Part shown: positions 1-45,916 of the stretch, piece after piece
Layout: the number at the start of each line of letters is the position of its first letter
Numbering within the stretch: the stretch's first letter is position 1
Source: Pseudomonadota bacterium
GTDB taxonomy: Bacteria > Desulfobacterota > QYQD01
NCBI GenBank assembly: GCA_011046395.1
Contig: DSAQ01000053.1
Coordinates: 1-45,916 of the forward strand
DNA: 45,916 nucleotides
Direction of reading: 5' to 3'
Made by a program: the position numbers and the translations under genes
The notes under the pieces: generated by a model
Database searches by the model: none
What the model was told of the DNA's origin: nothing
Seen by the model: the letters and a program-made list of their open reading frames with translations, nothing else

Positions 1-14
1 GTATTTCTTGTTCC

Positions 15-75
15 ATCACGATCTCTTTCTCTTGGTTTTTGTTGGGGAACTCTAACCATAGAAAGAGATCGTGAT
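15..75. repeat. Perfect 16-bp inverted repeat with 29-nt loop
   Basis: The arm ATCACGATCTCTTTCT (15-30) is repeated as its exact reverse complement at 60-75. It lies about 40 bp beyond the stop codon of the minus-strand CBS gene, so it could be a 3' processing or termination hairpin, but no T-run follows in that direction. It could also be an intergenic repeat of unknown copy number. Confidence 0.6.
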
Positions 76-112
76 TTAATCAATTTTTAGACCATGTAAA
101 CACTTTTGAACG

Positions 113-532
113 TTACCAATATATTAGCAAATCCAACATAGTAATGTCTCCCACAATCTTGTTTTCCTTGTTCACAACAGCGATTTCCTTCACTCCAGCC
201 CTGATCATACGCTTGATTACATCTTCTACATCATCCTCTTCTGTAGCATTGATCATCCTGCGGCTCATGATGTCCTTGGCTGTCTCAGCAGTTATCATAG
301 ATATAATAGAACGAGGATGAATGGCCGGTTCAAAGCCATGGGAAAACAAATGCCTTATCAAAATACCTAGTGAAATTGTTCCTTCAAATTTGCCATCCTT
401 GTCCACGACGTAAACGAGGCGCGTATGGCAATGATCAAACATCTTTTGGACCACTCCCTCAATTGTCTCCCCTTCTTCAACCAAGGGGAGCGCTCTTTTG
501 CCCAGCTTATTGAGGATATCTCTAACTTTCAT
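113..532 (-). CDS. Two-CBS-domain protein
   Basis: A 139-residue protein made almost entirely of two CBS motifs, about residues 8-60 and 85-139. The second ends with the typical pattern AVVNKENKIVGDITMLDLL. There is no catalytic or membrane part, so it probably senses an adenosine nucleotide and modulates a partner. It overlaps the 3' end of the upstream antiporter gene by 11 bp and has a GGAG ribosome-binding site 7 nt before the ATG, so the two are translationally coupled. The likely role, inferred from context, is a detached regulatory subunit of that antiporter. Ligand unknown. Confidence 0.85.
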   Translation of the reverse strand: MKVRDILNKLGKRALPLVEEGETIEGVVQKMFDHCHTRLVYVVDKDGKFEGTISLGILIRHLFSHGFEPAIHPRSIISMITAETAKDIMSRRMINATEEDDVEDVIKRMIRAGVKEIAVVNKENKIVGDITMLDLLIYW

Positions 533-1778
533 GACTTAACTCCTTGACGTCTTCCCCTGCCTTCTCAAGGGCGTATTTCACCAAGGGCGGTGCTATTAAT
601 TCATTTATAATCACTGATCCCAGTACAGCATTGACCATTATCTCAGACATCACCGGATTCTTTATCAGGGGCTGAGCCAAAAGAACAAGACCAATGGTTA
701 CCCCAGCCTTTGGAAGCAAACCAAAACCAAGATATTTTTTCACTGCCTCTGGGGTGTAAGAAAGATAGGCACCCAGCCTAGTCCCAAGAAGCTTGCCGGT
801 AAAGCGCCCCAGAATGATTATAAATGCCATCGGTCCGGCCAACTTGAAAACACCCAAATCGAAATGAGCCCCAGCCAGGGTAAAGAAGAGAACAAAGATA
901 GGTTCTTCAATGCCTTCCAAAGAATGAAAAAGCTCCGGGCTATGTTTTCCCATATTGATTACCAAAAAGCCCATCATCATATTTGCCAACAGAAGAGAAA
1001 ACCCTAACCTCACTGCAATGCCAGTGCAGAAAAAGATAGAGCCTAGGATAATGACCAGAAGAGACTCTTTTGTTTTGACGTAGGCAACGATACGAGTTAA
1101 CAAAAATCCAAAGACTGCCCCCAAGCAGATAGCCCCAAGGATAGTGATTACTGGCCTGGCACCCACTTCATACAAAGAGATTGCACCAGTTCCTCGCCCC
1201 AGGGCAATCACTGCAGCACTGGCAAAGGCATAAAAAATTATGGCTATACCATCGTCAAGGGCCACTACTCCCAGCAGAGTAGTGGTTAAGGGCCCTTTGG
1301 CCCTACATTCGTGCACTATGGCCAGGACCGCGGCCGGAGCGGTCGCCGCAGAAATCGCCCCAATAATTAGTGCCATAGGTAAATAAGCCTCCCAGAAAAG
1401 TGCATGGGACATGGGCAATCCCATGACATAACGGCTTAGGCCAGCGACCAAGGCGGTGGTCAAAAAGAAGGCTCCCAAGGCCTGACTTATGGTTATCCAA
1501 AAGATACTCTTCCCCAGGAGTTTAAGTCTTGATAACTGTAAGCTGCCACCTATGGAATAGGCGATTACAGCCAGCGCTATGTCAGTAATAATTGCGAATC
1601 TATCTGTTACCAGTTCTCGCGGAATAATACTGAAAAGCGACGGGCTCAACAGTATCCCCGCCAGGATATATCCGGTTACCCTGGGGAATTTAAGACGATT
1701 GGCTATCCGTCCGCCGAAATATCCAGAGAGAAATATGATACCCAGGGCAGTGAGGGGTTCAATTTTATAATATTCCAT
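522..1778 (-). CDS. CPA-family cation:proton antiporter (Kef/NapA-like)
   Basis: A 418-residue protein with about 12 hydrophobic segments, matching the Na_H_Exchanger family. It exchanges Na+ or K+ for protons across the inner membrane. The unwound-helix motif ATAPAAVLAIV and the ion-binding pair in ALDDGIAII are both present; the DD pair is the form found in CPA2/NapA-type antiporters. It has no C-terminal RCK/TrkA_N domain as KefB has, and the separate CBS protein encoded immediately downstream may replace that control. AGGTT lies 5 nt before the ATG. The upstream gap 1779-1953 holds copy A of an interspersed repeat, so the promoter may lie within or beside it. Ion specificity cannot be read from the sequence. 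Confidence 0.88.
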   Translation of the reverse strand: MEYYKIEPLTALGIIFLSGYFGGRIANRLKFPRVTGYILAGILLSPSLFSIIPRELVTDRFAIITDIALAVIAYSIGGSLQLSRLKLLGKSIFWITISQALGAFFLTTALVAGLSRYVMGLPMSHALFWEAYLPMALIIGAISAATAPAAVLAIVHECRAKGPLTTTLLGVVALDDGIAIIFYAFASAAVIALGRGTGAISLYEVGARPVITILGAICLGAVFGFLLTRIVAYVKTKESLLVIILGSIFFCTGIAVRLGFSLLLANMMMGFLVINMGKHSPELFHSLEGIEEPIFVLFFTLAGAHFDLGVFKLAGPMAFIIILGRFTGKLLGTRLGAYLSYTPEAVKKYLGFGLLPKAGVTIGLVLLAQPLIKNPVMSEIMVNAVLGSVIINELIAPPLVKYALEKAGEDVKELSHES

Positions 1779-1847
1779 ATGAACCTGCCGAAGTTTTGCT
1801 CGGCTTTCCGTTCCTTGCTAGAAAAATCGGTAGGCGGCTCATGGGTT

Positions 1848-1927
1848 GAACATGCATAGCGAGCGAATACGATGTATTTTACCTTGCATACGGAGATTCC
1901 CCGCAGCTTGCTGCGGGGAGCTTCAAT
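1848..1927. repeat. Interspersed palindromic repeat, copy A (short form)
   Basis: An 80-bp element from GAACATGCATAGCGAGCG to GGGGAGCTTCAAT, containing a hairpin CCCCGCAGC-TT-GCTGCGGGG. Near-identical copies occur at 7215-7327 and 38908-39022. Those carry an extra hairpin of about 34 bp that is absent here. Translation of this family gives the EAPRSKLRG peptide that recurs in mis-called ORFs. Confidence 0.9.
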
Positions 1928-1953
1928 GTTTTTGGTAACAAATCTACACCGGC

Positions 1954-2538
1954 TCAACCCTCACTGCAAGGAATACAGATAATCTTCCCGCCCTTTACCC
2001 GGGCGCGAGGCTCCATGACCTTTTCTCCACAGATTGCACAGCGCACGCCGGGATATATCTGCGCTTCGGGCGGGACGGGCATGGTCACATGCCTTATCTT
2101 CATCACTTCCTCAGGAGAAGCACTGAGGATAGCCTGAATTTTTCTGGCCTTACGACTCCGGATTCGCGACATAACCTCCTCGGTCTTTTCGCCCGCATGG
2201 AATCTCTCCCAGGCCGCTTTCTCTTCCGGTGTCTCCGGGTAATCGAAGTCTATAGAAAAACGGATTCCTTCACCAGTAGCCCGGCTGTAAAACGTATAAA
2301 CCTGTTTCCCGTAGTCTCTGTGGATGAGGTTCCCCTTGCCAAAGGTGCAGCCGGTCAATACCTGAATAGCATCTACAGCACAGGAATCATTTTCCACAAT
2401 AGCCACGAGTTCTTCATCTTTTGCCTTCCGGCCAAGTTGTTTAATCGCCTCCCTGGCCACCCTGTAACCATAGGCCACCCCCGGACAGATGTGACCGTGA
2501 AAGGCAACGATCCTTTTTAAATCATCGTCATATTCCAT
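1954..2538 (-). CDS. FmdE-family protein with C-terminal zinc ribbon
   Basis: 194 residues from the start chosen here. The N-terminal FmdE domain has the signature FHGHICPG (about residues 13-20) and the conserved cysteines of NDSCAVDAIQVLTGCTFGKGN. A C-terminal ribbon has CAIC and CIPC (about 165-192). FmdE was named from the formylmethanofuran dehydrogenase operon, but isolated copies in sulfate reducers and relatives have no settled function; metal or molybdopterin handling is possible. The ORF stays open to 2592, but that extension (VGQASRLSGG) is encoded by a short palindromic repeat. AGGAGGG lies 9 nt before the ATG at 2538, which decides the start. No formylmethanofuran dehydrogenase gene is nearby. 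Confidence 0.85.
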   Translation of the reverse strand: MEYDDDLKRIVAFHGHICPGVAYGYRVAREAIKQLGRKAKDEELVAIVENDSCAVDAIQVLTGCTFGKGNLIHRDYGKQVYTFYSRATGEGIRFSIDFDYPETPEEKAAWERFHAGEKTEEVMSRIRSRKARKIQAILSASPEEVMKIRHVTMPVPPEAQIYPGVRCAICGEKVMEPRARVKGGKIICIPCSEG

Positions 2539-2554
2539 CTGAAAATACCCTCCT

Positions 2555-2573
2555 GACAGGCGAGACGCCTGTC
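2555..2573. repeat. Short palindrome GACAGGCG-AGA-CGCCTGTC
   Basis: An 8-bp stem with a 3-nt loop just upstream of the FmdE-family gene. When translated it yields the QASRLS peptide seen as a false N-terminus on many predicted proteins. Confidence 0.7.
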
Positions 2574-2601
2574 CTACTGCTAACGTTACCACCTATGGTA
2601 G

Positions 2602-2713
2602 TCCGCCGGAGGCGGATCAAGCCAAATCCAAATGACCAGGAACCCCAACATTTGAACTTCGGTACTTTGACATTCCTTTGGGCTTTGGGCTTCAGGCTTT
2701 CAGCCTTGAGCTT
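2602..2713. repeat. Intergenic repeat tract after rimO
   Basis: It contains the palindrome TCCGCCGGAGGCGGA (2602-2616) and a degenerate tandem tract at 2681-2713 of GGCTTTGGGCTTCAGGCTTT type. Similar GCTGAAGGCT tracts lie at 5412-5442 and 17668-17690. It is directly downstream of the rimO stop, and no gene is seen in it. Confidence 0.5.
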
Positions 2714-2717
2714 CTTT

Positions 2718-4058
2718 TTAGGTCGCTACCAGCTCTCCGACCAAATCATAAGGATGGGCCTCGGTGATCCGGACTGAAGCGATCTGGCCGATTTCCGTCT
2801 GACCGCTTGCGATATAAACCTGCCCGTCTATATCCGGGGCCTGAAAAACAGCCCGGCCCTTTAAGAGAAGTTCTGTTTCATCGCTCAGGCCTTCAACCAG
2901 TACCGGGATTATCTTCCCGACCCGGGAGCGGTTTATGGCCAGAGATATGGCCTGTTGCGCCTTGAGTATTTTTTTCTGCCGCTCCCTTTTTACCTTTTCC
3001 GGCAATTGGCCGGGCAACCGGCCGGCTACCGTCCCATCTTCCGCTGCATAGGGAAAAACCCCTACGTGCTCAAAGCGCGCCTCTTTGACAAGTCGCAGCA
3101 ATTTCTGGAATTCTTCCCCGGTCTCACCGGGAAATCCCGCTATAAGTGATGTGCGGAGCGCAGCCCCGGGTAATTTGCGGCGGATTTTTTCTATCAAGGC
3201 ATAGATATAATCCTGATCGTAAGGGCGGCGCATAAGTCTGAGGATGCGCGGACTTATATGCTGGATGGGAATATCGAGGTATGGGCATATCCGCGGCTCT
3301 GAGGCCATTAATTCCAGGAGTTCATTATCAATAGCAGTAGGATAGAGGTAAAGCAACCGAATCCAGTCTAAACCCGGAATAGTAAGCAGCTTCTTCAGCA
3401 GATCGGTCAGGCCTGTGCCGTCCCCAAGGTCACTGCCATAGGCACTTGTGTCCTGAGCAACCAAGATAAGTTCGCGCACCCCTTCTCCGGCCAGTCGCGA
3501 GGCCTCTGCAAAAACCGAGTCAACCGGACGGCTCCTTAATTTTCCTCTGAGACGCGGGATCAGGCAGAAGCTGCAGCGATGGCCACATCCTTCAGCAATC
3601 TTCAGATAAGCAGTATAAAAAGGCGTGGTGCGTCTCCGCGGGGTATATTCATCCATAATAAAACAGGATCTGCGCGGTAAGGAGAGCGGCTGAACCAGGC
3701 CATCTTTGAGACTGCGCAGCACCTCTCCTATATTCTGGAAACCATCTGTACCGATAAAGACGTCAACTTCAGGAAGGAGTTTTATCAGTTCCTTGCCATA
3801 GCGCTGAGGGAAGCAGCCGGTTACGACCAGGTATCTTAAGCTGCCTCTCTTCTTGTTCTCAGCAAGGGCCAAAATAGTTCCGATGGATTCTTCCACGGCC
3901 GGCTGGATGAAGGCGCACGTATTTATAATTATGACCCCGGCCTCTTTCTCCCTGGAGGTAATCTCATAGCCGGCGGCTATCAGCACGCCCAGCATGACCT
4001 CGCTGTCCACCAGGTTTTTGGGACAGCCGAGACTGGTTATGAAAACTGACTCAGGCAT
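2718..4058 (-). CDS. rimO: Ribosomal protein S12 methylthiotransferase RimO
   Basis: 446 residues. RimO is a radical-SAM enzyme that adds a methylthio group to the conserved aspartate of ribosomal protein S12. The N-terminal UPF0004 domain begins SLGCPKNLVDSE (RimO-type rather than MiaB-type) and has further cysteines in INTCAFI and VVTGCFPQ, ligands of the auxiliary [4Fe-4S] cluster. The radical-SAM motif is CGHRCSFC (about residues 158-165), followed by LIPRLRGKLRSR. A TRAM domain occupies the last 65 residues. The length is normal for the family. It follows the membrane-protein gene by only 5 bp, so the two are probably cotranscribed. Confidence 0.96.
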   Translation of the reverse strand: MPESVFITSLGCPKNLVDSEVMLGVLIAAGYEITSREKEAGVIIINTCAFIQPAVEESIGTILALAENKKRGSLRYLVVTGCFPQRYGKELIKLLPEVDVFIGTDGFQNIGEVLRSLKDGLVQPLSLPRRSCFIMDEYTPRRRTTPFYTAYLKIAEGCGHRCSFCLIPRLRGKLRSRPVDSVFAEASRLAGEGVRELILVAQDTSAYGSDLGDGTGLTDLLKKLLTIPGLDWIRLLYLYPTAIDNELLELMASEPRICPYLDIPIQHISPRILRLMRRPYDQDYIYALIEKIRRKLPGAALRTSLIAGFPGETGEEFQKLLRLVKEARFEHVGVFPYAAEDGTVAGRLPGQLPEKVKRERQKKILKAQQAISLAINRSRVGKIIPVLVEGLSDETELLLKGRAVFQAPDIDGQVYIASGQTEIGQIASVRITEAHPYDLVGELVAT

Positions 4059-4063
4059 CGGTA

Positions 4064-5029
4064 TTAGTAAAATACAGGGGCAAAGGAGTGAACAGTCTTT
4101 TGATCAATGGTCTGGAACATAATGTAGGCATAGGAGACTATGATAGCCACGGCTGCCAGCACAAAATAAGGCGCTGTCTTCTCCTGTATTCCAATACTCC
4201 CCTCTTCCCACCCTTTATTCTCCCGTAATAAGGAGATGAAATTATATATGACATAACATTCTACTGCAAAAGGCGGGAACCCGAGATAGCCGGCAATGGG
4301 CATCTCAAACACTTTAAACTGTTCCACAAAGGGCACGGTATATACCCACTTGCTCCCGGCCCAGAAATTCCACAGCTCCCAGAATACGCCGCAGATGAAT
4401 CCAGCCGTAAGCAGGAGAGAGAATTTGCGGAGAGAGCCTTGCTGCCAGTCGCGCATTAACGACCGGCCGCCAAAGTGATGATTTATCGGCTCCAGAAGAA
4501 AAACGAAACAGCCCCAGACCAACGGGAAAAAGTATTGCGGCCAGATGACCGGCAGGATGAAAAAGGCCAGGCCTAAAAGTATAAACGGGCCATACCAACT
4601 TTTGGTCGGAGAAAGTGGCCGAATGTGCCTCTTCTTGTAGAGACCGGCTGCCTCCAGAAACTCTGTGGTTTCAAAAAGGCCAGGCAGTACCGTACCATAG
4701 GCTACAAAATAACCCAGCCAGCGCAGCCAGCGGATATCTATTATCCTGACATAATACCAGTTTTTGATATAAATGTTAAAGGCCTCGAAGATGAGCCAGA
4801 TAAAGACTGACCAGGGAACAAGTAAAAGAAACTCGCCAGTACGATCTACGAGAAGGGAATTCCCCTTATATCGATAAACCAGGCCATCGATCAGCAGGAT
4901 GTACGGCCACCAGGCAAAGATGTAAAAAAGCGAATAGACTGGCTCAGTCCTGGAAATAAGCAACATAGAGGAAACAGCCAGAATTATCAATCCCAGGTAG
5001 GCGTGTGCAGGCAATTTAGCCGTAGCCAT
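4064..5029 (-). CDS. Polytopic membrane protein of unknown function
   Basis: 321 residues with about eight predicted transmembrane helices, rich in Trp, Phe and Tyr. I do not recognise the family with certainty. The segment FEMPIAGYLGFPPFAVECY (about residues 240-260) resembles the conserved Glu-Pro motif in lycopene-cyclase-type membrane domains, and the repeated patterns EAFNIY and ELWNFW suggest internal duplication. It is the first gene of a two-gene unit with rimO. The 447-bp gap upstream, shared with the divergent ispH-ubiA gene, is mostly a repeat element. Function unassigned; a carotenoid-cyclase-like role is only a suggestion. Confidence 0.8.
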   Translation of the reverse strand: MATAKLPAHAYLGLIILAVSSMLLISRTEPVYSLFYIFAWWPYILLIDGLVYRYKGNSLLVDRTGEFLLLVPWSVFIWLIFEAFNIYIKNWYYVRIIDIRWLRWLGYFVAYGTVLPGLFETTEFLEAAGLYKKRHIRPLSPTKSWYGPFILLGLAFFILPVIWPQYFFPLVWGCFVFLLEPINHHFGGRSLMRDWQQGSLRKFSLLLTAGFICGVFWELWNFWAGSKWVYTVPFVEQFKVFEMPIAGYLGFPPFAVECYVIYNFISLLRENKGWEEGSIGIQEKTAPYFVLAAVAIIVSYAYIMFQTIDQKTVHSFAPVFY

Positions 5030-5144
5030 GATTTTCCCTTATGTTTTTATGTTTATCTCACCGACCGCAGACTGTCAACGTTTTTGACTAAAAGCGTCAA
5101 AGGCCATGTTGAATGTCTCTCGCTTTTACAGTATATTGCCATAT

Positions 5145-5385
5145 CGTAACTACTCAGGTTCAAAGTTCCAAGGTTCACGGTTCAAAGTTAGAGAGCGAAG
5201 AATGCGGAGTTTATCCGGTTTTTGCAACCTGTCTGCCGACAGGCAGGTACGCCAAGCGGTCTTGCACGGAAGTCCAGAGCGAACTCTATGTCGCCTTGGA
5301 TAAAGAGAATGGTTCACCGTGCACCGTTCTGTGTTTTGTTAACCCTGAACCCTGAACTTTGAACCTGACAACCTGAGTAGTTACG
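5145..5385. repeat. 241-bp element with perfect 16-bp terminal inverted repeats
   Basis: The left end CGTAACTACTCAGGTT (5145-5160) and the right end AACCTGAGTAGTTACG (5370-5385) are exact reverse complements. Inside, both ends carry degenerate GGTTCAAAGTTC / GAACTTTGAACC repeats, and the centre has the palindrome CCTGTCTGCCGACAGGCAGG. No transposase or convincing ORF lies inside. It occupies most of the 5030-5476 gap between divergent genes; the rest of the gap (5412-5442) holds a degenerate GCTGAAGGCT-type tract. The structure resembles a non-autonomous mobile element (MITE). Confidence 0.8.
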
Positions 5386-5476
5386 ACATATCAAAATATT
5401 AGGCGTTCCTTACTGAAAGCCGAGGGCTGATCGCTGAATGCTTAACCCATATTATCCTCTTTGGGGGCTCACATAG

Positions 5477-7216
5477 ATGAAGGTTATTCTGGCCAAGAAG
5501 GCGGGGTTTTGCATGGGCGTAAGAAGGGCCATGGATACTGTGCTGGCCGCGGTCAAAGAAAAATCCGCCGCAGGCGGACCTATATCCACTTTTGGCCCTC
5601 TTATTCACAACCAGCAGGTCCTGGATTTGCTGGCTGCTAAAGGCGTCTCCGTGGTCAGGAGCGTCGGTGAGATCAAAGGTGGCACGGTAGTCATTCGGGC
5701 CCATGGCATCCCTCCTCAGCAAAAAGAAGCTATCCTGCAGACCGGCGCACAGGTAATAGATGGCACCTGCCTGCGGGTTATAAAGGTTCAAACCATTATC
5801 CGCCGCTTTGCCCGCAGAGGATATCGAGTAATCATCGTTGGCGACCAAGGGCATCCGGAGGTATTGGGACTCCTTGGTTTTGCCGGAGGCCAGGGCCTCT
5901 TAATAAGCAGCAAGAGCGATATTGCCGGACTCCCCAAACTGGACAAATACATCGTTGTGGCCCAGACTACGCAGGATGAAAACCTTTTTAACGAGATCGC
6001 CTCGGAAATCACCTCAAAATATCCAGGGGGCCAGATATTTAATTCTATCTGTCATTCAACCCACGAACGGCAGGCCGAGGTTCTTGAACTCTGTAAAGAA
6101 GTTGAGGCCGTTGTTGTAGTGGGTGGCAAGGAAAGCGCAAATACAAAAAGACTGGCTCAAATTGCAGAAGAGGCCGGGTTAAAAGCCTACCATATCGAGA
6201 CAGAAAACGATTTGGATTTAAAAAAGATGTCTGGTTTCAGCCGGGTGGCCGTTACGGCCGGGGCATCGACCCCCAACTGGATAATCAACCGGGTTGTAAG
6301 CAAACTGGAAAGCGTAAAGGGTAAACAGGAAAGCACCCTTAAGGCTACGGCATATACATTCTTTCGCTTTCTTCTGGAAAGTAACCTTTATATCAGCCTC
6401 GGGGCAGGATTCCTCGCTTATGCCTCTCTCAAGTTACAGGGAATAAAAGGAACCTTACCATATTTATTCATTGCGGCCGCTTATATCTATGCCGTCCATA
6501 ATTTGAATCATTTTACAGACAAAGAAGCAGACGCCTTTTCCGAACCCGGACGGGCTGTATTCTTCGCTAAACATGAAAGACTTATCCTTTTATTATCTCT
6601 CCTGGCCGCTGCCTTTGCCCTTTCTCTATCTCACTCCCTGGGTCTATTTCCGTTTCTCTTCCTGTTTTTTATTTGCATCCTGGGGACATTGTACGGAGTT
6701 AAAATTATTCCCGATTTTTTAAGCCCTATTATTCCCCTCCGTCGATTGAAAGACATACCAGGATCCCGGACATTATTTATAGCCCTGGCCTGGGCGGCAG
6801 TTGCGGCTTTTTTGCCTGCCTGGAACTCAGGCCAGGGGTTCACGCCGGGCCTTATCGCGGCCTTCCTCTTTGTCCTTGCCTTTGTCTTCGTGCGTTCGGC
6901 GCTCCTGGAAGTATTTGATGTCCAGGCTGACCGTATGTTCGGACGAGAAACACTGCCTATTTTAATCGGAGAGAGGTCAACGCTTACCCTGCTGAAGGGA
7001 CTTATAGCCTTTATGGTTATCCTCCTCGCGGCTTCTTCCTTCCTCGGATATGTTACCACGGTCGGCCTCTGGCTGACCTTACCGGTGTTATCTATGGCCG
7101 GATGCATTGTCCTTTTCGAAAAGAACTACTTGCGACGGGGAGTAAAATTAGAATTCCTGATTGAAAATAACTTTGTTCTGGCCGGCCTGGTAAGCTATCT
7201 ATGGGCGCATTTCTGA
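5477..7216 (+). CDS. ispH: IspH-UbiA fusion (HMBPP reductase plus UbiA-type prenyltransferase)
   Basis: 579 residues, about double a normal IspH. Residues 1-280 are 4-hydroxy-3-methylbut-2-enyl diphosphate reductase, the last step of the MEP pathway. Cluster cysteines are C12, C98 and C192, with active-site H44, H76, H126 and E128 (GHPEV) and the substrate motif STPNW. Residues 290-579 are a UbiA-superfamily membrane domain of 8-9 helices with both Asp-rich motifs intact: N344-x3-D348-x3-D352 and D481-x3-D485 followed by GRETLP. The enzyme would therefore both make IPP/DMAPP and use a prenyl diphosphate at the membrane. The acceptor is unknown. There is no frameshift, and the linker is short and Lys-rich. 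The TGA stop lies within the first bases of repeat copy B. Confidence 0.9.
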   Translation: MKVILAKKAGFCMGVRRAMDTVLAAVKEKSAAGGPISTFGPLIHNQQVLDLLAAKGVSVVRSVGEIKGGTVVIRAHGIPPQQKEAILQTGAQVIDGTCLRVIKVQTIIRRFARRGYRVIIVGDQGHPEVLGLLGFAGGQGLLISSKSDIAGLPKLDKYIVVAQTTQDENLFNEIASEITSKYPGGQIFNSICHSTHERQAEVLELCKEVEAVVVVGGKESANTKRLAQIAEEAGLKAYHIETENDLDLKKMSGFSRVAVTAGASTPNWIINRVVSKLESVKGKQESTLKATAYTFFRFLLESNLYISLGAGFLAYASLKLQGIKGTLPYLFIAAAYIYAVHNLNHFTDKEADAFSEPGRAVFFAKHERLILLLSLLAAAFALSLSHSLGLFPFLFLFFICILGTLYGVKIIPDFLSPIIPLRRLKDIPGSRTLFIALAWAAVAAFLPAWNSGQGFTPGLIAAFLFVLAFVFVRSALLEVFDVQADRMFGRETLPILIGERSTLTLLKGLIAFMVILLAASSFLGYVTTVGLWLTLPVLSMAGCIVLFEKNYLRRGVKLEFLIENNFVLAGLVSYLWAHF

Positions 7217-7327
7217 ACATGCATAGCGAGCGCTAACCCCGCTGCTTGCAGCGGGGTTAGCGAGCGAATACGATGTATTTTACCTTGCATACGGAGATTC
7301 CCCGTAGCTTGCTGCGGGGAGCTTCAA
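7215..7327. repeat. Interspersed palindromic repeat, copy B (long form)
   Basis: 113 bp, matching copy A but with an inserted hairpin (AACCCCGCTGC / GCAGCGGGGTT) flanked by duplicated GCGAGCG. Its first G is the second base of the ispH-ubiA stop codon, so the element is joined directly to the end of that gene. Confidence 0.9.
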
Positions 7328-7364
7328 TTGCTTACCGGATGCCTGACTTTTTACGAAGCCACCT

Positions 7365-7559
7365 TTAATGATACACTCCGGTTTCATTGTCGGATGACAG
7401 AAAATAATAGATCTGCAGCACATGTGTATAGCAGACCCGCTCTCTCCAATTAGCGCAGCGCTGCTTTATACTATCCCATTGGAAAAATACGCAATCGACA
7501 CAGGGGGATTCGCCTTCGGCTGTCTTAATCATCCGTTGTCCCTTAGCTACATCCATCAT
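7365..7559 (-). CDS. Small cysteine-containing protein, function unknown
   Basis: 64 residues with cysteines at 20, 23, 35 and 43 in the order C-x2-C-x11-C-x7-C, which could bind a metal. GGTG lies 8 nt before the first of two adjacent ATG codons, giving some support for translation. It stands alone on the minus strand between repeat copy B and the divergent pal gene. I do not recognise the family. It could be a spurious ORF. Confidence 0.5.
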   Translation of the reverse strand: MMDVAKGQRMIKTAEGESPCVDCVFFQWDSIKQRCANWRERVCYTHVLQIYYFLSSDNETGVYH

Positions 7560-7823
7560 GTCATATTCACCTGTTAAATGATATGCATCAAGGTATTCCG
7601 CAGTCTCTTATTTTTATTATCGGACAAGACGGTCCTCCCCTTGAAAATTTCAGTACAAGTTGACCAACTATTGCTTATATGAAGCAATTACTTTTATTTC
7701 TATAAAGAGTTCTTGCCTTGCCCTTTAAAAAATGATAGTTATTTTTTATTATTTATGTACGATTAAAATAATACCGATTTATTGAATTATATTTAATAAC
7801 ATAGGTAAAAAGGAGGAAGACAA
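7560..7823. promoter_or_regulatory. AT-rich upstream region of pal
   Basis: A strongly AT-rich stretch (7720-7800) unlike its surroundings precedes pal and ends in a strong AAAGGAGGA ribosome-binding site at 7809-7817. A weak hairpin ATTGCTT/AAGCAAT lies at 7670-7687. The pal-skp promoter is most likely here, but I cannot choose a single -35/-10 pair. Confidence 0.35.
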
Positions 7824-8405
7824 ATGGCAAAGAGAAATTTGTACTATAGTCTGTCTTTTTTATTGGCAATAATAGCGATTTTTCTTATGTCTTGCTGTGC
7901 CAAGAGAGTCAGCGTCTCTGAAGAAGAAGCGGCTAAAACACCAGAGACCGTTGCGCCCGCACCAAAACCAGTAGAGACCGTTGCACCTAAACCCATGGTT
8001 GAAGAAGCTATGCCCACCACCGAGGCGCTTAAAGAAGAAGTCCTCGCGATGGCAGAGGGCCGAACCTCGGCTGGTCTGTTACCGGTTTACTTTGATTTTG
8101 ATAAGTATAATATGCGTAGTGACCAGACCTCAAGACTGGATCAGAATGCCAAATGGCTGAAGAAAAATCCTACGGCCAAAATACGCATCGAGGGTAATTG
8201 CGACGAAAGAGGCTCAAACGAATATAACCTGGCCCTGGGCGAGCGCAGGGCAAACAGCGTCCAAGAGTATTTAACAAACATGGGCATTGCTCCTGAGCGC
8301 ATAGAAACCCTAAGCTACGGGGAAGAAAGACCGCTTTGTTTTGAGCACGACGAAGAATGCTGGGGTAAAAATAGACGTGCTGACCTTGTCACGATAAGAA
8401 AATAG
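7824..8405 (+). CDS. pal: Peptidoglycan-associated lipoprotein (Pal/OmpA family)
   Basis: 193 residues. A signal peptide ends in the lipobox LMSC with lipidated Cys24, followed by a Pro/Ala/Glu-rich linker to about residue 85 and then a C-terminal OmpA-like peptidoglycan-binding domain. The Pal hallmark GNCDERGSNEYNLALGERRA (about 132-151) is complete. The protein anchors the outer membrane to peptidoglycan and normally works with TolA and TolB, whose genes are not in this window. It is followed 36 bp later by skp, apparently in the same transcript, with a terminator after skp. Confidence 0.95.
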   Translation: MAKRNLYYSLSFLLAIIAIFLMSCCAKRVSVSEEEAAKTPETVAPAPKPVETVAPKPMVEEAMPTTEALKEEVLAMAEGRTSAGLLPVYFDFDKYNMRSDQTSRLDQNAKWLKKNPTAKIRIEGNCDERGSNEYNLALGERRANSVQEYLTNMGIAPERIETLSYGEERPLCFEHDEECWGKNRRADLVTIRK

Positions 8406-8441
8406 CTGCATATTAAAAATAAGAAAGGATAAGAACAATAA

Positions 8442-8969
8442 ATGAAAAAGGGACTACTAATAGGGATAATGATTGTCCTCATGTTTGCCGGGCAATCGTG
8501 GGCGGAGGAAAAAACTAAAATAGCTATTCTGAACATACAAAAAGTACTGGCGGAGTCTGAAGTAGGCAAAAAGACTAAAGATGACTTATCCTTAAGATTT
8601 AAGGCTCTGCAGGAAAAAATAAACAAAAAACAGGATGAGTTGGAAAAATTCAGGCAGGACTTAGAGAAAAAAAGCGCTGTCCTCAGCGCTGAAGCCAAAG
8701 ACGAAAAAGAGAGAGAATACCAGAAACAATACCGGGAATTTAAACAGCTTTACGAGGATGCCCAATATGAGATGCAGCAAGCTGAACGCAAGGCAACTGA
8801 GCCTTTAATAAAGAGCCTGCAAACGATTCTGGAAAAATTTGGCAAAGAGCAGGGGTACACGCTGATATTAGACCCCGTAAGGAGTGGTGTTGTTTATGCT
8901 GCGGAAGAAATCGACATCACGGATAAGATCCTCGACCTCTTCAATAAGGGCACTAAGGTAAAAAAATAA
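8442..8969 (+). CDS. OmpH/Skp-family periplasmic chaperone
   Basis: 175 residues. The signal peptide ends about WAEEK (residue 22), and the mature start KIAILNIQKVLAESEVGKK is typical of the Skp/OmpH family. The middle (about 45-120) is a long, charged coiled coil that forms the tentacle holding unfolded outer-membrane proteins. The length is normal. It is cotranscribed with pal, which suits a joint role in envelope assembly. The bamA and lpxD genes that often flank skp are absent here. Confidence 0.88.
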   Translation: MKKGLLIGIMIVLMFAGQSWAEEKTKIAILNIQKVLAESEVGKKTKDDLSLRFKALQEKINKKQDELEKFRQDLEKKSAVLSAEAKDEKEREYQKQYREFKQLYEDAQYEMQQAERKATEPLIKSLQTILEKFGKEQGYTLILDPVRSGVVYAAEEIDITDKILDLFNKGTKVKK

Positions 8970-8994
8970 ATCGATTGAAAATCGCAAATCTAAT

Positions 8995-9027
8995 AAAAAA
9001 GGGCGGGCGTCACCCGCCCTTTTTTAT
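8995..9027. terminator. Bidirectional intrinsic terminator
   Basis: An A-run, stem GGGCGGG, loop CGTCA, stem CCCGCCC, then TTTTTT. It lies between the convergent skp (plus) and mgtE (minus) genes, and the A-run/T-run pair lets it serve both directions. Confidence 0.93.
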
Positions 9028-10376
9028 TTAAACAGGATAAATCGAGCCACCTGGAAATAGGTGAACACCCCCAGCACATCGACCATTGTTGTAATAAAAG
9101 GGGCGGACATGATGGCCGGATCAAGTTTTAAACGCGAGAAGACAAAAGGCAGCATACCTCCCGCAAGACTGGCCAAAGTCGAGATGACCACGAGACTCAA
9201 ACCAACGGTGAGAGAAACAAGCCAATTACCTTGCAACCAGTGGGCCCAGACTGTCACTATTGTTCCTAACATAACGCCCAATAAACAGCCGATGCCCACT
9301 TCCCGCGACAGCAGGCCCCAATAATTCCTTGCCGATACCTCCCTTAGCGCCAGACCCCTGACCATGACCGTGGAAGACTGCGCACCTATGTTGCCTCCGC
9401 TCCCTATTAAAAGCGGTATAAAAGCCGCCAGCGCAACGACAGACTTTAAGGTATCCGCTTGGCCCATGATAATATTGCCGGTAAGTGTGTTGGTTATGAG
9501 TAGTATCAGAAGCCAGCCTACCCGCCGGCCTACAACAGAAAAAACCCGGGCCTTAAAATATCCCGTATCCGGGACTTCCACACCACCCATACGGTAAATA
9601 TCTTCGGTAACCTCTTCTTCCATAACGTCCATGACGTCATCGACCGTTATTATCCCCACCAGCCTATCTTCTTTATCCACTACCGGCACAGCCAGGAGGT
9701 CGTACTTTTGCAGGTCACGCGCCACTTTTTCCTGGTCGTCCTCTGTCCTTACTGATATGGCGTCGGAGTCCATAATATCGCCGATGATGGCTGTAGGCGG
9801 CTTAATAACCAGGAGCTTGAGAGAAACAATACCCACCAGCCGTCTTTTTTCGTCAACCACATAACAGTAATAGACGGTTTCCTTTTCCAAACCTACGCGT
9901 CTGATCTTGTCCAGGGCCTCAGCTACGGTCATCTCCCTCTTTAGAGCGACGTATTCTGGCGTCATAATACGCCCGGCGGTGTCCTCCGGATAGCCAAGCA
10001 ATGTACTGGTATTTTTACGTTCCTGCGGCGGCAGTAACTGCACCAACCGTTTGGCCACTACAGCCGGCACCTCGTCTAAAAGCCTGGCCAGGTCGTCCGG
10101 CGACATCTCTTCAAGAATATCCTTGACCTTACTGTCTTGAAAATTTTGCAAAAGGTGTTGCTGGTCCGGAGAGCTGAGATGTTCAAAGACATCAACGGCC
10201 AGCTCTTTGTCCAACAACCTGAAGAGAAGCACCTGTTCTTTCGGTGGCTGGTGGGTGATCAGCTCGGCAATATCCTGGGCATTGTTGGCTGAAAGTATCT
10301 GTTTAATGGCCGCAAACCGCCGTTCAGCCAATAATGGCTCTACTTCTTCCCGTAGATCTTTATAGAGCTCTTCCAT
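9024..10376 (-). CDS. mgtE: Magnesium transporter MgtE
   Basis: 450 residues, full length. The cytosolic N domain occupies about 1-130 (helical repeats such as LLFRLLDKELAVDVFEHL). A tandem CBS pair follows at about 135-260 (TPEYVALKREMTVAEAL and DVMDVMEEEV). Five membrane helices at about 285-450 include the conserved IGSGGNIGAQSSTV, which lines the ion path. Mg2+ binding between the N and CBS domains closes the channel in characterised members. GGAGG lies 7 nt before the ATG. The 159-bp upstream gap shows no M-box riboswitch; it carries a copy of the TTTGATGACTTCGTAAAAAG-type repeat at 10496-10520. Confidence 0.95.
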   Translation of the reverse strand: MEELYKDLREEVEPLLAERRFAAIKQILSANNAQDIAELITHQPPKEQVLLFRLLDKELAVDVFEHLSSPDQQHLLQNFQDSKVKDILEEMSPDDLARLLDEVPAVVAKRLVQLLPPQERKNTSTLLGYPEDTAGRIMTPEYVALKREMTVAEALDKIRRVGLEKETVYYCYVVDEKRRLVGIVSLKLLVIKPPTAIIGDIMDSDAISVRTEDDQEKVARDLQKYDLLAVPVVDKEDRLVGIITVDDVMDVMEEEVTEDIYRMGGVEVPDTGYFKARVFSVVGRRVGWLLILLITNTLTGNIIMGQADTLKSVVALAAFIPLLIGSGGNIGAQSSTVMVRGLALREVSARNYWGLLSREVGIGCLLGVMLGTIVTVWAHWLQGNWLVSLTVGLSLVVISTLASLAGGMLPFVFSRLKLDPAIMSAPFITTMVDVLGVFTYFQVARFILFK

Positions 10377-10495
10377 GGCCAGCCTCCACTATGATTTTAT
10401 CCGGGCATCCTGTCCGGCAAAACCGACTACAAATCAAAGTTGAAGGTTTTACCCCAAAACATCTGAATGTCAAACATATTTTAGAGCTATTTTTG

Positions 10496-10520
10496 AACTT
10501 TGACGCCTTCGTAAAAGGTC
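10496..10520. repeat. Short repeat of AACTTTGACGCCTTCGTAAA type
   Basis: It matches 45797-45823 and the left end of the element at 15290-15430 with a few differences. It lies between pilS and mgtE. Confidence 0.6.
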
Positions 10521-10535
10521 CGGAGGACTAAAGGC

Positions 10536-12203
10536 TTAAAGCCGGGCAGGGTTAACCGGCAGGTAGATATAACATATTGTCCCCTGATCCTCTTCCGGCG
10601 GACTTTTGAAATAAATCTTACCCCCGTAATACTCAACCAGGCGACAGATCACGGCCAAACCAAGCTCATCCGCACCACCTTCTATCATAGGAAACGGACT
10701 GAACGCACTATCTGTATGATCAGGAAACACTCCTGCACCGCCATATTTCACTAAAAGGCAAAGGAATTTCCCGTCTCCAACTGCAACGTTCCCATCTGCC
10801 TGCTTAACCAATCGTCCGTCTATCCTGATCTCTCCGCCTTCCGGTCCGGTCTCCAGTATTTTAATAAGCAGGTTTTCTATAATCCTGGAAAGGTGCTCAG
10901 GGGCTATCTTTATATAGACAGGCGATTTTAAATCAATCACTACCTGCATACCAATCCGGCCGGTCCGTTCACGAAGATCAGCGACTACCTCCCCCACTAC
11001 TTGTCCGACCTCAATCTCCCTGGCCTCGCTGTCTTCAGGTCTGGCATAGAGCAAAAAATCGGATAATAATCTGTCCAGTCTTTCTGCATCCCGTAATATA
11101 ATATTTATGAATTTTCCCGGGGTTCCGGATCCATCCCGGCCCAGCATCTGGGCACAGCCGCTTAGGGAGGCCAGGGGATTTCTTATCTCATGGGCCATAG
11201 CCGCGGTCAGTTTCCCGATGGAAGCCAAGACCTGCTGACGCTGAATCTCTGCCTCCATGGCCTTAATTTCTGTCATGTCCTGAAACAAGATGAGCTGGCC
11301 TATATTTTCGTGCTCCGCATTCTTCAGGGACGATATTAAAAAGGAAAGCCACAGCTCTCTGCCCTCTCTATTTTTATACTGAAAACTGGAAAGGTTATTG
11401 TTTTCAGAGATATTATCCCCTTCGGAAGGCAGGTTAAGATGTGGAAAAACCGTGGCTAAGGGTTGACCTGTAACCTCATTGTGGGAAAAAGCGGTAATGT
11501 CCTCCGCTGTGCGGTTAAACGAAGTTATCCGGCCATGCGTATCTAAAGTAAAAAGGCCGGTATTTATCGATTGTACGATGTTCCGGTTGAATGCCTCTAA
11601 TTCCCATATATTCCTCTGTCTTCTGTCCAGTTCAATAGCATCTTTCCTGGCCTGTTCAGACCAATAGCTGCTTAAAAAAGCCATAAAATAAAAGGCTGTT
11701 ATGTGAATACTAGCCTGGTAAATTACGTGGCCGACTGAAATACCGGCCAGGTCTATGGGGTCAAAGTTGAGGGGCGCTATGTAACCAAGATATTGAAAAT
11801 CGAGAAGGGCCGCGTAGAGTATGCCGCTCAACGAGGCTGCTATTACCCCCCCCCGCCTGTAAAGCAACCGGCTGGCCACCATGATTACCAGCAGGTACAG
11901 AAAGGTGAAAGGACTGCTTATCCCGCCGGTCACATAAATTAAGGCCGTAACCAGGAGGGGATCCAGGATCATCTGCACAAAAATGACCCGGCCGGGATCT
12001 CTGATCACCCTGAGCAGAATACTATAGACAACGGTCAGAAGATATACAGAGGATATAAATACGTATAAAGGAAACAGGGTGCCCAATACACCGGCCGGGC
12101 GTGACTGATACTGGATGAGGACAGTAATGACCAGAAGGAGAGTGGCCACCACCACCCTCAAAGACATTAACCATAGCGCCCTGCTGAGATGTGAGTCACT
12201 CAA
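10536..12203 (-). CDS. PilS-like sensor histidine kinase with degenerate ATP-binding domain
   Basis: 555 residues. Six membrane helices lie in residues 10-180, a PAS domain at about 205-310, and a HisKA domain with the H box MAHEIRNPLASLSG (His338). The C-terminal ATPase domain is damaged. The N box has N444 but Lys at 448 where a second Asn is expected. The G1 box reads VKYGGAG (485-491), with Tyr in place of the adenine-contacting Asp. G2 (ELGLAVICRLVEYYGG) is fairly intact. The start is a TTG placed directly after the pilC stop, so translation is coupled. No PilR response regulator is encoded beside it. It may be a weak kinase, a phosphatase or a pseudokinase controlling pilus genes. Confidence 0.85.
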   Translation of the reverse strand: MSDSHLSRALWLMSLRVVVATLLLVITVLIQYQSRPAGVLGTLFPLYVFISSVYLLTVVYSILLRVIRDPGRVIFVQMILDPLLVTALIYVTGGISSPFTFLYLLVIMVASRLLYRRGGVIAASLSGILYAALLDFQYLGYIAPLNFDPIDLAGISVGHVIYQASIHITAFYFMAFLSSYWSEQARKDAIELDRRQRNIWELEAFNRNIVQSINTGLFTLDTHGRITSFNRTAEDITAFSHNEVTGQPLATVFPHLNLPSEGDNISENNNLSSFQYKNREGRELWLSFLISSLKNAEHENIGQLILFQDMTEIKAMEAEIQRQQVLASIGKLTAAMAHEIRNPLASLSGCAQMLGRDGSGTPGKFINIILRDAERLDRLLSDFLLYARPEDSEAREIEVGQVVGEVVADLRERTGRIGMQVVIDLKSPVYIKIAPEHLSRIIENLLIKILETGPEGGEIRIDGRLVKQADGNVAVGDGKFLCLLVKYGGAGVFPDHTDSAFSPFPMIEGGADELGLAVICRLVEYYGGKIYFKSPPEEDQGTICYIYLPVNPARL

Positions 12204-13415
12204 TTAATTACCTACCGCCGCCGCCATCTTAAAGATAGGCAAATACATGGCAATGACTAAGCCGCCAATAGTCCCCCCGAGAAAGACCATCATAAAGGGT
12301 TCGATCATAGACGTTAAGGCATCTACGGCCGCATCTACCTCGTCATCATAAAAATCGGCAATCTTTCCCAGCATGGCATCCAGGGCGCCTGTCGTTTCAC
12401 CCACGGTGATCATTTGAACCACCATGTTAGGGAACACCCCGGTCTCCATGAGCGGTTCGGCTATCGGGCGGCCCTCGCTTATGTTTACCCTGACCTTTAA
12501 GATAGCCTCTTCAATGATCTTATTTCCAGCCGTGCCGGCTACTATGTTTAAGGAATCCAGTATCGGGACACCGCTGCTTATCAGGGTTCCCAGGGTCCGG
12601 GTAAATTTAGCTACGGCTACCTTGCGGACCAGCGGTCCGAACACCGGGAGCCTGAGAACAAGGCTGTCCACCCATTTCCTGCCCTTAGCCGTAGAGTAAA
12701 ATCTCCGAAAGGCAAATACAAACGCAATCAGCCCGGCAATCATAAAAATGATATTTTTCTTAAAGAAATCGCTCAGATTAATAACAAGTTGAGTAGGAGC
12801 CGGTAATGCCTGGCCGAAATCGGCAAACATTTTCTGGAACACCGGGATAACAAAGATGAGGATTACGGCCACGACTAAAACAGCAATGCAAAGGACTACT
12901 AAGGGATAAGTCAGTGCACCTTTGACTTTTTTCTTCAATTTCATAACCTTTTCCATGTACATAGCCAGACGATTGAGGATAACATCCAGTATGCCGCCCA
13001 ACTCCCCCGCGGCTACCATCTTGGAAAAGAGGCTGTCAAAAATCTTATCATGCTTTGCCAGAGAATCGGCAAATGTTGAGCCGGTCTCTACGTTCGTCTT
13101 TATATCCGTAAGCACATCCCTGAAAGTCTTATTGATCTGCTGCTTGGCCAGGATATCCAGGCCCTGAATAAGAGGCAGGCCCGCATCTATCATGGTAGAA
13201 AGTTGTCGTGTAAAAATGACTATATCTTTCTGTGTCACCTTGGGCTTTAAAAATTTGATATTCCCCAGGAGATCCTTTGGTTTTTTCTTTATCTTCGTAG
13301 GTGTTAGCTGCAACCTCCTCAACTGAACCCGCACCGTGGTCTCATCCGGCGCTTCTAACTCACCGCTCCTCTTTTCCCCTTTGCCTGTCTTTGCTTCCCA
13401 GATATAAACAGCCAT
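12204..13415 (-). CDS. pilC: Type IV pilus inner-membrane platform protein PilC
   Basis: 403 residues, the normal length for PilC/GspF. Two T2SSF domains (about 70-195 and 275-395) are each followed by membrane helices; VVLCIAVLVVAVILIFVIPVF is cited here only by its ends at about 170-190. The motif FTRQLSTMIDAGLPL is typical of the first domain. It couples the PilB ATPase to pilin assembly. AGGAGGG lies 6 nt before the ATG. It sits 38 bp after pilB and directly before pilS. The major pilin and pilT are not in the window. Confidence 0.94.
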   Translation of the reverse strand: MAVYIWEAKTGKGEKRSGELEAPDETTVRVQLRRLQLTPTKIKKKPKDLLGNIKFLKPKVTQKDIVIFTRQLSTMIDAGLPLIQGLDILAKQQINKTFRDVLTDIKTNVETGSTFADSLAKHDKIFDSLFSKMVAAGELGGILDVILNRLAMYMEKVMKLKKKVKGALTYPLVVLCIAVLVVAVILIFVIPVFQKMFADFGQALPAPTQLVINLSDFFKKNIIFMIAGLIAFVFAFRRFYSTAKGRKWVDSLVLRLPVFGPLVRKVAVAKFTRTLGTLISSGVPILDSLNIVAGTAGNKIIEEAILKVRVNISEGRPIAEPLMETGVFPNMVVQMITVGETTGALDAMLGKIADFYDDEVDAAVDALTSMIEPFMMVFLGGTIGGLVIAMYLPIFKMAAAVGN

Positions 13416-13453
13416 CTTTATCCCTCCTTAAGTCCTCTAAAACCCCGTAACTA

Positions 13454-15145
13454 TCAATCTGCTACCGTTGTTCGGGCCACTTCTTCTATTGTGGTAACTC
13501 CTTCGAGTATCTTGGTTAACCCGCTCTGACGGAGCGTTTTCGTGCCCAAACGTATAGTCTCTTTCTTAATCTCCATGGCCGAGGCCCCCACCAGAACCAT
13601 TTCTTTCAATTCTTCATACATAGGCATAACCTCATAGAGGGCAATCCGTCCCCGATAACCACTCTGATTGCAATTAAGGCAGCCCTTGCCCTTGTAGCAG
13701 ATAATCTCTCCGTCAGACTCCTGTTGTAACCCCATATTTCGTAAGACCTCGCTAGGAATAGAGACTTCCTCCTTACAATCCGGACAAATCTTTCGTACTA
13801 AACGCTGAGCCAGGATAAGATTGACAGAAGATGACACCAAAAATGGCTCTACGCCCATATTGAGCAGACGGTTAATCGTAGAAGGAGCATCATTGGTATG
13901 AAGCGTAGAAAGGACCAGATGCCCGGTCAGGGCAGCCTTGACTCCAATCTCTGCCGTCTCAAAATCTCTAATCTCACCAACCATAATTATGTCTGGATCC
14001 TGCCTCAAGAATGACCGTAAGGCAGCCGCAAAGGTCAAACCTATATCATCATGGATTTGTACCTGGTTTATGCCCATTAGGTTGAATTCCACAGGGTCTT
14101 CCGCAGTCGAAATATTCTCGGTCACCTTATTTAACTCGGCCAGTGCCGAATAAAGGGTGGTGGTCTTCCCGCTCCCGGTCGGTCCGGTAACCAGGACCAT
14201 ACCATAGGGCTTGTGGATAGCCTCCATAAAATCATCCAGGGCCTTTTCCTCAAAACCCAGCCTGGTCATATCCAGTTGGAGATTAGACTTGTCGAGGAGC
14301 CGTAAGACTACTTTTTCACCGAATAGGGTGGGCAGCACCGATACCCGGAAATCCATCTCCTTACCCTTCCCTACGATTAGCTTTATACGCCCGTCCTGAG
14401 GCAGCCTCCTCTCCGCAATATCCAGTTTGGACATAATCTTAATTCGCGAGATTATCGCGTTCTTCAGTCGCAAAGGTGGGTTCATTATCTCATATAAGAC
14501 GCCATCGATTCTGAACCTGACCCGAAAGACCTTTTCATACGGTTCTACATGGATATCGCTGGCCTGCTTTTTAATAGCGTCAGCCAGAATAAAGTTAACC
14601 AGCTTAACAACCGGCGCCTCCGTGGCTGCTGTAGCCAGGACTGAGGCATCGAGCTCTTCCTCATCACCGGCATAGTCCATCCCTTCGTCTTTAAATCCCT
14701 CCATCACATCGCTCAGGGAAGCAGACATATCATAAAAACGATCAATGGCCTTTTTGATCGCCAGGTCAGTGGCTAACTGAACTACCACGTTTGTACCGGT
14801 AAAAAACTTTATGTCATCTATGGCCGAAATGTTGGAGGGATCAGCTATGGCCACGGTCAAAACCGAGCCGACTTTCTTTAGCGGGATAACATATTTCTGG
14901 ACAATACGGGGGGGGATAAGCCTGATAACCTCCTCGGGGATATCTATAGCGGAAGGATCCACCACGGAAACCCCAAATTGTCTGCTCAAAAAACTGAGCA
15001 GGGCATTTTCAGCAAGAATGCCCATTTTAACAAGATGATAACCAAGAGTCCCCCCGTGGAGCCTTTGTTCGTTCAAGACCCTTTTCAGTTGTTCCACGGT
15101 TATCAACTTTTCTCTAACTAATAATTCGCCGAGACGGGTTGACAT
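13454..15145 (-). CDS. pilB: Type IV pilus assembly ATPase PilB
   Basis: 563 residues, full length. The N-terminal T2SSE_N domain lies at about 1-150. The hexameric secretion ATPase has Walker A GPTGSGKT (321-328), the Asp box, Walker B IIMVGEIRD, a His box (LVLSTLHTNDA) and the zinc tetra-Cys site C454-C457 and C489-C492. It powers pilus extension from the cytoplasmic face. AGGTGG lies 6 nt before the ATG. It is the first gene of pilB-pilC-pilS. GspE of type II secretion is the alternative, but the company of a PilS-like kinase favours PilB. Confidence 0.93.
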   Translation of the reverse strand: MSTRLGELLVREKLITVEQLKRVLNEQRLHGGTLGYHLVKMGILAENALLSFLSRQFGVSVVDPSAIDIPEEVIRLIPPRIVQKYVIPLKKVGSVLTVAIADPSNISAIDDIKFFTGTNVVVQLATDLAIKKAIDRFYDMSASLSDVMEGFKDEGMDYAGDEEELDASVLATAATEAPVVKLVNFILADAIKKQASDIHVEPYEKVFRVRFRIDGVLYEIMNPPLRLKNAIISRIKIMSKLDIAERRLPQDGRIKLIVGKGKEMDFRVSVLPTLFGEKVVLRLLDKSNLQLDMTRLGFEEKALDDFMEAIHKPYGMVLVTGPTGSGKTTTLYSALAELNKVTENISTAEDPVEFNLMGINQVQIHDDIGLTFAAALRSFLRQDPDIIMVGEIRDFETAEIGVKAALTGHLVLSTLHTNDAPSTINRLLNMGVEPFLVSSSVNLILAQRLVRKICPDCKEEVSIPSEVLRNMGLQQESDGEIICYKGKGCLNCNQSGYRGRIALYEVMPMYEELKEMVLVGASAMEIKKETIRLGTKTLRQSGLTKILEGVTTIEEVARTTVAD

Positions 15146-15289
15146 ACATATCCACCTAATTTATATCCTGATCGGCATCTCCGGGCAAACCCTTGAACAC
15201 GCCCTGGCGCATCTACGACCGGCTTAGGTTGCCTTGTCACATTCGTTTGATAAAACACGCCTTTCAGCCGATAATATTGTTAGCAGTCA

Positions 15290-15430
15290 GCTTTGATGAC
15301 TTCGTAAGAAGTAAGATGTTACCGCAGAGATCGCTGAGAACGCCGAGATAATATATTGAATAGTTTATATTTTTTCTCTGCGGGCTCTGCGTGCTCAGCG
15401 GTGAAAAGGCTTTTTTACGAAATCATCAGC
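15290..15430. repeat. 141-bp nested palindromic element (GACTTCGTAA ends, CCGCAGAG core)
   Basis: The outer arms (GATGACTTCGTAAG at left, TTTTACGAAATCATC at right) are imperfect inverted repeats. Inner arms ACCGCAGAGATCGCTGAGAA and TCTCTGCGGGCTCTGCG...CAGCGGT form a second palindrome. It contains no ORF and fills much of the 501-bp gap 15146-15646. Confidence 0.75.
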
Positions 15431-15478
15431 CCTAAGCATGCGCAAAATCAGCGCAAAGCCGAAGGCTGAATGCACAGT

Positions 15479-15615
15479 ATCCGTTCACCGTTCACCGTTC
15501 ACCGAAAAAGACGTTTTCGTGTTTTTCACGGACAACGGTGGCCGAATAACGGAAATTTTGACCAAGGCAACCGTGTTGCCGTGACAACGGTGAACTGATA
15601 ACGGTGAACGGATAC
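15479..15615. repeat. Inverted-repeat element of the GTTCACCG family
   Basis: Its left end is three tandem CCGTTCA units (15481-15504). Its right end, 15583-15615, is the exact reverse complement of 31353-31385 over 33 bp. It lies upstream of the NTE-like gene and may form part of its 5' leader. The rest of 15146-15646 shows no gene. Confidence 0.8.
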
Positions 15616-15646
15616 AACGATTGTTTCCGGACGGAAACCAGGCGAC

Positions 15647-17596
15647 ATGGAAGAACTGGCCCCTAATAACATAGAAGTCTTTTATGCACTTCCCGGAGTG
15701 GATTTCCTGGCATTTCTCCCGGAAGAGGAACTCTTCCATTTAGCAAAACGGTTCAAAAGGCTCCAGGCCAGAAAAGGTGAGACAATCTGCCGGGAAGGAG
15801 ATCCGGGAGATTCACTTTTCATAATCAAGTCCGGCATGGTTGGCGTTTACGTAAGGAAGGACGAGCAGGATAACCTTATTGCCCAATTACACCGGGGAGA
15901 TTTCTTCGGTGAACGGGCCATTCTCACCGGGGAACCAAGGATGGCTACAGTCAAAGCAGCCCTTGACGTCGAACTTTTTGAACTTAAGAAAGCAGATTTT
16001 GAGGAACTACTGTACAAACATCCATCGGTTGCTCTGCACATCAGCCGCGTTATATCTTCCAGGTTCAGTAAGGTTGGAGGGCTTATTACTCCGCTGCTCA
16101 CCCCTTGTTTTTATAGTGTCATCGGTTCTCATGCCGGCCTTGGTTGCTCCACTTTCACTGCTATGCTGGCGGTATCCGTCACCCGTGAAACAGGGGGAAA
16201 AGTCCTGGTTATAGACTTGGAAGCCTCCTGTGGACAGGTCTTACATATCTTGGGCGGGGAACAGATAGACTGCCCGGACAAACGATTAATTGAAGACTTT
16301 TCTCCGGAAACCAGGGCTAAGCTAAGGCAATCCTGGTACAAAAGTCCCAACGGTGTCACTATCTTCCAGTTGCCGCAAACGAGTGATCGACAATTTGTTG
16401 CGGAAATCAGGTCGCATCTATCCTCTATCATGGAAGTATTGAAAAATAATTTTGCATTTGTCTTTTTCGATCTCCACCCTGTGATCAATACGGTGAGTAA
16501 AAGGGTCTTGAGGCTCTCTGACTGCATTCTCTTTCTTAGCCCGACCCTTGCGGAAGATATGGCCGATGTCCGGAAAAAGCTCCGTCAGATTCAGAATATC
16601 ACCGATTCTACGTCAGCGCGGGTCAAGATCGGCACAAGCCATACAAGAGGAGACACAGGTCTTCACCGCGCTGAAATAAAGGCCCGTCTGAACCTGGCCG
16701 AGGTTCCGGAGATATGGCAATATAAGGAGGAAGAAAAAAATAGAACTGCGCTGAGAAGACTGGCGCGCGAAATTTGCAAAAGACGAGTCGGGGTAGCGCT
16801 CGGGGCCGGAGGCGCACGGGGATGGACACATCTGGGCGTTCTGAAAGCGCTGGAAGAAAGGGGCATCCCCATAGATATGATGGCCGGATGCAGCATCGGG
16901 GCATTTGTAGCCGCATTATACGGGAAGACCGGTTCGGCAAAAGAGGCTATAAAACTGGCCTTGTCCTATTTCTCCACCACTCGCCAGGTAAGAAAAAATA
17001 TATACGACTACACACTGCTGGGCGGTGGAGTTTTAAAGGGAAATCGCATCCTCTCCGTACTCGAAGAGATGTTAGAGGGTGCAGATTTTCTTGACCTATC
17101 GATCCCGGTGAGTATTATTGCCGTTGACATGGCCACCGGTCAGGAGGTTATTATGGAGCGGGGGTCGGTGAGCAAGGCCGTGAGGGCCAGTATATCCAGC
17201 CCGGGCATGTTCAATCCATTTAATATGAATGGACAGTGGCTTAGCGATGGGGCGCTTCTCAATCCGTTGCCCGTGGATGTACTTGTCAATAAAGGCGCCG
17301 ACTTTGTATTAGCTTCGGTAGTAGAAAGGCGTACCCGCGAGCACTGGCCTGAAAATAGCGGGCCTTCTATCTTAGGCGTACTCGCCCGTTCCTTCTCCAT
17401 AATGTTTTCCCATGCGGCACGGGAAAGCATTAATAAATCTGACATCGTTATTTATCCTGATGTCGAAGGCTACCGGTGGGGAGATTTCCATATGGGAAAG
17501 GAATTAATACGCAGGGGAGAAGAGGCCTGCCTTAAAAAGATCGAAGAGATTGAGAAATTAATAAGCGGAGAACTACCAGCAGTCGGCAGTCGATAG
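15647..17596 (+). CDS. NTE-like phospholipase: cyclic-nucleotide-binding, degenerate ParA-like and patatin domains
   Basis: 649 residues in three parts. (1) A CNB domain (about 17-140) has a phosphate cassette FGERAIL...EPRMATV with E90 and R98 kept, so cAMP or cGMP binding is plausible. (2) A MinD/ParA-like domain (about 155-330) has the P-loop read as GSHAGLGCST, with Cys where the catalytic Lys belongs, so ATPase activity is unlikely. (3) A patatin domain (about 378-640) has the oxyanion loop GAGGARG, nucleophile Ser416 in GCSIG and Asp534 in DGA, all intact. This order, and segments such as RLSDCILFL, parallel eukaryotic neuropathy target esterase. It should hydrolyse (lyso)phospholipids. 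No signal peptide. An acyl-CoA synthetase gene follows. Confidence 0.9.
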   Translation: MEELAPNNIEVFYALPGVDFLAFLPEEELFHLAKRFKRLQARKGETICREGDPGDSLFIIKSGMVGVYVRKDEQDNLIAQLHRGDFFGERAILTGEPRMATVKAALDVELFELKKADFEELLYKHPSVALHISRVISSRFSKVGGLITPLLTPCFYSVIGSHAGLGCSTFTAMLAVSVTRETGGKVLVIDLEASCGQVLHILGGEQIDCPDKRLIEDFSPETRAKLRQSWYKSPNGVTIFQLPQTSDRQFVAEIRSHLSSIMEVLKNNFAFVFFDLHPVINTVSKRVLRLSDCILFLSPTLAEDMADVRKKLRQIQNITDSTSARVKIGTSHTRGDTGLHRAEIKARLNLAEVPEIWQYKEEEKNRTALRRLAREICKRRVGVALGAGGARGWTHLGVLKALEERGIPIDMMAGCSIGAFVAALYGKTGSAKEAIKLALSYFSTTRQVRKNIYDYTLLGGGVLKGNRILSVLEEMLEGADFLDLSIPVSIIAVDMATGQEVIMERGSVSKAVRASISSPGMFNPFNMNGQWLSDGALLNPLPVDVLVNKGADFVLASVVERRTREHWPENSGPSILGVLARSFSIMFSHAARESINKSDIVIYPDVEGYRWGDFHMGKELIRRGEEACLKKIEEIEKLISGELPAVGSR

Positions 17597-17700
17597 TCGG
17601 CAGTCAGGGACCGTCAGTTCGCCGCGGCGAACGAAAGGTACGAACGAATCGAACAACTCGAACGAATTGATAGCTGATAGCTGAAGGCTCATAGGATCAC
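17575..17700. repeat. Degenerate short tandem repeats between NTE-like and acyl-CoA synthetase genes
   Basis: Runs of GCAGTCGGCAGTCGATAGTC type begin inside the last codons of the NTE-like gene. They are followed by a CGAACGAAT-rich tract and a TAGCTGATAGCTGAAGGCT tract. No ORF. They separate two genes that otherwise look like one unit. Confidence 0.55.
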
Positions 17701-17705
17701 CGGAC

Positions 17706-19496
17706 ATGCAAGACACAATTAACCATTTACTTGAGCAGGCCATATCCAAATTCCCGGAAAGTGTTGCGCTGCAGGAAAGGCATCATACCGGGTGGACAAC
17801 CCTGTCCTACAGCGCACTGGGAAAAACTATTGCCGAGTTAGGAACTGGCCTTATCTCCCTGGGTGTAAGACCGGGGGAAAACATAGGCCTTTTCATAAAT
17901 AAAGGCTGCAACTGGCTCATCAGCGACTTTGCTATCCTGGGCAGCGGCGGGGTAGATGTCCCGCGCGGTAATGACCTGGCCCTGGACGAGCTCACCTATA
18001 TAGCCAACCACGCAGAGGTCAAGATCGCTATCACGGATATGTCCCCGGACACAATCCCAATCCTGAAAAAGGAAGCCCCAACCATTGGATACATCATCTA
18101 CTCAGGAGATAAAACGCCCCCCGAAGTAAAAGGTCTCATCACCTGGGAAGAGGTAAGGCTTAAGGGAAAAGAACTGTTATCCAACGGCGATAAGACATTT
18201 TTTGAGCGGGCTAACACGGCCAGAGAAAACGATCTGGCCACTATTGTCTATACCTCAGGCACGACCGGGCGGCCTAAAGGGGTTATGCTCACACATGGGA
18301 ACATAGCTAAAAACGTTGGTTCCGTCCTCAAGTGCATACCGGTATATCCAGGCGAGCGCTTTTTGTCCCTCCTCCCGCCTTACCACATGTTTGAAAGGAT
18401 AATCGAATATGTCGCCCTTTCAAACGGGGCCACGCTTATTTTCAGTGACCCCCACCACTTTCGTAAGGATCTGTCTGCGCAACAGCCAAATTTCATAGCC
18501 GGTGTGCCCAGGCTGTGGGAGATATTTTATCAGGGGGTAATGGACAGATTAAAAAAGGAAAAATATTATAAGCTGATCAGCTTATTACTTACGGCCAGCA
18601 AAAACTTCATAAAATCCAGGCGGTTCATGTACCTTCCACTCCACCTTCTGGCTGACCGGCTGATATATAAAACCGTGCGAAACAACCTGGGCGGCGAGTT
18701 AAGGATAGCGGTGAGCGGAGGAGGAAGCCTGCCGATCCATCTCGATGATTTTTTCGAAATGATAGGAGTAACCCTTCTCAATGGCTACGGGCTGACGGAA
18801 ACCTCACCAGTCCTCACCATAAGACGGCCGGAAGCCAACATTAAGGGCAGCGCGGGAAGACCGATACCCGAAACAGAGATAAAAATACTGACCGAAACTG
18901 AGGAACCCGTCCCGCCCGGCAAGGCCGGGATTATCTGGGTAAAGGGGCCTCAGGTTATGCAGGGATACTTTAAGGACAAGGAGGCCACGGATAAGGTACT
19001 CAAAAATGGCTGGCTGAACACCGGCGATCTCGGCATGCTAACCCCGCAAGGGGATCTCATCATCACCGGCCGGGCCAAGGATACTATCGTCCTTTTGAGC
19101 GGTGAAAACGTGGAACCGGAACCCATAGAAACAAGCCTGGCCTTAAGCCCGTTCATATCCCAGGCCATGCTCGTCGGACAGGACCGAAAATACCCTGGAG
19201 CACTTATAGTGCCACATATACAAGTTATCAAGGATTATGCCCATGAACATAATATACCCTATAGTGATTCTAACCAATTGGTCCAGCATCCTGAAATTAT
19301 CCAGCTTATCAAAAATGAGATGGATCGACTCCACAATAAAAAAGAAAGCGCCAAGCCATGGGCAAAGATTATCAGGTTTAGGCTAATCCCTGAAGAATGG
19401 ACTACACAAAGCGGCCTTTTGACCTTTACCTTAAAAAAGAAAAGGACGGCCATCGCCGCAAATTTTCAAGAAGAGATAGAAGACCTCTACCGGTAA
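17706..19496 (+). CDS. Long-chain acyl-CoA synthetase (AMP-forming)
   Basis: 596 residues of the ANL superfamily, matching the long-chain (FACL) group in length. The P-loop is IVYTSGTTGRPKGVMLTHGN (about 177-196), A5 is GYGLTETSP (about 359), A7 is NTGDLG and A8 is the GRAKDTIVLLSGENVEPEPIE region (shown as ends only). It activates fatty acids to acyl-CoA through acyl-AMP. No membrane helix is evident. Placed after a patatin phospholipase, it could re-activate the fatty acids that enzyme releases. Substrate chain length is not readable. A small conserved protein follows within 40 bp. Confidence 0.92.
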   Translation: MQDTINHLLEQAISKFPESVALQERHHTGWTTLSYSALGKTIAELGTGLISLGVRPGENIGLFINKGCNWLISDFAILGSGGVDVPRGNDLALDELTYIANHAEVKIAITDMSPDTIPILKKEAPTIGYIIYSGDKTPPEVKGLITWEEVRLKGKELLSNGDKTFFERANTARENDLATIVYTSGTTGRPKGVMLTHGNIAKNVGSVLKCIPVYPGERFLSLLPPYHMFERIIEYVALSNGATLIFSDPHHFRKDLSAQQPNFIAGVPRLWEIFYQGVMDRLKKEKYYKLISLLLTASKNFIKSRRFMYLPLHLLADRLIYKTVRNNLGGELRIAVSGGGSLPIHLDDFFEMIGVTLLNGYGLTETSPVLTIRRPEANIKGSAGRPIPETEIKILTETEEPVPPGKAGIIWVKGPQVMQGYFKDKEATDKVLKNGWLNTGDLGMLTPQGDLIITGRAKDTIVLLSGENVEPEPIETSLALSPFISQAMLVGQDRKYPGALIVPHIQVIKDYAHEHNIPYSDSNQLVQHPEIIQLIKNEMDRLHNKKESAKPWAKIIRFRLIPEEWTTQSGLLTFTLKKKRTAIAANFQEEIEDLYR

Positions 19497-19533
19497 GGTA
19501 GCAAAATCACGACAGCGGAGGCTTTTTACTTAC

Positions 19534-19794
19534 ATGGGCAGACACAGACATGAATTTGTGAATACATTTGATGAAGGCCAGATAGCCTTTGGCTTAAGTC
19601 GGGAACTGGATGAAAAGTCCCTCATTGCGTACCTGCAAAAATTTACGGATGACGAGCTTATGCATCTTCTGGTGAAACGACTAACTGACGCAGAGATCGA
19701 GGATATAGTAAATTTTGTCACCAAAATACTCAGAAAGCACCTCGCTGAAGAAGAATATCATAAATATTTTCTGAAAGACGAAAGACATCACTAA
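19534..19794 (+). CDS. Small soluble protein of unknown function
   Basis: 86 residues, His- and Glu-rich, predicted fully alpha-helical, with no signal peptide, membrane segment or cysteine. Notable parts are MGRHRHEFVNTFDEGQ at the start and HLAEEEYHKYF near the end. I believe similar short proteins exist in other deltaproteobacteria but cannot name a domain. The 37-bp spacing after the acyl-CoA synthetase suggests cotranscription. The 265-bp gap that follows (19795-20059) shows no gene or strong terminator. Confidence 0.7.
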   Translation: MGRHRHEFVNTFDEGQIAFGLSRELDEKSLIAYLQKFTDDELMHLLVKRLTDAEIEDIVNFVTKILRKHLAEEEYHKYFLKDERHH

Positions 19795-20059
19795 AAAGGA
19801 TTCGCGCCGGCTTGCACAATTTGCCGAACCAGACTTGGCCTCCTACCAATAAAGATGCCAATCCCGATGTTTTCTTCGGCCAAACCGTCTCAAAATTCTC
19901 CCTACCCATACCATTTCATCTTGCAATCGTACCCATTCCTGATATAGCATTGAATAATACATTTATACTGATACTGGGCCGATAAATTTCCAAATAACAG
20001 CTCAGCTTGCGCGGTTCAGTTCAATTGAATTTGAGGGGGCGGGAAAGGGAGGAAATAGA

Positions 20060-20563
20060 ATGGAAGAGAAAAAAAGGAACTATTATCTGTATGCGATAGG
20101 GATTCTCATTTTACTGCTTGTCGCAGTGTATATATGGAAAACCGCCGCTGTCAGAAATACAGAAAAGAGGTTGACGGAACATTATCAAAAGGTCATCACG
20201 AGCAGGACAGAGGGGCTTCTCCGCATGACGGCTATTCCCTTTAGCTGGGCCGTCAGGAAAGAGATGATCAGGGAAAATTATGATCAGATAAACGAGTATC
20301 TGATTCGGTTTGTTAAAGAGCCGATGGTCAAACAGATACTCGTTGTAAAGTCTGACGGCATCGTTGCGGTCTCGACCGACAAGAAGCTGGAGGGGATGTC
20401 CTTTTCGTCCCTTTATCCAACTCAGACCCTAAACCAAGATGAGATTTCGGCAACTTTCGCAGAAGACGGCAATATAGTTGTGGTTGCCCCGATCATGGGG
20501 CTTAACGCAAGTCTCGGGTTTATCTATATGATTTATATGCCAAAAAAAATCTCCAGGGAGTAG
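20060..20563 (+). CDS. Membrane-anchored Cache/PAS-like sensor fragment
   Basis: 167 residues: one membrane helix (about 9-28), a short helix, then an extracytoplasmic alpha/beta domain with QILVVKSDGIVAVSTDKKLEG and a later DGNIVVVAPI strand, typical of single Cache domains. Normally a second membrane helix with HAMP and a kinase or chemotaxis domain would follow; here the protein simply stops. It may act as a stand-alone ligand-binding partner. AGGGAGG lies 7 nt before the ATG. It has no frameshift and is followed 89 bp later by a lipoprotein gene. Confidence 0.75.
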   Translation: MEEKKRNYYLYAIGILILLLVAVYIWKTAAVRNTEKRLTEHYQKVITSRTEGLLRMTAIPFSWAVRKEMIRENYDQINEYLIRFVKEPMVKQILVVKSDGIVAVSTDKKLEGMSFSSLYPTQTLNQDEISATFAEDGNIVVVAPIMGLNASLGFIYMIYMPKKISRE

Positions 20564-20619
20564 ATATTGCCGCAAAAAGGAGGGAGGTGGATGGGGGAGG
20601 ATTTTCAGAGCAGATAAAA

Positions 20620-20652
20620 TGTCATATAATATATAATTTTTAGGAGGATACG
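20620..20652 (+). promoter_or_regulatory. Possible -10 elements and RBS before the lipoprotein gene
   Basis: Two TATAAT hexamers (20625-20630 and 20632-20637) precede AGGAGG (20642-20647), 5 nt before the ATG. No good -35 box is seen at the right distance, so the promoter is tentative; the RBS is strong. Confidence 0.4.
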
Positions 20653-21243
20653 ATGTTAAAAAGAAAGGATATCAACAGGATTTTGGTATTAATGGTAGTT
20701 TTATCCTTTGCACTTCTCAGTGGATGTGCAAAGCCACCGACGGAAGAGATTACGAAGGCTGAAACGGCTGTAGCAGAGGCTAAGCAGAAAGAAGCAGACC
20801 TTTATGTGCAGGATGTTTTTGCAAAAGCAGAAGAGTCTCTGAAAAAGGCCAAAGATCTTGTTACTGCAAAGAAGTATAAAGAGGCAAAAGAAATTGCCGA
20901 AGAGACAGCCAGGATTGCCCAGCAGTCCGTTTCAATGGTTGAAGCCAATAAAGCCAAGATGAAGGAAGAGGCGGAACAGATGGTTAAAGATATTCAGGGA
21001 GCGATAGCTGAATTAAAAACCTCCGTTGCAATGGCTATCAAGAAAAAGGCTCAGATCAATCGGGAAGAGATACAGGGCATGATAGGCAAGTGGGAGATAG
21101 ATATGGTGAATATAAAAGACCAGATACAGACCGGCAAGATACGTCAGGCATATGACCCGTTATCATCAATAAAGGAACAGGTAAAATCGCAAGCAGAAGG
21201 CATTGCCGCTGCATTAGAACCAGAAACAGCAGACAAAAAATAA
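20653..21243 (+). CDS. DUF4398-like helical lipoprotein
   Basis: 196 residues. The signal peptide ends in the lipobox LSGC with Cys25. The mature part is nearly all amphipathic helix with Ala/Glu/Lys repeats (AKEIAEETARIAQQ), matching DUF4398-type periplasmic lipoproteins, which often have a TPR-like or coiled-coil fold. It is probably anchored in the outer membrane, since no Asp follows Cys25, and faces the periplasm. Function unknown. The upstream neighbour is the Cache-like membrane protein; downstream lie only gene remnants. Confidence 0.78.
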   Translation: MLKRKDINRILVLMVVLSFALLSGCAKPPTEEITKAETAVAEAKQKEADLYVQDVFAKAEESLKKAKDLVTAKKYKEAKEIAEETARIAQQSVSMVEANKAKMKEEAEQMVKDIQGAIAELKTSVAMAIKKKAQINREEIQGMIGKWEIDMVNIKDQIQTGKIRQAYDPLSSIKEQVKSQAEGIAAALEPETADKK

Positions 21244-21277
21244 CAGGCAGGAGGGGGGGATTAAAGAGGGCGCCTCA

Positions 21278-21415
21278 ATGGTTGAGGAAGGGCTACTGTT
21301 GTAAAAGAGAAGGCAGAGGAACTTACTGAAGAAGGTTCATGAGCGGGTAGCAGAACTCGGTGGCCGGGTGTATGATTTGAGTTCGAAAGTCATAAATACT
21401 ATGGATGACACATCC
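21278..21415 (+). pseudogene. Remnant of a YtxH-like small helical protein
   Basis: ATG GTT GAG GAA GG starts a reading frame that continues as ATVVKEKAEELTEEG only after a one-base frame change, then reappears in another frame as KKVHERVAELGGRVYDLSSK. The pieces are in the order expected for YtxH-like stress-type proteins, but with at least two frame disruptions and a missing centre. It is not translatable as one protein. Confidence 0.55.
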
Positions 21416-21422
21416 GACACCC

Positions 21423-21554
21423 GGCTTCGACAATGAAGCTCAAGCATTGTGGGATGATCCTGATTTAATTGAGATTCCTGTAAAAACCAGTGATGAACCA
21501 AGATTTTTGATAATCGGAAAGATTGCAGGAAAGCACTGGTCAGGAGTTACTTAA
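21423..21554 (+). pseudogene. BrnT toxin remnant
   Basis: The frame from 21423 reads FDNEAQALWDDPDLIEI and ends LIIGKIAGKHWSGVTY, matching the middle of BrnT-type ribonuclease toxins (FDDP... RFLIIGK...). The N-terminal strand with the FEWD motif is missing, there is no start codon, and the C-terminal third is cut by TAA at 21552-21554. No BrnA antitoxin gene follows. Confidence 0.6.
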
Positions 21555-21715
21555 GAAATCGTAGTCAATCCCATTGAATTAAAGTCTCTATCAAAAGAGA
21601 GGGCCGGCAGGTTCTTTAGTTCGCCTGAAATGAGAATATATGAAAGGGCATCCACATACGAAATTTTCCTATCTTTTCCCAAAAGATTGAACAAGGCGAT
21701 GGCCTGATGGCAATG
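21551..21715 (-). pseudogene. C-terminal remnant of a PIN-domain (VapC-like) toxin
   Basis: The minus frame gives KISYVDALSYILI followed by LPALSFDRDFNSMGL, the typical end of a PIN nuclease with the late acidic residues (D of YVDA, D of FDRDF). The N-terminal half with the first catalytic Asp is absent; the ORF runs instead into sequence antisense to the HNH gene. Its stop overlaps the stop of the BrnT remnant. Confidence 0.55.
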
Positions 21716-21731
21716 GTTGGAGAGTGTGCAT

Positions 21732-22130
21732 ATGTCACCGAAGAAGACACAAACAGAGGGCGACAAGCAGGACCAGATCATTGCTGAAGCGCGCCGCGAC
21801 CGAGAGCGTCGGCAGAAGACCTATCGGGAGCGAGCCCTCAAGATTTTCCCGTGGATTTGCGCGCGGTGCGGGCGTGAATTCATGGGCAAGAGACTTCGTG
21901 AGCTGACGGTCCATCATAAGGACCACAACCACGATAACAATCCGCCTGATGGCAGCAACTGGGAGCTACTGTGTCTCTATTGTCATGACAATGAGCACTC
22001 ACGCTATTTGGATGCAGAATGGTATGACGGTCCAACGCCGGGAGGCGAGCCGGAACCACCTTCGACTTACAGGTCGTTCGCTAATCTCGCTGCCTTGCTG
22101 AAGGACAAGAACCTGAAGGACAAAAAGTAA
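21732..22130 (+). CDS. YajD-like HNH protein
   Basis: 132 residues from the ATG at 21732, chosen because GGAG lies 9 nt upstream; a TTG at 21717 is less likely. A basic, helical N-terminus leads to an HNH fold with CARC (about 46-49), the core LTVHHKDHNHDNNP and CLYCHDNEH. It is similar to E. coli YajD, a putative DNA endonuclease of unknown biological role. The two C-x2-C pairs should hold a structural zinc. It sits directly beside toxin-gene remnants, and its codon use looks more GC-rich than the ICMT-family gene that follows, so transfer is possible. Confidence 0.82.
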   Translation: MSPKKTQTEGDKQDQIIAEARRDRERRQKTYRERALKIFPWICARCGREFMGKRLRELTVHHKDHNHDNNPPDGSNWELLCLYCHDNEHSRYLDAEWYDGPTPGGEPEPPSTYRSFANLAALLKDKNLKDKK

Positions 22131-22139
22131 AGGAGCACC

Positions 22140-22748
22140 GTGCATACAGCAGCTGAAAGATACAGACTTGGATTTAGTTGGTTAATTGGATTAATTTTCA
22201 TCTCAATAATTCTATTTTCAAAATCAGGTCACGAAGGGTCACTTTCATATGAAATTCTAGAATTATCCGGATGTGCATTGATAGTTATTGCAACCCTTGG
22301 ACGAATCTGGGCTACCGTTTACATCGGAGGAAGAAAAGATGAAGAATTATGCCAGGATGGGCCATATTCTATATGGCGAAATCCTCTGTATGTGTTCTCT
22401 TTTCTCGGTGCAGTTGGGATCATTCTTAGCTCGGGGAAATTAATACTTCTTTTTATAATCATGCCTTTTTTTATTTATAACTACTACTTTGTTATCAAAG
22501 GAGAAGAAGCAAGACTCTTTGAATTATTTGGGAATGAATACGCTGAATACTGCAAAAAAGTTAAACGAATTATCCCAAACTTCAATAACTATTGGTCAAA
22601 AAACAGTTTCGAAGTTTACCCGAAGGTTTTTTTCCGCTCAATGGTCCATGCCAGTCTTTTTATGTGGTTATTCATTTTATTAGAATTTCTTGAATATTTT
22701 AAAGAAAATACAAAATTGATACCGACCTTATTTTATTTACCATTTTAG
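22140..22748 (+). CDS. ICMT/PEMT-family membrane methyltransferase
   Basis: 202 residues with about five membrane helices. The family signature is YSIWRNPLYVFSFLG (about 82-96), then GEEARLFELFGNEYAEYCKKV (ends shown), the SAM-binding Glu-Tyr part of isoprenylcysteine carboxyl methyltransferase and phospholipid methyltransferases. The start is a GTG with AGGAG 4 nt upstream, only 9 bp after the HNH gene. The extra C-terminal helix (165-195) is unusual for the family. The sequence is AT-rich compared with the window as a whole. The substrate is unknown; in bacteria it need not be a prenyl-cysteine. Confidence 0.8.
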   Translation: MHTAAERYRLGFSWLIGLIFISIILFSKSGHEGSLSYEILELSGCALIVIATLGRIWATVYIGGRKDEELCQDGPYSIWRNPLYVFSFLGAVGIILSSGKLILLFIIMPFFIYNYYFVIKGEEARLFELFGNEYAEYCKKVKRIIPNFNNYWSKNSFEVYPKVFFRSMVHASLFMWLFILLEFLEYFKENTKLIPTLFYLPF

Positions 22749-22756
22749 AGAATAAA

Positions 22757-22990
22757 ATCTAATCGGGTAACCGGGGGCTTTTCCCCTCCCAGTCCCCATA
22801 CCACCCAGCATCCGCCTGCGGCGGGCGGCTCACAGGGCCTACCAGGTTCGCCCCAGGCGAAATCATGAACGTTCACCCACAGCTCTTTAAGTGAAACAAC
22901 CCCCCTGATTTTTCAGTCATTGGTTGGTCATGCCGGTCTGGATGGCCAGAGTACAAACCTGACCGGCCTCCCTGCCAGCCATTTATGAAG
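22757..22990 (-). other. Structured non-coding remnant, possibly the 3' tail of a group II intron
   Basis: On the minus strand this gap reads GTGGGTGAACGTTCATGA, then GAACCTGGTAGGCCCTGTGA, and ends GCCCCCGGTTACCCGATT. This G-rich, stem-forming order reminds me of sequences at the 3' end of intron reverse-transcriptase loci. No maturase ORF remains. The palindrome TCCGCCTGCGGCGGG (22811-22825) sits inside it. The call rests on memory of similar tails and is weak. Confidence 0.25.
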
Positions 22991-23005
22991 CTTTTAAGCT
23001 ATATT

Positions 23006-23317
23006 TCAGAGTACCTTCCGCCCGCTATTCAGGGCCTCCTCTTCCACAAACCTATCCATAACATAGAGCCTGATCTTATGACTCCTGGGAAACTCCTTCT
23101 TTAAGAGGGGCTTCAATATCTTCTCCAGCTTTTCCGGCTTCAGGCGAAATTTTTCCTGGAAATAGCCGTTCTCAATGACTAACAGGTCCTCTTCGCCCGT
23201 CTTGACAATAATGACCGATCGGTTGCGCTTATAGGTCCGGAGGTCCAGATAATGGCCTACCGGAAGCTTTTCCAGCCTTTCGCGGACGGTTTCAATTATC
23301 TTGGTCTTATCAATCAT
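23006..23317 (-). CDS. Small conserved-looking protein of unknown function
   Basis: About 103 residues from the ATG at 23317, preferred over a TTG at 23365 because the sequence before MIDKTK is low in character. The predicted fold is alpha-beta-beta-alpha (KIIETVRERLEKLP, then SVIIVKTGEEDLLVIENGYF, then a Lys-rich helix). It lacks cysteines, a signal peptide or membrane segments. No clear ribosome-binding site is visible. It lies downstream of gltX in the same direction after a 156-bp gap. I do not recognise the family. Confidence 0.65.
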   Translation of the reverse strand: MIDKTKIIETVRERLEKLPVGHYLDLRTYKRNRSVIIVKTGEEDLLVIENGYFQEKFRLKPEKLEKILKPLLKKEFPRSHKIRLYVMDRFVEEEALNSGRKVL

Positions 23318-23473
23318 TGGAAACGGTTGGGTTAACGGGCTGGAAGTCTTTGCGGATATCCCCAATAAAGCGGTCAGCGTTCAGCTTAATGTTTTGTTTA
23401 TGCTAGGTTTTTTTCGCCTCGGCGAATCTGCCTGTGGCACGACCGGAAACGGTAGTTTCCGGATGAGCACTAA

Positions 23474-24955
23474 CTACTCGAAAAACTCCACGGCCTTCCG
23501 CAGGCGATCTACTACCCGCTTTTGTCCTACAGCAATCAGGACATCGAATATACCGGGACCGACTGACTGGCCGGTGACCACAGTCCGGGTACTGTTTATC
23601 AAGACCCCGGGCTTAATCTCCAGTTCTTCAACCATCCCGTGAAGCACCTTTTCAATCTCTTCAGCCGTAAATGACTCGATCGCCTCCAAGCGTTCCGCCA
23701 GGACGGGAAGCCATTTTTTGAGCGCCTCGTGCTTACGAACGTTTTTTTCGAGGGCCTTGGGATCGATTGGATACTCATCAGAAAAATAGGCACGGCCAAG
23801 GGTTGCAAAATCCGTGAGCAGATGATACCGGCTTCGAATCAGGTCGATGGTCTGAAGGAACCAGGTCCGTTTCTCGTCCTCAAAGGCTGAATCCCACATC
23901 CCTGCCTTTTTCAACTCCTCCCTTACGTAAGGCTCGATCTCTTCCACCGGAAGGGTCCTTACGTAATGGACGTTGATATTGATCGCCTTGGGATCGGTGA
24001 AAAATCTCGGATCATTCGGCAGGAGATTTAATATGGCGTTATGACGGCTGATCCCTTCCAATGAAAAGGCCTCGATCAATTCTTCCTTTGAGAAGATCTC
24101 TCTTGAGTCAGGCGTTGCCCAGCCAAGAAGCACCAGGAAATTTACCAGCGCCCAGGGAAGAAAACCGTGTTCCCGGTAAAAATGAACGGCAACCATCTCA
24201 CCATGTTTCCGCTTGGAGATCTTGGCCTTCTGCGGATCGAGCGTAAGGGACATATGGGCAAACTTGGGGACCGGCACGCCGAGCGCATTGTACAGGAGGA
24301 TCTGCTTGGGAGTGTTGGCCAGGCCGTCCTGACCGCGAATGATGTGCGTAATACGGTCACGGATGTCGTCTACGGCGTTCGAAAGGATATACAGGGGCTG
24401 GCCATTGGATCGCACAATGACAAAGTCCTCTATGTCTTCATACTTCTTTTCAATAATCCCGTAGACCATGTCCTGAAAAAAAACAGACCCCTCTCCACGC
24501 GGCACCTTGAAACGGATAACGTATGGGATACCGGCTCTTTCCTTTTCCTGGACCTCTTGTTGCGTCAAACCGAGGCAGACATCCCGCTCCTTCGAGGCAG
24601 TTTTACCTTTTTTCTCTTCTTCCCGTCTGCGCTCGAGTTCCTCTTTGGTACAGAAGCACTTATAGGCATGACCGGAATTAAGGAGCTTTTGCGCTGCGGC
24701 CAGGTGTTCCTTGATAAAGTGGGACTGGAAATAGGGCCCTTCATCCCAGTCAATCCCTAACCATTTTAAGCTCTCGATGATCCCCTGGAGCGATTCTTCT
24801 GTCGACCGTTCAACGTCGGTGTCCTCGATCCTCAGGATAAACTTTCCGCCCGTCTTTTTGGCAAAGAGCCAGTTAAATATGGCCGTCCGTGCCCCTCCGA
24901 TATGGAGATAACCCGTCGGGCTGGGAGGAAAACGAACCCGTACCTCTTCACTCAT
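23474..24955 (-). CDS. gltX: Glutamate--tRNA ligase
   Basis: 493 residues, a full-length class I synthetase charging tRNA-Glu. The HIGH motif is in PPSPTGYLHIGGARTA, the KMSKS equivalent is AKISKRKH, and the Rossmann core has FILRIEDTDVERST. The zinc-type insert is retained as CFC (about 97-99) with a later Cys in RDVCLGL. The C-terminal anticodon-binding helical bundle is complete. GAG-rich AAGGTGAG precedes the ATG. It is the only information-processing gene in the carbohydrate block, 59 bp after malQ, and probably shares its transcript. Confidence 0.97.
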   Translation of the reverse strand: MSEEVRVRFPPSPTGYLHIGGARTAIFNWLFAKKTGGKFILRIEDTDVERSTEESLQGIIESLKWLGIDWDEGPYFQSHFIKEHLAAAQKLLNSGHAYKCFCTKEELERRREEEKKGKTASKERDVCLGLTQQEVQEKERAGIPYVIRFKVPRGEGSVFFQDMVYGIIEKKYEDIEDFVIVRSNGQPLYILSNAVDDIRDRITHIIRGQDGLANTPKQILLYNALGVPVPKFAHMSLTLDPQKAKISKRKHGEMVAVHFYREHGFLPWALVNFLVLLGWATPDSREIFSKEELIEAFSLEGISRHNAILNLLPNDPRFFTDPKAININVHYVRTLPVEEIEPYVREELKKAGMWDSAFEDEKRTWFLQTIDLIRSRYHLLTDFATLGRAYFSDEYPIDPKALEKNVRKHEALKKWLPVLAERLEAIESFTAEEIEKVLHGMVEELEIKPGVLINSTRTVVTGQSVGPGIFDVLIAVGQKRVVDRLRKAVEFFE

Positions 24956-25014
24956 ATATGCTCACCTTTCTCATTCATCCACAAATGGTTTATTTTGTGC
25001 TGATACTGGGACAT

Positions 25015-26514
25015 TTATCCCCGGCCATAGATGTAAGTAAGCTCTGAAAGGCTGGCTATCAAAGAAGGCGTTAATTGTTCCGGCAAAAGCCGCCAGCCCC
25101 AATTGCCGTCGGCCGTGGCCGGGACGTTCATCCGGGCCTCTTCCCCCAGGCCAAGGATGTCCTGCATGGGGATGATAACCAGATCGGCCACGGACATCAT
25201 GGCCATCCTTATGAGTTCCTGGTGAACCGTCTCCTCTGAGACCTCCCGCCCCAGGTATTGAAAAAGCCTCTGCTTATCTTCAGGTCTGGCCTCTTTCCTG
25301 AACCATCCCTTAGCCGTGTTATTGTCATGCGTTCCTGTATATACCACAGAGTTTTTTACGTGATTGTGCGGCACGTAGGGATTGGCTGCCAGGTCGTCAC
25401 CAAAGGCAAAAAGGAGCACCTTCATCCCTGGGAATCCGTACAGGTCAAGGAGTTCCCGTACATCCGGGGTTATAATCCCCAGGTCTTCGGCAATAATGGG
25501 AAGGGAGGGAAAACGCTTTAAAAGCTTGTCGAAAAAGTCCCGGGCCGGGACCTCTACCCATCTTCCATTTATAGCCGTCTCTTCACCTGCCGGGACCTCC
25601 CAATAGGCCACAAGCCCCCTGAAATGGTCGAGCCTGATTATATCAAAGAGTTTCAGATTGCGTTCTATAAGCCTCATCCACCATGCGTAGCCGGTTTTCT
25701 TAAGGGCTTCCCAGTTATAAACCGGATTACCCCACAACTGGCCTGTACTACTGAAATAATCCGGCGGAACTCCGGCCACAAACACAGGCTTTTTGTTTTC
25801 GTCCAGTTTAAATATCTCGGGATTGGCCCATACGTCTGCACAGTCGTAATTCACATAGATAGGCATATCACCTATTATCTGGATGTCTTTGCTATTACAG
25901 TAAGCCCTTAACGAATGCCTTTGTTTGTAAAATACATACTGAAGAAACTTTTCCATCTCGATTTTGTCTTTAAGCTTGCCTTTTAACTTTTTACTTACCT
26001 CCCCTTTTCTATCTCTTATATCCTCCGGCCATTCACTCCAGACGGCCCCGCTAAAATTTTCCTTTAGAGTCACAAACAAGACATAATCATCAAGCCAGTG
26101 CTGATTCTCTTTACAGAACTTTTCAAAGCCGCTGTCTTTCTGCTTTCTGTTTTTAAAATTATCATGAGCAAGGCGAAAAAGTCCTGTCTTATACTCGGTC
26201 ACAGCCTTATAGACAACCTTCTCGCGCGGAAAGGAAGGGGGGCATTCAATATCCGATGGAGAGAGCAAACCGTCTTCCACCAGAAGCTGTGGACTGATGA
26301 GGAGTGTATTTCCGGCAAAAGCAGAGACGCTGCTATAGGGAGAATTACCATGTGCCTCATTTATTGGCGTTAAGGGGAGGATTTGCCAGAAGCTCTGTTT
26401 GGTTTCAGAAAGAAAATCTACAAACTGGTACGCCGATGGGCCTAAATCTCCTATACCGTAAAATGAAGGCAGGGATGTGATGTGCAGTAATATTCCACTT
26501 CCTCTTCTCTTCAT
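25015..26514 (-). CDS. malQ: 4-alpha-glucanotransferase (amylomaltase)
   Basis: 499 residues, the usual size of bacterial GH77 enzymes. The start GSGILLHITSLPSFYGIGDLG is the family signature. The catalytic nucleophile lies in IRLDHFRG, the acid/base Glu in IIAEDLG and the third acid in GTHDNNT. It transfers maltodextrin units between chains, so it can recycle the short glucans left by TreY and TreZ. Its ATG overlaps the treY stop codon (ATGA), with GGAG 5 nt upstream, so it is translationally coupled to treY. Confidence 0.96.
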   Translation of the reverse strand: MKRRGSGILLHITSLPSFYGIGDLGPSAYQFVDFLSETKQSFWQILPLTPINEAHGNSPYSSVSAFAGNTLLISPQLLVEDGLLSPSDIECPPSFPREKVVYKAVTEYKTGLFRLAHDNFKNRKQKDSGFEKFCKENQHWLDDYVLFVTLKENFSGAVWSEWPEDIRDRKGEVSKKLKGKLKDKIEMEKFLQYVFYKQRHSLRAYCNSKDIQIIGDMPIYVNYDCADVWANPEIFKLDENKKPVFVAGVPPDYFSSTGQLWGNPVYNWEALKKTGYAWWMRLIERNLKLFDIIRLDHFRGLVAYWEVPAGEETAINGRWVEVPARDFFDKLLKRFPSLPIIAEDLGIITPDVRELLDLYGFPGMKVLLFAFGDDLAANPYVPHNHVKNSVVYTGTHDNNTAKGWFRKEARPEDKQRLFQYLGREVSEETVHQELIRMAMMSVADLVIIPMQDILGLGEEARMNVPATADGNWGWRLLPEQLTPSLIASLSELTYIYGRG

Positions 26515-29384
26515 GTTTTCTCCTCACTTAGGAGCAAGGCCACAGGAAAATGTCTTAAGACATCCCCTATGGGCAGGGTTCCTTCACTTTTGATTATCTC
26601 TGAAGTTATGACATCCCTCCATACAGAAGGGCCATAACCGGGAAGAATAATATAGGTGTCGTCCCATATCTCTCTACCTACCGGATATCGGTCTTCGCTT
26701 ACGAGACTGGTTACAAACCTTGGAACTACGGTTATTGCCTGTAAGCCCTCACTTGATGACTTCGCCTTGTTACGCAGGGCATGTTTATGAGCCGTATACA
26801 TCTGGATCTGCGGGGTATCCATCTTCCTCATATAGGCCACTATGTGATCCTTAAACCTTCCGCCCACCTCAAGCGGAGCATAAACGCCTTTTTGGAAGAC
26901 CTCGCTATTCTCTCTTCTCGCCGCGAGCGCCCTGTTTGTCAAAAAAAGCTTAATCCTGCCATCTTCTTTCGTCAAAAAGAGTTCTTTTATTAAAGCCAAC
27001 ACGTCTTTACTTGCCTTATCCTTTATCTCCTGTAAAAATCTTTTTCTCTTTTCAAAATCTACAGGACGACGGTTATCTGGGTCTACGAGATTAAGATCCC
27101 ACAACTCTGTCCCCTGATAGAAATCCGGAAGTCCAGGCGAAGTGATCTTGATAAGAGCCTGCGAAAGAGAATTGAATATCCCATAAGAGGCCACCCGTTT
27201 CTGAAAGGGCAAAAATTCTTTTAAAAATTCATTCCCTCCCGCGGGTGTCAGAATCTCTTCGATGAAGGAGACAAACGCCTCCTCATACTCTGTATCGGGT
27301 TTCAGCCACGCCGTATGGACCTTGGCCTCCCGCACGGCCTTGACCATATAGTCCTTTACCCTTTCTATAAAGCTGGGGCGCTCGGTTTCATCGAAAGGAA
27401 AGGCCCCGATAAGTGTCTGATAGAGAAAATATTCATCATTCCGGTCTGGGACGCTGGTGCCATTTACAAGCTTCTTTTTTCTTTTGTTGATCCGGCTCCA
27501 TTTCTTGATGCTATCTTCCCATTCTTTCGGAACTTCAGACAAAATGTTAATTCTTGCCCGCACGTCTTCGCCTCTTTTCGTGTCATGGGTGGAGGTGGCA
27601 TTCACGGAGTGCGGCCAGGAATGTGCCCTTTTCTGGTTGAAGCCATGGAACTCCTTCATCGCTATACCGAATTTATCCGGACTTCCACCCACTTCATTAA
27701 GTGAAAGGAGTCGGTTATATATGTAGAAAATCGTATCCTCAAACCCTTTAGCCATCAGCGGTCCGGTGAACTGCTGAAATTTCATGACAAAATGAAACCA
27801 CTCCTCCCTTTCTTCTTCCTTAAGGTATTCCTCGAATTCGAGGAGGAGAAATTTTTCAATAAAGTCCAGTTCGTACAGCAGCCCGGGATTCCTCTGTTTG
27901 GCCTTTTTTACCGCCTCTGTTATGTACAGTTGATCTGTTTTACTAAAAGACTCCTTGCTTATATAGGTTCGATAAACTGGAAAGAGCGCCAGAACATCCA
28001 CTAAGGCCCTTTTGAGACCGTAGAGCGTAATATCACTGCTATGTCTATACCTGCCGGAGATCCTCTTCATAAGATGGGCAAGGTTGTCAACATCTCCGGC
28101 CATCTCCTTTCCTATTATGAGCCTCTTTTTATCACACACCAGATCCTCATAAGAGGTCTTTAAACGGGTAAACTCGGTGTATATTTTGCTGAATGCCCTG
28201 GCGTTTCTCGTCTTGCAAAAAATCCCATTTACATAATTCATAAAGTCATAGCCGGTTGTCCCCTGCACAGGCCAGGTGGCCGGTAACTCCTCTTCGAGGT
28301 CAAGAATTTTCTCAACCACCAGGTATACCTCCCCGGCCCTTTCTCTTAATCTTCCCAGATAACCGTTTGGATCATAGAGGCCATCTATGTGATCTACTCT
28401 CAGTCCAGTAAATTTCCCATCCTTTGCCAGGCTTATGATGAGCCCATGGGTTTGCTCTAAGACGTTTTCGTCTTCCATCCGCAAGGAGATGAGGCCGTTG
28501 ATATTGAAAAACCGCCGGTAATTTATCTCCTCGGTGGCCACCTTCCAAAAAGATAATCTAAAGAACTGTTCGGAAAGGAGGCTATCGAGCCTGTTAAAGC
28601 TCTCCGCCACCCCCTTTGTACCATTAAAGATTTCTATATTTTCATCAGTGAATCTCTTTATATCAGGATTTTCTCTGTAAAGCTCCCAAAGCATCCTCTT
28701 TATAAACCGTATCTGCTGGTAGCGTTCACTGACGTCTTCTCTGGATACAGGCATATTCTTTATGGAATAGAGGATGCCCAGCAACTTTATAAAATCCGGA
28801 TGGTCTTCACCCAGCTTTTTCCGCAATGTGTTTAATCTGTGGGTGATAACACTGGCATATGATTCCGGTCTTAGCGGCAGTTTCAAATCATAGTAGCGGA
28901 CACTAAAACCATCCCGGTCATATTGTAATTTAATTTCTTCCTCTTCTAAGGACTCCCCATAAAGCCGTCCCAGGAAAGGAACGAGGAGTCTTCCCTGAAT
29001 GCTTTCATACGGATGGCTCCATTCTATGTCAAAGAAATCAAAATACTCCGAACTCTGACCATTTTCCAGGACGTCCATAAGCATGGCATTTTCGCCATCA
29101 AAGGCCATGTGGTTCGGGACTATATCCTGAATCCAGCCCATTCCCCGGGCCTTTGATGCCCTTATCAGTTCTTCGAAGTCCTCAGCGCTCCCCAGCTCAG
29201 GGTTTAGCTGATTGGTATCTACCACATCGTATCCATGCAGACTTCCCTTCTTCGCTTTAAATATGGGGGAGGCATAAACATCGGAGACCCCGAGGTCAAA
29301 AAGAAACTGCACTATCTCCTTGGCCTTTTTAAACCCAAAGGTAGGATTAAACTGAAGTCTATAAGTAGCTGACGGGATCCTCAT
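26511..29384 (-). CDS. treY: Maltooligosyltrehalose synthase
   Basis: 957 residues, GH13. It turns the reducing-end maltose unit of a glucan into a trehalose linkage by intramolecular transglycosylation. Signatures are [15 protein letters not shown] at the start, [18 protein letters not shown], the catalytic Asp in [10 protein letters not shown] and the late motif [15 protein letters not shown]. The family is usually 700-950 residues, so this copy is at the long end. It acts before TreZ, encoded 27 bp upstream in the same direction. AAGGTT lies about 7 nt before the ATG. No damaged motif was seen. Confidence 0.96.
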
Positions 29385-29411
29385 TCTTGAACCTTCATTA
29401 AAACCGCTCCA

Positions 29412-31250
29412 CTAAGCAATTCCTTTCTTTATATACATGACAAGGCCCTGTGCCCGCAGGGTTATCTTGTCCCCAGAAGCGATCGCTTGCGGGAGAAGGG
29501 TGCCCGGCCCATGCCACACACGGTCAGAAGAGTCCAGCACCTTTTGCCATTTTCCTGCCGGCAAAGAAACTGTGATTGCAATATCCGCTTTATTGAAATT
29601 AAAGATGCAGAAAACGTGGCTCTTTTCTGCATCTTTCCACCTTCTCATAAATAAAACCTCCTGCTCCTCAAGCCCCCATGCATCAAGGTTATCTTTATCC
29701 AGAGCGGAAAGCGCTGGAATCTCTCGCCTCAGCCTTATGAGATCCTGATAAAATTTGAGTAAAACATTGTGATTTCCTTCATCCCTACTCCCCCAGTTTA
29801 TCTTCGCCTTTAGAAATGTCTCTCCACTCTGAGGATCAGGAGGCTCTCCCTTCCAGCTAAAGGCATTGAACTCCTCCTTCCTTCCTTCCCTCACGGCTTC
29901 GATCAAATCCGCATCAGAATGGCTGACAAAATAAAGGAATGGAGCCTCCTCACCGTATTCCTCACCCATAAAGAGAAGCGGTATATAGGGAGAAAGCAAA
30001 ATAACACCAGATGCCAGTTTAAGCGCTTCAAACGAGACCAGGCTTGATAACCTATCCCCAAGCATTCTGTTTCCAACCTGGTCATGATTCTGTGCAAATA
30101 CAACAAATTGGTTCGCTGGCCTCTCCTTGGCAGAATTTCCGTGACTTCGTCTTCTATAACAGGAATACTGCCCGGAATATATAAATCCTTCTCTTATAGA
30201 CTTTATAAGGTGATCTATCTGGCCAAAGTCAACGTAGTACCCCTGATCCTCTCCGGTAAGAAGGACATGGAGGGCGTGGTGGAAATCATCGCACCACTGG
30301 GCATTAATGCCATATCCACCAACTTCCCTGGGTCGTATCACTCTGGAGTCATTCAAATCGCTCTCCGCTATCAGATAAACCTTTCTCCTTTCCTGATTCG
30401 AAAATTCTTCAACCCTTTCTGCAAGCTCTTGAAGAAATGGTCTGGCGCTCATGTCAAATATGCCGTGGATAGCGTCAAGACGAAGGGCATCAATATGATA
30501 AACCTGAAACCAATATAGAGCATTCTCTATAAAATAGTTCTTTACCTCGTCACTATAAGCTCCGTCAAAATTTATAGCCTGTCCCCAGGGGGTTTTATAT
30601 CTATCAGTAAAGTACGGTCCATAGTCCCACAGATAGTTTCCCTCCGGGCCGAGGTGATTATAGACGACATCCAGTATCACGGCCATCCCCTTTTTGTGGC
30701 AGGCATTGACCAGTTTTTTGAGTCCATCCGGCCCGCCATAAGAGTCTTGTACGGCAAAAGGATACACGCCGTCATAACCCCAATTTCTCTCCCCCGGGAA
30801 TTGGGCCACAGGCATTATCTCTATGGCGTTGACCCCGAGATCCTTAAGCTCATCAAGCCTGGGGATTACCGCCTCAAAAGTGCCTTCAGGCGTAAACGCC
30901 CCCACATGGAGTTCATAGATTATCATCTCAGATAGGTCTAATCCCCTCCAGATATCGTCGCCCCAATGAAAAGAATGGTGATCGACTACTTGAGAAGGCC
31001 CATGTACGCCTTCAGACTGAAAATAGGATGCGGGATCAGGTCTGTCCCGTTCGCCTTCAAGCCGGTAAAAGTAGCGTGTTCCGGGAAGCACATCTTCTAC
31101 CCGTGTCTTCCAGTAGCCTCTTTCATCCCTGCTCAATGAAACGAGCCGTTCCCGTGGAGAGACTATCTTTAATTTTACCTCTTTGAGGAGTGGAGCCCAG
31201 GCAGTAAATTCGCAACGCCCATTTCCCAGATAATGGGCCCCAATTCTCAT
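29412..31250 (-). CDS. treZ: Malto-oligosyltrehalose trehalohydrolase
   Basis: About 612 residues from the start chosen here. An N-terminal CBM48-like domain (RCEFTAWAPLLKEVKLKI) precedes a GH13 barrel with the nucleophile in ALRLDAIHGIFD, acid/base Glu in LIAESDLND and third Asp in AQNHDQVGNR. It releases trehalose from the end made by TreY. The ORF is open to 31463, but those 71 residues overlap the glgB end and are encoded by repeats (IPPHPPLEKGG). The family start matches MRIGAHYLG at 31250. The G-run that could serve as ribosome-binding site lies in a 17-bp hairpin, so translation may be limited. Confidence 0.93.
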   Translation of the reverse strand: MRIGAHYLGNGRCEFTAWAPLLKEVKLKIVSPRERLVSLSRDERGYWKTRVEDVLPGTRYFYRLEGERDRPDPASYFQSEGVHGPSQVVDHHSFHWGDDIWRGLDLSEMIIYELHVGAFTPEGTFEAVIPRLDELKDLGVNAIEIMPVAQFPGERNWGYDGVYPFAVQDSYGGPDGLKKLVNACHKKGMAVILDVVYNHLGPEGNYLWDYGPYFTDRYKTPWGQAINFDGAYSDEVKNYFIENALYWFQVYHIDALRLDAIHGIFDMSARPFLQELAERVEEFSNQERRKVYLIAESDLNDSRVIRPREVGGYGINAQWCDDFHHALHVLLTGEDQGYYVDFGQIDHLIKSIREGFIYSGQYSCYRRRSHGNSAKERPANQFVVFAQNHDQVGNRMLGDRLSSLVSFEALKLASGVILLSPYIPLLFMGEEYGEEAPFLYFVSHSDADLIEAVREGRKEEFNAFSWKGEPPDPQSGETFLKAKINWGSRDEGNHNVLLKFYQDLIRLRREIPALSALDKDNLDAWGLEEQEVLFMRRWKDAEKSHVFCIFNFNKADIAITVSLPAGKWQKVLDSSDRVWHGPGTLLPQAIASGDKITLRAQGLVMYIKKGIA

Positions 31251-31258
31251 CTGAAAAT

Positions 31259-31295
31259 CCCCCACACCCCCCTTTTCCAAAGGGGGGTGTGGGGG
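31259..31295. repeat. 17-bp perfect hairpin (CCCCCACACCCCCCTTT type) at the treZ start
   Basis: Positions 59-75 pair with 79-95 of the 31200 block, leaving a TCC loop. It is a PPHPPLEKGG-type repeat. In treZ mRNA its 3' arm ends in GGGGG, 8 nt before the preferred ATG, and would hide that sequence. Confidence 0.85.
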
Positions 31296-31352
31296 GATTC
31301 GGGGGATTATTCTCATTGTCCCTTGTCCGTCGCAGACAGATGTGTATTTCAG

Positions 31353-31431
31353 GTATCCGTTCACCGTTATCAGTTCACCGTTGTCCGTAAGAACCTGAAA
31401 AGCTTTTTTCGGTGAACAGTGAACGGTTACT
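31353..31431. repeat. Inverted-repeat element of the GTTCACCG family
   Basis: The left end (31353-31385) is identical over 33 bp to the reverse complement of 15583-15615. The right end CGGTGAACAGTGAACGGTTAC is an imperfect inverted copy. It lies between glgB and treZ, in the part of the ORF that appears to be a false treZ extension. Confidence 0.85.
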
Positions 31432-31434
31432 ATT

Positions 31435-33354
31435 TCATTTTCCTTCGCTCTTAAAAAAGACAACGCTGAGCGGTGGTAAGATTAGAGATAAAGAATGGTA
31501 TTGCCCATGCGCCGGAACCGGGGCTGCTTCAACGCCCCCGGAATTTCCCCAATTGCCTCCCCAGTATATCCGGGCATCGCTGTTTAAAACCTCTCTCCAG
31601 AAGCCTCCCCGTGGAACCCCGACCCTGTAATTCTGTCTGGGAACCGGGGTGAGGTTACAGACTACGAGGATAATATCGTCTGTACTTTTACCTCTTCGCG
31701 TATAACTTATGACGCTCCCTTCCCAATCAGAGCTGTCTATCCAGGCAAAGCCTTGATTGTTAAAATCCAGTTCGTACAGGGCCGGCTCAGCCCTATAAAA
31801 GTGGTTCAGGTCTTTGACCCACCTTTGTAACCCGTGATGGGAGGGATATTCGAGAACATGCCATTCCAGACTCTCCTCGTGATTCCACTCTTTCCACTGA
31901 CCAAATTCGTCTCCCATAAACAATAGCTTCTTTCCGGGGTGGCCGTACATGTATCCGAATAATAGTCTGAGGTTTGCATACCTCTGCCACTCATCCCCGG
32001 GCATCTTTCCGGACAGCGCGCCTTTTCCATGAACTACCTCGTCGTGGGAAAGAGGAAGGACGAAGTTCTCGGAAAAGGCATACCAGATGCTAAAGGTAAG
32101 CTGGTTGTGATGATACTTTCTAAAGACAGGATCGTTAGAAAAATAATCCAGCGTATCGTGCATCCAGCCCATGTTCCACTTCATGCCAAATCCCAGCCCG
32201 CCCACATATGCCGGCCTGGAGACCATAGGCCAGGCCGTGGACTCTTCCGCTATGGTCTGAACGTCGGGATAATTTTCGTAAACCGCCTCATTAAACCTCC
32301 TTATGAACCTTACGGCCTCTATATTTTCGTTCCCTCCATACTCGTTTGGTATCCAATCTCCGCCCGTTCTCGCATAGTCCAGGTAAAGCATAGAGGCCAC
32401 GGCATCCACCCTCAACCCATCAATATGGTATTTGCCAAGCCAGAAGAGGGCGCTGCTGATAAGAAAATTTTTCACCTCGTTTCGCCCATAGTTAAAGATG
32501 GCGCTTTTCCAATCAGGGTGAAATCCTTTTCTAGGGTCTTCGTGTTCATAAACGTGCGTGCCATCAAAATAGACGAGTCCGTGCTCGTCATTTGGAAAAT
32601 GGGAAGGTACCCAATCAAGGATAATGGCTATCCCGTTTTGATGGAGGTGATCAACAAAGTACATGAAATCCTGAGGCGTTCCGAACCGGCTGGATGGCGC
32701 AAAGTAGCCTGTGGTCTGGTACCCCCAGGAGCCGTAGAACGGGTGTTCCATTATTGGTAATAGTTCGATATGGGTGAAACCCATCTCCTTCATATAATCC
32801 GCCAGGTAATGGGCCATCTCCCGGTAGGTAAGGAACCGGTTACCCTCTTCGGGGACCCGCCGCCAGGATCCGAGGTGTAATTCGTAGATAGCAAAGGGGG
32901 AGTCAAGCCCGTTACGTTTATACCGATTCTGCATCCATTCGGCATCGTTCCATTCATAGCCTAGCTCCCATACCACAGTAGCGGTTTTGGGTGAAAGCTC
33001 CCACAGATAGGCATAGGGATCGCCCTTGTCCACTTTATAATCGTTATAATTTGAGACGATGTGATACTTATAAAGCGCGCCCTGGCTGACCCCGGAAACA
33101 AAACCCTCCCAGATGCCGGAGGCGTCCTCTCTTGACTTTAAGGGATGGGTTTCCGGAACCCATGCGTTGAACTCACCGACCACGGATACCCTGTTGGCAT
33201 TGGGCGCCCAGACGGCAAAGTAAGTCCCTCGGGTGTCACCCACAGACATTACGTGTGCCCCCAGTTTGTCATACAGTTGAAAGTGATTCCCCTCTTTGAA
33301 GAGATAAATATCATGCTCTGTGAATAGGCTAACATCGTATCGTACGCTTCCCAT
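31435..33354 (-). CDS. glgB: 1,4-alpha-glucan branching enzyme
   Basis: 639 residues, the short form that lacks the extra N1 domain of the roughly 730-residue type. A CBM48 domain (about 35-125; [20 protein letters not shown]) precedes the GH13 barrel. The nucleophile is in [15 protein letters not shown], the acid/base Glu in [10 protein letters not shown] and the third Asp in [13 protein letters not shown]. It cuts alpha-1,4 chains and rejoins them as alpha-1,6 branches. Within this block it works on the linear glucan made by GlgE. GGGAGGT lies 5 nt before the ATG. A 110-bp palindromic element separates it from treS-pep2. Confidence 0.97.
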
Positions 33355-33392
33355 TTTACCTCCCTGTCTTTTTCAATCAAAAATACCCTTAT

Positions 33393-33502
33393 ACCTAAAT
33401 TGAGCGATTTAAAAACCACAGAGTGCACAGAGAAAGAGGGTCTTTTCTTTTATTTATCATGTTCTTCTCTGTGTTCTCTGTGGTGAATCGCCTTTTTTAG
33501 GT
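33393..33502. repeat. 110-bp nested palindrome (CCTAA ends, CCACAGAG core)
   Basis: Paired arms from outside in are ACCTAA/TTAGGT, GCGATT/AATCGC, ACCACAGAG/CTCTGTGGT and CACAGAGAA/TTCTCTGTG. Its end coincides with the last base of the TreS-Pep2 stop codon. A related CACAGAG half occurs near 45715. It may act as a processing or attenuating hairpin between treS-pep2 and glgB. Confidence 0.75.
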
Positions 33503-36500
33503 TATATACCACTTTTTAAGATACACTGTACGCCCCTGACGGGAATAATAATCCAATCAGGACGATTATTCAGTTCATAACCAAGTTCATAAATCGCTTT
33601 GTCCAAAAGGAAGGCATGGAGGAGGGTTTCGAGCTCTCCTTTTTCATGCGGGATGAAAGGAGCTTCTCCACAGGTCTCCAGATAGGAATGGAGGAATATC
33701 CCGCTCACATAGTGATACCACAGGTCAGCCCATGGCTCCAGCAGAGGCTTATCTTTGGCTCGCAGCGATGCATCCAGAAAAAGGGCATTATAGGCCGCAT
33801 AATGAAAGGAGCGAATCATGCCCGCCACATCCCGAAGAGGCGAACGCTTCAATCTCCTTTCACTGAGTGTCCGTGCTGGTTCACCCTCGAAGTCTATAAT
33901 CACGAAATCCTTTCCGGTAAAAAGAACCTGGCCCAGGTGATAATCTCCGTGAATACGAATCTTCATCGCGGAGATCTTTTCCGGCAAAATTTTCTGGAAG
34001 CGGGCCAGAATCTCTTGCTCAGAAGCCAGAATTGCAGATGCGTCCTTTTGCACACCTTCGCGCAGTCTTTTGAGGTTTTTCCCCAGAGATTGTAGCACCC
34101 GCCGCGCTAAGCTCCGCATAGACTGATATACAGATCTTTGATAAAGCGTTGAGAAGGGTTCAGGGGCAAAATCTGCATCCCCGGATACGGATGATAAGGC
34201 GAGATGCAATTCTGCGGTTCGCTTTCCCAGGAGGCGAGCCGTTTCGAAATAAACGCCGCCTATTAATTCCTGCACCAGCGGTGGAATGGCGGAAAATTCG
34301 ATGCCCAGCAGGGAGGTAGGTATTTCCGGCACATGCCGAATCTCTCGTCTCCTGGACAGAATGCGCTCGAAATATTCGCGCACTGCGTCCAGTGTGTACG
34401 TCCAGGCATCGCCTTGATTGGGGACAAAACCCTGCAAGAGGCCGATTAATATCGGCTCCGAGCCCTGATGCCGGTACTCAATGGCACCGGCAAAAGGGGG
34501 AACCTGGGAAAAGTCCGTCTTTTCCGTGAGGAATCTCAAGATTTCAAGGTCAGGATTTACTCCTTCTTCGAGCCGCCGGCAGAGCTTTAAGAAAAACTTA
34601 TCCTCATAAAGGACGGAGGTATTGCTTTGTTCGGCCTTGAGTACTTGAGAGGTCAATAGCAGCGCCTTATCAGACAGCAGGCTGCGGAATTCCCTACCCG
34701 GGAAAGCGACAAGCTCTCCCCTCTTGCCCTTTATCCGTTTTCTTTGCGCAATCATGGCCAGAAGACTCTCACGGACCTTCTGGTCATAAATGCCGTCGCA
34801 GAGAATCCCCTCTTCATCCCCGATATGCAAGCATGCGATTACGGCCTGCGGAAATTCTTGTGTAATCTGCTTGGCCTTAGCCCCTTGGATGTATGAGACA
34901 GCAAGTGAATATATCTCCATCGTACCCTCTGTATAACCCACCTCCAACAAGACTAATTGAGTCACATCGGCATTTTTAGAAATCGGTATACTTTCCAGGA
35001 TCTTAACCTGCCGGATCGTCCGTGCCTTTCCGGCAAACCAACGACAACCTCTTAGGTAACCCGGAAGGATTTTTTTCTCCAGTATTTCCCGGGCATCATC
35101 CTCCAGAACCGTCTCCCAGTTCCCCTCTACGCGCAGCCCCGGAATGGCTATTTTTTCACAGACGCTGACAGGCTCTCGTCTCTCTTTTAGTAAAAGCCAA
35201 TAGTGATCGTAGGGCCCGAATGTGAGTACATAAGGTGACTTTTTTATGATCGGGAATTTATTTTGACTGAAGACCTCTTCCGGCACAAATCCGGCATATT
35301 GTGAAAGGTCGAGTCCGCCCACTTGAGAAAACCTGGACAGGTTTATAACCACGAGTATATTTTCATCCTCATACCGGCGGATAAATGCCAGTACCTTCGG
35401 GTTATTGGGCGAAAGGAATTCTATGGTTCCCCGACCAAAGGCCTTAAAGCGTTTCCGCATACCTATGACGCGTTTCATCCACCAGAGGAGTGAAGATAAG
35501 TTCCGTTCGTGGTTCTCCACGTTTACTGACTCGTAGTGATACTCAGGGTCGATAATCACCGGCAGATACAGCTTCTGGGGATTCACCTTAGAAAAGCCGG
35601 CATTCCTGTCCGGACTCCACTGCATTGGTGTTCTAACGCCATTCCGGTCACCGAGATAATAGTTGTCACCCATGCCAATCTCGTCGCCATAGTAAATAAT
35701 GGGTGTACCCGGAAGAGAAAAGAGGAGGATATTCATAAGTTCTATCTTCCTTCGATTATTACCGACCAGTGGCGCCAGACGCCGGCGAATACCCAGGTTG
35801 ATTCTGGCGCGCGGGTCTCTGGCATAGACCCGGTACATATAGTCACGCTCTTCATCTGTAACCATCTCCAGGGTTAATTCATCGTGATTACGAAGGAATA
35901 GCGCCCACTGAGCGGATTCAGGTACAGCGGGAGTTTGTTCGAGGATGTCTATAATCGGATAATGATCCTCCATCCAAAGCGACATAAACATCCTGGGCAT
36001 AAGGGGGAAATGAAAGGCCATGTGGCATTCATCACCGTCACCAAAATAGGCCGTGGCATCTTCCGGCCACTGGTTGGCCTCTGCCAGAAGCATTCGGTTT
36101 TTAAACTTACCATCTATATAAGCCCTTAATTTCTTTAGGAAGGCGTACGTCTCGGGCAGGTTTTCGCAGTTGGTTCCCTCCCGTTCATATAAATAGGGGA
36201 TAGCGTCCAATCGCAGACCGTCTACCCCCATGTCAAACCAGAAATCAATCACCCGGAACAGCGCCTTTTGTACCTGGGGATTGTCAAAATTCAGGTCCGG
36301 TTGATGGGAATAAAAACGGTGCCAGTAATACGCCTTGGTCATGGGATCCCAGGCCCAGTTTGAAGGTTCAAAGTCTTTAAAGATGATCCGGGCGTCCTTG
36401 TATTTTTCCGGGGTATCACTCCAGACGTAAAAGTTTCGCCATGTCGAACCCGGCTTCGCCTGTCTGGCTCGTTGAAACCACAAATGCTGATCAGAGGTGT

Positions 36501-36834
36501 GGTTTAAAACAAGCTCCGTAATAACCCGCATGCCGCGTCGATGGGCCTGCCTCAGAAGCTCCCGAAAATCTCGCAGACTGCCATAATCTTGATGAACATT
36601 GTAATAGTCCGCAATGTCATACCCATCATCCCTGAGGGGAGACGGATAAAAAGGCAAAAGCCATAGAGCTGTCACCCCCAGATGTTCGAGGTAATCGAGT
36701 TTCTCTATAAGCCCTCGAAAGTCACCTATGCCATCTCCGTTGCTGTCGTAAAACGTCTTTATGTGGAGTTCATAGATGATGGCATCCTTGTACCATAAAG
36801 GATCGTCATCGAGATATACCTCTTTCTTAGGCAT
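33502..36834 (-). CDS. treS: Trehalose synthase-maltokinase fusion (TreS-Pep2)
   Basis: 1110 residues. Residues 1-545 are TreS (GH13), interconverting trehalose and maltose, with nucleophile in GLRLDAIPYLYEREG, Glu in LLAEANQWPED and Asp in FLRNHDELTLEM. Residues about 560-1110 are maltokinase (Pep2/Mak), which makes maltose-1-phosphate with ATP; the phosphotransferase core is IHGDYHLGQVL followed by FVIIDFEGEP. This fused form is known from several bacterial groups. The product is the donor for GlgE, whose gene ends 12 bp upstream. GGAG precedes the ATG by 8-9 nt. Both catalytic halves look intact. Confidence 0.96.
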   Translation of the reverse strand: MPKKEVYLDDDPLWYKDAIIYELHIKTFYDSNGDGIGDFRGLIEKLDYLEHLGVTALWLLPFYPSPLRDDGYDIADYYNVHQDYGSLRDFRELLRQAHRRGMRVITELVLNHTSDQHLWFQRARQAKPGSTWRNFYVWSDTPEKYKDARIIFKDFEPSNWAWDPMTKAYYWHRFYSHQPDLNFDNPQVQKALFRVIDFWFDMGVDGLRLDAIPYLYEREGTNCENLPETYAFLKKLRAYIDGKFKNRMLLAEANQWPEDATAYFGDGDECHMAFHFPLMPRMFMSLWMEDHYPIIDILEQTPAVPESAQWALFLRNHDELTLEMVTDEERDYMYRVYARDPRARINLGIRRRLAPLVGNNRRKIELMNILLFSLPGTPIIYYGDEIGMGDNYYLGDRNGVRTPMQWSPDRNAGFSKVNPQKLYLPVIIDPEYHYESVNVENHERNLSSLLWWMKRVIGMRKRFKAFGRGTIEFLSPNNPKVLAFIRRYEDENILVVINLSRFSQVGGLDLSQYAGFVPEEVFSQNKFPIIKKSPYVLTFGPYDHYWLLLKERREPVSVCEKIAIPGLRVEGNWETVLEDDAREILEKKILPGYLRGCRWFAGKARTIRQVKILESIPISKNADVTQLVLLEVGYTEGTMEIYSLAVSYIQGAKAKQITQEFPQAVIACLHIGDEEGILCDGIYDQKVRESLLAMIAQRKRIKGKRGELVAFPGREFRSLLSDKALLLTSQVLKAEQSNTSVLYEDKFFLKLCRRLEEGVNPDLEILRFLTEKTDFSQVPPFAGAIEYRHQGSEPILIGLLQGFVPNQGDAWTYTLDAVREYFERILSRRREIRHVPEIPTSLLGIEFSAIPPLVQELIGGVYFETARLLGKRTAELHLALSSVSGDADFAPEPFSTLYQRSVYQSMRSLARRVLQSLGKNLKRLREGVQKDASAILASEQEILARFQKILPEKISAMKIRIHGDYHLGQVLFTGKDFVIIDFEGEPARTLSERRLKRSPLRDVAGMIRSFHYAAYNALFLDASLRAKDKPLLEPWADLWYHYVSGIFLHSYLETCGEAPFIPHEKGELETLLHAFLLDKAIYELGYELNNRPDWIIIPVRGVQCILKSGI

Positions 36835-36846
36835 TAACCTATCTCC

Positions 36847-38850
36847 TCACATAAAATAGTCGAAGTCCGTCTCTCTTTTCAGCCTTTTCCTGACTCTCAA
36901 AATATTCGCCGGAAGCACGTGAGGATTAAGCTCTACATAATTCCGTTCGCCCTGCCAGATATACTTATCATCGCTCAAAAGGTCGTGCACCAGATATGGT
37001 TGGTCAGGATCTATGCCTAACTCATGAATAGGAACTTTCAGCCACCCGGACTGGGTATGATACGGATCAAGATTTACCACCACAAGTATAATGTTGGAGA
37101 AGTCCTCGGTCGCCTTGGCGTAAAAGAGGAGATAATCATTATCCACTTCGTAAAACTTCAGGATCCACGGAATCTGAAGGGCAGGATTTTCCCTCCTTAT
37201 CCTGTTCACTCTCGCGATGAAGTCTCTGAGGTTCCCAGGCGCATCCCAATCCCAGTGTTTCAGTTCATATTTTTCTGAATGGAGATATTCCTCCTTTCCA
37301 GGTACCGCGTCGTTAACGCACAGTTCAAAAGCCGGCCCATAGATGCCGTAACTGGATGAAAGGGTTGCCGCCAGGGCCAGCCTTATGGTAAAGGCTGAGC
37401 GCCCTCCATATTGCAGTTGCTCCGGGAGGATATCCGGCGTATTAGGCCAGAAGTTGGGCCGGAAGTATTCTCTCACCTCGGTTTTCATAAGCTCCGTAAG
37501 GTATTCCATGAATTCTCTTTTTGTATTCCGCCAGGTAAAGTAGGTATATGACTGGGTAAATCCCAGTTTGGCCAGGTAGTACATGACCTTCGGCCTGGTA
37601 AACGCCTCGGCGAGGAAAATCACCTCCGGATAATCCCTTTTGATCTCCTTTATCAGCCATTCCCAGAACGGAAACGCCTTGGTATGCGGGTTATCGACCC
37701 GGAATATCCGTACCCCTTTACCAATCCAGCAAAGAACCACACTCTTCAGTTCCTCCCACAGTTCCGGCCAGTGTTCGGTTTCAAAGTTAAGCGGAAAAAT
37801 GTCTTCATACTTTTTGGGAGGGTTTTCCGCATACTGGACTGTCCCATCCGGACGCCACCGAAACCATTCCGGGTGTTTTTTGACATAGGGATGATCCGGA
37901 GAGCACTGAAAGGCCAGGTCGACGGCAACTTCTATCCCATGCTCGCCAGCTTTGGCTACCAGCCTCTCAAAATCCTCGATGGTTCCAAGTTCGGGATGAA
38001 CAGCCTTGTGCCCGCCTTCATCCGAGCCAATGGCCCAGGGACTCCCCACATCGGCCGGGTCAGCCTGGGGAAGGTTATTCTTCCCTTTACGCTTGGTCTT
38101 CCCTATAGGATGAATGGGCGGGAGATAGAGCACATCAAAGCCCATTCTCGCTATCTCAGGGATGATCGTCTCACAATCCCTGAATGTTCCATGTTCACCA
38201 GACCTTGAAGGACATGACCTCGGAAACAATTCATACCACGTGCTGAAAACTGCCTTATCCCGGTCCACGACCACAACCAGTTCCTTTTCATAACGTGTAG
38301 CCATCCCCTTATCCGGATATCTATCCATGAGTTTACCAATTTCTTTACCCAGGATAAATGTCACGGTCTTTTCTATGTCCGTTTCTTTTCTTAAGATGTT
38401 AATATATTCCAATAGCTTCTTTCGGTCGTTTTTCGAAGTCTTCTTCACGGACTTTTCAAGGTGTTCAATCCCTACAAGTACATCCACCCGTATATCCTGA
38501 CCGGCCTCAAATTTCTTCTTGAGATCCTTCTGCCAGGTCCTGAACTGATCAACCCAGCCCTCGATAGCGTAAAGGTAAGGTCCCAGTTCCTCAACGATGA
38601 ACTGTCCCATCCAACGGTCGTTCTCAATAAACTTCATGGGAACGTCCTGCCATCCTTTATCGCCTTGCCGTTTATAGAGAAGTCTGGCTGAAATAGAATC
38701 ATGCCCATCACCAAAGATATCGGCCGTCACTATAACCTTTTCTCCGACAACCCTCTTAATAGGGAAAAAACCACCGTTTATCTCAGGCCTCACATTCTCT
38801 ATCACTACTCTCTTTCTTCCCCTATCCGCCATCATAGATGACCCATCCAT
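36847..38850 (-). CDS. glgE: Alpha-1,4-glucan:maltose-1-phosphate maltosyltransferase
   Basis: 667 residues, GH13_3, the usual length. The N-terminal domain contains a helical insert (about 100-190). The barrel has the GlgE-specific segment AFQCSPDHPYVKKHPEWF, then GTVQYAENPPKKYEDI, nucleophile Asp in FRVDNPHTKAFPFWEW and acid/base Glu in IFLAEAFTRP. It extends alpha-1,4-glucan from maltose-1-phosphate. As the first gene of the minus-strand block it probably sets the promoter for treS-pep2 and the genes beyond. AAGGGGAT lies about 6 nt before the ATG. The divergent GlgM-type gene shares the upstream region. Confidence 0.97.
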   Translation of the reverse strand: MDGSSMMADRGRKRVVIENVRPEINGGFFPIKRVVGEKVIVTADIFGDGHDSISARLLYKRQGDKGWQDVPMKFIENDRWMGQFIVEELGPYLYAIEGWVDQFRTWQKDLKKKFEAGQDIRVDVLVGIEHLEKSVKKTSKNDRKKLLEYINILRKETDIEKTVTFILGKEIGKLMDRYPDKGMATRYEKELVVVVDRDKAVFSTWYELFPRSCPSRSGEHGTFRDCETIIPEIARMGFDVLYLPPIHPIGKTKRKGKNNLPQADPADVGSPWAIGSDEGGHKAVHPELGTIEDFERLVAKAGEHGIEVAVDLAFQCSPDHPYVKKHPEWFRWRPDGTVQYAENPPKKYEDIFPLNFETEHWPELWEELKSVVLCWIGKGVRIFRVDNPHTKAFPFWEWLIKEIKRDYPEVIFLAEAFTRPKVMYYLAKLGFTQSYTYFTWRNTKREFMEYLTELMKTEVREYFRPNFWPNTPDILPEQLQYGGRSAFTIRLALAATLSSSYGIYGPAFELCVNDAVPGKEEYLHSEKYELKHWDWDAPGNLRDFIARVNRIRRENPALQIPWILKFYEVDNDYLLFYAKATEDFSNIILVVVNLDPYHTQSGWLKVPIHELGIDPDQPYLVHDLLSDDKYIWQGERNYVELNPHVLPANILRVRKRLKRETDFDYFM

Positions 38851-38907
38851 TTTGATCCCCTTTAAGTGGTAATTATCATAAGAAAAGAACCTTTACCTAA
38901 GGCATTT

Positions 38908-39022
38908 GAACATGCATAGCGAGCGCATTCCCCGCTGCTTGCAGCGGGGTTAGCGAGCGAATACGATGCATTTTACCTTGCATACGGAGATTCCCCCACA
39001 GCTTGCTGCGGGGAGCTTCAAT
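38908..39022. repeat. Interspersed palindromic repeat, copy C (long form)
   Basis: 115 bp, closely matching copy B at 7215-7327, with both hairpins; one arm is mutated (CCCCCACAGC). It occupies the middle of the 347-bp divergent gap between glgE and the GlgM-type gene, so the two promoters must lie on either side of it or inside it. I see no other gene in 38851-39197. Confidence 0.9.
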
Positions 39023-39197
39023 TTGTGGCAGAGTAAAGCCCGAAAAGATCAAAAAACGGGTTCTTAAAAACCTGTAACCTGTATGGTTTAAAATAGCGTA
39101 AAATAGGCACAAAAGTCAAGTTAGGGCAGGATGCGATAAAGCAACCAACGATAAAAAGTACTTGAACTTCTCTCTTGAACGTGCCAAATACTCACCC

Positions 39198-40439
39198 ATG
39201 AAAATTGCCTTCTTAACCAATGAATATCCTCCTCATATATACGGAGGAGCAGGAGTTCATGTTGAGTATCTGTCCCGCGAACTGGCAGATATTGAAAACA
39301 AAAGACATGCCATAAAGATTCTCTGTTTCGGCGAACAAGAGGAATATTCGGAAAATAAGACCGTGAAAGGGATTAACCCGGATTTTACTTTCCCTTCCCA
39401 TGATCCCCGACATCAAAAGTTTTTGCATACCCTCCTGAGAAACCTGGTCATGGTCGGTTCTATGAGAGATGTGGACATCGTTCATTGCCACACCTGGTAC
39501 ACCCACCTTGCCGGTTGTCTGCTTAAGCATCTCTTAGGCGTACCCCTCGTCCTCACCACCCATTCCCTGGAGCCTCAACGCCCCTGGAAAGAGGAACAAC
39601 TCGGCTCTGCCTATCAGGGTAGCACATGGGTAGAGAAAACGGCCTATGAAAATGCTGATGGAGTCATCGCCGTATCTCAATCCATGAAAAAGGCTGTCCA
39701 CGATCTTTATGGTATTCCGTTAGAAAAGGTTCGCGTTATCTATAACGGCATTGATACCAACCAGTATAAGCCCACGCCCAATCCCGCAATTCTTGCCTCT
39801 TACCAGATCAGGCCTGATCAGCCCTTCATTCTCTTTGTAGGCCGGATCACCCGGCAGAAGGGTGTCTTCCATCTCCTCGAAGCAGTAAAATATCTGCGGC
39901 CGGGCGTGCAGATTGTGGTCTGTGCTGCATCCCCGGATACGGAAGAGATCGCCAAAGAGATGGTGGAAAAGACGGAAGCAGCACAAACCAAGACACAAAA
40001 TGAGGTCATCTGGATATCACAGATGGTTCCCAGAGAAGACCTTATCAGTCTGTATACCCACGCCTCCATCTTTGTCTGCCCTTCTATCTATGAACCTTTC
40101 GGGATTATCAATGTAGAAGCCATGGCCTGCCAGACGCCCGTGGTCGCCTCATCTGTAGGTGGTATCAAGGAAGCGGTGGTGCATGGAGAAACCGGTCTTC
40201 TCGTCTCCTTTGAACCCTTAAGCGCCCGTGACCCTGCGCCCAAACATCCGGAGCAGTTCGCACAGGGTCTGGCTTCGGCTATAAACAGTCTTCTTTCTGC
40301 ACCAGAAAAGATTCAGGAGATGGGTCTCAAAGCCAGGCAGCGGGTCGAAAAGTACTTCAGTTGGACCAGTATAGCCCAGCAGACCCTGGAATTTTATCGG
40401 GAGATGATAAGGGCCGAGCATTACAAACGGCTAGACTGA
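39198..40439 (+). CDS. glgM: GT4/GT5-type glycogen synthase of the actinobacterial GlgA/GlgM kind
   Basis: 413 residues from the ATG at 39198, chosen because the family starts MKIAFLTNEYPPHIYGGAGV; a TTG at 39162 would add 12 residues. It has a GT-B fold with VDIVHCHTWYTHLAG in the N-domain and the donor-binding part FVGRITRQKGVFHLLEA ... SIYEPFGIINVEAMA (E-x7-E) in the C-domain. It matches the family annotated glycogen synthase, Corynebacterium type, whose mycobacterial member GlgM makes maltose-1-phosphate from ADP-glucose and glucose-1-phosphate. The presence of glgE beside it supports that role. No GlgC gene is nearby. No clear RBS is seen. Confidence 0.88.
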   Translation: MKIAFLTNEYPPHIYGGAGVHVEYLSRELADIENKRHAIKILCFGEQEEYSENKTVKGINPDFTFPSHDPRHQKFLHTLLRNLVMVGSMRDVDIVHCHTWYTHLAGCLLKHLLGVPLVLTTHSLEPQRPWKEEQLGSAYQGSTWVEKTAYENADGVIAVSQSMKKAVHDLYGIPLEKVRVIYNGIDTNQYKPTPNPAILASYQIRPDQPFILFVGRITRQKGVFHLLEAVKYLRPGVQIVVCAASPDTEEIAKEMVEKTEAAQTKTQNEVIWISQMVPREDLISLYTHASIFVCPSIYEPFGIINVEAMACQTPVVASSVGGIKEAVVHGETGLLVSFEPLSARDPAPKHPEQFAQGLASAINSLLSAPEKIQEMGLKARQRVEKYFSWTSIAQQTLEFYREMIRAEHYKRLD

Positions 40440-40465
40440 TGACCTTCCAACCTATAATATTGTTG

Positions 40466-40493
40466 GCAAAACTGATCATAAACATCAGTTTGC
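40466..40493. promoter_or_regulatory. Imperfect inverted repeat upstream of zur
   Basis: GCAAAACTGAT, 7-nt loop, ATCAGTTTGC. The right arm with the next A contains GTTTGCA, the same half-site as in the candidate Zur box 40 bp downstream. It could be a second operator or a weak hairpin ending the GlgM transcript; no T-run follows. Confidence 0.35.
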
Positions 40494-40533
40494 ACGGGCT
40501 TGTCAAGAAACATTTAATCCCCATAGCTTAACT

Positions 40534-40548
40534 TGCAAACGATTTGCA
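40534..40548. promoter_or_regulatory. Candidate Zur operator
   Basis: TGCAAACGATTTGCA is a 15-bp near-perfect palindrome with 7-1-7 geometry, as in known Fur/Zur-family boxes. It lies 11 bp before the zur start codon at 40560, at the head of a zur-znuACB operon, so autoregulation by zinc-loaded Zur is likely. Confidence 0.6.
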
Positions 40549-40559
40549 TTTTTGTTATT

Positions 40560-41000
40560 ATGGCGGCTATGGATATAGCGAACCATTTGCGCAGGCACAA
40601 AAAGTCTCTCACCCGGGCACGGGCGGAAATATGGCACATATTGACCCAAAGCGAAAAACCCTTAAGTCCGGATGAGATCCACAGGCGACTTACAGGCCAT
40701 AAGGTCGATCTGGCCACTGTCTATCGCAACCTGCGCGCCTTGAAGGACATTGGCCTGGTGAGGGAAATCGATTTAAGAGAGGCTTTCAAACGCTACGAAG
40801 CTATATTACCCGGCCAGCATGTGCACCATATCATGTGCCAGGTCTGCGGCCGGATAGAAAAAGTGCGCCATTGTGTGGTGCAGAATATGGCTAATGCTAT
40901 TCAAAAAGAATCAGGTTTCACCTTAAAAGACCACTCCCTGGAATGTTTTGGTATTTGTCCAAGCTGTCAACCTCACAAAACTAAAGCACAGGGGACTTAG
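40560..41000 (+). CDS. zur: Fur-family zinc uptake regulator (Zur)
   Basis: 146 residues from ATG 40560; an in-frame ATG at 40569 is equally possible, and the longer TTG start at 40533 overlaps the operator and is unlikely. The winged helix (about 15-75) has DLATVYRNLRALKDIGLV, the family recognition helix. The dimer domain has the regulatory HHIMCQVCGR and a second pair CPSC, giving the structural C-x2-C/C-x2-C zinc site. Fur and PerR have the same fold; the assignment to Zur rests on the znuACB genes that follow directly (3-bp gap). It should repress uptake when zinc is sufficient. Confidence 0.87.
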   Translation: MAAMDIANHLRRHKKSLTRARAEIWHILTQSEKPLSPDEIHRRLTGHKVDLATVYRNLRALKDIGLVREIDLREAFKRYEAILPGQHVHHIMCQVCGRIEKVRHCVVQNMANAIQKESGFTLKDHSLECFGICPSCQPHKTKAQGT

Positions 41001-41003
41001 TTT

Positions 41004-41969
41004 ATGCGTAAACTAATTTCGCTCGCTGTTTGCTTCATTATCTCGTTAGTCCTGTTTATATGTCCGATGCCTGCCCATGCCAGCTCATCGCAAGCGAAAA
41101 ATGACCTCCACATCCTCGCATCTTTCCTGCCCATCTATGTCTTTACAAGTAATGTAATCCAAGGAGTTCCGGGAGTATCTGTCGAACTCATGCTCCCTCC
41201 GGGTACGGGTTGTCCGCATGACTATACCTTGACACCAGGCGACTTGAAAAAGATCGCTGCCTCCTCCGTTCTGGTCATCAACGGTCTCGGTATAGAAGAA
41301 TTTGCCGGCCGCCCTGTTCAGGCAGCAAACCCTGATATTAAAATCATAGATGCTTCAAGAGGGATTACACCTCTGGAAGCGAAAGAAGGCCACAGTCACC
41401 ATGGCCATGAACATCATCCCGGCCGGATCAATGCCCACGTATGGACCAGCCCGGCCCTGGCCGCGGTTCAGGTTAGAAATATTGCCGCGTCTCTTTCCGC
41501 CATAGACCCGAAACATTCTGTACTCTACCGCAAAAACGCCGCAAAATTTACGGCGCGCCTGGAAAAACTCATCTCCGGGGTCAAAGACACCGCCGGCAAA
41601 CTTAAAAAACGAAAGGTCGTTGCCTTCCATAACATTTTTGATTACCTGGCCCGCGACCTTGGCCTTACGGTAGTCGCTTATATCGAAGAAGATCCCGGCC
41701 AGCCGCCATCCGCCGGGAAATTGAACAAATTGGTCCAGACCATACAAAAAGAGAAGGTCGCCGCTATTTTTGCCGAACCGCAGTATCCGCCCCGCCTGGC
41801 CCAGGTCTTGAGCCGTGAAACCGGGGTCCCATTTTATGTCTTAGACCCGGTAAACGCTGCCCGGGGGAGCGTCGGGCTTGACTACTATGAAAAGGTCATG
41901 CATGCAAACCTTGCTATCATACAAAAGGCCCTGGCAGGAGAATTAACTGATGGCCGAAACAGCTATTGA
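41004..41969 (+). CDS. znuA: Zinc ABC transporter substrate-binding protein
   Basis: 321 residues. A Sec signal peptide ends near AHAS (residue 26). The cluster A-I binding fold has the expected metal ligands: His72 in CPHDYTLTP, His145 in HVWTSP, His209 in AFHNIFDY and Asp281 in LDPVNAARG. A His-rich loop HSHHGHEHH (130-138) is typical of zinc rather than manganese binders. It captures Zn2+ in the periplasm for ZnuB. It overlaps the start of znuC by 20 bp. GGGGA lies about 9 nt before the ATG. Confidence 0.93.
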   Translation: MRKLISLAVCFIISLVLFICPMPAHASSSQAKNDLHILASFLPIYVFTSNVIQGVPGVSVELMLPPGTGCPHDYTLTPGDLKKIAASSVLVINGLGIEEFAGRPVQAANPDIKIIDASRGITPLEAKEGHSHHGHEHHPGRINAHVWTSPALAAVQVRNIAASLSAIDPKHSVLYRKNAAKFTARLEKLISGVKDTAGKLKKRKVVAFHNIFDYLARDLGLTVVAYIEEDPGQPPSAGKLNKLVQTIQKEKVAAIFAEPQYPPRLAQVLSRETGVPFYVLDPVNAARGSVGLDYYEKVMHANLAIIQKALAGELTDGRNSY

Positions 41970-42738
41970 ACTTGCAAATGTAAGCGTAACTGTAAATCGT
42001 GTATCTCTTCTGAAGAATGTCAGCGCCGGCATCCCTAAGGGCAAAATTACGGCCCTGATCGGCCCCAATGGTGCGGGAAAAACAACTTTGGTTTTGGCCA
42101 TCCTTGGTGTCATCCCATATGAAGGTGAAATATTTTTTATACGCAAAGGGCGACGGGAAACAACCAGGCCCCGCATCGGGTACGTCCCGCAGCGCCTGGA
42201 TTTTGATCGTGGGCTGCCGCTCACCGTCCTAGATTTTCTCACCCTTTCTTCCCAGCGCCGCCCCCTCTGGCTGGGCTACCAGCAGGCCAAAAGAGACAAG
42301 GCCCTGGAAGCCCTCCGGGAGATCGGTGTGGAACACTTGCGCGAGCGTCAGATCGGACGGCTATCCGGCGGAGAACTGCAGCGGGTTATGCTGGCCATGG
42401 CTATCTCGCGGGATCCGGAAATCCTGCTTCTGGACGAACCGGCCGCGGGGGTCGATGTATCCGGAGAAGTCCTGTTCTGTGAATTTATGACCCGGGTGCA
42501 GAGAGAAGGCCACTTAACCATGATGATTGTCTCTCATGATCTCTCCATAGTGACCGGCCATGCCGAACACGTCATCTGTCTTAACCGAACCGTCCAGTGC
42601 CAGGGTGGAGCGCCGGAAGTTTTGACACCGGAAAATATCATGGCCGTCTATGGCCCCCACGCCGGCCTGTACCGGCACGGCAAAGATACACGCCCCGGCG
42701 CATCTGCGACCTGTATCCATCCCTTGCACCATAAATAA
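41950..42738 (+). CDS. znuC: Zinc ABC transporter ATP-binding protein
   Basis: 262 residues. Walker A is GPNGAGKTT (about 37-45), the signature is LSGGELQRVMLAMA (about 140), and Walker B is ILLLDEPAAGVD, with the switch His in VSHDLS. It drives import through ZnuB. AGGAG inside the end of znuA serves as its ribosome-binding site. The C-terminal tail ends in CIHPLHHK, a small His/Cys group as seen in other metal-transport ATPases. Only 3 bp separate it from znuB. Confidence 0.95.
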   Translation: MAETAIELANVSVTVNRVSLLKNVSAGIPKGKITALIGPNGAGKTTLVLAILGVIPYEGEIFFIRKGRRETTRPRIGYVPQRLDFDRGLPLTVLDFLTLSSQRRPLWLGYQQAKRDKALEALREIGVEHLRERQIGRLSGGELQRVMLAMAISRDPEILLLDEPAAGVDVSGEVLFCEFMTRVQREGHLTMMIVSHDLSIVTGHAEHVICLNRTVQCQGGAPEVLTPENIMAVYGPHAGLYRHGKDTRPGASATCIHPLHHK

Positions 42739-42741
42739 CCT

Positions 42742-43599
42742 ATGACTATGGAATCTCTCTTCGCCACAATCTACAGCCTTATGGACACCGCCCTCCCCTT
42801 CGCCTGGGCCGCTTCCCTCTTTATGAAAAGGGCCTTTCTGGAAATCATGCTCATAACCCCGCTCTGCGCCATCGTCGGCATACAGGTGGTGAATTACCGC
42901 ATGGCCTTTTTCAGTGATGCCATCTCTCATTCGGCCTTTGCCGGTATCGCCCTCGGCCTGCTTTTAAACATAAATCCGCTCCTGACCATGGTCGTATTCG
43001 GGGTCCTGGTAGCCCTGGGCATCGCCAAGTTTAAAACCCGGTCCGATCTCCCTATGGACACCATAATCGGCGTCTTTTTTGCCGCCACCATCGCCCTGGG
43101 TATCGCCATAATCAGCGCCCGCAAAGGTCTTTCCCAGACTCTTTCCCCTTTCCTCTTTGGTGACGTCCTCACCATAGCAGAAATGGAGATAGCCATCACT
43201 TTCGCCCTGTTCGCGGTCGTTCTTATCTTCATAGCCCTTAGCTATAACCGCCTCCTACTCACCGGGATCAACGAACCATTGGCGCGCTCACAAGACATCC
43301 CGGTCAAGATCTATAACTACATTTTTGCCATAATCCTGGCCGTGGTGGTAACCGTGGGGATAAGAACTATAGGCATGCTGCTTATCACCGCGCTCCTCAT
43401 TGTCCCCCCGGCCAGCGCCCGAAATGTCAGCCGGAACGTCCGCCAGATGTTCTGGTATTCTCTGGTTTTTGCCTGGGTATCCGGTATCGCCGGGCTGGTA
43501 ATCTCCTTCTACACCGATATAGCCACCGGCGCCTCAATCATCCTCACGGCATCGCTCTGCTTTTTACTCACCTTTATAATCAGCTTGGTAAGAAGATAA
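42742..43599 (+). CDS. znuB: Zinc ABC transporter permease
   Basis: 285 residues with about eight membrane helices, of the ABC-3 family. Family features are FFSDAISHSAFAGIALG (about 55-71), GLSQTLSPFLFGDVL and the late LLITALLIVPPASARN. It forms the zinc channel with ZnuC. There is no clear ribosome-binding site; the start follows the znuC stop closely, so coupling is likely. A second ATG lies 6 bp further in. The order zur-znuA-znuC-znuB is a complete uptake operon. Confidence 0.94.
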   Translation: MTMESLFATIYSLMDTALPFAWAASLFMKRAFLEIMLITPLCAIVGIQVVNYRMAFFSDAISHSAFAGIALGLLLNINPLLTMVVFGVLVALGIAKFKTRSDLPMDTIIGVFFAATIALGIAIISARKGLSQTLSPFLFGDVLTIAEMEIAITFALFAVVLIFIALSYNRLLLTGINEPLARSQDIPVKIYNYIFAIILAVVVTVGIRTIGMLLITALLIVPPASARNVSRNVRQMFWYSLVFAWVSGIAGLVISFYTDIATGASIILTASLCFLLTFIISLVRR

Positions 43600-43748
43600 A
43601 TTACCACAGGCCTGCCCGGGACATCTTCCTGAACTTCATTGACTTTTTAACAGATTTATGGAATCTTACCGCAGGTTGCTGTAACATATTGCGTATTGCG
43701 CCTTTTCGAAGGCATTGTATCGGTTTGACCGAACAAAAAGGGGCGTAC

Positions 43749-45608
43749 ATGATAGACTATTACCACACCTTTCACATCCCGGTCATGGGTACCGGGCACT
43801 CTGTTGACACGCCCATCCGTGTGGCTCCGCTGGGTATCTCTTCCGTTATTTCACTGGTAGATGACATTTTGCTCGAACAAATCCGTAGATACTACAGCGA
43901 AAAATACAATTTACCATACGTCGAAATCCCAAGGCACGAAGAGAATGGCAGGGCAAAAAGGATCACTGCTTACCTCGAAGTCGTCAGGGAAATCGTTCAG
44001 CTTAGAATGGAGGACATCCGGCAACAACCCTTCTTCGCAGACAACGACAAGAGGAAGTATTTTGAGCTGTTACCGGATGAAAGCCCCCTGAAGAAGGATT
44101 ACAGCAGACTTTTCGATATGCAGGCCGGGCCGGGAAGAGATGCGCTGGAAGGGGATCTGACCCGTAGAATGCGCGCCGGCTCTATCGACGTCAATATTAT
44201 GGTCAAACTGGACAACACCTTTGACAGAAACGGCCACCCCCGCGATGATGAATTCAGCGACGCCAAGACAGCCCTTAAAGGCTATGCCGATAGCAGCCTC
44301 AAGTCCGGCATCGTATTTTCCGCCGGAATTAACCAGAGCCTTTACACCTACATGACCCGGTTCCGGGATTTTTACCGGGATGAACGGGGTGAGGTCAAAA
44401 AGAAAATAATCCTCAAGGTGAGCGACTTCCGCTCCGCACTCATCCAGGGGAAGTTTCTGGCGAAAAAGGGATTGGAGGTGCATGAATTCCGCATTGAATC
44501 AGGACTTAATTGCGGAGGGCATGCCTTTCCCACCAACGGAATTTTACTCCCCGGCATTCTCCAGGAATTCAAAGAAAAACGCGGGCAACTGGCCGCAGAA
44601 TTTAAACCGCTGATACTCAGGCACTACCGGGATATGGGCTGGACCTATCCGGAACCGGGCCTGGAAACCGGCCCCCTCATCACCGTTCAGGGGGGCATCG
44701 GCAACCACGGAGAGGTGCGCAGGCTGCAGGAAGACTTCGGTATGGACCTGACCGGATGGGGTACCCCGTTTCTCCTGGTCCCTGAAGCCACCTGCGTGGA
44801 TGCCCCTACCCGTGAGTTATTAAGGCAGGCCGGGGAAAGTGATCTCTACATTAGCGGCGCCTCCCCTCTCGGAATTCCTTTCAACAATGTGCGCAACACC
44901 GGGTCAGAACTGTGGCTGCGCAAGATGGCGGCAGGGGGCAGGCCGGGCTCTCCCTGCGCCAAGGGTTACTTGATATCCAACACCGAATTTACTAAAAGGC
45001 CTATATGTCTTGCCTCCAGACAATTCCAGAAAAATAAGCTGGAAGAGATAAATCAGATGAGGCTTCCGGAAGTCGAGAAAAAGAGGCTGCGTGAGGAGAT
45101 CATGGAAAAGGCCTGTATCTGCGATCATCTGGGAAATGGAGCCCTTATCGCCCTGGGAATCGCCGAGGCCAAAGATGCGCCCCAGTGTATATGCCCCGGC
45201 CCTAACCTTGCCTGGTTTAACAAAATTTACACCTTGCAAGAGATGGTGGATCATATCTACGGGAGGGGCCCGTCCCTGGTTTCATCCCAGCGGCCGCATA
45301 TGTTCGCCAACGAAATCGTGCTGTACGTGGATTACTTCGAAAAACAGGTGGCTCGCAGTCAACACACGCCCAAGGAAATCAAAAACCTGCGGGAATTTAA
45401 GGACAATCTCGAAAAAAGTATGGATTTTTGCCTTGATATTGGGCGAAGGCAGCCCTATCCGGGAGAAAACCTGGCATCCATCCCGTCGGTCGTGGAGCAG
45501 CAGAAAGCCCGTATGAAATCTCTATACGCCGGCTTTGAAAAAAAATGTGCGATTAGAGAGAGGGGGCACGATGAGGCGTGCCCACCGCAGGTCGGAATTT
45601 TACAGTAG
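43749..45608 (+). CDS. Uncharacterised conserved-type protein, putative FMN TIM barrel with two C-x-C motifs
   Basis: 619 residues from ATG 43749, chosen over 43689 because AAGGGG lies about 6 nt upstream and the extra 20 residues look random. I do not recognise a named family. Ordered pieces recall nitronate monooxygenase/FabK/PfaD enzymes: GLNCGGHAFPTNGILLPGI (252-270), then TVQGGIGNHGEV (312-323), then GWGTPFLLVPEAT (336-348), which fit the GGH, GGI and GTxFL..E positions of FMN phosphate binding. The C-terminal part has C403, C420, C456-x-C458 and C480-x-C482, possible Fe-S or zinc ligands. No signal peptide or membrane segment. It starts 150 bp after znuB and may be separate from that operon. 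Function unknown; an oxidoreductase is an inference. Confidence 0.8.
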   Translation: MIDYYHTFHIPVMGTGHSVDTPIRVAPLGISSVISLVDDILLEQIRRYYSEKYNLPYVEIPRHEENGRAKRITAYLEVVREIVQLRMEDIRQQPFFADNDKRKYFELLPDESPLKKDYSRLFDMQAGPGRDALEGDLTRRMRAGSIDVNIMVKLDNTFDRNGHPRDDEFSDAKTALKGYADSSLKSGIVFSAGINQSLYTYMTRFRDFYRDERGEVKKKIILKVSDFRSALIQGKFLAKKGLEVHEFRIESGLNCGGHAFPTNGILLPGILQEFKEKRGQLAAEFKPLILRHYRDMGWTYPEPGLETGPLITVQGGIGNHGEVRRLQEDFGMDLTGWGTPFLLVPEATCVDAPTRELLRQAGESDLYISGASPLGIPFNNVRNTGSELWLRKMAAGGRPGSPCAKGYLISNTEFTKRPICLASRQFQKNKLEEINQMRLPEVEKKRLREEIMEKACICDHLGNGALIALGIAEAKDAPQCICPGPNLAWFNKIYTLQEMVDHIYGRGPSLVSSQRPHMFANEIVLYVDYFEKQVARSQHTPKEIKNLREFKDNLEKSMDFCLDIGRRQPYPGENLASIPSVVEQQKARMKSLYAGFEKKCAIRERGHDEACPPQVGILQ

Positions 45609-45640
45609 GCCGCCATGCTGTTTTGAATTTGCATGGCCGC
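45606..45640. other. Hairpin at the end of the uncharacterised gene
   Basis: GCCATGC and GCATGGC arms with flanking GGCC/GGCC pairing begin in the stop codon. No T-run follows, so it is a weak candidate for termination or another repeat joined to a stop codon. Confidence 0.4.
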
Positions 45641-45916
45641 TACCATTTGTTAAACCGCTAATAACAGTTCAAGCAGCTTAAACCGCTCAAACGGTTGAAA
45701 CCGTCTCTTCTCGGTGTGCTCTGTGGTTAATCTTTTGACAGTACTATTACCATCAAAGGGATATGATTATGTTTCTGTTTAAAAAAATAATCTCTCAACT
45801 TTGATGACCTCGTAAAAAGTCATGCAGCTGTTTTAAGATCAAACTGAGAGCCAAGTGCAAATGAGGTCAGAATATTTTTAAATTGGCCCCAGGTAGTTTC
45901 AGTTTGCTCTTTGAAA
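45641..45916. other. Non-coding end of window with repeat fragments
   Basis: It holds AAACGGTTGAAACCGT (a small palindrome), a GTGCTCTGTGGTTAA piece like the 33393-33502 element, and AACTTTGATGACCTCGTAAA (45797-45823) like 10496-10520 and 15290. No gene is seen. Confidence 0.5.

Follow-up and report, generated by a model that had tools for sequence, protein, structure and literature searches.

Neuropathy target esterase (NTE) is the product of a human disease gene, and the role of the stretch between its cyclic-nucleotide domains and its lipase domain is poorly known. The window (the whole stretch of DNA analyzed here, 45,916 nucleotides) encodes a protein in which a cyclic nucleotide-binding domain (CNB), a P-loop-like domain and a patatin domain follow one another from N to C terminus (Table 1). 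The original prediction described this protein as a bacterial analogue of NTE with an inactivated middle domain of the MinD/ParA type. Two questions arise from this locus: is the protein a relative of NTE in the strict sense, and is its middle domain dead?

Table 1. Position of the lipase gene, its domains and motifs, and neighboring genes in the window
Feature	Position	Strand	Remarks
CNB - CpaE/TadZ-like P-loop - patatin protein	15647..17596	+	649 aa (stop included); ORF real
Cyclic nucleotide-binding domain	15764..16015	+	Residues 40-123; Pfam PF00027, 5.2e-25
Phosphate-binding cassette F87-G-E89-R-A-I-L-T-G-E-P-R98-M-A-T-V102	15905..15952	+	From sequence
CpaE/TadZ-like P-loop domain	16106..16786	+	Residues about 154-380, terminal helix LRRLARE; hhalign to CpaE
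Degenerate Walker A G160-S-H162-A-G-L-G-C167-S-T169	16124..16153	+	His162 for signature Lys, Cys167 for P-loop Lys
D190, putative Walker A' aspartate (VLVID190L)	16214..16216	+	Invariant in four-sequence alignment A3
D275, putative Walker B aspartate (FVFFD275L)	16469..16471	+	Asn in L042
Patatin domain	16796..17284	+	Residues 384-546; Pfam PF01734, 3e-26; PlpD 5fqu, E 6e-33
Oxyanion loop GAGGARG	16802..16822	+	Residues 386-392; invariant in genus
Nucleophile Ser416 (G-C-S416-I-G)	16892..16894	+	Invariant in genus
Catalytic Asp534 (D534-G-A)	17246..17248	+	Invariant in genus
AMP-forming acyl-CoA synthetase	17706..19496	+	Next gene, 109-base gap; Pfam PF00501, 3.5e-84; neighbor kept in genus
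pilS-, pilC- and pilB-type genes	10536-15145	-	Divergent from lipase gene; arrangement kept in genus
PEMT/ICMT-family methyltransferase	22140-22748	+	Downstream

Results

The open reading frame is a constrained gene, since orthologues with 90 to 94% identity, all keeping Cys167, are present in three of the four other genomes of the genus and dN/dS values are low (0.10 to 0.23 for the CNB, 0.23 to 0.31 for the P-loop domain and 0.07 to 0.17 for the patatin domain). Purifying selection acts on all three domains; the least constrained stretch is the Walker A region, with a dN/dS of 0.33 to 0.49 based on few substitutions. When 395 genomes of the phylum were searched with a profile of the middle domain, two more full-length homologues emerged, L041 (genome G159) and L042 (G386), whose identity to the window protein, across some 645 residues, is 43% and 41%. 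The tridomain family is thereby known from at least three lineages of the phylum, namely the window genus and those of L041 and L042. Our survey of homologues covered one phylum and plasmids. No full-length relative was found on the plasmids searched and no relative on the viral contigs scanned, while a scan of genome contigs returned a single close homologue, the Deltaproteobacteria MAG PowLak16_MAG11, which is the nearest named record. An AlphaFold2 model, for which the input was the protein and one homologue (L036), had a mean pLDDT of 29.9, too low for a usable structure.

The NTE-like domain order that had been proposed holds, in that Pfam recognizes the CNB and the patatin domain and the P-loop-like domain lies between them. 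As in NTE, a CNB precedes a patatin domain with a Ser/Asp dyad. However, the window protein differs from NTE (PNPLA6/7) in having one CNB only and no N-terminal membrane anchor evident from its sequence.

The motifs of the CNB and of the lipase, including the Ser416/Asp534 dyad, are intact. The original prediction had the phosphate-binding cassette keeping E90 and R98; the arginine is as stated, but the acidic residue is E89. These two residues lie nine positions apart, as such a cassette requires, and the Glu and Arg occur at identical spacing in 6 of 6 homologues. From the intact cassette, the domain is predicted to bind a cyclic nucleotide. For human NTE, direct binding of cAMP was, as of 2019, without supporting evidence (PMC6995513). 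A source of cyclic nucleotide in the window genome is likely, as judged from one class III cyclase domain at the N terminus of an 883-aa frame (L092, G000:C92, minus strand). This domain reads VNVAAKI, placing Lys at the position expected of the transition-state Arg, and, as it is the only class III cyclase found in the genome, the source of the ligand is unsure.

Cys167 does occupy the position of the catalytic P-loop Lys (GSHAGLGCST), as originally noted. The deviant Walker A motif has likewise lost its signature Lys, which is replaced by His162, a change absent from that prediction. Neither lysine is found in L041 (GSEKGVGTST) or L042 (TSTHEGLGRSH); across the three lineages, C, T or R stands at the P-loop position and H, E or H at the signature position. 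The loss thus extends to all homologues found, which represent only three lineages, and the motif KGGxxGK[TS] of active ParA/MinD ATPases is absent from the family. D190 and D275 are assigned their putative roles by analogy, in the case of D190 with ParA/MinD.

The fold had been called clearly that of MinD/ParA. The window protein's own match to AAA_31 (23.3 bits, 7e-5) lies below the Pfam cut-off of 27; the assignment stands through L041, which matches AAA_31 at 1.4e-7, and through profile comparison. The middle domain aligned by hhalign to 19 CpaE-like sequences with a probability of 99.6% (E 2e-24), versus 97.9% to canonical ParA/MinD, and is a ParA/MinD-superfamily domain of the CpaE type. 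CpaE/TadZ-type proteins are also the best matches to its profile outside the family, and among solved structures it matches 3ea0, a ParA-family ATPase, best (E 0.001). Likeness to CpaE/TadZ extends to a C-terminal LAxxLxG helix and to the frequent lack of the P-loop Lys. This position is N, T, V, I or A in 18 CpaE-like sequences, a frequency of loss that must be read in light of their having been picked by similarity to the window family; the exception is a fused CpaE-CpaF frame, L054, which has GKS. However, the window protein has a CNB where CpaE/TadZ proteins have an N-terminal atypical receiver domain, a patatin domain in place of the membrane-binding tail of CpaE, and a loss of the signature Lys as well. 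Its gene does not lie in a Tad locus; the neighbors are of the pilB/pilC/pilS type and an acyl-CoA synthetase, and are different again at the distant loci L088 and L089.

Two papers that cite the structure report on TadZ of E. rectale describe this protein as having ATPase activity despite the loss of both lysines, one of which is compensated from a neighboring helix (PMC10482377), and as binding ATP for dimerization (PMC13170226). The C-terminal amphipathic helix of CpaE binds the membrane (PMC13170226). The missing lysines thus characterize the lineage and are not in themselves evidence of inactivation; hence, the description of the middle domain as inactivated is not upheld.

Relatedness to NTE was assessed with the patatin domain. 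With 34 rows in the tree, the bacterial NTEs group in a single clade (100/100), and the window family in a second (96/88), which adjoins L005, a stand-alone patatin of 275 aa (100/99), and several clades of stand-alone patatins fall between the two. Forcing the window family and the bacterial NTEs into one clade was rejected by 31 log units with a p-AU of 0.006, and by a p-AU of 0.0136 in a tree of 28 rows; these trees contain no eukaryotic sequence, and such a test is subject to whatever long-branch attraction affects the model. The window patatin is 48% identical to L005 and matches NF007623 at 2.8e-43, which is below the cut-off of that family. These RssA-type stand-alone patatins share the patatin domain with the window protein, but lack both the CNB and the P-loop domain. 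For the stretch that precedes the patatin domain of NTE, Pfam has an entry of its own, PF24179 ("Neuropathy Target Esterase family P-loop like domain"). Bacterial NTEs do match this entry, whereas the window protein does not at E values up to 1, nor does anything else in its genome. Kinship with NTE in the strict sense is thus not supported, given the lack of PF24179, the grouping with stand-alone patatins and the rejection of a single clade. As far as these sequences go, the window protein is an NTE look-alike in layout that lies outside the NTE clade.

Of the 395 genomes of the phylum, 6 encode proteins that combine PF24179 with a patatin domain and either one or two CNBs (one match being below the cut-off); such proteins are also found in a Caulobacter control genome and on alphaproteobacterial plasmids. 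Their P-loop motif is gone altogether (e.g., IPASQGLSLTDF in L031), whereas the Walker A loop of the window middle domain is still recognizable. Some plasmid-borne NTE-type proteins are unusual in other respects. Four from Ensifer and Sinorhizobium plasmids (L061, L062, L097 and L100) have an oxyanion loop AAGGGSLG or EGGGSLG without the usual GGGxRG Arg, and the loops of L095 (GGAACG) and L094 (GGGAKA) deviate as well; from these motifs, catalysis may differ in such proteins. The NTE-type gene L099, on a plasmid of Rhizobium sp. RCAM05350, is apparently broken: its match falls into three pieces, and the annotation splits it into distinct CNB and patatin genes.

The proposal that the pre-patatin region of NTE derives from a P-loop ATPase is not new in its general form, since Pfam already holds PF24179; we found no literature on NTE in combination with a P-loop. 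Profile comparison lends it modest support. A profile built from the P-loop regions of 13 bacterial NTEs scored 32.8 against the window family plus CpaE, compared with a maximum of 20.8 for 200 column shuffles and 17.8 for a reversed copy; against canonical ParA/MinD it scored 22.3, a value reached by 1 of 200 shuffles. The signal is carried by the Walker B strand and the one that follows it, and is modest because the hhalign probability is only 44 to 49%. A helix of the type xLARxLxG, which ends the P-loop domain, precedes the oxyanion loop by exactly 14 residues in 6 of 6 members of the window family and in 13 of 13 bacterial NTEs. It is missing from stand-alone patatins, and a similar helix is present at the C terminus of CpaE.

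The genes around the lipase gene differ between lineages. A link to pili, which the pilB, pilC and pilS neighbors could suggest, was set aside, as this neighborhood is kept within the genus only and not at L088 or L089. The downstream methyltransferase could be a phospholipid methyltransferase, which is of interest as NTE acts on phosphatidylcholine. At the distant homologous loci L088:6374-8149 (plus strand, G159) and L089:1993-3765 (minus strand, G386), a DUF885 gene is found close to the lipase gene and divergently oriented. Its protein products from these two loci share 62% identity, and at E 1e-40 no such protein was found in 118 relatives, with one exception, a match of 27%, in G008, the genome that encodes the nearest stand-alone patatin. 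This suggests that the DUF885 and lipase genes are a linked pair, either functional or transferred together.

Discussion

Our results make it reasonably probable that the window protein is a soluble, cyclic-nucleotide-responsive, CpaE-scaffolded membrane (lyso)phospholipase, with an NTE-like layout but outside the NTE clade. The CNB is predicted to sense a cyclic nucleotide, and the CpaE-type domain would dimerize and position the protein at the membrane. The patatin domain, with Ser416 and Asp534, would then hydrolyze a membrane lipid, presumably a (lyso)phospholipid, at the end where CpaE has its membrane tail. In the window genus, the adjoining acyl-CoA synthetase could activate the freed fatty acid for re-use.

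It is also possible that the middle domain is a nucleotide-free spacer that merely joins sensor to lipase, an explanation we take seriously but do not favor. The loss of both lysines in all homologues, the absence of the Walker B Asp from L042 and the faster evolution of the P-loop region than of any other part of the protein would fit a spacer. However, lack of the P-loop Lys is the norm in this lineage, where TadZ is reported to keep ATP binding (PMC10482377, PMC13170226), while G-x-G-x-S/T and D190 are kept here and the domain is under purifying selection. Alternatively, the tridomain protein may have arisen once, with the window family, the PF24179 proteins and eukaryotic NTE as its descendants and the nearby stand-alone patatins having lost their N-terminal domains. 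The shared domain order, the NTE profile score above all shuffles and the junction helix argue for this, as an identical 14-residue spacing is what a single fusion would be expected to leave and counts against assembly that was separate throughout. The helix at the C terminus of CpaE means, however, that comparable spacing could also result if fusion happened twice at this same end of the domain; the junction fits either a single ancient fusion followed by loss or two such fusions. As stand-alone clades lie in between, a single clade is rejected in both trees and the window protein lacks PF24179, we regard a single origin as rather unlikely. A role as a phage-defense effector, that is, a phospholipase activated by a cyclic nucleotide in the manner of CBASS or of Pycsar-type CNB effectors, is very improbable. 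There are weak PADLOC matches, with the CNB resembling Pycsar TIR effectors and the patatin domain CBASS phospholipases, but these are at the level of domains only. No CBASS or Pycsar cyclase is present among the neighbors examined (pilB, pilC, pilS and the acyl-CoA synthetase), and the gene context is conserved across the genus rather than island-like.

Beyond the CpaE-scaffolded lipase itself, a wider and unlikely proposal is that the P-loop-like domain of NTE comes from the CpaE/TadZ branch. The window family would then be a less degraded fusion of the same kind, in which Lys-free binding of ATP would control dimerization of a lipase gated by cyclic nucleotides.

In summary, the window family carries a warning that absent lysines do not prove a domain dead. 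Kinship with CpaE/TadZ predicts that the P-loop domain would dimerize and position its protein at the membrane. As a small, soluble protein with the layout of NTE and a recognizable P-loop domain that has a named relative in CpaE/TadZ, the window protein would be a tractable model for the poorly known stretch of the human enzyme.
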